From Pelagibacterales bacterium SAG-MED38 (GTDB lineage Bacteria; Pseudomonadota; Alphaproteobacteria; Pelagibacterales; Pelagibacteraceae): DNA of 46,239 nt. This document shows positions 1 to 46,239 of the stretch, in pieces (the first letter of the stretch is position 1; every line of letters starts with the position of its first letter). The notes under the pieces are model-generated. The model ran no database searches, was not told the DNA's origin, and saw only the letters and a list, made by a program, of their open reading frames with translations. The position numbers were made by a program, and so were the translations under genes. Where the stretch lies: assembly GCA_014653585.1 (NCBI GenBank), contig JACWEH010000007.1:1-46239 (forward strand), written 5' to 3'.

Positions 1-576
1 AAATTAAATTTAGAAACTGCTTCTGAGTATTTATTGATGGCTACATGGTTGGCTTATTTAAAATCAAAACTCCTTTTACCAGGAACACCTGAGGAAGAAT
101 TTAAAGTTCATGAAGTTGCTGAAAAATTAAAATTACAATTAAAAAAATTAGAATTAATTAGATTACTATCTGAACAAATGCTTAAAAGAAAAAGATTAGG
201 AAGAGAGATCAGAACCAGGGGAATGAGAGCCGGTATTAAATCAATTTATAATAGTGAATACAAATTAAATTTGTTTGATTTATTAAAAACATATTCGTCA
301 ATTATTATGACAAAAGATTTTCAAAGGATTAATATTCCTAAACTACCCGTGTTTACAGCGGAGGAGGGTATTAAAACTATTAGAGATTTTTTTGGTAAAT
401 TAGGTGATTGGAAAAAACTAGATGATTTAATACCTACTAGTTTTAAAAAAGTTCGTAAATATCAAAAAACAGGTAAGGCTGGTATTTTTGCTGGCTCACT
501 TGAGTTGGTAAAAGAGGGTAATTTAAACATAAAGCAGGAAAATCTTTTTGATGAAATTTATATAAAAGAGAAATGA
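1..576 (+). CDS. scpA: Segregation and condensation protein A (3' part)
   Basis: ScpA is the kleisin subunit that bridges SMC heads in the bacterial condensin complex. The reading frame is already open at base 1 and continues through the TTG at 34, so the gene starts upstream of the window and its N-terminal part is missing. The visible part has the family sequence ASEYLLMATWLAYLKSKLLL near its start, then a Lys/Glu-rich middle and a C-terminal winged-helix-like end. The stop overlaps the scpB start by four bases (ATGA), the usual scpA-scpB coupling. The family call rests on the conserved N-terminal motif and on the scpB neighbour. Confidence 0.9.
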   Translation, partial: KLNLETASEYLLMATWLAYLKSKLLLPGTPEEEFKVHEVAEKLKLQLKKLELIRLLSEQMLKRKRLGREIRTRGMRAGIKSIYNSEYKLNLFDLLKTYSSIIMTKDFQRINIPKLPVFTAEEGIKTIRDFFGKLGDWKKLDDLIPTSFKKVRKYQKTGKAGIFAGSLELVKEGNLNIKQENLFDEIYIKEK

Positions 577-1277
577 TAAATAAAAAAAATATAAAAAAGA
601 AAAATAATATTTTAAATTTTCCAAATAAATTGTCGTCTATTGAAAAAGAAATTGAGGCTATAATTTTTGCCGCCGCTGAGCCTTTGGATATTGAAACTAT
701 TGAAAATAAAATTTCTAAAAAAACTGATGTCGAAAAAATTTTACTTAAATTGAAAGATGAATATTTAGATCGGGGAATTAATCTAGTTTGTATTTCTAAA
801 AAGTGGTCTTTTAGAACTTCACCAAATTTATCTAATATAATGAAACAAGAAAAAACTGTTGAAAAAAAATTATCAAGAGCTGCAGTGGAAACCCTTTCAA
901 TAATTGTTTATCATCAGCCTGTCACAAGAGCAGAGATAGAGGAAATAAGAGGTGTTGCTTTTGGAACAAACACTCTGGAAATATTAATGGAATTAAACTG
1001 GGTCAAACCTGGTGGTCGAAAAGACGTCCCAGGAAAACCAATTCAGTATGTAACTACTGATGACTTTTTAAGCCACTTTAATCTTCAAAGATTATCCGAT
1101 TTACCAACTGTGGATGAATTAGGTGCTGCAGGACTGATTGATAGTACTAACATCGATAATGCAATTTTTGGAACTGGTAAGTTTTATAAAGAAAAACAAG
1201 ATGATAAAAAAGAGGACATTTATTCAAATATTGATGAAATGTTAAGTGGCACTTTAGAGACTGACAAGAAAGAATAA
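573..1277 (+). CDS. scpB: Segregation and condensation protein B
   Basis: ScpB is the winged-helix dimer that binds ScpA and regulates the SMC-ScpAB condensin. The 234-residue product has the two winged-helix domains of the family. The diagnostic stretch AAVETLSIIVYHQPVTRAEI lies near residues 105-125 and is followed by IRGV and by GRKDVPGKPIQYVTT. The C-terminal tail after about residue 190 is acidic and lysine-rich and probably disordered. The start overlaps the scpA stop by four bases. A 64-base gap separates it from tatA. Confidence 0.93.
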   Translation: MINKKNIKKKNNILNFPNKLSSIEKEIEAIIFAAAEPLDIETIENKISKKTDVEKILLKLKDEYLDRGINLVCISKKWSFRTSPNLSNIMKQEKTVEKKLSRAAVETLSIIVYHQPVTRAEIEEIRGVAFGTNTLEILMELNWVKPGGRKDVPGKPIQYVTTDDFLSHFNLQRLSDLPTVDELGAAGLIDSTNIDNAIFGTGKFYKEKQDDKKEDIYSNIDEMLSGTLETDKKE

Positions 1278-1341
1278 AATATTACATTCTGGTATTAAAA
1301 AGTCACTTTCAAATTGATTATAAAAGGGATATAAGTTTTTC

Positions 1342-1542
1342 ATGAGTATAGGAATATGGCAAATAGCAATTGTTGTAATACTTGTAGTTTTGCTTTTTGG
1401 AAGAGGCAAGATATCAAGTTTAATGGGCGACGTTGCTAAAGGAATTAAAAGTTTTAAAAAGGGAATGGCATCAGATGCAACTGATGACAATGAACCTAAG
1501 AATATTTCCGAAGATAATCAAGATACTAACAAAAAAGATTAA
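1342..1542 (+). CDS. tatA: Sec-independent translocase protein TatA
   Basis: TatA forms the variable-size pore of the twin-arginine translocase, which exports folded proteins across the inner membrane. The 66-residue protein has one N-terminal membrane segment (about residues 5-21), the family FGRGK hinge, then an amphipathic helix (about 24-45) and a charged acidic tail. It starts the tatA-tatB-tatC set, five bases before tatB. The M48 peptidase at 17687-18520 carries a twin-arginine leader and is a likely substrate. Confidence 0.92.
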
Positions 1543-1547
1543 ATCAC

Positions 1548-1760
1548 ATGCCTACTATTGGTTGGTTTGAGATTTTAATAGTTGTTGCAATTGCAATTAT
1601 TGTTTTAGGTCCAAAAGATTTTCCAATCATGCTAAAAAAAGTTGGATCGTGGATTGGTACAGCCAAGAAATACATAAATTCTGTTCAAAACGAAGTAACA
1701 AACATTGACATTGAAGAAAGTAAAATGGAGAAAAAAGAAAATAATAAAGATGAAACATGA
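1548..1760 (+). CDS. tatB: Sec-independent translocase protein TatB
   Basis: TatB joins TatC in the receptor that recognises twin-arginine leaders. The protein begins MPTIGWFEILIV, with a Glu in the membrane segment as in TatB, followed by the LGPKDFP hinge (about residues 20-26) and an amphipathic helix. At 70 residues it is much shorter than TatB of E. coli (about 170), so the long cytoplasmic tail is nearly absent, probably by streamlining. The 3' end overlaps the tatC start by 11 bases. Confidence 0.88.
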   Translation: MPTIGWFEILIVVAIAIIVLGPKDFPIMLKKVGSWIGTAKKYINSVQNEVTNIDIEESKMEKKENNKDET

Positions 1761-2520
1761 TGAAAATGAAGGTGGCTTCATAAGTCATTTAGCAGAGCTA
1801 AGAAAAAGACTGATACACAGTTTTATTTTTCTTATAATTTTTTTTATAGGATGTTATTTTTTTGCAGAACATTTGTATGGTTTTTTAGTAGATCCTTTTG
1901 CTCAAGCAGTTAAAAATGATGGCACTGAGCGAAGATTAATTTTTACAGCACTTCAGGAAACATTTTTGACTTATCTAAAAATTTCTTTTTTTACAGCGTT
2001 TTTTGTTACTTGTCCTTTTATATTGATACAAATATGGAAATTTATTGCCCCAGGTCTTTATAAACATGAAAAGGTTGCAATTTTACCTTATCTTGTTTTA
2101 ACACCAGTTTTATTCTTCTTAGGAGGAATGTTAGTTTATTATCTAATAATGCCTTTAGCTATAAAGTTTTTCTTATCGTTTGAGAGCACTGGTATTTCAA
2201 CAAATTTACCTATTCAATTAGAGGCAAAAGTAAATGAATATCTTTCTTTAGTAATGAAACTTATTTTTGCATTTGGTATAAGTTTTCAACTACCTGTTGT
2301 TTTAAGCTTATTAGCTCGGATAGGATTAGTTGATTCTGATTTTTTAAAAAAAAGAAGGAAATATGTAGTGGTTATAATTTTTGCTGCAGCCGCATTACTT
2401 ACTCCGCCTGATCCCATAACACAAATTGGTTTAGCTATACCTTTATTAATTTTATATGAATTATCAATATTTTCTGTAAAATTTATAGAGAATAAGAAAT
2501 TTAAAGACTCAAATGCATAA
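1750..2520 (+). CDS. tatC: Sec-independent translocase protein TatC
   Basis: TatC is the polytopic receptor core of the Tat translocase. The frame is open from 1705, but the ATG at 1750 gives the expected N terminus ([20 protein letters not shown]), so I chose it (256 residues). It has about six membrane segments. Family motifs visible are HLAELRKRL before the first segment, [28 protein letters not shown] and the late [13 protein letters not shown] loop. It overlaps tatB by 11 bases and serS by 8 bases, so translation is probably coupled. Confidence 0.95.
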
Positions 2521-3772
2521 TCTTAAAGAAATTAGAAAAAATTTTGATAGTTTTAAAAAAGCACTTGAGAGTAGATCTGTTGAAATTAATTTTAATGAAC
2601 TTAAAGATTTAGATAAACAAAATAGAGATTTTATACAAAAAAAAGAAACTTTAGAAAATGAAAAAAAAGAAATATCTAAATCCAAAGATAAATCTTTATT
2701 TGAGAGATCAAAAAAAATTTCAGTTGAGATTGAAAAAATTTCTAAAGATCAAAAGACAGTAAAAGATAAGTTGAATAAAATATTATCATTCATACCAAAT
2801 ATTCCCCATAAAGACGTTCCTAGTGGAAAAGACGAAAATGATAATAAAGAAATAATGAAATCAGGCCAAATAGCAAAATTTGATTTTGATCCTTTGCCCC
2901 ATTACGAATTAGGTGAAAAACTCGGAATGCTTGATTTTGATCTTGCAACAAAAACTACAGGATCACGTTTTGTTTTTGTTAAGAGTAAACTTGCATTGCT
3001 AGAAAGAGCCATCTCAAACTTTATGCTAGATACACATGTTTCAAAAAATGGATACGAGGAAATTTCTCCACCTCTATTGGCATCAGAAAGCACTATGTTT
3101 GGTACAGGTCAGCTACCTAAATTTGAAAATGATCAATTTGAAGTAAAACTTGATAGTGAAACCGATAGAAAATTTTTAATACCTACAGCAGAGGTAATTT
3201 TAACTAATATTGTAAAAGATAGAATTATAAATCAAAAAGATCTTCCGATGCGATTTGTTGCATCTACTCCTTGTTTTAGAAAAGAGGCAGGTAGCTATGG
3301 TAAAGATACAAAAGGCATGATTAGACAACATCAGTTTTATAAAGTTGAAATGGTAAGTATAGTAGAGCAGGATAAGTGTTTGGACGAATTAGAGAGAATG
3401 ACAAAATGTGCAACTTCTATTTTAGATCTTTTAGAATTACCATATAGAAAAATAATTTTATGTAGTGGGGACATGGGTTTTAGTGCTGAAAAGACTTATG
3501 ATATTGAAGTTTGGTTACCTTCTGAAAATAGATATAGAGAAATCTCTTCTTGTTCATCATGTTCAACATTTCAAGCGGTAAGAATGAAAGCAAGATATAA
3601 AAGTAAAGAAAAGGAAACACTTTTTGCTGGTACTTTAAATGGTAGTGGTTTAGCTATAGGAAGGACTCTCATAGCTATTTTAGAAAATTATCAACAAAAA
3701 GATGGTTCGATTATAATCCCAAAAGTTTTAAGACCTTATATGGACAATTTAGAAAAAATTTCGGTCAAATAA
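2513..3772 (+). CDS. serS: Seryl-tRNA synthetase
   Basis: This enzyme charges tRNA-Ser with serine using ATP, in the cytoplasm. It is a class II synthetase of 419 residues, normal for the family. Residues 1 to about 105 form the antiparallel coiled-coil arm that holds the tRNA-Ser long variable arm. The catalytic core has motif 2 ([14 protein letters not shown], about 255-268, with RQHQFYKVE after it) and motif 3 ([19 protein letters not shown], about 375-393). A tRNA-Ser substrate is encoded at 21573-21662. The start overlaps the tatC stop by 8 bases. Confidence 0.97.
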
Positions 3773-3774
3773 AG

Positions 3775-3822
3775 TTGTTTTAATCTTTTAGATGGTATAA
3801 ATAATCAGTTTTAATCAAGGAG
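3775..3822 (+). promoter_or_regulatory. Possible promoter and ribosome binding site for yajC-secDF
   Basis: A TTGTTT (3775-3780) and a TATAAA (3796-3801) are spaced 15 bases, which is short of the ideal. AAGGAG at 3817-3822, four bases before the yajC ATG, is one of the few clear Shine-Dalgarno sites in the window and fixes the yajC start. Confidence 0.4.
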
Positions 3823-3826
3823 TTTT

Positions 3827-4114
3827 ATGGATAGTGCAGGAATAGGTCAATTTATACCTTTAATATTGATTTTTGTTATTTTTTATTTTTTCCTAATAAG
3901 ACCTCAACAAAAAAAGGTTAAAGAACACAAAGCCATGGTTGAAGGTTTAAAAAAAGGTGACAAAATTGTAACCTCTGGTGGTATCACAGGAACAATTTCT
4001 AGAGTAATCGATAATGATAAAATTGAGGTTGAAATTGCTGATAATGTTACAGTTGAGGTGATTAGAGGTACAGGGGTTCAAAGTTTAATGAATTCACAAG
4101 AAGTAAAAAAATAA
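3827..4114 (+). CDS. yajC: Preprotein translocase subunit YajC
   Basis: YajC is the small membrane partner of SecD-SecF in the holotranslocon. The 95-residue product has one N-terminal membrane segment (about residues 9-24), the family motif FLIRPQQKKVKEHKAMV and then a cytoplasmic domain with LKKGDKIVTSGGITGTI, both diagnostic of YajC. A clear AAGGAG ribosome binding site four bases upstream supports this start. It heads the yajC-secD-secF set, 16 bases before secD. Confidence 0.95.
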   Translation: MDSAGIGQFIPLILIFVIFYFFLIRPQQKKVKEHKAMVEGLKKGDKIVTSGGITGTISRVIDNDKIEVEIADNVTVEVIRGTGVQSLMNSQEVKK

Positions 4115-4130
4115 TTTTTATTAATATATA

Positions 4131-5684
4131 GTGTTATATTTTTCAAAATTAAGAATTATTTTTATTACAATAATAACTTTATTTTTTGTTTTAATCGCCT
4201 CTTCAAATTTTTTTAAAATTGAGAATGGATTTTTAAATAAGAAAATAAACCTTGGTTTAGATTTACAAGGTGGATCTTACCTTTTACTAGAAATTGATAA
4301 TAAACCGGTTATAGAACAAAAACTTCAGAATTTAACAGTAACAATAAGAAATTATTTTAAAGATAAAAATATCAAAGTAACTAATTTTAAACTAATAGAT
4401 CAAAATCTTTTTTTTACTTCAGATGAAAATTTTAGAAATATTATCTTAGAAGAATTTCAATCTGAAGATGGTATAATTAATCCTTATTATCAAAGATTTA
4501 AATCTCACCAATTAGATATATTAGAGGAAGATAATTTTTTTAAGGTTTCTTATTCTAAACAAGGAATAGTTAATTTGAAAACATCATCACAAGATCAAGC
4601 TTTAGAGATAGTTAGAAGAAGAATTGATGAAATTGGAACTAATGAGCCCAATATTCTTAAAAGAGGTAATGATAGGATCCTGGTAGAATTACCTGGTTTA
4701 GATGATCCTATGCGAATAAAGTCTTTATTAGGAAAAACGGCAAATTTAACATTTAGATTTGTTACAAATAAAAATGAAGATTCTTTTGGCTCGGAAAAAA
4801 TAGCATTTGAGGACGGATCAGAAGAAGTAATTGTAAGTAAAAGAATTATCTTAAGTGGTGACAATCTTTTAGATGCTCAACCAAGAATGAATAGTGAAAA
4901 TAACGAGACTGTTGTAACTTTTTCTCTTGATAGAGTAGGTGCAAAGAGATTTGGTAAGGCGACATCTACTGGAATAGGAAAAAGATTAGCAATAATTTTA
5001 GATGGCAAAATTATTAGTGCACCAGTTATTAGAGATACCATTGCTACTGGCTCAGGTCAAATAAGTGGAGGGTTTACTTTTCAATCAGCGACCGATCTTG
5101 CTTTACTTTTAAGATCTGGTGCTCTTCCTGCTCCATTAAATATTATTGAAGAAAGAACCGTTGGTCCAGATTTAGGACAAGATTCAATAAATGCAGGAAT
5201 GATTGCACTTATTATTGGTTTTATCTTAGTTATTCTTTTTATTTTTTTTAAATACAAGATATTTGGTATAATAACGAATATTACATTAATCTTAAATTTA
5301 ATAATTTTAATTGGTATATTAACCTTATTTGAGTCAACATTAACTTTACCTGGAATAGCTGGAATAATTTTGACTGTCGGAATGGCAGTAGATGCAAATG
5401 TATTAATTTTTGAGAGAATTAAAGAAGAATTAAAAGATGAAAAGAATAATCTAATTGCTTTTGATAGCGGGTATACTAAGTCAAAAACTGCAATTTTAGA
5501 TGCCAATATAACAACTTTATTAGCAGCGATTATATTATTTTTCATGGGCTCAGGTCCTATAAAAGGATTTTCGTTAACTTTAGGAATTGGAATTTTCACG
5601 ACACTTTTCTCAGTGTATTTTATAGCAAGATTATTGACTGTTTTATATGTATCAAAAAATAAAGACAAGCCTGGATTAATTTAA
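4131..5684 (+). CDS. secD: Protein translocase subunit SecD
   Basis: SecD, with SecF, uses the proton gradient to help pull secreted proteins through SecYEG. The protein (517 residues from a GTG start) has an N-terminal membrane segment, the family motif NLGLDLQGGSYLLLEI (about residues 38-53), a large periplasmic region including EIVRRRIDEIGTNEPNI, and C-terminal membrane segments (about 350-510) with GMAVDANVLIFERIKEEL, the proton-path signature. It ends one base before the secF ATG, so the two are surely cotranslated. Confidence 0.96.
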   Translation: MLYFSKLRIIFITIITLFFVLIASSNFFKIENGFLNKKINLGLDLQGGSYLLLEIDNKPVIEQKLQNLTVTIRNYFKDKNIKVTNFKLIDQNLFFTSDENFRNIILEEFQSEDGIINPYYQRFKSHQLDILEEDNFFKVSYSKQGIVNLKTSSQDQALEIVRRRIDEIGTNEPNILKRGNDRILVELPGLDDPMRIKSLLGKTANLTFRFVTNKNEDSFGSEKIAFEDGSEEVIVSKRIILSGDNLLDAQPRMNSENNETVVTFSLDRVGAKRFGKATSTGIGKRLAIILDGKIISAPVIRDTIATGSGQISGGFTFQSATDLALLLRSGALPAPLNIIEERTVGPDLGQDSINAGMIALIIGFILVILFIFFKYKIFGIITNITLILNLIILIGILTLFESTLTLPGIAGIILTVGMAVDANVLIFERIKEELKDEKNNLIAFDSGYTKSKTAILDANITTLLAAIILFFMGSGPIKGFSLTLGIGIFTTLFSVYFIARLLTVLYVSKNKDKPGLI

Positions 5685-6572
5685 ATGATAGCTTTTAATA
5701 AATATTATAATCAGTTTAATATTCTTTCACTGTCTCTAGTAATTATATCCCTATTATTACTATTGTTTAAAGGTCTAAATTTTGGAATTGATTTCAAAGG
5801 GGGAACACTCATAGAATTAAGATCAACTGACACAAAAATAAATGTTTCCTCATTAAGAGATAATTTGAGTCAGATGGATCTAGGTGACATCTCAGTTAAA
5901 AACTTTGGAAATGAAAATGATTTTTTAATAAAATTTGAAAACAATAAGAATAAAAATATTTTAGAAGAAATAAAAATTAATTTAGATAAGTCTTTTGGTA
6001 ATAATTTTAATTTTAGAAGAGTTGAAAATGTTGGCCCAAAAGTAAGCGCTGAATTGTTAAGATCTGGCGTTATAGCTATATCTGTAGCCTTAGGTTTGAT
6101 GCTAATTTACATATGGATAAGGTTTGAATGGCAATTTAGCTTAGGAGCAATAATGGCTTTATTTCACGATGTAATTGTAACTTTAGGACTCTTTTCTCTA
6201 TTGGGTCTTGAAATTAATTTATCTATCATTGCAGCAGTATTAACTATAGTTGGATACTCAATGAACGATACTGTTGTTATTTTTGATAGAGTTAGGGAAA
6301 ACTTGAGAAAATATTCAGATATCAAGATTTTTGAACTTACCAATATTTCAATTAATGAAACTTTATCTAGAACTTTAATAACATCGATCACAACTCTATT
6401 AGCATTACTCTCAATATTTTTTTTTGGTGGTGAAGTTTTAAAAGGGTTTTCTTTAGCAATGATATTTGGAGTAATTTTTGGAACATATTCATCTATTTAT
6501 ATTGCTAACACAGTCTTGGTAAGACTTAATGTTTCACAAAAAACTGTACTCAGAGAAGATGATAAAAATTAA
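5685..6572 (+). CDS. secF: Protein translocase subunit SecF
   Basis: SecF is the partner of SecD in proton-driven late protein export. The 295-residue protein has the N-terminal FGIDFKGGTLIELR motif, a small periplasmic domain and five further membrane segments. The conserved segment GYSMNDTVVIFDRVRENLRK, with its membrane Asp, is present (about residues 190-210), as is SRTLITSITTLLALL. It directly follows secD. Its last four bases overlap the 3' end of the convergent gene at 6569-7171. Confidence 0.96.
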   Translation: MIAFNKYYNQFNILSLSLVIISLLLLLFKGLNFGIDFKGGTLIELRSTDTKINVSSLRDNLSQMDLGDISVKNFGNENDFLIKFENNKNKNILEEIKINLDKSFGNNFNFRRVENVGPKVSAELLRSGVIAISVALGLMLIYIWIRFEWQFSLGAIMALFHDVIVTLGLFSLLGLEINLSIIAAVLTIVGYSMNDTVVIFDRVRENLRKYSDIKIFELTNISINETLSRTLITSITTLLALLSIFFFGGEVLKGFSLAMIFGVIFGTYSSIYIANTVLVRLNVSQKTVLREDDKN

Positions 6573-7171
6573 TATAAATTTTGAGCTGATACCATTGTAA
6601 GCAGCATTGGTATAGATAACAAAGTATTTGTTCTTGAGAATAACATTGCTGTTTTAGCTGATTTCGCTTTTAGTTCTGGATCACATTCAACAATTCCTAA
6701 AGCTCTTTTTTGATTAGGCCATATAACAAACCAGACATTAAAAGCCATTATAATTCCTAGCCACATTCCAATACCAATAGCAGTATGTTTTGGAATGCCA
6801 GAGCCCAAACTAAGTGTCATAGCATCGTGAAGATAGCCATTTAACCATGCAAGAATAAGACCTGATATGATCGTAAAGGCTGCAGCCCATCTAAAATAAA
6901 AAAGTGCTGCTGGAGCAATCACTTTTCCAATAGCTGGTTTTTGTTCATCTGGAATTTTAGCCATATTTGGTATTTGAACAAAATTAAAATACCACAATAG
7001 ACCAATCCACATTATTCCAACAAGAACATGTGTATATCTAGCAACCCAACTCCAAAAAATTTGGTCAAAAGCAAATCCATCGTTATGATAAAAGAATCCG
7101 ATGAATAAGACTATTGCTAATATAACTGAAGTGTGAATTGTTTTAGATAAAGATGAAAGTATATTAACCAT
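6569..7171 (-). CDS. PuuD/urate-oxidase N-terminal-like membrane protein
   Basis: The 200-residue protein has about five to six membrane segments and resembles the membrane domain of PuuD-type urate hydroxylases: WSWVARYTHVLVGIMWIGLLWYFNF (given here only as positions 41-65), a His pair region and a WPNQKRALGI segment near residue 150. PuuD proteins carry a C-terminal cytochrome c domain, but no CXXCH is present here, so this is a domain-only version. No purine-degradation gene lies nearby, so urate oxidation is not supported. The conserved His and Trp residues suggest haem or redox chemistry, which is inference. Confidence 0.65.
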   Translation of the reverse strand: MVNILSSLSKTIHTSVILAIVLFIGFFYHNDGFAFDQIFWSWVARYTHVLVGIMWIGLLWYFNFVQIPNMAKIPDEQKPAIGKVIAPAALFYFRWAAAFTIISGLILAWLNGYLHDAMTLSLGSGIPKHTAIGIGMWLGIIMAFNVWFVIWPNQKRALGIVECDPELKAKSAKTAMLFSRTNTLLSIPMLLTMVSAQNLY

Positions 7172-7223
7172 ACAATTAAATTTTATACACTATAATTATA
7201 ATTATTTAACCCTATAAATTGCC

Positions 7224-10079
7224 TTAATTCAACAAGGGTTTTAAAAATTTTCCTGTATAACTCTCCTCAATTTTACAAATCTCCTCTGGCTTTCCCTCTG
7301 CGATAATTTTTCCACCCTTTACGCCCCCTTCAGGGCCCATATCAACAATATAATCTGCCGTTTTAATTACATCTAAATTGTGTTCTATTACAACAACAGT
7401 ATTTCCTAGAGCTACAAATGTATGGAGAATTTCAAGTAATTTTTTAATATCATGTTGATGTAAACCTGTAGTTGGTTCATCGAGTATGTACATTGTTCTT
7501 CCTGTAGATCTTTTAGAAAGTTCTTTTGCTAATTTAATACGTTGAGCTTCTCCGCCTGATAATGTTGTGGCTTGCTGGCCAATTTTGATATAACCCAAGC
7601 CAACTTTCTTAAGTGTAAGTAATTTTGTTTTGATATTAGATATATTTTCAAAATATTCACACCCCTCATCAACAGTCATATTCAAAACATCGGCAATACT
7701 TTTATCTTTAAACTTTATCTCTAGTGTCTCTCTATTGTATCTAGTACCTTTACACTCATCACATTGAATATAAACATCTGGCAGAAAATGCATCTCATAA
7801 GTAATGACTCCATCTCCCTCACAAGCCTCACATCTACCACCTTTTACATTAAATGAAAATCTTCCAGGCTTATAACCTCTAGATTTTGACTCAGGTAATC
7901 CAGTAAACCAATCTCTGATAGGTCCAAAGGCACCTGTATAAGTTGCTGGATTAGATCTTGGGGTTCTTCCTATGGGTGATTGATCGATATCGATAATCTT
8001 GTCAACCAACTCTGTTCCCTTAAAACCTTTAAAAGGCTTTGGAATTTTTCTAGATTTATTATTATTTAAAGTAAGATTAAGAGCATTATAGAGGGTTTGT
8101 AATACGAGGGTAGATTTTCCACTTCCAGATACTCCTGTGACACAAGTTAAACTTCCTAAAGGAATTTTAAGGTTTACATCGTCAAGATTATTTCCTGTTG
8201 CACCCGTAATTTCCAAAAATCTTCCATTTTTTGCCAATCTTCTTTTTGTAGGTACATTTATCTTGAATTTGTTCGATAAATATTTTCCAGTAACGCTATG
8301 TTGGTTCTGACTTATTTCTTTGATTGAACCTTGAGCTACAACTTCACCACCTTTATTACCAGCCTCTGGTCCAAGATCAATTATGTGATCTGCGTTCTCC
8401 ATTGTTTCAGTATCATGTTCAACTACAATAACTGTATTTCCTAAATCTCTTAATCTTTTTAAAGCATTAATAAGTTTTACATTATCTTTTTGATGAAGAC
8501 CTATTGATGGTTCATCTAAAACATATAAAACACCCGTTAAACCAGAACCGATTTGTGATGCTAATCTTATCCTTTGTGCTTCACCACCAGATAAAGTTCC
8601 AGATTCTCTAGACAAGGTTAAATAATCAAGACCAACGTTAAGTAAAAAATTTAATCTTTCATTAATTTCTTTTAAAATATGTTCAGCGATTTTTACTTGT
8701 CTTTTATCAAGTTTATTTTTTAGATTTTCAAACCATACTGCAGCATCTGAAATCGATTTTTCTGTAACCTCACTAATATGAAGACCATCTATCTTTACGC
8801 ATAGAGCCTCATCTTTTAATCTATGACCATTACATCTTTCGCATTTTGTATCTGACTGATATTGAGCAATTTCCTCTCTTTTCCAATCACTATCTGTCTC
8901 GAGATATCTTCTTTCAAGGTTATTAATTACACCTTCAAAAGTTTTTTTATGTGAATATTTTTCATAACCGTCATCATATGTGAATTTTATTTCCTCATCA
9001 TCAGATCCATAAAGAATAATATCTTTAATCTTTTTTGGTAATTTTGACCACTTTTCTTCTAGGGAAAATTCATAATGTTTAGCAAGAGAATTTAGTGTTT
9101 GAGCATAGTATAAAGTTGTTGCTTTTGCCCATGGTTCAATAGCACCATCTATTATACTTTTCTTTTCATTTGGTATAACCAAATTTGGATCAACGTTTAG
9201 TTTTATCCCAATACCTTCACACTCTTCACAAGCTCCAAATGGACTATTAAAAGAAAACAATCTTGGCTCAATTTCTTCTATAGTAAATCCACTTTCAGGG
9301 CACGCAAATTTTGTTGAAAAAATTAATTTTTCTATTTTTCTAAATTTCTTCGGTAAAGTTTCATCTTCATATTCAACAAATAAAAGACCATTAGCAAGTT
9401 GAACTGAAGTTTCTATAGCTTCAGGAAGTCGATTTCCTAAAGTTGAGTTTAAAATTATCCTATCAACAAGTATCGATATATCATGTTTAACTTTTTTATT
9501 AAGTTCTGGAACTTTTTCAATATCATACAAAACATCATCAACTTTAATCTTTCTAAAACCTCGTTTTTTATAATTTAAAATGTCTTTTCTATATTCACCT
9601 TTTCTTCCTCTAACTACAGGTGCATAAAGATAAATCGTTGATTTTTTTGGTAATTTCTTTATTTGATCAACTATTTGACTTACAGTTTGAGACTCTATTG
9701 GTTTTCCGGTAAATGGTGAATATGGAATACCAGCTCTAGCATACAATACTCTCATATAATCATAAATCTCAGTAACAGTTGCAACTGTAGATCTAGGATT
9801 TTTAGACGTATTCTTTTGTTCTATTGATATTGCCGGACTTAAACCCTCTATAAGGTCTACATTAGGTTTTTTCATTTTATCTAAAAATTGTCGTGCATAA
9901 GCTGATAAACTTTCAACATATCTTCTTTGACCTTCTGCATAGATTGTATCAAATGCTAATGAAGATTTTCCAGATCCAGATAGTCCAGTAATTACAATAA
10001 ATTTATCTTTAGGAATTTCTAAAGATATATTTTTTAAATTGTGTTCTTTTGCACCCTTTATAACTATCTTTTTAATCAT
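7224..10079 (-). CDS. uvrA: Excinuclease ABC subunit A
   Basis: UvrA is the damage-sensing ATPase of nucleotide excision repair and loads UvrB onto lesions. The 951 residues match the family length. Two ABC ATPase modules are visible: Walker [10 protein letters not shown] (about 32-40) and GVSGSGKST (about 650), and signature [12 protein letters not shown] and [12 protein letters not shown]. Zinc-binding Cys pairs occur at CEECEG (about 280), CERCNG (about 410) and CEACEG/CDECKG (about 745-770). It is divergent from ssb; I saw no GTTC-N7-GTTC LexA site in the 94 bases between them. Confidence 0.98.
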
Positions 10080-10173
10080 AATTTTTGTTGCTTTGACATA
10101 ATAAAATTAATATTCAGAGTAAAATTGTGATATAAATTAAATAACTAATAAAATAAATAAATATTAAATTATT

Positions 10174-10629
10174 ATGGCTGGAAGTTTAAATAAAGTACTT
10201 TTAATTGGTCGTTTAGGCGCAGATCCTGAAATTAAGCAAATGGTAAATGGTAAAAGCGTTGCGAGGCTTAGTCTTGCCACAAGTCAATCCTGGAAAGATA
10301 AAAATACAGGTGAAAAAAAAGAAAAAACTGAGTGGCACCGTGTAGTTGTATTTAATGAAGGTTTAGTAAATGTTGTTCAACAATATTTAAAAAAAGGTGC
10401 CCAAGTTTATGTTGAGGGTCAAATTACAACAAGAAAATGGAAAGATGAACAATCAGGACAAGACAAGTATTCAACCGAGGTAGTTATACAAGGATATAAT
10501 TCTTCTTTAACTATGCTTGGAGGCGGAAATTCAGGTGGCGGTATAGCAAATGACAATTCACAAATATCAAATAATACTGAGGATTTATCTCAAGTACAAA
10601 ATGATATGGATGATGATATTCCATTTTAA
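10174..10629 (+). CDS. ssb: Single-stranded DNA-binding protein
   Basis: SSB coats single-stranded DNA during replication and repair. The 151 residues comprise an OB-fold (about 1-112; [17 protein letters not shown] and WHRVVVFN are visible), a short Gly/Asn/Ser/Gln-rich linker and the acidic tip DDDIPF, which recruits partner proteins. It sits five bases before gyrA and opposite uvrA, a common bacterial arrangement. A TTGACA lies at 10093-10098 upstream, but no matching -10 at a good spacing was found. Confidence 0.97.
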
Positions 10630-10634
10630 TTATT

Positions 10635-13214
10635 ATGGAAAAAAACGAAGTTTCAAAAGATAAAAATATAAAACTTATTTCAATGCATGATGAGATGAGT
10701 TCATCTTATCTATCATATGCGATGAGTGTTATCGTTAGTAGAGCTCTTCCAGATGTTAGAGATGGTTTAAAACCTGTTCATAGAAGAATATTATATGCAA
10801 TGTATAAAGGGGGCTATGATTGGTCCAAACAATTTAGAAAATCTGCACGAATAGTTGGAGATGTAATTGGTAAATATCACCCACATGGTGATCAATCAGT
10901 TTATGACGCTCTTGTTCGAATGGTTCAGGATTTTTCAATGAGCTTACCCCTTGTTGATGGTCAGGGAAATTTTGGATCCATAGATGGTGACCCAGCAGCA
11001 GCTATGAGATACACAGAAACTAGATTGTCAAAAGTTTCACAATTTTTAATCGATGACATTGAAAAAAATACAATTGATTTTAAAAGCAATTATGATGAAA
11101 CAGAAAAAGAACCATCTGTATTACCAGCACAGTTTCCAAATTTATTGGTAAATGGAGCAGGTGGTATAGCAGTTGGTATGGCCACAAGCATTCCACCTCA
11201 TAATTTAGGAGAAATTATTGATGGTACATTAGCTTTAATTGATAATAATGATTTAAAGATTAAAGATTTAATGAAGCATATTCCTGGACCTGATTTTCCT
11301 ACAGGTGGCATAATTATTGGTAAAGATATTATTAAACATGGTTACAACAAAGGTAGAGGTTCTTTTAAAATTAGAGGTGAAATATCAATCGAAACACTTA
11401 AAAATGGTAGAGATAGGTTAGTTATAAATTCTATTCCTTACCAAGTTAATAAATCTGTATTAAATGAGAGAATAGCACAATTAGTTAGGGAAAAAAAAAT
11501 TGAGGGTATAAGAGACATAAGAGATGAGTCCAATAGAGAAGGTATAAGAGTTTCGATAGATTTAAGAACTGGTGTTGAACCTGAGACTGTTAAAAGACAA
11601 TTATATAAAAATACTCAAATAGAAAGTTCATTTGGGTTTAATACACTTGCAATTGTACATGGCAAACCAAAGACTTGTAATCTTAAGGAATTTTTAGAGA
11701 ATTTTTTAGAATTTAGAGAAGATGTTGTACTTAAGAAAACTAAATTTGAACTGAACAAAGCGGAAGATAGAGCACATATCTTAATTGGTCTATCTGTATC
11801 GGTTGAGAATTTAGATAAAGTTATAAAGATTATAAGAGGTTCAAAAACTCCTGATGATGCAAAAAGATCTTTGTTAAATACCAAATGGAAAATTAATAAA
11901 TCAAAAAAAATGATTTCATTAATAGAAAGTAAAAATTCAAAGGGTCTATATAATCTATCAGATGTACAAGTTGAAGCCATATTAGAATTAAGATTACAAA
12001 AATTGACAGCTCTTGGTATTAATGAGATAGAAATAGAAATTAAAAAACTATCTGATTTAATTTCTTCATTAAATAAAATCATATCTTCAAAAAAAGAATT
12101 ATTAAAAGTAATAGGCAACGAGCTTAAAGAAATAAAAGAAAAATATGCAATACCACGAAGAACAAAAATTATTGATGCAGTTTTGAATTATGATATTGAA
12201 GAAACAATACAAAAAGAAACTGTTCTTATAACTGTTACTTTACAAGGATATATAAAAAGAGGATCACTTAAAAGTGTTAAAATTCAAAAAAGGGGAGGTA
12301 AAGGTAAAACTGGTATAACTACTAGAAATGAAGACTCTGTAGTTCAAACTTTATCTGTTAACACTCATACCTCTGTGTTATTTTTTTCTACGGAAGGTCT
12401 TGTTTACAAAATCAAAGCATGGAAAATTCCCGAAGGTTCAGCATCTTCAAAGGGTAAATCTTTATTTAATATTCTACCGCTGAAAAATCATCAATCCATA
12501 AGTTCAATTATGCCATTTCCAGAGAAAGATGAAGATTCGAGTAAATATCAAATAGTTTTTGCAACATCTCAGGGGAAAGTAAGAAAAAATAGTTTAGAGG
12601 ATTTTTCCTCAATTAATACTTCAGGAAAAATAGCAATGAAGCTAGATACCAATGATAAAATAATTGGAGTTAAGATTTGTAAAGATGATCAAGATATAAT
12701 CCTAAGTACAAAATTTGGAAAATGCATTAGATTTGAGTCAAAAAAATTAAGAATATTTAAAGGTAGATCTTCCAAAGGTATAAAGGGAATAGAATTAACA
12801 TCTAATGATGAAATAGTTTCTTTATCAATTATCGATAATAATAAGATAAAGAAAAATGGAAAAAATACAAAAGATGACAAATCTGAATTAGTTGCAAAAC
12901 AAAAATTTATTTTATCAATTAGTGAAAATGGTTTTGGAAAAAAAACCTCACATTATGATTACAGAACTACAAATAGAGGCGGAAAAGGTATAATTGGAAT
13001 AATTAATTCACCCAGAAATGGGAATATTGCATCATCATTTCCTGTATATGATGGAGATGAAATAATGATTTCAACCAATAGAGGTAGAGTAATAAGATTA
13101 GCTGTTAAAGAAATTAGAACTGCAGGCAGAAATACTCAAGGAGTAAGAATAATTAAGTTGTCTGGTGATGAAAAAGTTGTTTCAGCAATTAAAATTGATG
13201 ATAATTTACTATAA
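10635..13214 (+). CDS. gyrA: DNA gyrase subunit A
   Basis: GyrA is the DNA-breaking subunit of gyrase, which introduces negative supercoils with GyrB. The 859 residues include the winged-helix/tower core (about 1-520) and a C-terminal beta-pinwheel (about 530-840) with a gyrase-box-like RGGKGKTG. The catalytic tyrosine is Tyr126 in [10 protein letters not shown]. In the quinolone region the sequence is [15 protein letters not shown], so the position equal to E. coli Ser83 is Gln87, while Asp at the Asp87 position is kept. The gene ends on the first base of the coaD ATG. Confidence 0.97.
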
Positions 13215-13708
13215 TGTCTAAGACAGCAATCTATCCTGGTACCTTTGATCCAATCACTTTTGGTCACATTGATGTAATAAAAAAATCCTTAAAGTTATTT
13301 GATAAGATAGTTGTTGCTGTATCTGATGGTGAAAATAAAAGTTATCTTTTTAACGCTGAGGAAAGATTGGAAATTGTAAAAAATGCTCTTTTTAAAGATT
13401 TAAAAATGAGTAAAAAGAAAATAATTTTAATTTCATTTAAATCATTAACAACTACTCTTTGTAAAAAATATAAATCTAATATCATATTGAGAGGTTTAAG
13501 AGCTGTGTCAGATTTTGAATATGAGTTTCAACTAGCTGGAATGAATAGAAAATTAAATACCAATATTGAAACATTATTTTTAATGTCAGATGTTGAAAAC
13601 CAAATTATTTCTTCAAATTTTGTTAAAGAAATTATTAAACTCAATGGAGATATAAAAAAATTTACTACAAAAAGCACAATTAAAGCTTTGAAAGTTAAAT
13701 ATGAGTAG
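13214..13708 (+). CDS. coaD: Phosphopantetheine adenylyltransferase
   Basis: CoaD transfers AMP from ATP to 4'-phosphopantetheine, the penultimate step of coenzyme A synthesis. The 164 residues match the family. The nucleotidyltransferase motif YPGTFDPITFGHIDVI (about 7-22, with the T/HxGH-like GH), the substrate motif ILRGLRAVSDFEYEFQLAGM (about 93-112) and the ISSNFVKEI end motif (about 136-144) are all present. It overlaps gyrA by one base and the cyclophilin gene by eight. Confidence 0.96.
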   Translation: MSKTAIYPGTFDPITFGHIDVIKKSLKLFDKIVVAVSDGENKSYLFNAEERLEIVKNALFKDLKMSKKKIILISFKSLTTTLCKKYKSNIILRGLRAVSDFEYEFQLAGMNRKLNTNIETLFLMSDVENQIISSNFVKEIIKLNGDIKKFTTKSTIKALKVKYE

Positions 13709-14261
13709 ACTTGTAATTAAGATCATAATCATCTTCTTACTTACAGTAAATCAATCATTAACAGAGGAGAATATAATGGTATTAAAATTAAAAGATGGTG
13801 AAGTAAAGATAGAACTATTTTCTGATACAGCACCCAATCATGTAAAAAGAATAAAAGAACTAGCTGACACTGGTAAATATGACGGTGTTGTATTTCATAG
13901 AGTTATTGATGGTTTCATGGCACAAACTGGTGATGTTAAGTTTGGTAATTCAGGTTCAGATGATTTCGATTTGAAGAGAGCAGGAATGGGTGGATCAGAT
14001 TTACCTGATCTTAAAGAAGAATTTAGTAACCTTCCACACGATCGAGGCACATTGTCTATGGCTAGGTCATCAGATCCTAACAGTGCTAACAGTCAATTTT
14101 TTATATGTTTCAAACCAGCTCCGTTTCTTGATAAACAATACACTGTATTCGGAAAAGTTATCGAAGGAATGGAATTTGTTGATAAGATAAAAAAAGGTGA
14201 CGAAAATAATAATGGGGCAGTAACAGATCCAGATAAAATTATTAGTTTCAAATCTTTATAA
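13701..14261 (+). CDS. Cyclophilin-type peptidyl-prolyl isomerase, exported
   Basis: The product catalyses cis-trans isomerisation of proline bonds. Residues 1 to about 21 form a signal peptide (hydrophobic IIIFLLTV then NQSLTEE), so it probably acts in the periplasm. The cyclophilin core follows, with FHRVIDGFMAQTGD (about 71-84), LSMARSSDPNSANSQFFI (about 118-135) and LDKQYTVFGKVIEGMEF. These contain the catalytic Arg, Phe, Gln and His-region residues of the family. The start overlaps coaD by eight bases. Confidence 0.93.
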   Translation: MSRLVIKIIIIFLLTVNQSLTEENIMVLKLKDGEVKIELFSDTAPNHVKRIKELADTGKYDGVVFHRVIDGFMAQTGDVKFGNSGSDDFDLKRAGMGGSDLPDLKEEFSNLPHDRGTLSMARSSDPNSANSQFFICFKPAPFLDKQYTVFGKVIEGMEFVDKIKKGDENNNGAVTDPDKIISFKSL

Positions 14262-14275
14262 TAGTTTGATTTCAA

Positions 14276-15382
14276 TTGAAAAAATTTGAATTTAAAGTTT
14301 TAAAAAAAAATAAATTTGCAAGACTTGGTTTAATTAAAACCCATAGAGGTAAAATTGAAACCCCTGTTTTTATGCCTGTAGGAACCCAAGCCACCGTAAA
14401 AGCTTGTACAATCGATGATATAAAAAAAACTGGCTCTCAAATTATTTTATCTAATACTTATCATTTAATGATACGACCAGGTGTAAAAAGAATTGAAGAT
14501 GCAGGCGGACTACATAAATTTATGAATTGTGATTTACCAATTCTTACAGACTCGGGTGGTTTTCAGGTTATGTCATTATCAAAACTTAACAAAATAGATA
14601 GAGAAAAAGGGGCAATATTTAATTCCCATATTGATGGAAAAAAGTTTTATCTTAGTCCAGAGGAAAGTATAAAAATTCAGTTAGGACTAAATTCAGATAT
14701 TGTAATGGTGATGGATGAGTGTCCAAAAAAAACTGATAATTATCAAATTATCGATAACTCGATGAATTTATCTTTGTATTGGGCTGAAAGATCTAAGAAA
14801 GCGTTTGGACATAATCCCCACAAAGCTTTATTTGGCATTGTGCAAGGTGGTTTATTCAGAGATTTGAGACAAAAATCTTTAAAAGGACTTTTAGAGATCG
14901 GATTTGATGGTTATGCACTAGGTGGTTTAGCTGTAGGAGAAACTCAAAAAGAAATGTTTACAGTTTTAGATGATATTGAAGAATATTTACCAGATAATAA
15001 ACCTCACTATTTAATGGGTGTAGGTACTCCAAATGATATTTTAGGAGCTGTTAAAAGAGGTGTTGATATGTTTGATTGTGTTCTTCCAACAAGATCAGGT
15101 CGAACTGGACTCGCTTTCACGTGGCAGGGAAGGGTGAATGTTAAAAATAACAAGTACCAAAGTGATAATACTCCTCTAGATCCAGAGTGTAAAAATTTAA
15201 ATTTGTGTAAATATTCGAAAAATTATCTCAATCATTTATTCAATACTAATGAAATTCTTGGATCAATGTTGTTGACATTACACAACATAAATTTCTATCA
15301 AGAATTAATGAAAGCTATTAGAGAAAATATCCAAAATGACACATTCGATGATTTTCACGATAAATATATAGATATGCTGTAA
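14276..15382 (+). CDS. tgt: Queuine tRNA-ribosyltransferase
   Basis: Tgt exchanges guanine 34 for preQ1 in tRNAs with GUN anticodons, a step of queuosine synthesis. The 368-residue TIM-barrel protein uses a TTG start at 14276; no ATG gives the N terminus. It has TDSGGFQVMSL (about 90-100, catalytic Asp), QGGLFRDLRQ, ALGGLAVGE and GVDMFDCVLPTRSGR (about 261-275, nucleophilic Asp). The structural zinc site is abnormal: from the family CxCxxC only the first Cys (Cys305) is at its place. Positions 307 and 310 are Asn and Leu, a Cys occurs at 311, and His336 is kept. Confidence 0.95.
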   Translation: MKKFEFKVLKKNKFARLGLIKTHRGKIETPVFMPVGTQATVKACTIDDIKKTGSQIILSNTYHLMIRPGVKRIEDAGGLHKFMNCDLPILTDSGGFQVMSLSKLNKIDREKGAIFNSHIDGKKFYLSPEESIKIQLGLNSDIVMVMDECPKKTDNYQIIDNSMNLSLYWAERSKKAFGHNPHKALFGIVQGGLFRDLRQKSLKGLLEIGFDGYALGGLAVGETQKEMFTVLDDIEEYLPDNKPHYLMGVGTPNDILGAVKRGVDMFDCVLPTRSGRTGLAFTWQGRVNVKNNKYQSDNTPLDPECKNLNLCKYSKNYLNHLFNTNEILGSMLLTLHNINFYQELMKAIRENIQNDTFDDFHDKYIDML

Positions 15383-15412
15383 ATAGTTAAATTATTTTTT
15401 TTAAATTCGTGT

Positions 15413-15440
15413 TTGAAATATTTAGATAATTCTATATATA
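15413..15440 (+). promoter_or_regulatory. Candidate promoter of tRNA-Lys
   Basis: TTGAAA (15413-15418) and TATATA (15435-15440) are spaced by 16 bases and lie about 25 bases before the mature tRNA-Lys 5' end, which fits a sigma-70-type promoter. In such AT-rich DNA these matches are only suggestive. Confidence 0.4.
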
Positions 15441-15464
15441 CAATCTATTCATTTTATTGAATGT

Positions 15465-15540
<76 letters not shown>

Positions 15541-15638
15541 TAAAATTTTCATATAAAGTTCGAATATTCCTTACTTTTAATTCTTAAGTATTTTTTATAA
15601 AAAGTGTACTGTCAATAAATAGATTAAAAATATTAATT

Positions 15639-17585
15639 ATGAATATTGAAGATGTTTTAGAGGATTTTAAAAAAAAAAATTTTAAAAAAGCACTTTCTAG
15701 TATTGAAAAAATATTGATCAAAAACCCAAATTTAGAACAAAATATTAATTTGAAAGGAGTAATACTTGCGAATTTAAACCAGGTAATCGAAGCAAGAAAA
15801 TGTTGGTTTAATGCAATAAGTATTAATAATTCTTATTTTGATCCAATCTACAATTTAGGGGATTCTTATCTAAAAAATAAAGAACATGATGAAGCCCTGA
15901 AATATTTTACAAAAGCTTCAGAACTTCAACCAAAAAACTTTATAGTACATTTTAGAATAGGCTATCTATTCATGCAAAAACAAAATTGGGATAAAGCTTT
16001 ATTATATTTTAATAAATCAAAAGATTTAAACGACAAATTTCCAAAAACTTTTTTTAATATAGCAATTATACTTAATTTATTAAACAAAAAAAAAGAGTCA
16101 ATTTTATTTTTTAAGTCTTATATAAAACTTCAACCAAATGATTTAGAAGCTTATTACTCATTAGGTATTTGTTATAGAGAAATTGGCGATATTCAAATGG
16201 CTGAAGAAACATTTCTAAAAGCTTTTAAATTAAATCCAGAGTATCCATACTTAAAAGGACAATTACAATTTATGAAAAATCATCTATGTGATTGGAGTGA
16301 TTACAATAATTCAAAAAAAAATATTGAGAAAGATATTACAAAAAACAAAAAAACAATAACTCCTTGGCAGGCTTTATCTGTAATTGAGTCACCAAAATTA
16401 TTAAAAGAAAATACAATATTGTTTATAAATAACAAAGAATTAAATCACAAAAATCTAATTTATAAGAAAAAAATTACACTGGGTTATTTTTCTCCAGACT
16501 TTTGTGAACATGCGGTCTCTAACCAATTCAAATAAATTTTGAAATTACATGATAGAAAAAAATTTGAAATAATAGGTTTTTATCTAAACTCAAAACAAGA
16601 TGAAAAATTAAATGAGATAAAAAATTATTTTGATAAGTTTTTCGACATAAGTCAAATGAGTACAGAGAGCATAATAAAATTAACAGAAGTTCAAAAAGTG
16701 GACATTGCCATTGATTTAGCAGGTTATACTTATGCTAATAGATATCAGATATTTAACCAAAGATGTGCTCCAATACAAGTTTCATATTTAGGGTTTGCTG
16801 GTTCAACAGGTTTAAACAATATGGATTATCTAATTGCTGATAAAACTGTTATACCTGACTCTTGTAGGAAGTTTTATTCTGAAAAGATTATATATATGCC
16901 AAATACTTTTATGCCTGGTGATGACACACATAAAATTTCGAAGAAAAATTTAAAGAGAAAAGATTTTGATATTCCTAATAATGCTATTGTTTATTGTTGT
17001 TTTAACAAAAGCTATAAAATTACTCCTGATATTTTTGATATATGGATTGACATTATAAAGGAAGTTGAAAATAGCATTCTTTGGTTAAATATTTCGAATG
17101 ATCAAACAAAGTTAAACATTGTAAATTACGCAAAAAAAAAAGGCTTAGACTCAAATAGAATATTTTTTACCAATAGATCAAAAAAATATGAAGATTATCT
17201 AAAAAAACACAGTCTAGCTGATATTTTTTTAGACACGCATCCTTTTTCGGCTCACTCAACCGGTTACGCATCTTTAATATCAGGAGTTCCTATAGTAACA
17301 TATAAATCTGAAACATTTGCAAACAATGTTTGTTCTAGCTTACTTCTTGAAGCTGACTTACAAGATCTTATCACAAAAAATTTATCAGATTATAAAAATT
17401 TGGCAATTGAACTAGGTCGAAATAAAAAAAGATTAACTATTATCAAAAACAATCTCAAAAAAAGTTTTATAAAAAAAAAGATATTTAACTCTAGATTATA
17501 CGTTTTAGACTTGGAAAAAGCTTTTCATAAAATTTATCACTTAAAAAAAGATAATAGAAGTTGTGGTGATTTAAATTTAGATTGA
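15639..17585 (+). pseudogene. TPR / SPINDLY-type (GT41) glycosyltransferase split by an in-frame stop
   Basis: One gene of about 649 codons is interrupted by a TAA at 16533-16535. The two halves (15639-16535 and 16536-17585) are in the same frame. The first has tetratricopeptide repeats (about residues 1-210, e.g. DPIYNLGDSYLKNKEHDEAL) and the start of the catalytic part (ITLGYFSPDFCEHAV). The second resumes with LKLHDRKKFEIIGFY and has the GT41 signatures IQVSYLGFAGSTGL and DIFLDTHPFSAHSTG. Family members are O-GlcNAc-transferase-like. The halves join exactly at a conserved stretch, so this is a nonsense change, sequencing error or readthrough. It lies between tRNA-Lys and a tRNA-Lys fragment. 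Confidence 0.85.
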
Positions 17586-17638
17586 TATTTTCAAACTTTT
17601 TTATTTTTTGGGTTAAAGAACTATGATTTTATTTTAGT

Positions 17639-17683
17639 AATTCTAAGAAATTGGTCTATGGTTCGAAAACATCACTCCCACCA
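17639..17683 (+). repeat. Decayed copy of the tRNA-Lys 3' half (possible att remnant)
   Basis: The stretch 17653-17683 aligns to the last 32 bases of tRNA-Lys (15509-15540) with blocks GGTC, ATGGTTCGA, CATCA and CACCA identical. The match extends upstream through AATTC and TAAG with a five-base deletion in the anticodon loop. It still ends in CCA but cannot form a functional tRNA. A direct repeat of a tRNA 3' end flanking a gene is the usual scar of tRNA-targeted integration. It ends four bases before the stop-codon end of the M48 gene. Confidence 0.75.
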
Positions 17684-17686
17684 TAC

Positions 17687-18520
17687 TTAAGCAATTGGCG
17701 GATATTTAATTATTATTTCATTTAACCAAGTTTGTATATTTCTGATTCTACTGTCAGATGAGGGATGTGTGCTCATAAATTGAGGAGGTTCTTTACCTTT
17801 ATTAGCCTCTTTCATCCTCTCCCATATTTTTTCAGTTTCTCTAATATCATAACCTGACAAAGAAGAAAAAATCATACCTAGATAATCGGCTTCACTTTCT
17901 TGTTTTCTATTGAAAGGATTCATTATACCAATTGAAGAAATAAGACCAACTGTATCCATACCAGTTGACCTATTAATTTGACTTAAAGCTCCTCCACTAA
18001 AAATATCGATAAGAGTAGTGCCTGTTTTTACCAGAACTCCACGACTTGCTCTTTCAACAGAGTGTTTTGCAACAGCATGAGCAATCTCATGACCCATTAC
18101 AGCTGCTAATCCATTTGTATTTTTTGTAATTTTAAGCATACCACTATAAACAGCAATTTTACCCCCTGGCATACACCAAGCATTTTTGACTTTATCATTG
18201 TCGATTAAAATATATTCCCAACTAAAATTGGTAGTTGGATCTGGGAGATTTGATTTATCAAAATAAATTGATATTGCCTCTTCCATTTTTTTTCCAATTT
18301 CTTTAATTTCATTAATGGATTTTGTATCTTTGATTAATTTTTCTTTTTCTTTTACTTTTTCATAAATTTGAGCAGCCTGAGCATTTAATTTTGCTTCTGG
18401 AATTAACTTTAATTGTTTTCTATCTGTAATAGGAGCAGTAGTACAAGAGTTAATTACAAAACCACAACAACCACAACCTACATAAGTCAAAAATTTTCTT
18501 CTATTCATTTTGTAAGACAT
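17687..18520 (-). CDS. M48-family metallopeptidase with Tat-type lipoprotein leader
   Basis: A zinc peptidase likely acting in protein quality control at the envelope. The leader has a twin-arginine motif NRRKFLTYVG (Arg7-Arg8) and then VINSC, a lipobox with Cys26, so it is probably exported folded by TatABC (encoded at 1342-2520) and lipidated. The catalytic HEIAHAVAKH starts at residue 144, and the third zinc ligand is probably Glu208 in ESEADYLGM. The 277-residue length suits a stand-alone M48 domain without TPR (LoiP/YcaL-like). Which LoiP-type role it has is not resolved. Confidence 0.9.
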   Translation of the reverse strand: MSYKMNRRKFLTYVGCGCCGFVINSCTTAPITDRKQLKLIPEAKLNAQAAQIYEKVKEKEKLIKDTKSINEIKEIGKKMEEAISIYFDKSNLPDPTTNFSWEYILIDNDKVKNAWCMPGGKIAVYSGMLKITKNTNGLAAVMGHEIAHAVAKHSVERASRGVLVKTGTTLIDIFSGGALSQINRSTGMDTVGLISSIGIMNPFNRKQESEADYLGMIFSSLSGYDIRETEKIWERMKEANKGKEPPQFMSTHPSSDSRIRNIQTWLNEIIIKYPPIA

Positions 18521-18537
18521 TGATATTATATATAATA

Positions 18538-18615
18538 ATGAATCTAAATAATAAAATATTATTAATATTATTCATAATAGCAATAGCTTTTGTGATATTT
18601 TCGAGTTTTAGATAA
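18538..18615 (+). CDS. Possible 25-residue membrane peptide
   Basis: An ATG at 18538 opens a short frame, MNLNNKILLILFIIAIAFVI then FSSFR. It is nearly all one hydrophobic helix with a positively charged start and end. Its TAA shares one base with the ATG of the DUF502 gene (TAATG), the same tight coupling seen between real genes here (hom/AEC gene). No function is recognised. An AT-rich chance frame is possible, since hydrophobic codons are common in such DNA. Confidence 0.4.
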   Translation: MNLNNKILLILFIIAIAFVIFSSFR

Positions 18616-19235
18616 TGGCAAAACAAAAGAAAAAAAAATCAATTAGTTTAATTCTTAGAAATTATTTTATCACTGGTGTAGTAGTTTTAATACCTATTGG
18701 TTTCACTTTATATCTAAGTAAAATATTAATTGGAATTTCATCTAAAGTAATTCCAGAAAATATAAATCCAAATAGCTATCTACCATTTGAAATTCCTGGA
18801 TTAGAAATAATACTTTCAGTAATTTTTATTACTATCGTTGGAGGTTTATCTCTATCTTTTTTGGGTAAACGAATTCTTAAACTTATTGATGACCTATTCA
18901 AAAGAATCCCAGTTTTAAGAACAATTTACTCTGCAATAGTTCAAATGACAGAAACATTCTCTAACAAAGACCAGAACGATAAAAAAAGTGTTGTTTTGGT
19001 TGAGTATCCCAGAAAAGGTGTTTGGGCAGTTGGTTTTGCAACAAAAGAAAATAAAGGTGAGATGGCTGAGAAAACTAACAAGAAGTTGATTAACGTTTTT
19101 GTTCCAACAACACCAAACCCTACGAGTGGTTTCTTGCTTATGTTTCCAATCGAAGAAGTTATATATCTTAATATGACATTTGAAGAAGCTTCTAAATTTA
19201 TTGTTTCTGCCGGAACATCCTCGGGTAAGAATTAA
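18615..19235 (+). CDS. DUF502 family membrane protein
   Basis: The 206-residue protein starts with a Lys-rich stretch (MAKQKKKKS) followed by LRNYFITGVVVLIPIGFTLY, the signature of the DUF502 family, and has a second membrane segment near residues 70-92. The conserved RIPVLRTIYSAIVQMTETF (about 96-114) and FVPTTPNPTSGFLLMFP (about 167-183) motifs are present. The family function is unknown. Its last four bases overlap the convergent recG gene. Confidence 0.88.
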   Translation: MAKQKKKKSISLILRNYFITGVVVLIPIGFTLYLSKILIGISSKVIPENINPNSYLPFEIPGLEIILSVIFITIVGGLSLSFLGKRILKLIDDLFKRIPVLRTIYSAIVQMTETFSNKDQNDKKSVVLVEYPRKGVWAVGFATKENKGEMAEKTNKKLINVFVPTTPNPTSGFLLMFPIEEVIYLNMTFEEASKFIVSAGTSSGKN

Positions 19236-21277
19236 GCAATATCATTAATTATATCAGCTCTATCATATAATTTGATTAATGGTTTGAATTTACTTATATC
19301 TTCATTATTATTTTCAATTCTTTTAATTTCTTTTTCAGCTAAAGTAAAAAGATCATCATTATGAACTGGATCAGCTAACTTAAAGTTTTTTACTCCACTT
19401 TGTTTAAAACCTAAAATGTCTCCAAAACCTCTCAATTTCATATCTTCCTCTGATATCTTAAAACCATCATTAGAGACTTTAAGTATATTAATTCTTTTTT
19501 TTGCATTATCACTTAAATTCGACTTAAACATTAAAATGCATGAAGACTCTTTACTACCTCTTCCAACTCTACCTCGCAGCTGATGTAGTTGAGATAAACC
19601 GAATTTATTAGCATTTTCAATAACTATTACGTTTGCGTTTGGAAAATCTATACCAACCTCAATTATAGTAGTCGAAACTAAAATCTTAAACTCATTTTTT
19701 AAGAATTTGTTTAAGATCATTTCCTTTTCCTCAGTTGTGGTTTTACCGTGAAGGAGAAAAACTTCTTTAGGAAATAATTTATTTAAGTATTCTGATTTTT
19801 TAACTGCAGAAGAATGATTAAGTTTTTTGGATTCTTCAATTAAAGGGCACACCCAAAATATTTGATTGCCTAGTTTAATTTCTTTTTTTATAAATTTTAT
19901 TATATCATCAATTTTATTTTCAGGTTTACTATAGGTTTTTACAGGTTTACGAATATTCGGTTTTTCACGAATAATTGAAAGATCCATATCGCCATAAATT
20001 GTCATTGTTAAAGTACGTGGGATCGGTGTAGCAGTCATCAAAAGAACATCACAATCTTTTCCAGCTTTATCAGATAATTTTTTCCTTTGATTTACTCCAA
20101 ATTTATGTTGTTCATCTATTATTATTAGCCCAAGTTTTTTAAATTCCACTTTTTTTTGAAAAAGTGCATGTGTTCCAAAAATTATATCAATTTGCTTATC
20201 AGATACTTTATTGAGGATTGTTTTTTTATCTCTATAAGAAGATTTTCCTGAAAGTAATTCAATCTTAACATTATTAGAAAATAGTTTTTTAGCTAAAAGA
20301 AAATGCTGTCTAGCTAATATTTCAGTTGGTGTCATCACTGCTACCTGAAAACCTGCATTAATTGTATTAAATGCGGATAACAAAGATACAATTGTTTTTC
20401 CACTACCTACATCACCTTGGAGCAACCTAAACATTTTATTTTCAGAGCATAAATCTTTATTTATCTCACTTAATGTTTTATTTTGGTCATTTGTTAATGA
20501 GAAATTAAGTTTAGATATAATTTCATTCTGTTTTTTTTTATTAAATTTTTTTTTTGTTTTTTTTATTCTTTTTATTTTTTTTCTTATTTCTGAGTTTACT
20601 AAAAATGTTGAAAAAATTTCATCATAAGCAAGTCTTTGATAAAAATTTTCTTTAAATTTACCAATATTTTCTGGTTTATGTAATTTTTTGATTGATTCAT
20701 TCCAACTTATATAGTTGAATTTTTTCAATATATCTTTTGAGTGCCATTCTTCAATTTCAGGTAAATTATTTATTATTTGTAAAATTATCTTATTATAAAC
20801 TTTTTCACTGATACCCTCAGTTAAAGAATAACTATTGTGCTTTTGTTTAATTATCGAGGAGTCCTCTGAAATATATTTTGGATTTGTTAATTGATATTTA
20901 TTTCTAAAATATTTAATTTTCCCACTTATAGTAACCTCTTTGCCAATGGGTAATATTTTTTTGATATAACCTTCATAACTGTTAAAAAAAATACAATCTA
21001 TTTCTCCAGTGTCATCTTTGCATGAAACTCTATTTGGTAAGTTTCTAACTCTTGGAAATGAATATTTGATAGGTATTATGGTAATAGTTTGTATTTCATC
21101 TATTTTTAAATCTTTTATTTTAGATGATAAACTTCTATCAGTGTAAGATTTTGGTAATTTCCATAATAAATCAAAAATAGTATTTACCTTTTTTTTCTTT
21201 AGTAAATTTGAAGTTTTGGTTCCTACACCTTTTAATAAATTGAGATCAGACAATAAATATTCATAATTTCTTTTCAT
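19232..21277 (-). CDS. recG: ATP-dependent DNA helicase RecG
   Basis: RecG remodels stalled replication forks and Holliday junctions. The 681-residue protein has an N-terminal wedge/OB domain (about 1-235) and two helicase domains. Walker A LLQGDVGSGKT lies near residue 288, the DEQH box (IIDEQHKFGVNQR) near 398, LMTATPIPRTL near 424, and motifs VSTTIIEVGIDFPNA and LHQLRGRVGRG in the second lobe. The length fits the family. The gene is convergent with the DUF502 gene and divergent from sdhE. Confidence 0.97.
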   Translation of the reverse strand: MKRNYEYLLSDLNLLKGVGTKTSNLLKKKKVNTIFDLLWKLPKSYTDRSLSSKIKDLKIDEIQTITIIPIKYSFPRVRNLPNRVSCKDDTGEIDCIFFNSYEGYIKKILPIGKEVTISGKIKYFRNKYQLTNPKYISEDSSIIKQKHNSYSLTEGISEKVYNKIILQIINNLPEIEEWHSKDILKKFNYISWNESIKKLHKPENIGKFKENFYQRLAYDEIFSTFLVNSEIRKKIKRIKKTKKKFNKKKQNEIISKLNFSLTNDQNKTLSEINKDLCSENKMFRLLQGDVGSGKTIVSLLSAFNTINAGFQVAVMTPTEILARQHFLLAKKLFSNNVKIELLSGKSSYRDKKTILNKVSDKQIDIIFGTHALFQKKVEFKKLGLIIIDEQHKFGVNQRKKLSDKAGKDCDVLLMTATPIPRTLTMTIYGDMDLSIIREKPNIRKPVKTYSKPENKIDDIIKFIKKEIKLGNQIFWVCPLIEESKKLNHSSAVKKSEYLNKLFPKEVFLLHGKTTTEEKEMILNKFLKNEFKILVSTTIIEVGIDFPNANVIVIENANKFGLSQLHQLRGRVGRGSKESSCILMFKSNLSDNAKKRINILKVSNDGFKISEEDMKLRGFGDILGFKQSGVKNFKLADPVHNDDLFTLAEKEIKRIENNNEDISKFKPLIKLYDRADIINDIA

Positions 21278-21305
21278 ATCTATAAACTAATATTATATTC
21301 TTATT

Positions 21306-21563
21306 ATGGCTACTGATATAGAACAAATTAAAAAAAAAATAATTTACAGATCAAATTATCGTGGCACAAAAGAAATGGATAAACTTTTAGGTGCGTTCAC
21401 AAGAAAATATTTAGATCAATTAACCAGGGAAGACTTAAATCAATTGATTAAACTTTTAGAGATTGATGATAATAATCTTTATAATTTCTATAATGGTTCA
21501 AACACAGACATAAAATTTGAAGATAATAAGATTAATAATTTATTTAAAAATTTTAAATATTGA
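21306..21563 (+). CDS. sdhE: Succinate dehydrogenase assembly factor SdhE (DUF339)
   Basis: SdhE helps attach FAD covalently to the flavoprotein subunit of succinate dehydrogenase. The 85-residue protein has the family motif YRGTKEMDKLLG (RGxxE, about residues 18-29) and the helical domain continuing LTREDLNQLIKLLEIDDNNLYNF (positions 37-60), ending in a short charged tail. It stands opposite recG across a 28-base gap, a neighbourhood seen in other alphaproteobacteria. No sdh genes are in the window. Confidence 0.85.
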   Translation: MATDIEQIKKKIIYRSNYRGTKEMDKLLGAFTRKYLDQLTREDLNQLIKLLEIDDNNLYNFYNGSNTDIKFEDNKINNLFKNFKY

Positions 21564-21572
21564 AAGTTTTGA

Positions 21573-21662
21573 TGGCGGAGAGACTGGGATTCGAACCCAG
21601 GAAAGAGTTGCCCCTTTGCCGGTTTTCAAGACCGGTGCTTTCAACCGCTCAGCCATCTCTCC
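21573..21662 (-). tRNA. tRNA-Ser (anticodon TGA)
   Basis: Read on the minus strand, the acceptor stem is GGAGAGA/TCTCTCC, the discriminator is G and CCA is encoded (21573-21575 on the plus strand). The anticodon stem is CCGGT/ACCGG around CTTGAAA (anticodon TGA), and a long variable arm typical of tRNA-Ser is present before the T-arm CTGGGTTCGAATCCCAG. Length is 90 bases with CCA. It lies between sdhE and rarD on the opposite strand to both. Confidence 0.96.
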
Positions 21663-21744
21663 GAGAACTAGTTTTTATAATTATAATTATTTAATTCAAC
21701 AGTAAAATAGTCTATTAAACGTTTATTATCTATTTCATTATTTT

Positions 21745-22623
21745 ATGAACCATCATTTTAATAAAGGATTAATACTTACTTCTTTGGGATCTTTTTGGTG
21801 GGGTTTTATTGGAGTTATATATTTTGAATATGTCGCATTTATAGGACATGTCGAATTAGTTGTGCATAGATGTTTGTGGACTGCTGTTATGTTAGTTATG
21901 ACAACGTTTTTTTTGAAAAAAGGTAAACTTTTTATTAAGAATATTTCAAATAAAAAAAATCTTTTTTATCTTTTTATATCGGGTTCATTAATATTTATCA
22001 ATTGGGCTATATGGATTTATGCCGTAGCTACTGAAAGAATTATAGATGCCAGTTTTGGATACTTCATTATGCCAATTATCAGTGTTTTGCTAGGGTACAT
22101 TTTTTTTAAAGAAAAATTGAATAAAAAAAGAATTTTTTCAATTTTATTAGTAATCACATCTATTTTGATAATGATTTTTTTAAATATAAAAACACTTCCG
22201 TGGGTAGGTATAATTGTAGCTCTGAGTTGGGCATTTTATAATCTAGTGAGAAAAAAAATAAATATCGAGACCGACATAGGACTTCTAATAGAGAGTTTAT
22301 ATATTTTTCCTTTTGCTCTAATTGCCTTTTACTTTATTTTTGACAAAGGATTAAATAACTTTAGTTTGTCTAACCCAGGATTAAGTATATTTTTATTATT
22401 AGCAGGACCGATGACAGTGATTCCTTTATTCTTATATGTAAAAGGTGTTGAATTAATCGGTCTTGGAGCTACTGGAATGATTTTCTATATTACACCTACG
22501 TTGCAGTTCATTTTAGGCTATTTTTATTACAATGAGGATTTTTCAATTATTAAATTAGTCAGTTTTATTATCATCTGGATTGCTGTAATTATATATCTTA
22601 AAGATCTTTATGAAACTAATTAG
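21745..22623 (+). CDS. rarD: RarD-type EamA/DMT permease
   Basis: An inner-membrane protein of 292 residues with about ten membrane segments in two EamA halves. The start MNHHFNKGLILTSLGSFWWG and the segment INWAIWIYAVATERIIDASF (about 87-106) are typical of RarD, named for chloramphenicol sensitivity in Pseudomonas. The natural substrate of RarD proteins is uncertain. Its last 14 bases overlap the mltB start. Confidence 0.88.
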   Translation: MNHHFNKGLILTSLGSFWWGFIGVIYFEYVAFIGHVELVVHRCLWTAVMLVMTTFFLKKGKLFIKNISNKKNLFYLFISGSLIFINWAIWIYAVATERIIDASFGYFIMPIISVLLGYIFFKEKLNKKRIFSILLVITSILIMIFLNIKTLPWVGIIVALSWAFYNLVRKKINIETDIGLLIESLYIFPFALIAFYFIFDKGLNNFSLSNPGLSIFLLLAGPMTVIPLFLYVKGVELIGLGATGMIFYITPTLQFILGYFYYNEDFSIIKLVSFIIIWIAVIIYLKDLYETN

Positions 22624-23611
22624 TCAAATATTTTTTTTATTCGTACTAACAATATTTAATTGTTATTCTAGTGAAAATACTAATTTCGAAGAATGGAAAA
22701 AAAATTTCAAAAAAGTTGCATTAGCAAATAATATTTCAGAGAAGACTTTTAATGAAGCAATGCAGAATGCAAGATTTCTCCCTAAAGTCATTGAGTATGA
22801 TCGATTTCAACCAGAGTTTTATGAAGATACAAAAACATATATCAGTAAACGTACCTCATCGAAAAAATTAAAAAAGGGTATAGATTTCTATGGTAATAAT
22901 TCAAATCTTATAAATTTAGTTGAAAAAAAATTTGAAATAGAAAAAGAATTACTTTTATCTCTAATGGGTATTGAGACTAATTTTGGCACTTATGTTGGCA
23001 AAATGGATATAATATCATCTTTAGCGACATTAAGTTATGATAAAAGAAGATCAGAATTTTTCTCTAATGAGCTCTTAACTTTATTGAGATTAATCGAAGA
23101 TGATCAAATAGATTATAAAACATTATATGGTTCATGGGCAGGTGCATTTGGTTTTTTTCAGTTTATGCCGTCCACAATAAAAAATTACGCATTTGACTAT
23201 AACAATGATAATTATATTGATTTAAAAAATTCTGAAGATGCATATGCGTCAGCGGCTAATTATTTAAATAAGATAGGATGGAAAAAAAACGCTCATTGTT
23301 TCAAAAAAATTGAATTAGACAAAAATATTCCTATTAAATTTCTAAATGTATCAGCTGGAAAGATACATAGTAAAAAAAAAATCAAATCTTTTAAAAAATA
23401 TATTAAGAATTATTCTGAATTAAATATAAACAACGAAAACCAGAAAATAGCAATAATAACCCCAGATAAAGATATTATTCCTAATGCCCAAACTTTAAGC
23501 CCTGCTTATATAGTTTTTGAAAATTACGAAATAATTTTAAAATGGAATAGATCTTTAAGATTTGCACTTGCTGTATGCACCTTAAAAGAAAAATTTAGAA
23601 ATGAGATTTAA
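22610..23611 (+). CDS. mltB: Lytic murein transglycosylase B-like
   Basis: The enzyme cleaves peptidoglycan glycan strands, forming 1,6-anhydro ends. The 333-residue product has a signal peptide (about 1-20) without an obvious lipobox Cys. The catalytic Glu lies in LLSLMGIETNFGTYVGKMD (about residue 123). Further family motifs are GSWAGAFGFFQFMPSTI (about 166-182) and the Asp-rich loop DYNNDNYIDLKNSEDAYASA. Overlaps with rarD (14 bases) and with the rlpA-like gene (11 bases) place it in a cell-wall operon. Confidence 0.92.
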   Translation: MKLISQIFFLFVLTIFNCYSSENTNFEEWKKNFKKVALANNISEKTFNEAMQNARFLPKVIEYDRFQPEFYEDTKTYISKRTSSKKLKKGIDFYGNNSNLINLVEKKFEIEKELLLSLMGIETNFGTYVGKMDIISSLATLSYDKRRSEFFSNELLTLLRLIEDDQIDYKTLYGSWAGAFGFFQFMPSTIKNYAFDYNNDNYIDLKNSEDAYASAANYLNKIGWKKNAHCFKKIELDKNIPIKFLNVSAGKIHSKKKIKSFKKYIKNYSELNINNENQKIAIITPDKDIIPNAQTLSPAYIVFENYEIILKWNRSLRFALAVCTLKEKFRNEI

Positions 23612-24353
23612 AATTTTTATTATTTTAAGTACTTTATTTCTTTTATTAAGTTGTGAACAAACTACAATCAATCAAAGTAAAAAATTAGATACTACGTTAG
23701 AAAAAAGATATAAAAATAGTGGATTTTCTCTGATTTATAATGACCAATTAAAAATCAAAAAAATTGATCAAAGATCTTTAACTATATTTCATAAAAATTT
23801 AAAAAAAAAATCATCTGTAAAGATAACCAATCCTTTAAATGGTAAATCACTTATCGCAGAGGTCAAATCAAATAGAGTAAAATTTTCACCATTTTACAAT
23901 TCAATTATTACTCAAAGAATTGCCGAAGAATTAGAGCTTGATTTAAATGAGCCTTATATAGACATCATTTTAATTTCAAAAAATTCTACATATATTGCAA
24001 AAAAAACTAAAACTTTTGAGGAGGAAAAAAAAGTTGCCGAAAAGGCACCTATAGATGGTATAAAAATAAGTAATCTAAACCCATCTAATAAAAAGAAAAA
24101 AAAATCAAAAAAAAATAATAAATTTTCTTATTATATAAAGGTAGCTGATTTTTATTATAAAAAATCTGCTAAAAATATGAGCATTAAAATTAAGAACAAT
24201 ATTAAATTAAAAAATATTAAAATAATTGAACTTACTAAAACAAATTATAGGTTATTATTGGGACCGTTTAATGATATACAATCTCTTAAAGAGTCATACG
24301 AAAAAATGAATTCTTTATATTTTGAAAATCTAGAAATTATAAAAAATGTTTAA
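23601..24353 (+). CDS. RlpA-like lipoprotein with C-terminal SPOR-like region
   Basis: A 250-residue lipoprotein: the leader ends LFLLLSC (Cys18). Residues about 40-130 look like a diverged double-psi beta-barrel (SSVKITNPLNGKSLIAEVKS) and residues about 172-250 resemble a SPOR domain (YYIKVADFYYKKSAK and YRLLLGPFND). The position between mltB and dacA is that of rlpA in proteobacteria. The catalytic RlpA motifs (the DRGP region and the early His) are not seen, so it may only bind glycan. A Lys-rich linker lies between the domains. Confidence 0.7.
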   Translation: MRFKIFIILSTLFLLLSCEQTTINQSKKLDTTLEKRYKNSGFSLIYNDQLKIKKIDQRSLTIFHKNLKKKSSVKITNPLNGKSLIAEVKSNRVKFSPFYNSIITQRIAEELELDLNEPYIDIILISKNSTYIAKKTKTFEEEKKVAEKAPIDGIKISNLNPSNKKKKKSKKNNKFSYYIKVADFYYKKSAKNMSIKIKNNIKLKNIKIIELTKTNYRLLLGPFNDIQSLKESYEKMNSLYFENLEIIKNV

Positions 24354-25497
24354 AAAAATTTTTATCATTACCTCTTTACATCTATTCTTAATTTTTTCAG
24401 TTAACGCGAATATTGAAATAAAAGCTAGAACAGTAATTTTGCAAGATTTTTTATCTGGAGAGATCTTATATGAAAAAGATCCTGATAGATCAATTTACCC
24501 TGCATCAATGACTAAAATAATGACATCCATAATTGCTTTTGATCTTATAAAGTCGGGCGATCTATCTTTAGATGACAAGTTTATAATATCTGAAAAAGCA
24601 TGGAGATTATCAACTGCTGGTTATTCATCGATGTTTATAATGGTCGGTGATGAAGTTTCTGTAGAAGATTTATTATTAGGCATAATTATTGCATCAGGTA
24701 ATGATGCCTGTGTTGCTCTAGCTGAGGGTATAGCAGGTACAGAGGAAGAATTTGCAATCTTAATGACATCAAAAGCAAAAGAATTAGGTATGGAAAATAC
24801 AAATTTTGCCAACTCATCTGGTATTAATGATCCAGACAATTATTCAACAGTTAGGGACATTTTAATTATGTCCACCTATTTAATTAAAAATCATCCAAAA
24901 TATTATGAATGGTTTGCTGAAAAAGAATTTACTTGGAATAGAACTGGAGGAGATCCAATTACACAAGGCAATCGAAACCCACTTCTTTACAAAAATATTG
25001 GTGCTGACGGTATTAAAACTGGTTACCTAGCTGTTGAAAAATACTCATTGGCATCATCAATTAATAGAAAAGGGAGAAGATTGATTGCTGTTGGAAGTGG
25101 ATTTGAAACAAAAAATTTAAGATCAAAAGAAAGTTCTAAACTATTGACTTATGGATTAACTAATTTTGATCTTGTTGAAATAAATAAAGCCAAAAAACCT
25201 ATTGATAAAGTAGAAGTTTGGCTTGGCAAACAAAGCTATGTTAATGTTTATGTTGATACTGATATTTATAAAACAATTAAAAAAGCAAAAAAAAAATTAT
25301 TAAAAATATCCTTAAAATACGATGGACCTGTTGAAGCACCAATTAAAAAGAATCAAAAAATTGGAACTTACAGGGTAGTATATGATCAAGAATTAATTGG
25401 TGAATATGATCTATTAGCATCAAATGATGTTCAAAAGGTAAATATTTTTACTAGATTAATCAAATCATTGAATTATTTAATATGGGGTGATGTCTAA
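24346..25497 (+). CDS. dacA: D-alanyl-D-alanine carboxypeptidase (PBP5/6 family)
   Basis: A low-molecular-mass penicillin-binding protein that trims the terminal D-Ala of peptidoglycan stem peptides in the periplasm. It has 383 residues with a signal peptide (about 1-21). Active-site motifs are present: SMTK (about residue 54), SGN (about 122) and KTG (about 224). The C-terminal beta domain is followed by an amphipathic tail (FTRLIKSLNYLIWGDV) that should anchor it to the membrane. It overlaps both the rlpA-like gene and tmk by eight bases. Confidence 0.95.
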   Translation: MFKKIFIITSLHLFLIFSVNANIEIKARTVILQDFLSGEILYEKDPDRSIYPASMTKIMTSIIAFDLIKSGDLSLDDKFIISEKAWRLSTAGYSSMFIMVGDEVSVEDLLLGIIIASGNDACVALAEGIAGTEEEFAILMTSKAKELGMENTNFANSSGINDPDNYSTVRDILIMSTYLIKNHPKYYEWFAEKEFTWNRTGGDPITQGNRNPLLYKNIGADGIKTGYLAVEKYSLASSINRKGRRLIAVGSGFETKNLRSKESSKLLTYGLTNFDLVEINKAKKPIDKVEVWLGKQSYVNVYVDTDIYKTIKKAKKKLLKISLKYDGPVEAPIKKNQKIGTYRVVYDQELIGEYDLLASNDVQKVNIFTRLIKSLNYLIWGDV

Positions 25498-26104
25498 AAA
25501 ACCTGTTATTGTTTTCGAGGGTATCGAAGGAAGTGGTAAGACCCATCATTTAAATATAATTTCAAAATATTTGAAAAGAAGAAAACTTTCTTTTGTTAAG
25601 ATAAGAGAACCTGGAGGAAGTATAAATTCTGAGAAAATAAGAAAATTGATACTCGATAAAAAATCAAATTTTAATAAAAATACAGATTTACTGCTTTATT
25701 TAGCTTCTAGAAGTGAAAATATAGATCTGCTTAAGAAGTACTATAAGAAAAGAATTATACTAATAGATAGATTTATTGACTCAACTATTTCATATCAACA
25801 TTATGGTATGGGTGTTAATCTAAATTTGATAAATATTATTAACAAACATATTTTGTTGAACTTTAAAGTCTCTTTTACTTTTTTAAATATAGTAAATCAT
25901 AAAAATATGGTAAAACGTCTTAAATCAAGAAAATTTACAAATAGGTATGATCATTTTAAAAAAAAATTTTATGACAAAGTCCAAAAAGGTTTTATAAAAC
26001 TGTCAAAACAAAATAGAAAAAAATATCAAATAATCAATTCAAATTTAAATATTAAATTAAATGAAAAATTAATTTTAAAAAAAATAGACAAATTAATAAA
26101 ATGA
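25490..26104 (+). CDS. tmk: Thymidylate kinase
   Basis: Tmk phosphorylates dTMP to dTDP. A GTG at 25487 is in frame, but the ATG at 25490 matches the family start (MSKKPVIVFEGIEGSGKT), giving 204 residues. The P-loop EGIEGSGKTHH lies at about 9-20, REPGGS at about 35-40, and the DRFIDSTISYQHYG motif at about 93-106. The lid and C-terminal part are very Lys-rich. It overlaps dacA by eight bases and holB by four (ATGA). Confidence 0.93.
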   Translation: MSKKPVIVFEGIEGSGKTHHLNIISKYLKRRKLSFVKIREPGGSINSEKIRKLILDKKSNFNKNTDLLLYLASRSENIDLLKKYYKKRIILIDRFIDSTISYQHYGMGVNLNLINIINKHILLNFKVSFTFLNIVNHKNMVKRLKSRKFTNRYDHFKKKFYDKVQKGFIKLSKQNRKKYQIINSNLNIKLNEKLILKKIDKLIK

Positions 26105-27030
26105 ATTTAAGTCCAATTAATCAAACTAGTTTATTTTCACTTGATAACTATCTGTTAGATTTTACAGAACTATATAAAAAAAAAAAACTACCCACAAAAA
26201 TTTTACTTAGTGGTGATAAAGGTTTAGGTAAGTCAACTTTAGCATTTCATTTAGTAAACTATATATTATCAATGAACGAGGAACATTCGTATATTATTAA
26301 AGAATCCAAGATTAATCCTGATAATAAATCTTATAGACTTACTATAAATGGATCAAATCCTAACTTAATATTAGTTGATACCTTAAGTGAAAAAAAAATT
26401 ATAGATATAAACCAAGTTAGAGAATTAATTAATAACTTGAATAAAACATCATTTAATAACAAGGAAAGATTTATACTTATTGATAATATTGAAGCATTAA
26501 ATATTTCTTCAATTAATGCACTTTTAAAAGTTTTAGAAGAACCACCTGAAAACACTTATTTTATTTTGATAAATAATAATAGATTTATTTTACCGACTTT
26601 GAAATCTAGATGTATCAATTTTAAGATATCTTTAGATCATAAAACTTCAATCTCAGTTATTAACAAGATTTTGGATGATGATATTATAAAATTTATCAAT
26701 AAAGATTTGTTAAATTACTATTTAACACCAGGACAAATATATCATTTGATTGAATTTTTTAAAATACAGAAACATGATCTTAAAGATTATGATATAAAAA
26801 GTTTTCTAAAACTAGTTATTAAGGAAAATTTGTATAAAAAAAACACCTTAATTAAAAATATGATATTCGAATTTTTTGAATTTTATTTTCGAAAAAAGGT
26901 AAAATTAGCAAAATCAAGTACATTTGAATATTATGACTATTTTTTAAAGAGAATAAATGAAACTAAAAAACTTAATTTAGATGAAGAATCTTTATTTATG
27001 GAATTTGATTATAAAATTTTAAATGGATAA
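26101..27030 (+). CDS. holB: DNA polymerase III delta' subunit
   Basis: A clamp-loader subunit of the replicase. The 309-residue AAA+ protein has Walker A ILLSGDKGLGKST (about 36-47), FILIDNIEALNISSINALLK (about 121-140), EEPPENTYFILI, and the sensor/arginine finger region LKSRC (about 165-169). The zinc-binding Cys cluster of many HolB proteins is not present. The tmk-holB-metG-tatD order is typical of alphaproteobacteria and supports the call. Confidence 0.9.
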   Translation: MNLSPINQTSLFSLDNYLLDFTELYKKKKLPTKILLSGDKGLGKSTLAFHLVNYILSMNEEHSYIIKESKINPDNKSYRLTINGSNPNLILVDTLSEKKIIDINQVRELINNLNKTSFNNKERFILIDNIEALNISSINALLKVLEEPPENTYFILINNNRFILPTLKSRCINFKISLDHKTSISVINKILDDDIIKFINKDLLNYYLTPGQIYHLIEFFKIQKHDLKDYDIKSFLKLVIKENLYKKNTLIKNMIFEFFEFYFRKKVKLAKSSTFEYYDYFLKRINETKKLNLDEESLFMEFDYKILNG

Positions 27031-28564
27031 AAATTTTTATATTACTACCCCAATTTATTACCCATCAGGAAGACCTCATATGGGACACGCATATTCGAGT
27101 ATTATTGCCGATTTTTTTGCAAGATTTAAATCAATTGATGATTATGATGTTCATTTTTTAACTGGTACAGATGAACATGGTCTAAAAATACAAAGATCAG
27201 CTGAAAAAGCAGGGCAGGCGCCTAAGGAATTTTGTGATCAAATTAGTCAAACATTTAAAGATCTTTCAAAAACATTAAATTTATCTAATACTGATTTTAT
27301 AAGGACAACTGAGGATAGACATAAAAAAACAGTTCAATATCTTTGGTCTATTCTAGAAAAAAATGATGACATTTATTTGTCAAATTATTCTGGATGGTAT
27401 TCGGTTTCAGATGAGGCTTTTTATAATGAAGATGAAATAGAGGAAATAGAAGGAAAAAAAATTGCCAAATCATCAAAGTCTACAGTTGAATGGATTGAAG
27501 AGGAGTCTTATTTTTTTAGGCTTTCTAAATGGCAAAAACCTTTATTAGAATTTTATGAGAAGAATCCAGATTTTATTTTACCTGAGTCTAGAAAAAACGA
27601 GGTAATTAGTTTCGTAAAAAGTGGTCTCAAAGATCTTTCTGTTAGTCGAAAGACTTTTACCTGGGGAATTTCAGTTCCAAATAATAATCAACACATTATT
27701 TACGTTTGGCTGGACGCATTAACAAATTATTTAAGTGCATTAAACTATCCTGATACAAATAATGAACTTTTCAAAAAATTTTGGCCAGCCTCAATTCATT
27801 TAATTGGTAAAGATATCCTAAGATTCCATGCTGTTTATTGGCCTGCTTTTCTCTTAGCTGCTAAAATTAAATTACCAAAAAAAGTTTACGGTCACGGCTG
27901 GATATTGTCAGGTGAAGAGAAAATGTCTAAATCTAAGGGAAACATATTAGATCCTTTAAAAATTATTGAGGAATATGGTTTAGATCCTTTAAGATATTAT
28001 CTAATTAAAGAAGTTTCATTTGGGAATGATGGGAATATTTCTCAAGACAGACTCGAAGATTGTATAAACAGTGACTTAGCAAATAATTACGGTAATTTAT
28101 GTCAAAGAGTTACTGCTTTTGTAATTAAAAATTGTGATGGAAAAATTCCCTCAAAAATTGATTTTCTGCCAGATGATTTAAAGATATTAAATAAATTTCA
28201 AGAAAATTTAGATACCATAAGATCCAAAATCAACGAACAAAATATAAATTACTATATAGATTTTATTATAAATTCATTATTTGAAGCAAACAAATATTTT
28301 AACGACCAAGAACCATGGAAAAAAAAGAGTGATCTTCTTAGATTAAATACTATTGTATATACGACATTGGAAATAGTTAGAAAAATCACATTTTTGCTTT
28401 ATCCAATAATTCCTGAAACATCGTTAAAAGCATTAAAGATTTTTAATTTATCAGAAAAAGATATCAAATTCGAGTCTATTTCTAATAATGAATTTATTAT
28501 TAAAGGTAATATGATAAATAAGATAGATATATTAATTAAAAAAATAGAAAAAAACGATGATTGA
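27023..28564 (+). CDS. metG: Methionyl-tRNA synthetase
   Basis: This enzyme charges tRNA-Met. It is a class I synthetase of 513 residues with YYPSGRPHMGHAYSS (HIGH-like motif PHMGH, about 12-25), FLTGTDEHGLKIQ (about 51-63), KMSKSKGNILDP (about 301-312) and the helical anticodon domain with CQRVTAFV and EPWKK. There is no C-terminal dimerisation domain and no zinc-knuckle Cys cluster, which fits the MetG2-type subgroup. It overlaps holB and tatD by eight bases each. Confidence 0.96.
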   Translation: MDKNFYITTPIYYPSGRPHMGHAYSSIIADFFARFKSIDDYDVHFLTGTDEHGLKIQRSAEKAGQAPKEFCDQISQTFKDLSKTLNLSNTDFIRTTEDRHKKTVQYLWSILEKNDDIYLSNYSGWYSVSDEAFYNEDEIEEIEGKKIAKSSKSTVEWIEEESYFFRLSKWQKPLLEFYEKNPDFILPESRKNEVISFVKSGLKDLSVSRKTFTWGISVPNNNQHIIYVWLDALTNYLSALNYPDTNNELFKKFWPASIHLIGKDILRFHAVYWPAFLLAAKIKLPKKVYGHGWILSGEEKMSKSKGNILDPLKIIEEYGLDPLRYYLIKEVSFGNDGNISQDRLEDCINSDLANNYGNLCQRVTAFVIKNCDGKIPSKIDFLPDDLKILNKFQENLDTIRSKINEQNINYYIDFIINSLFEANKYFNDQEPWKKKSDLLRLNTIVYTTLEIVRKITFLLYPIIPETSLKALKIFNLSEKDIKFESISNNEFIIKGNMINKIDILIKKIEKNDD

Positions 28565-29315
28565 CTCACATTGCCATCTTGATCACGAGCCACTTCTTAG
28601 TGACCTTCCAAATGTGCTTAAAAGATCTAAAGATATTGGTATTAAAAAACTATTAACTATATCCACCTCTCTTGAAAGTTTTTCTAAAATCAAAGATATT
28701 GTTAATAAAGATGAGATAATATATGGGACGGTAGGCATTCATCCACATGAAAGTGACAGTAATATAATAACTAAGAATGAAATAATTAAAAATCTTAAAG
28801 AAAATCTTAAAATAATTGGAATAGGAGAAACTGGTCTTGATTACTATTATAATAACAGTGATAAAGAGAAACAAATAACTAGTTTTAGAACTCATATAGA
28901 AGCAGCAATAGAATGTGACGTTCCTATCATTGTACATTCAAGAAATGCAGAGGATGATACCTTTAAAATACTTAATGAATATAAGGAAGATAGCCCAAAA
29001 ATTTTGATGCATTGCTTCACTGGATCAAAAAAGTTTTCAGAAAAACTTCTTACATTAAATTCTTACTTTTCTGCTAGTGGAATTATTACTTTTAAAAACT
29101 CAATTGATCTTCAAGAAACTTTTAGGTCTTTGCCAATTGATAAAATTTTAATAGAAACTGATAGTCCATATTTGGCACCAGTTCCAAACAGAGGAAAAAA
29201 AAATGAGCCCTCTTTTATTGATTTTACGGCAAATAAGCTCTCTGAGATAAAAGAAATTTCGAAATTAGAACTAGTAAATAAAACTACAGATAATTTTAAT
29301 AATTTATTTTTTTAA
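28557..29315 (+). CDS. tatD: TatD-family metal-dependent hydrolase
   Basis: TatD proteins are metal-dependent nucleases of the amidohydrolase fold. The 252-residue protein has the N-terminal metal motif MIDSHCHLDHEP (HxH), GTVGIHPHES (about 58-67), IGETGLDYYYNNS (about 88-100), VIVHSRNAEDD and the late ETDSPYLAPVPNRGKKNEPS motif. It has no role in Tat export despite the name. Its position after metG is conserved. Confidence 0.94.
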   Translation: MIDSHCHLDHEPLLSDLPNVLKRSKDIGIKKLLTISTSLESFSKIKDIVNKDEIIYGTVGIHPHESDSNIITKNEIIKNLKENLKIIGIGETGLDYYYNNSDKEKQITSFRTHIEAAIECDVPIIVHSRNAEDDTFKILNEYKEDSPKILMHCFTGSKKFSEKLLTLNSYFSASGIITFKNSIDLQETFRSLPIDKILIETDSPYLAPVPNRGKKNEPSFIDFTANKLSEIKEISKLELVNKTTDNFNNLFF

Positions 29316-29324
29316 AAGTATTTT

Positions 29325-30095
29325 ATGAAATTTATAATTCTTGGCTGTGGAAGTTCAATGGGTGTTCCAAGAGCTGACGGTTTTTTTGGTAATTGTAATC
29401 CAAAAAATAAAAAAAATTATAGGACGAGATGTTCAGCTTTATTAAAAACTACAGATCAGAATATTTTGATAGATACCTCTCCAGATTTAAGACAACAATT
29501 ATTAAGTAATAAAATTACTAAGATTGACAAAGTTTTTTATTCGCACACTCATAGTGATCAAACACATGGAATTAATGATCTTAGAATTTTTTATATTAAT
29601 AATAAAAAACAAATAAATGTTTACGCAGACTTAGACACATCTAATTATTTAAAAAAAAGTTTTTCGTATTGTTTTAATACTTATTCTAAAGAATACCCAG
29701 CAACGCTAAAGCTAAATAAGTTAAAAAATTATCACACTATTTTGAATAAAAAGGATATAATAAATGTAAGATCTATTAAGGTTAAACACGGCAAAGTAAA
29801 ATCAAATTGCTTTATTATTAATAAAAAATTAGCTTATATAAGCGATGTTAGTAAAATTTATAATAATGATTATCGATATTTTAAAAATTTGAAATATTTA
29901 ATTATTGATTGTTTAAGATATGATTTTCATCCATCTCATTTTAATCTGGAATCAGTATTAAACTTGATTAATCTATTTAAACCAAAAAAATCAATATTAA
30001 CAAATCTTCATTCAGATTTAGATTATGATATTCTTAAAAAAAAATTGCCAAAAAATATAATTCCTGCTCATGATGGCCTCTCAGTAAATTTCTAA
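29325..30095 (+). CDS. MBL-fold metal hydrolase (PhnP-like)
   Basis: A metallo-beta-lactamase-fold hydrolase of 256 residues. FIILGCGSSMGVPRADG opens the protein, and the metal motif appears as YSHTHSDQTHGINDLR (about 73-88; HxHxDxxHG with His-Thr-His-Ser-Asp-Gln-Thr-His). Further ligands are likely in YISDVSK (Asp) and LTNLHSDLDY (His). Members related to PhnP are cyclic phosphodiesterases, but no phosphonate genes are near. In alphaproteobacteria this gene commonly follows metG-tatD. Its 3' end overlaps the convergent peroxidase gene by 15 bases. Confidence 0.85.
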   Translation: MKFIILGCGSSMGVPRADGFFGNCNPKNKKNYRTRCSALLKTTDQNILIDTSPDLRQQLLSNKITKIDKVFYSHTHSDQTHGINDLRIFYINNKKQINVYADLDTSNYLKKSFSYCFNTYSKEYPATLKLNKLKNYHTILNKKDIINVRSIKVKHGKVKSNCFIINKKLAYISDVSKIYNNDYRYFKNLKYLIIDCLRYDFHPSHFNLESVLNLINLFKPKKSILTNLHSDLDYDILKKKLPKNIIPAHDGLSVNF

Positions 30096-30632
30096 AGTTT
30101 CTTCTATTTTTTTTATTATTCTTTGTGACATTGGTTTAGTTAAGGAAGAAAATGTATCTTCGACTTTACCCTCTTTATTGATTAAAATTTTGTGAAAATT
30201 CCATTTTGGTACTGCAGATTTTCCATGATTTTCATTAGCCCATTTAAAAATTTCATGCGCATTTTCACCTTTTACTTCTGTTATAGCAGTAAGTGGAAAA
30301 GTGATATCAAAGTTAACCTCACAAAATTCTTTAACTTCTTTATCTGATTTTTTCTCTTGATTAAATGAGCCCGAAGGAACTCCAAGTACTATCAACCCTT
30401 TTGTCTCATATTTTTCCCATAATTTTTGTAAATCTTCATACTGTTTTGTAAAACCACAATAACTTGCTGTATTTACTATTAAAACAACTTTATCTTTGTA
30501 TTTTTTAAAATCTATAAGTTCACCTGAGATACTATTAATTTGTAAATCATAAAAAATTTTGTCGTAATTAGCTAATGCAAAATTTTTAAAAAACATAATA
30601 AATACTAAAACTATAAAAACTAATTTTTTCAT
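30081..30632 (-). CDS. Glutathione peroxidase, exported
   Basis: A thiol peroxidase that reduces hydroperoxides. The N terminus (MKKLVFIVLVFIMFFKNFALA) is written here only as a signal peptide covering about residues 1-21 plus hydrophobic core, so a periplasmic location is likely. The active-site Cys lies in VNTASYCGFTKQYEDL (about 53-68, Cys not selenocysteine), and the partner residues are in GVPSGSFNQE (Gln) and PKWNFHKILIN (Trp, Asn). It has 183 residues and sits seven bases after nhaA on the same strand. Confidence 0.92.
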   Translation of the reverse strand: MKKLVFIVLVFIMFFKNFALANYDKIFYDLQINSISGELIDFKKYKDKVVLIVNTASYCGFTKQYEDLQKLWEKYETKGLIVLGVPSGSFNQEKKSDKEVKEFCEVNFDITFPLTAITEVKGENAHEIFKWANENHGKSAVPKWNFHKILINKEGKVEDTFSSLTKPMSQRIIKKIEETLEIY

Positions 30633-30639
30633 TTAGAGA

Positions 30640-31812
30640 TTACTTATTGGGAGTAAGTAATATCAAAAAATAGCCAAATAAGGTGGATAATAGTGACCCG
30701 GTTAGTACACCTATTTTTACACCATCCATATATTGCATGTTCTCTACAAAAGCTAAATTTCCTACAAAAAGACTCATTGTAAAGCCAATACCAGTTAAAA
30801 CACCTACGCCATAAAAATTATACCAACTTGTGTTATTAGGCATCTGAGCTATTTTTGTTTTTATGGCAACATATGAAAAAGCAAATACACCTAATTGTTT
30901 TCCTAGAAATAATCCTAACACAATACCTAAGGGTACTTTATCTAGCAATGATCCAAGTGATAAACCCTCTAAGGAAACGCCAGCATTCGCAAATGCAAAT
31001 AAAGGCATAATCCCGAAAGCGACGTATGGGCTAATCGCATGTTCAATTTTAATTAAAAGAGAAAAATCTTTTTCTTTTTTGCGATGAGGTATTGTCATTG
31101 CTAATAGAACACCAGCAATTGTTGCATGTATTCCTGAATTATGAGTAAAATCCCAGAGAAAAACACCAATAACTAAATAAGGCAAAAATTTTTTAACATT
31201 AAATTTATTTATAACTAGCAATATTAGAAATGCTAACAACATTAGACTTAAATATTCAATGCTTAAATCACCAGAATAAAATAGTGCTATAATTACGATT
31301 GCTCCCAAATCATCAATAATAGCAAGAGCGGTTAAAAAAACTTTTAATGATAGAGGCACTCTTTTTCCTAATAAAGATAATACACCAAGTGAGAAGGCTA
31401 TATCTGTAGCGGAAGGGATCGCCCATCCATTCATCGTTTCACTATCTCCAAAATTTATAAATACATAAAATAATGCAGGCACTAACATTCCACCAACCGC
31501 TGCAATTATCGGTAGTAGTGCCTGTTTAATATTAGAAAGTTCACCTTGTAAAAATTCTCTTTTTATTTCTAAAGTGACGAAAAAAAAGAATATTGCCATT
31601 AAAGCATCATTTATCCAATGAAGAACTGATAATTTCAACCCAAAATCATTTATACCAATGAATAAATATTGATCTAAAGTTGAAAAATATAATTCTGATA
31701 AATCTGAATTGCTTATTACTAATGCAATAATCGCTGCAAATAATAAAACTAATCCACTAGCAGCCTCAAGTTTAAAAAACCAAATAAAAGGTTTAGATAA
31801 ATAATTAATCAT
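30640..31812 (-). CDS. nhaA: Na+/H+ antiporter NhaA
   Basis: NhaA exchanges sodium for protons across the inner membrane, controlling pH and Na+, a sensible need in seawater. The 390-residue protein has about 12 membrane segments. The transport-site pair of aspartates is in FLTALAIIDDLGAIVIIALF (about 160-179), and the discontinuous helix motif ATDIAFSLGVLSLLGKRVP (about 135-153) is conserved. It lies one base after the zinc-ribbon gene. Confidence 0.96.
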   Translation of the reverse strand: MINYLSKPFIWFFKLEAASGLVLLFAAIIALVISNSDLSELYFSTLDQYLFIGINDFGLKLSVLHWINDALMAIFFFFVTLEIKREFLQGELSNIKQALLPIIAAVGGMLVPALFYVFINFGDSETMNGWAIPSATDIAFSLGVLSLLGKRVPLSLKVFLTALAIIDDLGAIVIIALFYSGDLSIEYLSLMLLAFLILLVINKFNVKKFLPYLVIGVFLWDFTHNSGIHATIAGVLLAMTIPHRKKEKDFSLLIKIEHAISPYVAFGIMPLFAFANAGVSLEGLSLGSLLDKVPLGIVLGLFLGKQLGVFAFSYVAIKTKIAQMPNNTSWYNFYGVGVLTGIGFTMSLFVGNLAFVENMQYMDGVKIGVLTGSLLSTLFGYFLILLTPNK

Positions 31813-31813
31813 T

Positions 31814-32260
31814 TTAATTTAGATCTTTAGCAAAAAGTATTAAATCTCTCAAGGTTTCAAATAAATTATATAAGATAAGTTCTAAATTTGGAAAAATACT
31901 ACTTAAGGGATTTTTAAAAGTGTCCACTACAATTATAATTGCAATAAAAGTTATTATAGAGACAATTATAAAACTTAAAAATTTTCCAAGAGTAAAATTA
32001 TATTTTGGTTTATATTTAACTAACTCTGATCCTGGTTTTGCAGGTATATCAAGTGATGATTTATTGATATTTTCATCACTATATTCAATTTTTTTTTGTA
32101 TAGTGGGCCTATCAATTAAAGGTATAGTTGGTTCCTCATCATTTTTATTAAAGAACCATGTATAACTACAAGAACCACATTTTAATAATCTACCCTTATC
32201 TGGAATTAACTTTTCATCTATTTCAAATTTTTTATCACCACATGGACAAGTTATTATCAT
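31814..32260 (-). CDS. Zinc-ribbon (MJ0042-type) membrane protein
   Basis: The 148-residue protein starts with a zinc-ribbon, MIITCPCGDKKFEIDEKLIP then LKCGSCSYTWFF (Cys5, Cys7, Cys28, Cys31 approximately), as in the MJ0042/zinc_ribbon_5 family common in alphaproteobacteria. One membrane segment follows at about residues 92-112 and then a short C-terminal part. The function is unknown. The gap of one base to nhaA suggests cotranscription. Confidence 0.75.
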   Translation of the reverse strand: MIITCPCGDKKFEIDEKLIPDKGRLLKCGSCSYTWFFNKNDEEPTIPLIDRPTIQKKIEYSDENINKSSLDIPAKPGSELVKYKPKYNFTLGKFLSFIIVSIITFIAIIIVVDTFKNPLSSIFPNLELILYNLFETLRDLILFAKDLN

Positions 32261-32316
32261 AAGCTTTATATAACAGATTCTGATTAAAAATCCTTTGATT
32301 TACACATCTTTATACA

Positions 32317-32344
32317 TTGAAAAAATAAATAAGTATTGTATTAG
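32317..32344 (+). promoter_or_regulatory. Candidate promoter of tRNA-Pro
   Basis: TTGAAA (32317-32322) and TATTAG (32339-32344) are 16 bases apart and end ten bases before the tRNA-Pro 5' end. The position fits a promoter; the motif match alone is weak in AT-rich DNA. Confidence 0.4.
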
Positions 32345-32353
32345 TACTTCATT

Positions 32354-32430
<77 letters not shown>

Positions 32431-32436
32431 TTATAT

Positions 32437-32718
32437 ATGAAAAAAGCTAAAATCTATAAACCGAATAAAACAGCGATGCAATCTGGTTTAGGTAAAACAA
32501 ATAAATGGATATTGGAATTTGAGACCAATAACCCAACTAAAAATCCGTTAATGGGCTGGGAAAGCTCATCTGATACTTATTCAGAATTAAGATTAGAGTT
32601 TTCAACTAAAGAATTAGCAATTGATTATGCAAGAAAGAAGAAAATTATGTTTGAGATAATTGACTCCAAAAAAAGAAAAACTGTTAAAAAATCCTATGCT
32701 GATAATTTCCTCAATTAA
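32437..32718 (+). CDS. Complex I NDUFS4-like accessory subunit
   Basis: A 93-residue protein of the ETC complex I subunit (NDUFS4/AQDQ) family, a supernumerary subunit of NADH:quinone oxidoreductase found in alphaproteobacteria and mitochondria. The family features are AKIYKPNKTAMQSGLGKTNK near the start, WILEFE, PLMGWESSSDT (about 38-48), LEFSTKELAIDYARKK and the final KSYADNF. Other nuo genes are not in the window. It starts directly after tRNA-Pro. Confidence 0.85.
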   Translation: MKKAKIYKPNKTAMQSGLGKTNKWILEFETNNPTKNPLMGWESSSDTYSELRLEFSTKELAIDYARKKKIMFEIIDSKKRKTVKKSYADNFLN

Positions 32719-32723
32719 GATTT

Positions 32724-33722
32724 ATGTTTAAATTTTTTACAGATAAAAGATGGCATTTATGGAGTATCGGTGGAACATTACTTATTTTAGGTGCTACATG
32801 GTATCAAGTTCAACTTGATGTTAGAATAAATGAATGGTTTGGTGAGTTTTATGATACTTTACAAAAAGCTTTAGCTGAACCAGGGGCAGTTACAGAGAAA
32901 GAATTTATTGCCTATCTTTTTACTTTTGCAAAAATAGCTGCAATTTATATTCTAGTTGTCATCTTCAGCGATTATTTTACCAGCCATTGGACTTTTAGAT
33001 GGAGAACAGCAATGGCTCATTTTTATCATGATAAATGGAATTTTGCTTCATCAATTGAGGGAGCTTCACAAAGAGTTCAGGAAGACACTTTAAAATTTGC
33101 TAGAATAATGGAAGGTCTTGGCGCTGAACTTTTAAGGAGTGTAATGACATTAGTTGCATTTACTCCAATTTTGTGGGGATTATCTAAGAGTATTACTGTA
33201 CTACCTTGGATAGGCGAAGTCGATCATGCTTTAGTTTGGGTGGCTATCATTTCAGCGTTAGGTGGTACTTTTATACTTGCGTCAGTAGGAATAAAATTAC
33301 CTGGTATTGAATATGATATTCAAAAAGAGGAGGCTGCATACAGAAAAGAATTAGTTCTTGGTGAAAATTTTAAAGAAAATGCACAACCTATGAAAATTGA
33401 TAGCTTATATGGAGGTGTTAGAAAAATACACTACAAAATGTATTTTCATTATCTTTATTTTAACGCTGTTAAATGGAGCTATTTGCAGGGAATGGTAATT
33501 GTTCCTTATCTTGCACTAGCACCAACAATAGTAACTGGTGCCATTACCCTAGGTTTTGTTCAACAAATCATAAGAGCCTTTGGTAGAGTTGAAACTTCGC
33601 TTCAATATTTAGTGAGAAGTTGGCCTATAATTGTTGAACTTATTTCTGTTTGGAAGAGATTGAATGAATTTGAGAATAAACTAAAGTTAAATACAGAAAA
33701 TTTATCTAAAGAAAAAATTTAG
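32724..33722 (+). CDS. SbmA/BacA-like family transporter
   Basis: An inner-membrane protein of 332 residues with about six membrane segments. The family hallmark is VRINEWFGEFYDTLQKAL (about 34-51), followed by DYFTSHWTFRWRTAMAHFYH (about 85-104), and EGASQRVQEDTLKFARIMEG (about 111-130). SbmA/BacA proteins import peptide antibiotics by a proton-driven mechanism and lack an ATPase domain, as here. The substrate is unknown. It shares one base with the glpX GTG start. Confidence 0.87.
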   Translation: MFKFFTDKRWHLWSIGGTLLILGATWYQVQLDVRINEWFGEFYDTLQKALAEPGAVTEKEFIAYLFTFAKIAAIYILVVIFSDYFTSHWTFRWRTAMAHFYHDKWNFASSIEGASQRVQEDTLKFARIMEGLGAELLRSVMTLVAFTPILWGLSKSITVLPWIGEVDHALVWVAIISALGGTFILASVGIKLPGIEYDIQKEEAAYRKELVLGENFKENAQPMKIDSLYGGVRKIHYKMYFHYLYFNAVKWSYLQGMVIVPYLALAPTIVTGAITLGFVQQIIRAFGRVETSLQYLVRSWPIIVELISVWKRLNEFENKLKLNTENLSKEKI

Positions 33723-34666
33723 TGGCCTTAAGCAAAAAATTATTAAATGATATAATAACAGTAACTTCAAAAGCAGCTATTTCTTGTTATGATTTTATAG
33801 GAAAAAATCAAAAAAAAAATACAGATAAAGCTGCGACAGACTCCATGAGAAATGAAATCAATAAACTTTCTATCAATGGAGAGGTTGTTATAGGCGAAGG
33901 TGAATTAGATAAAGCTCCCATGTTATATATAGGTGAAAAATTAGGCTTAGGTGGAAATTTAAATCTAGATATAGCAGTTGATCCAGTAGAAGGTACAAAT
34001 TTTGTAGCAAAAAATCTTCCTGGAGCGTTATCTGTGATATCGATCGCAGAAAAAGGTAATCTTTTAAATGCACCAGAAACTTATATGGATAAAATTGCAG
34101 TTTCAAACAAAATACCTTTTGAAGCAACTGATTTAGACTTTTCAGTTGCAGAAAATATTAAGAATATAGCTGATTCTTTAAATAAAGATTTGAAAGATGT
34201 TACTGCTTGTTTGTTAGATCGACCAAGGCATAAAAAAATCATTGATGAACTTAAAAGAATGAATGTAAAAATGAAGTTAATTTCAGATGGTGATATCTCT
34301 GGAGCGTTAATGGTAACTGATAATAGATATGACGTAGATATTTTTTTGGGTATTGGAGGAGGGCCCGAAGGAGTTTTAGCTGCCTCAGCGATTGACGCAT
34401 ATAATTGTAAATTTCAAGGTAGATTTATTTTTGATAACGATAAGGATATAGAGAGAGCTAAACAAATGGGTATTGAAAATTTAAATAAAAAGTATGATTT
34501 GAAAGAAATTGTTAAAGGTGATTCAATATTTTGTGCTACAGGTATAACCTCAGGAGATTTGGTAAAGGGTATAGAATTAAAAAAAGATAACTATACTACA
34601 GAAACTCTGGTTACCCATAAAAGCTCAAATACATGCGAAATTGTTATAAGAGAAGACACTATATAA
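33722..34666 (+). CDS. glpX: Class II fructose-1,6-bisphosphatase GlpX
   Basis: GlpX removes the 1-phosphate of fructose-1,6-bisphosphate in gluconeogenesis. The 314-residue product uses a GTG that overlaps the previous TAG by one base. Metal and substrate motifs are present: KAATDSMRNEIN (about 36-47), VIGEGELDKAPMLYIGE (about 56-72), AVDPVEGTNFVAKNLPGA (about 85-102), and GIGGGPEGVLAASAI (about 211-225). The gene ends 41 bases before tRNA-Glu and marks the conserved edge of the accessory region. Confidence 0.95.
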   Translation: MALSKKLLNDIITVTSKAAISCYDFIGKNQKKNTDKAATDSMRNEINKLSINGEVVIGEGELDKAPMLYIGEKLGLGGNLNLDIAVDPVEGTNFVAKNLPGALSVISIAEKGNLLNAPETYMDKIAVSNKIPFEATDLDFSVAENIKNIADSLNKDLKDVTACLLDRPRHKKIIDELKRMNVKMKLISDGDISGALMVTDNRYDVDIFLGIGGGPEGVLAASAIDAYNCKFQGRFIFDNDKDIERAKQMGIENLNKKYDLKEIVKGDSIFCATGITSGDLVKGIELKKDNYTTETLVTHKSSNTCEIVIREDTI

Positions 34667-34707
34667 ACTTGATAAATATTATTTTTTACCATAAAAGGTC
34701 CAAATTT

Positions 34708-34782
34708 GGTCCCTTCGTCTATCGGTTAGGACACGTGGTTTTCATCCTCGAAAGAGGGGTTCGATTCCCCTAGGGACCGCCA
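34708..34782 (+). tRNA. tRNA-Glu (anticodon TTC)
   Basis: Acceptor stem GGTCCCT/AGGGACC, D-arm GTCTATCGGTTAGGAC, anticodon loop TTTTCAT (anticodon TTC), T-arm AGGGGTTCGATTCCCCT and encoded CCA. The anticodon stem is CGTGG/CCTCG, with a T-T mismatch at the third pair where A would restore pairing. It is the left border of the glycosyltransferase-integrase region. A possible promoter is TTGATA (34669-34674) with TAAAAG (34692-34697). Confidence 0.95.
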
Positions 34783-34784
34783 AA

Positions 34785-35036
34785 ATGCCATATTTCGTCT
34801 ATTTAATTGTTTCTAAAGATATAAATAAAAAAAAGTTTTCATACGTTGGTTACACTGGAAACTTGAAAAAAAGAATAGATTTACATAATTCCGGTAAAGG
34901 AGCAAAGTTTACGAGAGGAAAAAAATGGAAGTTGGTTTATTATGAAAAATACGACTCAAAATCAGAAGCAATGAAAAATGAGCATGTATTAAAAAAAGAT
35001 TACAAATTAAGACAAAAAATTAAAAAAAATAAATGA
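34785..35036 (+). CDS. GIY-YIG domain protein (UPF0213/YhbQ-like)
   Basis: An 83-residue single-domain GIY-YIG protein. The motif appears as YFVYLI (about 3-8) and SYVGYTGNLKKRIDLHNSGK (about 19-38), with the catalytic Arg in KKRI and the Glu in AMKNEHVLKK (about 65-74). Small proteins of this class are putative structure-selective nucleases of unknown role. It starts two bases after tRNA-Glu and overlaps the next gene by ATGA, so all may be cotranscribed. Confidence 0.85.
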   Translation: MPYFVYLIVSKDINKKKFSYVGYTGNLKKRIDLHNSGKGAKFTRGKKWKLVYYEKYDSKSEAMKNEHVLKKDYKLRQKIKKNK

Positions 35037-37162
35037 AGATCTCTATTTTACTTCCTTTAAAAGAAAATTTTTCACCGTCTTATGCCGGTGCCGTTTCACT
35101 CTTTATCAATGACACTTTAAGGTTTAGTAAATTTAAAAAAGATATTACTGTTTTTGGACATACGAACTATGAAAAAAAATTTAATCAAAAATATTTCAAT
35201 ATTGATATTAAAAAAAAATTTTTTTCAAGCCAAAATAAAGAATATGTGAAAAAATTTATAGAAATAGAAAAAAAAAATAACTCACAAATTATAGAATTAC
35301 ATAATAGACCAATTTATTTAAAATACCTTTTAAATAATTTAAAAGAAAAAGATTATATTTTATATTTTCATAATGATCCTCTTACAATGTCTGGTTCAAA
35401 AAGTATTAAGGAAAGATCATTCTTATTAGATAACTGCTATAGAATAATCTTTAATAGCAACTGGTCTAAAAAAAGGTTCTTACAAAAAATGAAATCCGAT
35501 GCAATTAATAGTGAAAAATTAATTGTAATAAATCAATCAGCTGCGAAAAATAAAATTAATTTTAAAAATAAAAAAAAAATAATAACCTTTGTTGGAAAAC
35601 TCAATAGAGCAAAGGGTTATGATCTTTTTGGTAATGCAATAATAAAGATTCTTAAAAAATACAAAGATTGGTCTGCTTATGTTTTGGGCGATGAACCTAG
35701 AGATAAACTTAGTTTTAAACATAGTCGGTTGAAAAATTTTGGATTTAAAGAACATAATGAAGTTATAAAGATTTATAAAAAAACAAGTATAGCAGTTGTT
35801 TGCTCTAGATGGGAAGAACCCTTCGGTAGAACAAGTTTAGAGGCTTCAGCAAATGGTTGTGCGGTCATAATTAGTAATAGGGGGGGATTACCAGAAACAA
35901 TTACTAATGGTCGAATACTTAAAAACTTAACTATTAATGAAATTTATAAAAATATTGAAGATTTAATAAAAAATTCATCTATTAGAAAAAAAATTCAAAA
36001 ATTATCTTATAAAAACTTTTATTTATCTCATGAATACGTCTCTGAACAAATAGATAAAGTTAGAAATAATTTAATTAAAATAACCAAACCTTTTTTGTAC
36101 AATTCACAATCTAATTTAAGAATATTGCACATTACTAATTTTAATGAAAGGCATAATGGTAGACTTTTTTTTAATACAGGCAGAAGATTAAATAACGGTT
36201 TCATTAGACTTGGACATAGTGTTTTAGAGTTTAGCGACAGAGATATTGTAAGTAGAGGAAAATCCTTAAAAGATTTTTATGGTTCAGATACGCTTAACGA
36301 TAAGTTAATAAAAACTTGCTATCATTTTAAACCAGATCTAATAGTTTTAGGACATGCAGATATGATATCCAAAGATATTCTCTATAATCTTAAAAAAGAT
36401 TATTCTAATCTTAAAATTGCACAATGGTTTCTTGATCCATTGAACAAGAATGGTCCTGATTTCCAAAAAAATAAAAAAAGAATATTAGATAAATCTGATG
36501 TAATAGATTCAAATTTTTTAACTACAGCCCCTGATTCTTTGAGCTTTTTATCCAAAAAAAATTTAAATTATTTTATACCTAATCCCTCAGATAAATCGAT
36601 GGAAACACTCAATAATTTTAAAAAAGATTGCTCTAATGATGTATTCTTTGCATTGAGCCATGGTGTGCATAGGGGCCAATTAAAAAGTCGATCCTCTGAT
36701 GATAGAGAAAAATTTATAAAATCATTAATAAATAAATGTAAAAATGTTAGATTTGATATTTTTGGAATGAACAATATCCAACCAATTTGGGCTGATCAAT
36801 ATTTTAAGAATATATCTAATTCAAAAATGGGACTCAATTTAAGTAGAGGAACACCAATAAAATATTATAGTAGTGATAGAATTACTCAAATAATAGGCAA
36901 TGGTTTGGTCACATTAATAGATGAAAAAACTTGTTATGGTGATTTTTTTGATGACACAGAGATGGTTTTTTATAAGAATATTTCAGATTTATCTTACAAA
37001 ATTGAAAAAATATCAGAAGATGAAAAGTTACGTAAGAAAATTGGACAAAAAGGTAAAGCTAAATACATGAAATATTTTAATTCAACAATTGTAGCTGATT
37101 TTATCATTAATAAGACCTATGGGATAAATAGTGCCAAAAAATACTTATGGCACAAACCATAA
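35033..37162 (+). CDS. Double-domain glycosyltransferase (GT4 plus CgeB-like)
   Basis: A 709-residue protein with two glycosyltransferase units. Residues 1 to about 345 form a GT4-type enzyme: VGKLNRAKGYDLF (about 184-196) and the E-x7-E site in WEEPFGRTSLEASANG (about 259-274). Residues about 362-700 look like a CgeB-type family 1 transferase (LRILHITNFNERHNGR, GRRLNNGFIRLGHSVLEF, late NLSRGTPIKYYSSDRI). Such enzymes build surface glycans; donor and acceptor are unknown. It overlaps the GIY-YIG gene by four bases and lies in the tRNA-Glu island. Confidence 0.85.
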   Translation: MKISILLPLKENFSPSYAGAVSLFINDTLRFSKFKKDITVFGHTNYEKKFNQKYFNIDIKKKFFSSQNKEYVKKFIEIEKKNNSQIIELHNRPIYLKYLLNNLKEKDYILYFHNDPLTMSGSKSIKERSFLLDNCYRIIFNSNWSKKRFLQKMKSDAINSEKLIVINQSAAKNKINFKNKKKIITFVGKLNRAKGYDLFGNAIIKILKKYKDWSAYVLGDEPRDKLSFKHSRLKNFGFKEHNEVIKIYKKTSIAVVCSRWEEPFGRTSLEASANGCAVIISNRGGLPETITNGRILKNLTINEIYKNIEDLIKNSSIRKKIQKLSYKNFYLSHEYVSEQIDKVRNNLIKITKPFLYNSQSNLRILHITNFNERHNGRLFFNTGRRLNNGFIRLGHSVLEFSDRDIVSRGKSLKDFYGSDTLNDKLIKTCYHFKPDLIVLGHADMISKDILYNLKKDYSNLKIAQWFLDPLNKNGPDFQKNKKRILDKSDVIDSNFLTTAPDSLSFLSKKNLNYFIPNPSDKSMETLNNFKKDCSNDVFFALSHGVHRGQLKSRSSDDREKFIKSLINKCKNVRFDIFGMNNIQPIWADQYFKNISNSKMGLNLSRGTPIKYYSSDRITQIIGNGLVTLIDEKTCYGDFFDDTEMVFYKNISDLSYKIEKISEDEKLRKKIGQKGKAKYMKYFNSTIVADFIINKTYGINSAKKYLWHKP

Positions 37163-37163
37163 A

Positions 37164-37997
37164 ATGATTTCCATAGTAATTCCAACTTATAATAATTTAG
37201 ATTATCTAAAACTCTGTTTAAAAAGTTTAATAAAAAATTCTTCTTTTAATCATGAAATAATAATTCATATTAATGACGGTTCAGATGGCACAACAGATTT
37301 TATTAAAGCTAACAATTACAAACATACAAGCTCAGACGATAATATTGGCCTTTGCACATCAATAAACAAAGCTACAAAATTAGTGTCAAAACAATATATT
37401 CTTTATAGTCATGATGATATGTATTTTTGTCCTAATTGGGATAAAGTGTTGTTAGATGAGGTTAAAAACTTAAATCATGATAATTTCTATCTATCAGGCA
37501 CAATGATAGAACCTAATTCTGGTCATATAGTTTCTGATTTTGGAGTTGATTTAGATACTTTTAATGAAGATGAGTTATTATCTAAATATAAAGACATTAA
37601 TTTTTACGATCATCAAGGCACTCATTTCGCTCCACATTTGGTCTCAAAAAAATTGTGGGATAAAGTAGGTGGATTTAGTGAAGAATTTAACCCTGGTATA
37701 GGTTCTGATCCAGACTTTAATATGAAATTATGGAAAGAAGGTGTGAGAATATTTAAGGGTTTAAATGATTTTAAAGTTTATCATTTTGGTTCTTTAACAA
37801 CTAGAAAAAAAATAAATTTTATTCAAAATAAAGGGGATAAAATATTTTTAAAAAAATGGGGTTTTTCTATTAAATTTTTTAAGAAATATTATTTAAAATC
37901 CAAAACAAAATATGAAGGTCCTTTACATGAACCAAATAAAAATTTTAATTATTTCTTAGATTTACTAATTTGTAAAATTAGATTATTAATTACCTAG
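37164..37997 (+). CDS. Family 2 glycosyltransferase
   Basis: A GT-A fold transferase of 277 residues. The frame is open from a GTG at 37131, but the ATG at 37164, one base after the preceding stop, puts the classic start MISIVIPTYNNLDYLKLCLK at the N terminus, so I chose it. The donor site shows NDGSDGTTD (about 37-45) and a DxD-like YSHDDMYF (about 85-92). A later Asp/His region is GSDPDFNMKLWKEG. It most likely adds a sugar to a surface glycan together with its neighbours. Confidence 0.85.
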   Translation: MISIVIPTYNNLDYLKLCLKSLIKNSSFNHEIIIHINDGSDGTTDFIKANNYKHTSSDDNIGLCTSINKATKLVSKQYILYSHDDMYFCPNWDKVLLDEVKNLNHDNFYLSGTMIEPNSGHIVSDFGVDLDTFNEDELLSKYKDINFYDHQGTHFAPHLVSKKLWDKVGGFSEEFNPGIGSDPDFNMKLWKEGVRIFKGLNDFKVYHFGSLTTRKKINFIQNKGDKIFLKKWGFSIKFFKKYYLKSKTKYEGPLHEPNKNFNYFLDLLICKIRLLIT

Positions 37998-38003
37998 ATT
38001 TTT

Positions 38004-38699
38004 ATGTCTAAATTGATTGATAAATTAAGTATTTTAAAAAAAAAAGTTTATTCACAAAAAAAAAGTTACTCATTTGGTGGATGCGATCTACTAATTGATT
38101 ATATTTTTAAATCAAAAAAAAATGGTTTTTACTTAGATGTTGGGTGTCAACACCCGGTTTCCAACAATAATACATATTTACTTTACAGAAGAGGTTGGAG
38201 TGGAATCAACATTGATTTAGACCCAAAAAATATAAGATTATTTGATTTGGAAAGATCAAATGATACGAATATTTGCAAATGTATATCTTCTGATAATTCT
38301 GAAAAAGAATTATATTTTTTTCACCCAGGCTCACCAATTAACTCATTAGAAAGAAAAACCATAAAAAATAAATCAAATTTCATATTGAAAAAGATAAAAA
38401 CAATCACACTTAATTCAATTTTAGAGGAGCATAAAATACGAGATATAGACTATTTTAATCTTGATGTTGAAGGCCATGAACTTGATATATTAAAAAACTT
38501 TGATATTAAAAATTATAAACCAAGAGTTATCTCTGTAGAATTTATTGATTATCAAATGAAAGAATTGGAGTTCATAAATAATAATATTAATCGAGTATTG
38601 CAATCAGACTTATATAGATATTTTATTTCCAATGATTATCATTTTGTTAATTGGTCTCATGCTGATTTAATTTTTGTACATAAAGATTTCAGAAATTAG
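38004..38699 (+). CDS. FkbM-family methyltransferase
   Basis: A SAM-dependent methyltransferase of 231 residues. The SAM-binding motif FYLDVGCQHPVSNNNTYLLY lies at about 46-65, GINIDLDPKNIRLF at about 71-84, and the FkbM signature YFNLDVEGHELDILKNFD at about 150-167. FkbM enzymes O-methylate sugars or other hydroxyls, so it probably decorates the glycan made by the preceding two transferases. Its last four bases overlap the convergent recombinase gene. Confidence 0.85.
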   Translation: MSKLIDKLSILKKKVYSQKKSYSFGGCDLLIDYIFKSKKNGFYLDVGCQHPVSNNNTYLLYRRGWSGINIDLDPKNIRLFDLERSNDTNICKCISSDNSEKELYFFHPGSPINSLERKTIKNKSNFILKKIKTITLNSILEEHKIRDIDYFNLDVEGHELDILKNFDIKNYKPRVISVEFIDYQMKELEFINNNINRVLQSDLYRYFISNDYHFVNWSHADLIFVHKDFRN

Positions 38700-39649
38700 A
38701 TCTTTATTTTATTCAAAGCATTATTTTTGAATATATTTGCTTCTCTTATATATCTTCTGACCATTTGTGTTGATTTATGTCCTGTCATAGCCATTATACT
38801 TCGCTCATCAGCACCTGACTCTGCGGCTACTGTTGCAAAACCAGATCTCAAACTATGACCTGCAAAATTTTTATTATCTATACCTGCTAACTTTAAATAT
38901 TCTTTTATTAACAAAACTACAGATTGGTCTGTTAATCTTTTATTTGTTAATGATAAACCTTTAGAAAATCTCCTAAAAATTGGTCCTGATTTAATATCAG
39001 AAACTTCTAACCATTTTTTTAGATTTGCAACAGGACAATAAATTTCATTAGCGAAGTAGGGCAGTCCCTTAATCATTCCTTCACCAAATTGATCAGTTTT
39101 TGATCTTTTAATAATGATTTTGAGACCTTCAGGAACAAATTCTAAATCCTCGTAATCTATTGAAATAAGTTCCGTTCTTCTAAAACCACCTCCAAAGCCA
39201 ATTAAAATTATTGATTTGTCTCTTAATTTTTTGATTTCCTCAGTTTTAAATTCATTTATTACATTAATAATCAATTTTAAATGATTGATTAATATAGGTT
39301 TTTTACCTTTTTGAATACTTCCTATCACCCTTCTTATACCCATCAAATTCTCAACTATCATTGGATGTTTGGTATCTAGATAATGACCTTTAAGCTTATG
39401 AACCATACTTATTGATACTAATCTTCGTCTTAAAGTACTTATTTTTGAGTTTTTAGAGAGGTGAGTTAGGTATAAAGAAACTACCTTTGGCTCTGTTGGT
39501 AATGGATTAAACCCATGTTTCGCACAAAAAACACCGAAATCTTTGAAGTCAGATTTATAAGCTCTTAAAGTGTTATTTGATTTAGAACTTTTTAGGTTAG
39601 TTAATGTTGCTTCATGAAGCGATTTTAGATCTGTAGTAAGCTCTGTCAT
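38696..39649 (-). CDS. Tyrosine recombinase / integrase
   Basis: A 317-residue site-specific recombinase. The N-terminal SAM-like core-binding domain spans about 10-110 (NNTLRAYKSDFKDFGVFC). The catalytic domain has all expected residues: Arg157 (GFRRTELI), Lys184 (SKTD), His265 and Arg268 (HSLRSG), His291 (GHKS) and Tyr300 (RRYIRE). It is intact, so may be active. It lies at the far end of the tRNA-Glu region and points into it. A perfect 12-base inverted repeat with a 7-base centre lies just upstream of its start. It is not clearly XerC or XerD. Confidence 0.92.
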   Translation of the reverse strand: MTELTTDLKSLHEATLTNLKSSKSNNTLRAYKSDFKDFGVFCAKHGFNPLPTEPKVVSLYLTHLSKNSKISTLRRRLVSISMVHKLKGHYLDTKHPMIVENLMGIRRVIGSIQKGKKPILINHLKLIINVINEFKTEEIKKLRDKSIILIGFGGGFRRTELISIDYEDLEFVPEGLKIIIKRSKTDQFGEGMIKGLPYFANEIYCPVANLKKWLEVSDIKSGPIFRRFSKGLSLTNKRLTDQSVVLLIKEYLKLAGIDNKNFAGHSLRSGFATVAAESGADERSIMAMTGHKSTQMVRRYIREANIFKNNALNKIKI

Positions 39650-39654
39650 ATAAT

Positions 39655-39685
39655 TACTATTGATAACAATTAATTATCAATAGTA
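39655..39685. repeat. 12-7-12 perfect inverted repeat next to the recombinase gene
   Basis: The arms TACTATTGATAA (39655-39666) and TTATCAATAGTA (39674-39685) are exact reverse complements around the centre CAATTAA. Two 11-13-base arms with a 6-8-base centre is the layout of a tyrosine-recombinase core site (dif, loxP, FRT). It begins six bases upstream of the recombinase ATG, so it could be the crossover site, an operator for the recombinase gene, or both. Inner bases ATAA...TTAT also resemble dif, though dif has a 6-base centre. Confidence 0.6.
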
Positions 39686-39730
39686 TTATATTAAGTGATT
39701 TATAATGTCAATAGTTTAAATTATAAATTT

Positions 39731-39907
39731 ATGGGTTCAATTGATGGTGAAATTCCTGCTGTATGGTTTTTGATAAGCTCAATTGGTTTTATTATTTTGA
39801 GTTTCATTCAATTTAGAAATACAGGAAAAAGTATTAATACAATTTTTTTAAGCATAATGGCCATTTTGTTTTTATTTAGCTATTTTATATTGCTTTTTAA
39901 AACCTGA
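39731..39907 (+). CDS. Small membrane protein of unknown function
   Basis: A 58-residue protein from the ATG at 39731 (an upstream in-frame codon at 39695 would add 12 residues, but these look like untranslated AT-rich DNA). It has two membrane segments, about residues 10-26 and 37-55, separated by a short polar loop FRNTGKSIN. I do not recognise the family. It is divergent from the recombinase and may belong to the same mobile region. Confidence 0.55.
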   Translation: MGSIDGEIPAVWFLISSIGFIILSFIQFRNTGKSINTIFLSIMAILFLFSYFILLFKT

Positions 39908-40002
39908 TTTATCCCCACTATTCACAAGGAAATGAGAAATATAATAGAATCACCTAAAAAGTGATACATTTTAAAATCAGTACTTGTTAAGTTAATTACG
40001 AA

Positions 40003-40183
40003 TTAAGAGGCAACTCTTAACTGGCCGATTGGAGAAAATCCGAGAGGTACAATTCCAAGGGGCAGAAAGCTTCACAAAGCATCGCTGAACATGTGGAGCG
40101 GGAGGCACGGCGGTAGCGCATCAACGACGTGCCAAAACAACTGTTCTTTGCACCCTTAAAAGTGCAAGGAAACAGTGGTTTTT
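40003..40183 (+). ncRNA. GC-rich structured RNA candidate with own terminator
   Basis: About 120 of these bases (roughly 40020-40135) are near 50 percent GC in a genome near 30 percent, the usual mark of a structured RNA in AT-rich DNA. Helices seen by eye: TTAAGAG (40003-40009) with CTCTTAA (40014-40020) around a GCAA tetraloop; GCTT/AAGC (40069-40080); CGCT/AGCG (40083-40086/40097-40100); GGCACG/CGTGCC (40104-40109/40128-40133) enclosing GCG/CGC; and a 14-bp terminator. TTGGA (40029-40033) can pair with TCCAA (40054-40058) or its GGA with TCC (40039-40041), two mutually exclusive folds. No known family was recognised (not RNase P, SRP or 6S). It may be a free RNA or a leader of the next gene. 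Confidence 0.55.
40140..40183 (+). terminator. Strong intrinsic terminator
   Basis: Bases 40140-40153 pair with 40162-40176 in a 14-bp helix with a single bulged A (40172) and one G-T pair. The loop is CCTTAAAA, and GG plus five T follow (40179-40183). It is the clearest hairpin-plus-T terminator seen in the window. It ends six bases before the ATG at 40189, so transcripts from upstream would stop before the MGMT-family gene unless it is bypassed. Confidence 0.75.
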
Positions 40184-40188
40184 CACTA

Positions 40189-40464
40189 ATGATACTCAAA
40201 GGAACTAAATTTCAATTAAAAGTTTGGAAATATCTTAGAACCATCCCTAAAGGTAAGGTAAAAACCTACAAACAAGTAGCTATTAGCATAAAAAGCCCAA
40301 GATCAGCTCGTGCTGTCGCTAACGCTTGCGCTAAAAACCCATATGCACCAAAAATACCCTGTCATAGAGTGATTAGATCAGATGGAGGTCTTGGAGGATA
40401 CTCAGGAAGGGGTGGAATCAAGCAAAAGCTTAAATTACTTAGATCTGAAAAAGCAGCTATTTAG
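40189..40464 (+). CDS. MGMT-family DNA-binding domain protein (alkyltransferase)
   Basis: The protein is the C-terminal domain of O6-alkylguanine-DNA alkyltransferases. The acceptor Cys motif PCHRVIRSDGGLGGYSG is present, so it can in principle accept alkyl groups, unlike Trp/Ala-type ATL proteins. The helix-turn-helix ARAVANACAKNP precedes it. The frame is open from a GTG at 40129, but bases 40129-40183 form the terminator hairpin, so I chose the ATG at 40189 (MILKGTKFQLKVWKYLRTIP), which begins at the usual domain start. At 91 residues it lacks the N-terminal domain of Ogt. Confidence 0.85.
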   Translation: MILKGTKFQLKVWKYLRTIPKGKVKTYKQVAISIKSPRSARAVANACAKNPYAPKIPCHRVIRSDGGLGGYSGRGGIKQKLKLLRSEKAAI

Positions 40465-40483
40465 CCTTATTTAAGGATTTTTT
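40465..40483 (+). terminator. Weak possible terminator after the MGMT-family gene
   Basis: CCTTA (40465-40469) and TAAGG (40472-40476) could form a short hairpin followed by A and six T (40478-40483). The stem is short and the loop tight, so this is only a weak candidate. Confidence 0.3.
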
Positions 40484-40923
40484 ATGTTAAAAAAACCAGT
40501 AAAATCAACGTCTTTCTTATCTTTTTAATTAATTTGATTTAAAATACTATAATTCACCCTTTAGTTGTACCATATATGAGCCTACGCTCAAAAGAGACCC
40601 CTATTTGGACGTTTAAATGCTATATTCAATTAGTGCATCGCTCTACTATGTTACTATATCAACGCTTTTAGATTACCCCAAATATTCATGATTTCCCCTC
40701 CATTATGCTCAAAAAGTCGCTATTTTAAATGATAATTTAATATTTTTTAGATTTAGTTAGAAATTTAAGCACTGGAACTAAAGTCAACTATTTTTTAAAT
40801 TTATAATATCCATTTCTATCAAATTTTTTTTAAGTTTAAGATTTATAAAAATATAATAATTACAATAGTTTACGATGTATAACTAATGTAATACTTTATA
40901 TATTAGTAAATAAATAATACCTA
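40465..40923. other. 459-base gene-poor stretch
   Basis: No convincing gene. Bases about 40560-40725 are less AT-rich than the rest. They hold an imperfect direct repeat, GCTCAAAA then CTATTT (40586-40606 and 40707-40725). On the minus strand a GGAGGGG ribosome-binding-like site precedes an ATG at 40689, but the frame stops after 11 residues (MNIWGNLKALI, 40654-40689), which could be the broken start of a lost gene. A 14-residue frame (40484-40528, +) follows an AAGGA. Bases 40730-40923 are AT-rich with nothing recognisable. Confidence 0.5.
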
Positions 40924-41775
40924 TTATTTAATTTTTTTAACTATATCCTCTCTCCTAGAGATATAGATACCGCTTAATACAATAATAAATAATCCTAAAA
41001 AAGTCCAATTATCTGGGAAGTCACTAAAGAAATAATAACCTATGATTATGTTAGTAATGATCTCGAAGTAGCTAAATGGAGCTAATTTAGATGCATCAGC
41101 GTATTTAAGAGATAATATTAAAAATAGATGCCCAATACAGGCAAAAATTCCTATAGCTGCCATTATAGACCACTGATTTAAAGTAGGCGCAACCCATACA
41201 AATGGCATTATTGTGGAAACTATTATGGCCCCTACTATACCGGTCAATAAAAGAGTTAATAAGGGGTTGTCTGAAGCACTTAATTTACGAGTAATAATCA
41301 AATAAAACCCATACATTATTCCGGTTCCGAGGGCAGCTATACTTGCTAAGTTTATTTCTACAAACCCAGGTCTTATAACCACTAATGAACCTATAAATCC
41401 AATAATTACAGCAGACCATCTTCTAAAACCAACTTTTTCTTTTAAAAAAATTGGAGAGAAAGCTGTAACAATTAAAGGTGCAACAAAAGCTAATGTTAAT
41501 GCTTTTGCTAAAGAAATTACTGAGATTGCATAAAAAAAACAGATATTAGCTGTTAAAAGAATTAGACCTCTTATAAATTGTAATTTTGGTTTATCTGTCC
41601 AAACGAGATTTTCTCTAAAAAGGAAAAACATAATTGGAAAAATAAATGCAACTGTAAAAAAATACCTTGCCCATGTAATTTGTAAAACAGGAAGATCTGC
41701 GCTTAAATACTTGGCAAATCCGTCCATAATTGGAAGCATTATCCATGCTAAAAGGTTGAAAGTTATAGCTTTCAT
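40924..41775 (-). CDS. EamA/DMT-family transporter
   Basis: A 283-residue inner-membrane protein with about ten segments in two EamA repeats. The first repeat includes LPVLQITWARYFFTVAFIFP (about 29-48) and LAKALTLAFVAPLIVTAFSPIFLKEKVGFRRW in shortened view around 88-119, the second LAPFSYFEIITNIIIGYYFF (about 231-250). Such proteins export small metabolites, often amino acids. It is 18 bases after the AEC gene at the end of the hom operon, which hints at amino-acid export, but the substrate is unknown. Confidence 0.88.
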   Translation of the reverse strand: MKAITFNLLAWIMLPIMDGFAKYLSADLPVLQITWARYFFTVAFIFPIMFFLFRENLVWTDKPKLQFIRGLILLTANICFFYAISVISLAKALTLAFVAPLIVTAFSPIFLKEKVGFRRWSAVIIGFIGSLVVIRPGFVEINLASIAALGTGIMYGFYLIITRKLSASDNPLLTLLLTGIVGAIIVSTIMPFVWVAPTLNQWSIMAAIGIFACIGHLFLILSLKYADASKLAPFSYFEIITNIIIGYYFFSDFPDNWTFLGLFIIVLSGIYISRREDIVKKIK

Positions 41776-41793
41776 GAACTTTAAGGATATAGA

Positions 41794-42690
41794 TTAATTA
41801 AAGTATTTTAAAGCAAAGAATACAACAATTGGAATAGTTATAAAGGACATTAAAGTTGAAACAACTATTGTACTAGCAACGCTATCAACAATTTTTTTTG
41901 GTGAATACATGGTGCCAACTAAATAGTTCAATATAGCACTGGGCATTGCACTCTGTATAAGTAAAACACCCGCGGCTAGGCCAGATAAATTAAAATTATA
42001 GATTAAAGCAAATGCAATTAAGGGTCCTATTATTACCCTACATAAGGATAAAATAATTGAGTTTTTCAATGAAAATTTAAATTTAGTAAGAGCAATACCT
42101 AATGACATTAAAACTAAAAAAATTGTTGCGTATGTTAAAAGAAATGTTGTGTTCTCAAGAAATAAAGGTGTGTCAATTTCAAAATATAAAAAGAAGACAG
42201 ATATAATAATAGCGTACACAGGTGGACTTTTAATCAAAATATCAAGAGAAAAACTTTTTTTTGCTAAAAAGACACCTAGCGTAAAATGAAACAAAATTAT
42301 GACAGAAGCTATAGCAGAAGCAACTCCAAGACCCTGGGTACCATATGCAAAAAGACAAATTGGAACACCCATATTACCTGTATTTGGTAAAATTAATGGA
42401 GGAAGTTCCATACTTAAATCCTTTTTGAGAAAAAAAAGAAGAAAAAGACCAACAATTGCAAAGCCAACAATCATTATTATAGCATAAATAAAATAATGAA
42501 TAAAAATACTTAAAGTAATTCCAGTAGTTGTTACTGTATAAAAAATCATTGCTGGTGTACCAATGTTACCAGCAAAATTTGTTATAAAATTAGTATCAAA
42601 TTTAGGATTTTTCTTACCAAGATAATAACCAACGCCAATAACAAAGAAAACAGGAAAAATAACTTCAAAAATTTTAATATAAATTTCCAT
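41794..42690 (-). CDS. AEC-family (auxin efflux carrier-like) transporter
   Basis: A 298-residue membrane protein with about ten segments. The family pattern of two five-helix halves is visible: VFFVIGVGYYLGKKNPKFD (about 15-33), LILPNTGNMGVPICLFAYG (about 99-117, with the NxGNxGxP motif) and LIQSAMPSAILNYLVGTMYS (about 245-264). AEC proteins export organic anions such as malate or amino acids. Its ATG shares one base with the hom stop (TAATG). Confidence 0.87.
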   Translation of the reverse strand: MEIYIKIFEVIFPVFFVIGVGYYLGKKNPKFDTNFITNFAGNIGTPAMIFYTVTTTGITLSIFIHYFIYAIIMIVGFAIVGLFLLFFLKKDLSMELPPLILPNTGNMGVPICLFAYGTQGLGVASAIASVIILFHFTLGVFLAKKSFSLDILIKSPPVYAIIISVFFLYFEIDTPLFLENTTFLLTYATIFLVLMSLGIALTKFKFSLKNSIILSLCRVIIGPLIAFALIYNFNLSGLAAGVLLIQSAMPSAILNYLVGTMYSPKKIVDSVASTIVVSTLMSFITIPIVVFFALKYFN

Positions 42691-43982
42691 TAATTATATA
42701 GTCTAATTAATGTTGGAAATTTTAAAATATTTCTATTCTTTTTGAATATAGATAAACAATTTTTTGCATTTTTTTCTGATGTTTTATGGGTAATTATAAC
42801 AATAGTAGCTGAATTTCTTTTTTTATCAGGTGTTTGTATTATTCTTTTTACAGACATTTTATATTTAGCCAGTCGATTAGTTATAGAAGATAGAACACCT
42901 TGCTTATCTTTAACTTCAAATCTTAAATATAATGAGTTTGAATAGCCATCGTTATTAAAGGCCTTTACAGCTTTTCTTTTGTTTGAGGAAATTCCAAAAG
43001 GATATTTAATATTTCCTCTAAGAATAGACAATAAATCAGATAATAAAGAAGATGAAGTTGGCCCTGGGCCTGCGCCCTCCCCTTGAAGTATGCTTTCCCC
43101 TACGGGCTTCCCCTCCGTAATAACAGCGTTCATGACACCATTTACATTACCTATGTATGTGTCTTTACCAACTAAACACGGATGAACAGTTTCAAATAAA
43201 CGATTATTTACCATTTCACATATGCCAAGTAATTTTATTCTAAGATTTAATTGATTTGCAATTTTGATATCTTTTAGATCAATATTTTCTATACCTTCCA
43301 TTATACATTTATGATGTGAAATTTGATTATTGAATGCAAGAGCTGATAAAATCCTAACTTTTGCAAAAGCATCAAACCCATTTAAATCTAATTTAGGATT
43401 ACCTGGTTCTGCGTAACCAAGTTTCTGGGCTTTTTTTAAAACTTTATCAAAAGTTTCATTTGAATTTTCCATTTCAGTTAAGATGTAATTAGTTGTTCCG
43501 TTTAAAATTCCATAGACTTTTTTTATCTTATTTGTGGCCAAACCCTCTTTAATTGTTCTAAGTATTGGAATCCCTCCAGCAACAGAAGCTTCAAATTCTA
43601 AATTTACATTATTCTTCTCAGCTAATTTAGATAATTCATTTCCATGTTTTGAAATTAAAGCTTTATTTGGTGTTATAACATCAATCTTATTCTTTAAAGC
43701 CATCACAACGATTTTTTTTGAAATTCCATCCGATTGACCAATAGATTCAAATAAAATATCTATCTTTTTTTCTTTTAAAATTTTAAGGGGATTTGTATAA
43801 AAGATTTTTTTATTAATACTATATTTCCTCTTTTTATTTCTATTTTTGGCAGATATAGCGACAATATTTATTTTTTTTCCTGTTTTAACTTCTATTTCTT
43901 TTTTTTTTAGTCTTAATTCATTGTAAAGATAAATACCTACTTGCCCCAAACCAACAATTGCGATGTTAACTATTTTATTCAT
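42690..43982 (-). CDS. hom: Homoserine dehydrogenase
   Basis: Hom reduces aspartate semialdehyde to homoserine for Thr and Met synthesis. The 430-residue protein has an NAD(P)-binding start IAIVGLGQVGIYLYNEL (about 7-23), VVMALKNKIDVITPNKALIS (about 87-106), the substrate motif GILNGTTNYILTEM (about 163-176), GYAEPGNPKLDLNGFDAFAK, and GEGAGPGPTSSSLLSDL (about 309-325). Residues about 350-430 form an ACT domain (RFEVKDKQGVLSSITNRLA), which suggests amino-acid feedback. It overlaps the small lipoprotein gene by eight bases. Confidence 0.95.
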   Translation of the reverse strand: MNKIVNIAIVGLGQVGIYLYNELRLKKKEIEVKTGKKINIVAISAKNRNKKRKYSINKKIFYTNPLKILKEKKIDILFESIGQSDGISKKIVVMALKNKIDVITPNKALISKHGNELSKLAEKNNVNLEFEASVAGGIPILRTIKEGLATNKIKKVYGILNGTTNYILTEMENSNETFDKVLKKAQKLGYAEPGNPKLDLNGFDAFAKVRILSALAFNNQISHHKCIMEGIENIDLKDIKIANQLNLRIKLLGICEMVNNRLFETVHPCLVGKDTYIGNVNGVMNAVITEGKPVGESILQGEGAGPGPTSSSLLSDLLSILRGNIKYPFGISSNKRKAVKAFNNDGYSNSLYLRFEVKDKQGVLSSITNRLAKYKMSVKRIIQTPDKKRNSATIVIITHKTSEKNAKNCLSIFKKNRNILKFPTLIRLYN

Positions 43983-44136
43983 CTATATTAGGATAATCAC
44001 TGTTTTCTACATAAACTTTTAAATTTGATTTAAATTCTTTAAAAGTTAGATCTTTTGAAAAGTTTATCTTTTTCTCTTTTTGTACAGGGGTGCAAGAAAT
44101 AACTACAAACAAAATTAATAATGGTAATTTTTTCAT
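43975..44136 (-). CDS. Small lipoprotein of unknown function (53 residues)
   Basis: A short frame between argC and hom. It begins MKKLPLLILFVVISCTPVQK, with a basic n-region, a hydrophobic core and a lipobox VISC (Cys15), followed by a charged 38-residue tail ending SDYPNIDE. The start overlaps the argC stop as ATGA, and the stop overlaps the hom start by eight bases, the coupling expected of a true operon gene. I do not recognise the family. Its place between two amino-acid enzymes gives no obvious role. Confidence 0.75.
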   Translation of the reverse strand: MKKLPLLILFVVISCTPVQKEKKINFSKDLTFKEFKSNLKVYVENSDYPNIDE

Positions 44137-45155
44137 AATAATCCCTCACTGATTTTATAACCAAATTTCAAATTCATATTTTGAACTGCTTGACCTGCCC
44201 CTCCCTTGATAAGATTGTCAATGACTGATAAAATTATTATCTTATCTTTAAATTTAGTTTTGCAGACAGAAATAAAGCAATAATTAGTATTTATAACGTC
44301 ATTTGTGCTCAAAAAAGAGTTAACATTCTTTATCTTTACAAATTTATTCTTTTTATAAAATATTTTCAAAATATTTTGTACTTTATTTAATGTAGTACCT
44401 GGTTTTAAGTCCAAATAAATTGTACTTAATATACCTCTAAACATTGGAGTAATATGGGGTGTAAAAGTAAAATTAATTTTTGAAGAAGTGTTATTTTTTA
44501 ATTCTTGATCAATTTCCGAATTATGTCTATGAAAACCCACACCATATGCGCTAAGAGATTCGTGTAAATTTTTGTTTTTGAATTTTTTGTGTATTCCTCT
44601 ACCCGCTCCAGAATATCCAGATTTGGAGTCTATAATGATATTCTTTAAGTTAATCGATCTTTTTTTAATTAATGGAATAAGTGGTAAGAGTATTGATGTA
44701 GGATAACAACCTGGACATCCAATAATGCTAAATTTTTTAACTAATTTTTCTGTTATCTCGGGTAATGCGTAAATGCTATTTTTTATATTACTTAACGCTT
44801 TATGTTTTTGTTTATACCATTTGAGATAATCAGAGCTTTTTTTTAGTCTAAAATCCGCAGCTAAATCAATCAAAGTATTTTTTTTTAGTAAATCTTTTGA
44901 AATTAATTGAGCTTCACCATTTGGCAAAGCAGTAAATATAATATCAACATAACTTAAATATTTTTTATTATACTTAGTAATTCTTGGTAACTTTTTAGAC
45001 TTTAACGAAGTATCATAAGATGAGATTTTTTTTCCAACAGATAAATTACCACATAGATATTTTATATTAACATTCTTGTGTTTAATTAATAATTTAATCA
45101 ATTGAACACCAATATATCCGGTTGATCCTGCAATTAGTACATTAAGCTTAGGCAT
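44133..45155 (-). CDS. argC: N-acetyl-gamma-glutamyl-phosphate reductase
   Basis: ArgC makes N-acetylglutamate semialdehyde in arginine synthesis. The 340-residue protein has the nucleotide-binding start VLIAGSTGYIGVQLIKLL (about 6-23), FTALPNGEAQ (about 69-79), LIDLAADFRLK (about 95-105), the catalytic Cys in IIGCPGCYPTSILLPL (about 143-158), SKSGYSGAGRG and the His motif VGFHRHNSEIDQEL. Length and motifs fit the common ArgC type. It lies 33 bases after rpsI and overlaps the lipoprotein gene by four. Confidence 0.95.
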   Translation of the reverse strand: MPKLNVLIAGSTGYIGVQLIKLLIKHKNVNIKYLCGNLSVGKKISSYDTSLKSKKLPRITKYNKKYLSYVDIIFTALPNGEAQLISKDLLKKNTLIDLAADFRLKKSSDYLKWYKQKHKALSNIKNSIYALPEITEKLVKKFSIIGCPGCYPTSILLPLIPLIKKRSINLKNIIIDSKSGYSGAGRGIHKKFKNKNLHESLSAYGVGFHRHNSEIDQELKNNTSSKINFTFTPHITPMFRGILSTIYLDLKPGTTLNKVQNILKIFYKKNKFVKIKNVNSFLSTNDVINTNYCFISVCKTKFKDKIIILSVIDNLIKGGAGQAVQNMNLKFGYKISEGLL

Positions 45156-45188
45156 TTTATATTATAACAGTTAAAAGTTAAAAAAGAA

Positions 45189-45626
45189 TTATCTTTTAGA
45201 AAATTGAAAGCTTCTTCTAGCTTTTTTACGTCCAGGTTTTTTTCTTTCAACTGATCTGGAGTCTCTAGTGGTCAATTTTTCGGTTTTAAGTGTAGATTTC
45301 AATTTTTCATCAAACATAACTAAGGCTTTAGAGATGCCGTGCACCATTGCCCCTGCTTGTCCTGTTGGGCCTCCACCTTTTACACTACATTTTACGTCAT
45401 ATTCTGTTGCTTGATTTATAAGTTCAAAAGGTCTTACTATTAGCATTTTATGATTATCACTTGAAAAATAATCGCTAAAAAGTTTACCATTTACATAAAT
45501 TTTACCTGAACCCTTTTTTAGCCAAACTTTAGCTATTGATGTTTTTCTTCTTCCAGTAGCATACTTACTGTCTTTGAAGTCAAGTTTGATCTTTGGGGCT
45601 TTAGTTGATGTTTGAGTATTTTCCAT
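45189..45626 (-). CDS. rpsI: 30S ribosomal protein S9
   Basis: S9 is a small-subunit head protein whose C-terminal tail reaches the P-site tRNA. The 145-residue protein has ATGRRKTSIAKVWLKKGSGK (about 23-42), VKGGGPTGQAGAMVHGISKA (about 83-102) and the basic tail ERKKPGRKKARRSFQFSKR, ending in the invariant SKR. It starts one base after the rplM stop, as in nearly all bacteria. Confidence 0.98.
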   Translation of the reverse strand: MENTQTSTKAPKIKLDFKDSKYATGRRKTSIAKVWLKKGSGKIYVNGKLFSDYFSSDNHKMLIVRPFELINQATEYDVKCSVKGGGPTGQAGAMVHGISKALVMFDEKLKSTLKTEKLTTRDSRSVERKKPGRKKARRSFQFSKR

Positions 45627-45627
45627 T

Positions 45628-46086
45628 TTAGTTTCTTGCTATATTTTTAGAGTTCAATTTATCCAAATGTATAACTTGAGGATTTTGGGCTGAATGAGGA
45701 TGGTCATTTCCGACATATATTTTCAATTTAGTAAGTTGTTTTTTTCCCAACACTCCCCCTGGAAGCATTCTTTTAACAGCAAGTTTTAGAGCTTCACCTG
45801 GTTTTTTTTCAAATAGTTTCTCTGGAGTAATTTCTTTAATCCCGCCAGGATGACCAGTGTGCCTGTAGTATTTTTTATTTTGAAATTTATTTCCGGTGAA
45901 TTTGATTTGTTCGATATTTTTAACAACTACAAAATCTCCATCGTCCATATGTGGTGTGAAAGTTGTTTTGTTTTTACCTCTAATAATTTTTGATATGACA
46001 GTTGCTAGTCTGCCTACTACAGCATTTTTAGCATCTATTTCATACCAATTAGACGATAATTGATCTTTTTTAAGGAATTTTGTCAT
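45628..46086 (-). CDS. rplM: 50S ribosomal protein L13
   Basis: L13 is an early-assembling large-subunit protein. The 152-residue protein shows WYEIDAKNAVVGRLATVISK (about 13-32), the KYYRHTGHPGGIKEITPEK region (about 67-85), AVKRMLPGGVLGKKQLTKLK (about 103-122) and the VYGN-like YVGNDHPHSAQNP. It heads the rplM-rpsI-argC-lipoprotein-hom series. Confidence 0.98.
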   Translation of the reverse strand: MTKFLKKDQLSSNWYEIDAKNAVVGRLATVISKIIRGKNKTTFTPHMDDGDFVVVKNIEQIKFTGNKFQNKKYYRHTGHPGGIKEITPEKLFEKKPGEALKLAVKRMLPGGVLGKKQLTKLKIYVGNDHPHSAQNPQVIHLDKLNSKNIARN

Positions 46087-46096
46087 TGTGCGAGGA

Positions 46097-46124
46097 TTAA
46101 TACTATTTATAAAATCAAAGTCAA
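46097..46124 (-). promoter_or_regulatory. Candidate promoter of rplM-rpsI
   Basis: On the minus strand TTGACT (46119-46124) and TATTAA (46097-46102) are 16 bases apart. The start point would fall near 46090, only about four bases before the rplM ATG at 46086, implying an almost leaderless mRNA. No Shine-Dalgarno site is visible before rplM. A more distal promoter outside view is also possible. Confidence 0.45.
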
Positions 46125-46137
46125 ATTGATATTTATA

Positions 46138-46239
46138 TTGTTTTAAGGGCTTTTTTTGTTATATTAATTATGCCGATTTGTTTCTATTGCGGGCTTACAG
46201 CTAAAGAGGAAATTTCCATACAAACTCGGTAGGCATTTG
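46138..46239 (+). other. Possible promoter and structured transcript at the right edge (partial)
   Basis: TTGTTT (46138-46143) and TATATT (46160-46165), 16 bases apart, could start a plus-strand transcript near 46172. The following bases are less AT-rich and self-complementary: GATTTGT (46175-46181) can pair with ACAAACTC (46218-46225) allowing one bulge, ATGCC (46170-46174) with GGCAT (46232-46236), and GGAAATTTCC (46207-46216) is a palindrome. A 20-codon frame (46170-46232, MPICFYCGLTAKEEISIQTR) also exists. The window ends before this can be resolved. Confidence 0.3.

Follow-up and report, generated by a model that had tools for sequence, protein, structure and literature searches.

The window analysed here, a stretch of 46,239 nt from Pelagibacterales bacterium SAG-MED38 (contig JACWEH010000007.1), was found to contain a short GC-rich block between a tyrosine recombinase gene and an MGMT-family gene. 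The locus is organized as follows:

38696-39649, minus strand: gene for an Xer-like tyrosine recombinase
39656-39685: dif-like inverted repeat separating the recombinase gene from the small ORF; its pattern occurs once in the window
39731-39907, plus strand: neighbouring small ORF, membrane-like by eye, without Pfam match (cluster of 74 members in the loci read)
39949-39967, plus strand: conserved box, here the dyad ATCAC-N7-GTGAT plus a following AC, with its centre some 43 bases ahead of the predicted start; a likely regulator site or promoter part
39985-39993, plus strand: possible extended -10 element TGtTAAGTT, read from the sequence and weak in AT-rich DNA
39996-40135, plus strand: IMES-2 core with helices P1-P4 (cmscan, RF02035)
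40000-40184, plus strand: predicted whole IMES-2 transcript of about 185 nt, its 5′ end placed from the -10-like sequence and its 3′ end from the hairpin and T-run
40141-40183, plus strand: P5, a 3′ hairpin with T-run, likely an intrinsic terminator, lying beyond the Rfam model and recognized by folding of loci
40189-40464, plus strand: MGMT-family gene, a neighbour outside the RNA gene (PF01035; TIGR00589, ogt superfamily, above cut-off)

Beside the recombinase gene, genes for a glycosyltransferase and an FkbM methyltransferase were seen at 37131-38699 of the window. Relatives carry different genes on this side, which resembles the border of a variable surface-sugar island.

A cmscan search showed a match to IMES-2 (RF02035) at 39996-40135 on the plus strand, scoring 141.2 bits compared to an Rfam gathering cut-off of 54.7. 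The likeness is that of a full-length match with nested helices: the alignment covered model positions 1-141 of 141 and all four consensus hairpins, with one deletion in the P4 loop. The RNA block is a copy of IMES-2, a small RNA of SAR11 that was already catalogued, so the structure is real and the family is not new. An earlier note on this DNA had recognised no known family and had itself named an Rfam hit as a ground for giving up its reading; on this point it was overturned by the match. Its observation that the block is far more GC-rich than the surroundings was confirmed, with 48.6% GC in 40000-40184 compared to 27.8% window-wide, and the 16 of 46,054 segments of 185 bases that were equally GC-rich all started at 39994-40021 and were the block itself. 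The block strand folded at -66.2 kcal/mol (z -4.68), and none of 200 dinucleotide shuffles folded as low.

IMES-2 reportedly dates from a 2009 description based on marine sequences, in which it figured as an abundant small RNA, and to our knowledge it is catalogued without known function. IMES-1 (RF02034), a member of the same naming series, is a marine RNA of unknown function. It was found in none of 39 Pelagibacterales genomes (18 IMES-2 positives and 21 negatives), in a search where the controls were also without match, so that its absence is not proven. In a passage of the giant squid genome paper an IMES-2 match is called possible environmental contamination. IMES-2 is absent from the available parts of PMC2704228, on P. 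ubique RNAs, and the term IMES does not occur in the available passages of PMC2864571 and PMC5069720.

The earlier note had counted at least five helices, one closed by a GCAA tetraloop, and this held: besides the 3′ hairpin, P1, P2, P2b, P3 and P4 were found. These helices and the loops discussed below lie on the plus strand:

40003-40009/40014-40020: P1 hairpin with GCAA loop (100% paired cells; 3 of 7 pairs changed on both sides)
40021-40033/40054-40065: P2 helix, which holds TTGGA/TCCAA (9 of 11 pairs changed on both sides)
40038-40041/40046-40049: P2b helix with GNRA cap (3 of 4 pairs changed on both sides)
40069-40076/40092-40099: P3 hairpin (8 of 8 pairs changed on both sides)
40104-40112/40125-40133: P4 hairpin (5 of 9 pairs changed on both sides)
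40081-40086: P3 loop AUCGCU, one side of a proposed kissing contact (loop pairing and covariation)
40115-40120: P4 loop AGCGCA, the partner side of the proposed contact (loop pairing and covariation)

Covariation was analysed in 47 sequences chosen for diversity from 102 rows, with exact duplicates left out and ends trimmed slightly differently. Base changes in this alignment tracked the helices. Changes on both sides were found in 31 of 45 pairs (six loop pairs counted in) compared to 19.3 in shuffles, none of 500 of which was as high, and 92% of cells were paired across the model pairs compared to 31-43% in slid controls. Two model pairs failed, one in P4 that was never standard (unpaired in 47 of 47 sequences) and one in P2 that was unpaired in 31 of 47. 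The comparison of relatives bore out the helices, and it divided the two competing pairings that the note had suggested. Each of the five pairs of TTGGA/TCCAA had changed on both sides in 7-19 of the 47 sequences, whereas the alternative GGA/TCC was paired in 46% of cells and covaried no more than the shuffles, 289 of 500 of which scored as high. As for variation at the margins of the family, P2b is capped by UUCG in the divergent copy L201, in place of the GNRA found in most other sequences, and the divergent copies L202, L203, and L205 have two extra bases in P1.

The window and 130 further loci were read for gene neighbourhood; they are no census of the positives, many having been taken for best or worst score. 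Three contexts were found. In 115 of the 131 loci a tyrosine recombinase gene lies upstream, usually followed by a small ORF, IMES-2 and mostly MGMT; the MGMT ORF cluster had 114 members among the 131. In 11 loci IMES-2 lies behind a gene that, from sequence features, we take to be MnmA, with a convergent gene 32-53 bases downstream. Four loci belong to a region presumed on the same grounds to be that of SelO; three of these are followed by a convergent gene at a distance of 50-52 bases, and the fourth, L201, has a same-strand gene 202 bases downstream. One locus, L133, on a truncated contig, stood outside the three contexts. Since the contexts differ and the next downstream gene is convergent in 14 of the 131 loci, the downstream gene is not constant.

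The upstream box and the 3′ hairpin are kept across all three neighbourhoods. In every one of the 130 loci, the best local match to the box, approximately CAAC-N-A-N-AAAGTGATAC, fell 49-52 bases ahead of P1. A score of at least 11 of 15 was reached in 129 of the 130, in all three contexts, compared to 366 of 20,000 random 55-base stretches drawn from the same loci, true sites among them. When 18 genomes were scanned at no more than one mismatch, the box marked IMES-2 in 6 of 10 positive genomes; in total it occurred at 11 places in 10 of the 18 genomes, six at IMES-2 and five elsewhere, compared to four for the reversed control. Exact copies away from IMES-2 were present in two genomes (G138 and G030), and the five off-site copies, otherwise inspected by eye, showed no Rfam match. 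The symmetry of the box is not general, because a looser form of the dyad, found in 99 of 130 loci, was nearly missing from the MnmA context (1 of 11) and the SelO context (0 of 4). The upstream box is likely a regulator-binding site or a part of the promoter.

At the other end, a 14-bp hairpin with a T-run shortly before an ATG had been pointed out. Hairpin, T-run and ATG (at 40189) were all present, but the arms of P5 (40141-40153/40162-40175) form 13 bp with one bulged A, followed by T at 40179-40183. All 130 loci had a fold energy of -15 kcal/mol or less in the 68 nt downstream, compared to 35 of 2000 control windows, and a hairpin with a T-run of at least four was found in 115 of the 130 loci compared to 188 of 2000 controls. 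Such a T-run after P5 was missing in 5 of 11 MnmA-context and 10 of 114 recombinase-context loci. Folding was used in place of a stricter terminator detector, which recognized 11 of 130 loci compared to 12 of 2000 controls; a hairpin criterion of at least 10 bp alone was undiscriminating (130 of 130 loci compared to 1297 of 2000 controls).

The structure line of RF02035, a model that ends before P5, has no loop-loop contact. At least four contiguous pairs between the P3 and P4 loops were kept in 129 of 130 sequences, with four in the window and three in the exception, L194. The loop pairs showed 12 double-change cells compared to a shuffled mean of 1.8, a number not reached in any of 500 shuffles, and a covariation score of 0.149 compared to 0.069 in shuffles (none of 500 as high). 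By other measures the signal was less distinct: the three loop pairs with double changes were equalled by 25 of 500 shuffles, the further loop pair types were not above shuffles (230 of 500 reached them), nine double-change cells were still left when the loops were slid by one column, two loop pairs were invariant and another paired in only 7 of 47 rows. The P3/P4 loop variants found included AGCGCU/AGCGC, AGCACU/AGUGCU, AGUACU/AGUACU, AGUGCU/AGCAC, and UCGCU/AGCGA. In 85 of 130 sequences the P3 loop is complementary to itself over its full length. This does not hold for the window type, where the pairing between P3 and P4 persists, so that P3-P4 seems to be the pairing under selection. Two carriers of double changes, G174 and G201, sit among unchanged relatives in separate parts of the MnmA-context clade on the GyrA tree; therefore at least two of the double changes look independent. 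The complementary letters of the two loops, apparently kept through double changes, point to a kissing contact within or between molecules.

The earlier note had left open whether the block is an attenuation leader or a stand-alone small RNA, and the evidence favours the latter. We consider IMES-2 very probably to be a self-contained RNA gene of this SAR11 bacterium, consisting of the box, a start, an RNA of about 185 nt and its own terminator, whose product works in trans; that the RNA is trans-acting is, taken by itself, slightly more probable still. IMES-2 would be transcribed from its own control region and end at its own terminator hairpin P5. Its P1-P4 fold would most likely be stabilized by pairing of the P3 loop with the P4 loop, and the folded molecule would act in trans as a protein-binding sponge or scaffold. 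Protein binding is a mode of action to which we would give slightly less than an even chance. It was favoured over simple antisense pairing because the fold is compact and the two loops, which covary, seem engaged with one another. Antisense action, in which the RNA would pair with mRNAs through its loops, is the main rival. A stand-alone transcription unit would suit it and parts of the loops are strongly conserved, but the letters of the P3 and P4 loops co-vary with each other, which pairing with mRNAs does not require, and we regard this alternative as rather unlikely.

The leader reading, that the RNA is a cis-acting attenuator or riboswitch-like element controlling MGMT through the terminator at 40141-40183, resembles known attenuation leaders and riboswitches in having a structured RNA and an intrinsic terminator before a gene. 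The terminator stands immediately before the MGMT gene, and in the recombinase context the gene order is kept, with the 114 MGMT ORF members mentioned above. IMES-2 differs from such leaders in having no fixed downstream gene and in an alternative pairing that is unsupported. Linkage to the same gene in unrelated contexts was not found, two of the three contexts being without MGMT next, nor was a conserved mutually exclusive pairing, GGA/TCC being the one alternative examined. The next gene is convergent in the 14 loci noted above, and MGMT is also present where the RNA is not. MGMT-family hits were found in 36 of 39 genomes (30 IMES-2-negative and 9 positive), the three misses all being negatives; among the 30 negatives, 11 had hits at 63-89% identity and another 16 at 45-51%, perhaps to another paralogue. 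A clean empty site was found in G013, the nearest relative of the window (96% GyrA identity), in which the recombinase gene, the small ORF and MGMT are kept and a unit of nearly 300 bases is absent. G040 shows the same order of recombinase, small ORF and MGMT without IMES-2; in G389 the arrangement is similar and again lacks the RNA, and the genome's own IMES-2 lies elsewhere, behind MnmA. On gene context, empty sites and lack of covariation, the attenuator was rejected as highly improbable, and with it the claim of an RNA leader for a DNA-alkyl repair gene. A side effect of IMES-2 on MGMT by read-through is possible in the recombinase-MGMT context, since in this context of 115 loci the two mostly run in the same direction and there is little room for a promoter of MGMT's own.

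6S RNA (RF00013) was compared as a possible functional analogue; it had no match in the window, nor in any of the 39 Pelagibacterales genomes searched for IMES-1, compared to 5 of 14 control genomes matching. A polymerase-binding stand-in for 6S RNA in this lineage is nevertheless very doubtful, as 6S RNA folds into one long open-promoter mimic and IMES-2 into four separate hairpins, and 21 of those 39 genomes, like 197 of 397 in the order, were also without an IMES-2 match.

The dif-like inverted repeat beside the recombinase gene was analysed separately. A pattern built from the repeat and its relatives occurred once in the window, and the arms of the repeat change symmetrically between relatives. 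With up to two mismatches allowed, the 19-base core was found in 14 of the 15 genomes, all but G174, and exactly in nine; it occurred at 25 places in total, some of them weaker extras, compared to seven places in 6 of 15 genomes for the reversed control. A PF00589 match lay within 0.5 kb of the site in 14 of 14 genomes and was the sole PF00589 match in 11 of these. In G013 the cumulative GC skew, taken in 20 samples, reached its maximum in the sample with the site and then stayed on a broad plateau; in G011 the maximum fell in the sample next to the one with the site. The recombinase scored far below the cut-offs for XerC, XerD, and XerS. This arrangement looks like a single-recombinase dif system, of a kind not yet described in SAR11: a 2009 paper reports that P. 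ubique lacks a dif/Xer system (PMC2731167), and no report of such a system in SAR11 was found in the limited library of literature, partly in excerpts, that was searched.

Of 397 genomes in the order (that of G003), 200 gave a match to IMES-2, in a single copy each, under stricter filters by which weak matches may be lost; many of the assemblies consist of numerous contigs, so that some absences may be gaps. Incompleteness is no explanation for its absence in G013, G015, and G023, which lie on single genome-size contigs of 1.20, 1.32, and 1.46 Mb. A single copy was also found in each of the 10 genomes reached by the pattern. In a class-level sample, again under stricter filters, 3 of 385 genomes matched, all three within the Pelagibacterales set. 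A pattern scan of genome contigs gave 12 IMES-2 copies by model R1 among the at least 117 stretches listed, and, among the matches listed, all 12 were titled Pelagibacteraceae or Pelagibacterales, i.e., came from marine bacteria. In viral contigs, none of 15 stretches found with a single pattern was matched by the model, and divergent copies were found with model R1 in none of 39 negative genomes, in a run without positive control.

A GyrA tree of 53 rows was built from a sample of 62 genomes, of which eight had no GyrA match; G041 and G342, with partial or other matches, were left out. The absence of IMES-2 required at least seven changes across supported branches, and the nine MnmA-context rows formed one supported clade. 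The GyrA of G309, read across a frame break, gave a very long branch, the placement of which was disregarded. The depth of the origin of IMES-2 is unsure because the tree was rooted at the midpoint with this long misread row included. Judged from this distribution, IMES-2 has moved place and been lost, or passed between lineages, several times.

We tentatively suggest that IMES-2 is a dispensable, regulator-switched and trans-acting RNA, whose working form may be locked by a P3-P4 helix between look-alike loops, possibly formed between molecules to give an RNA dimer. According to the abstract of PMC13198564, SAR11 bacteria outnumber all other heterotrophs in the marine plankton and have comparatively few transcriptional regulators. 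IMES-2 can now be treated as a single gene under a control region of its own, which roughly half of the order's sampled genomes carry at varied places, and has been given a testable tertiary contact (P3-P4); RNA control of a DNA-alkyl repair gene has been removed as a wrong lead. The near relative G013, which lacks IMES-2 at 96% GyrA identity, offers a natural comparison for finding the function, and if the RNA is indeed dispensable and switched by a regulator, pairs of close relatives with and without IMES-2 would make its function directly testable.
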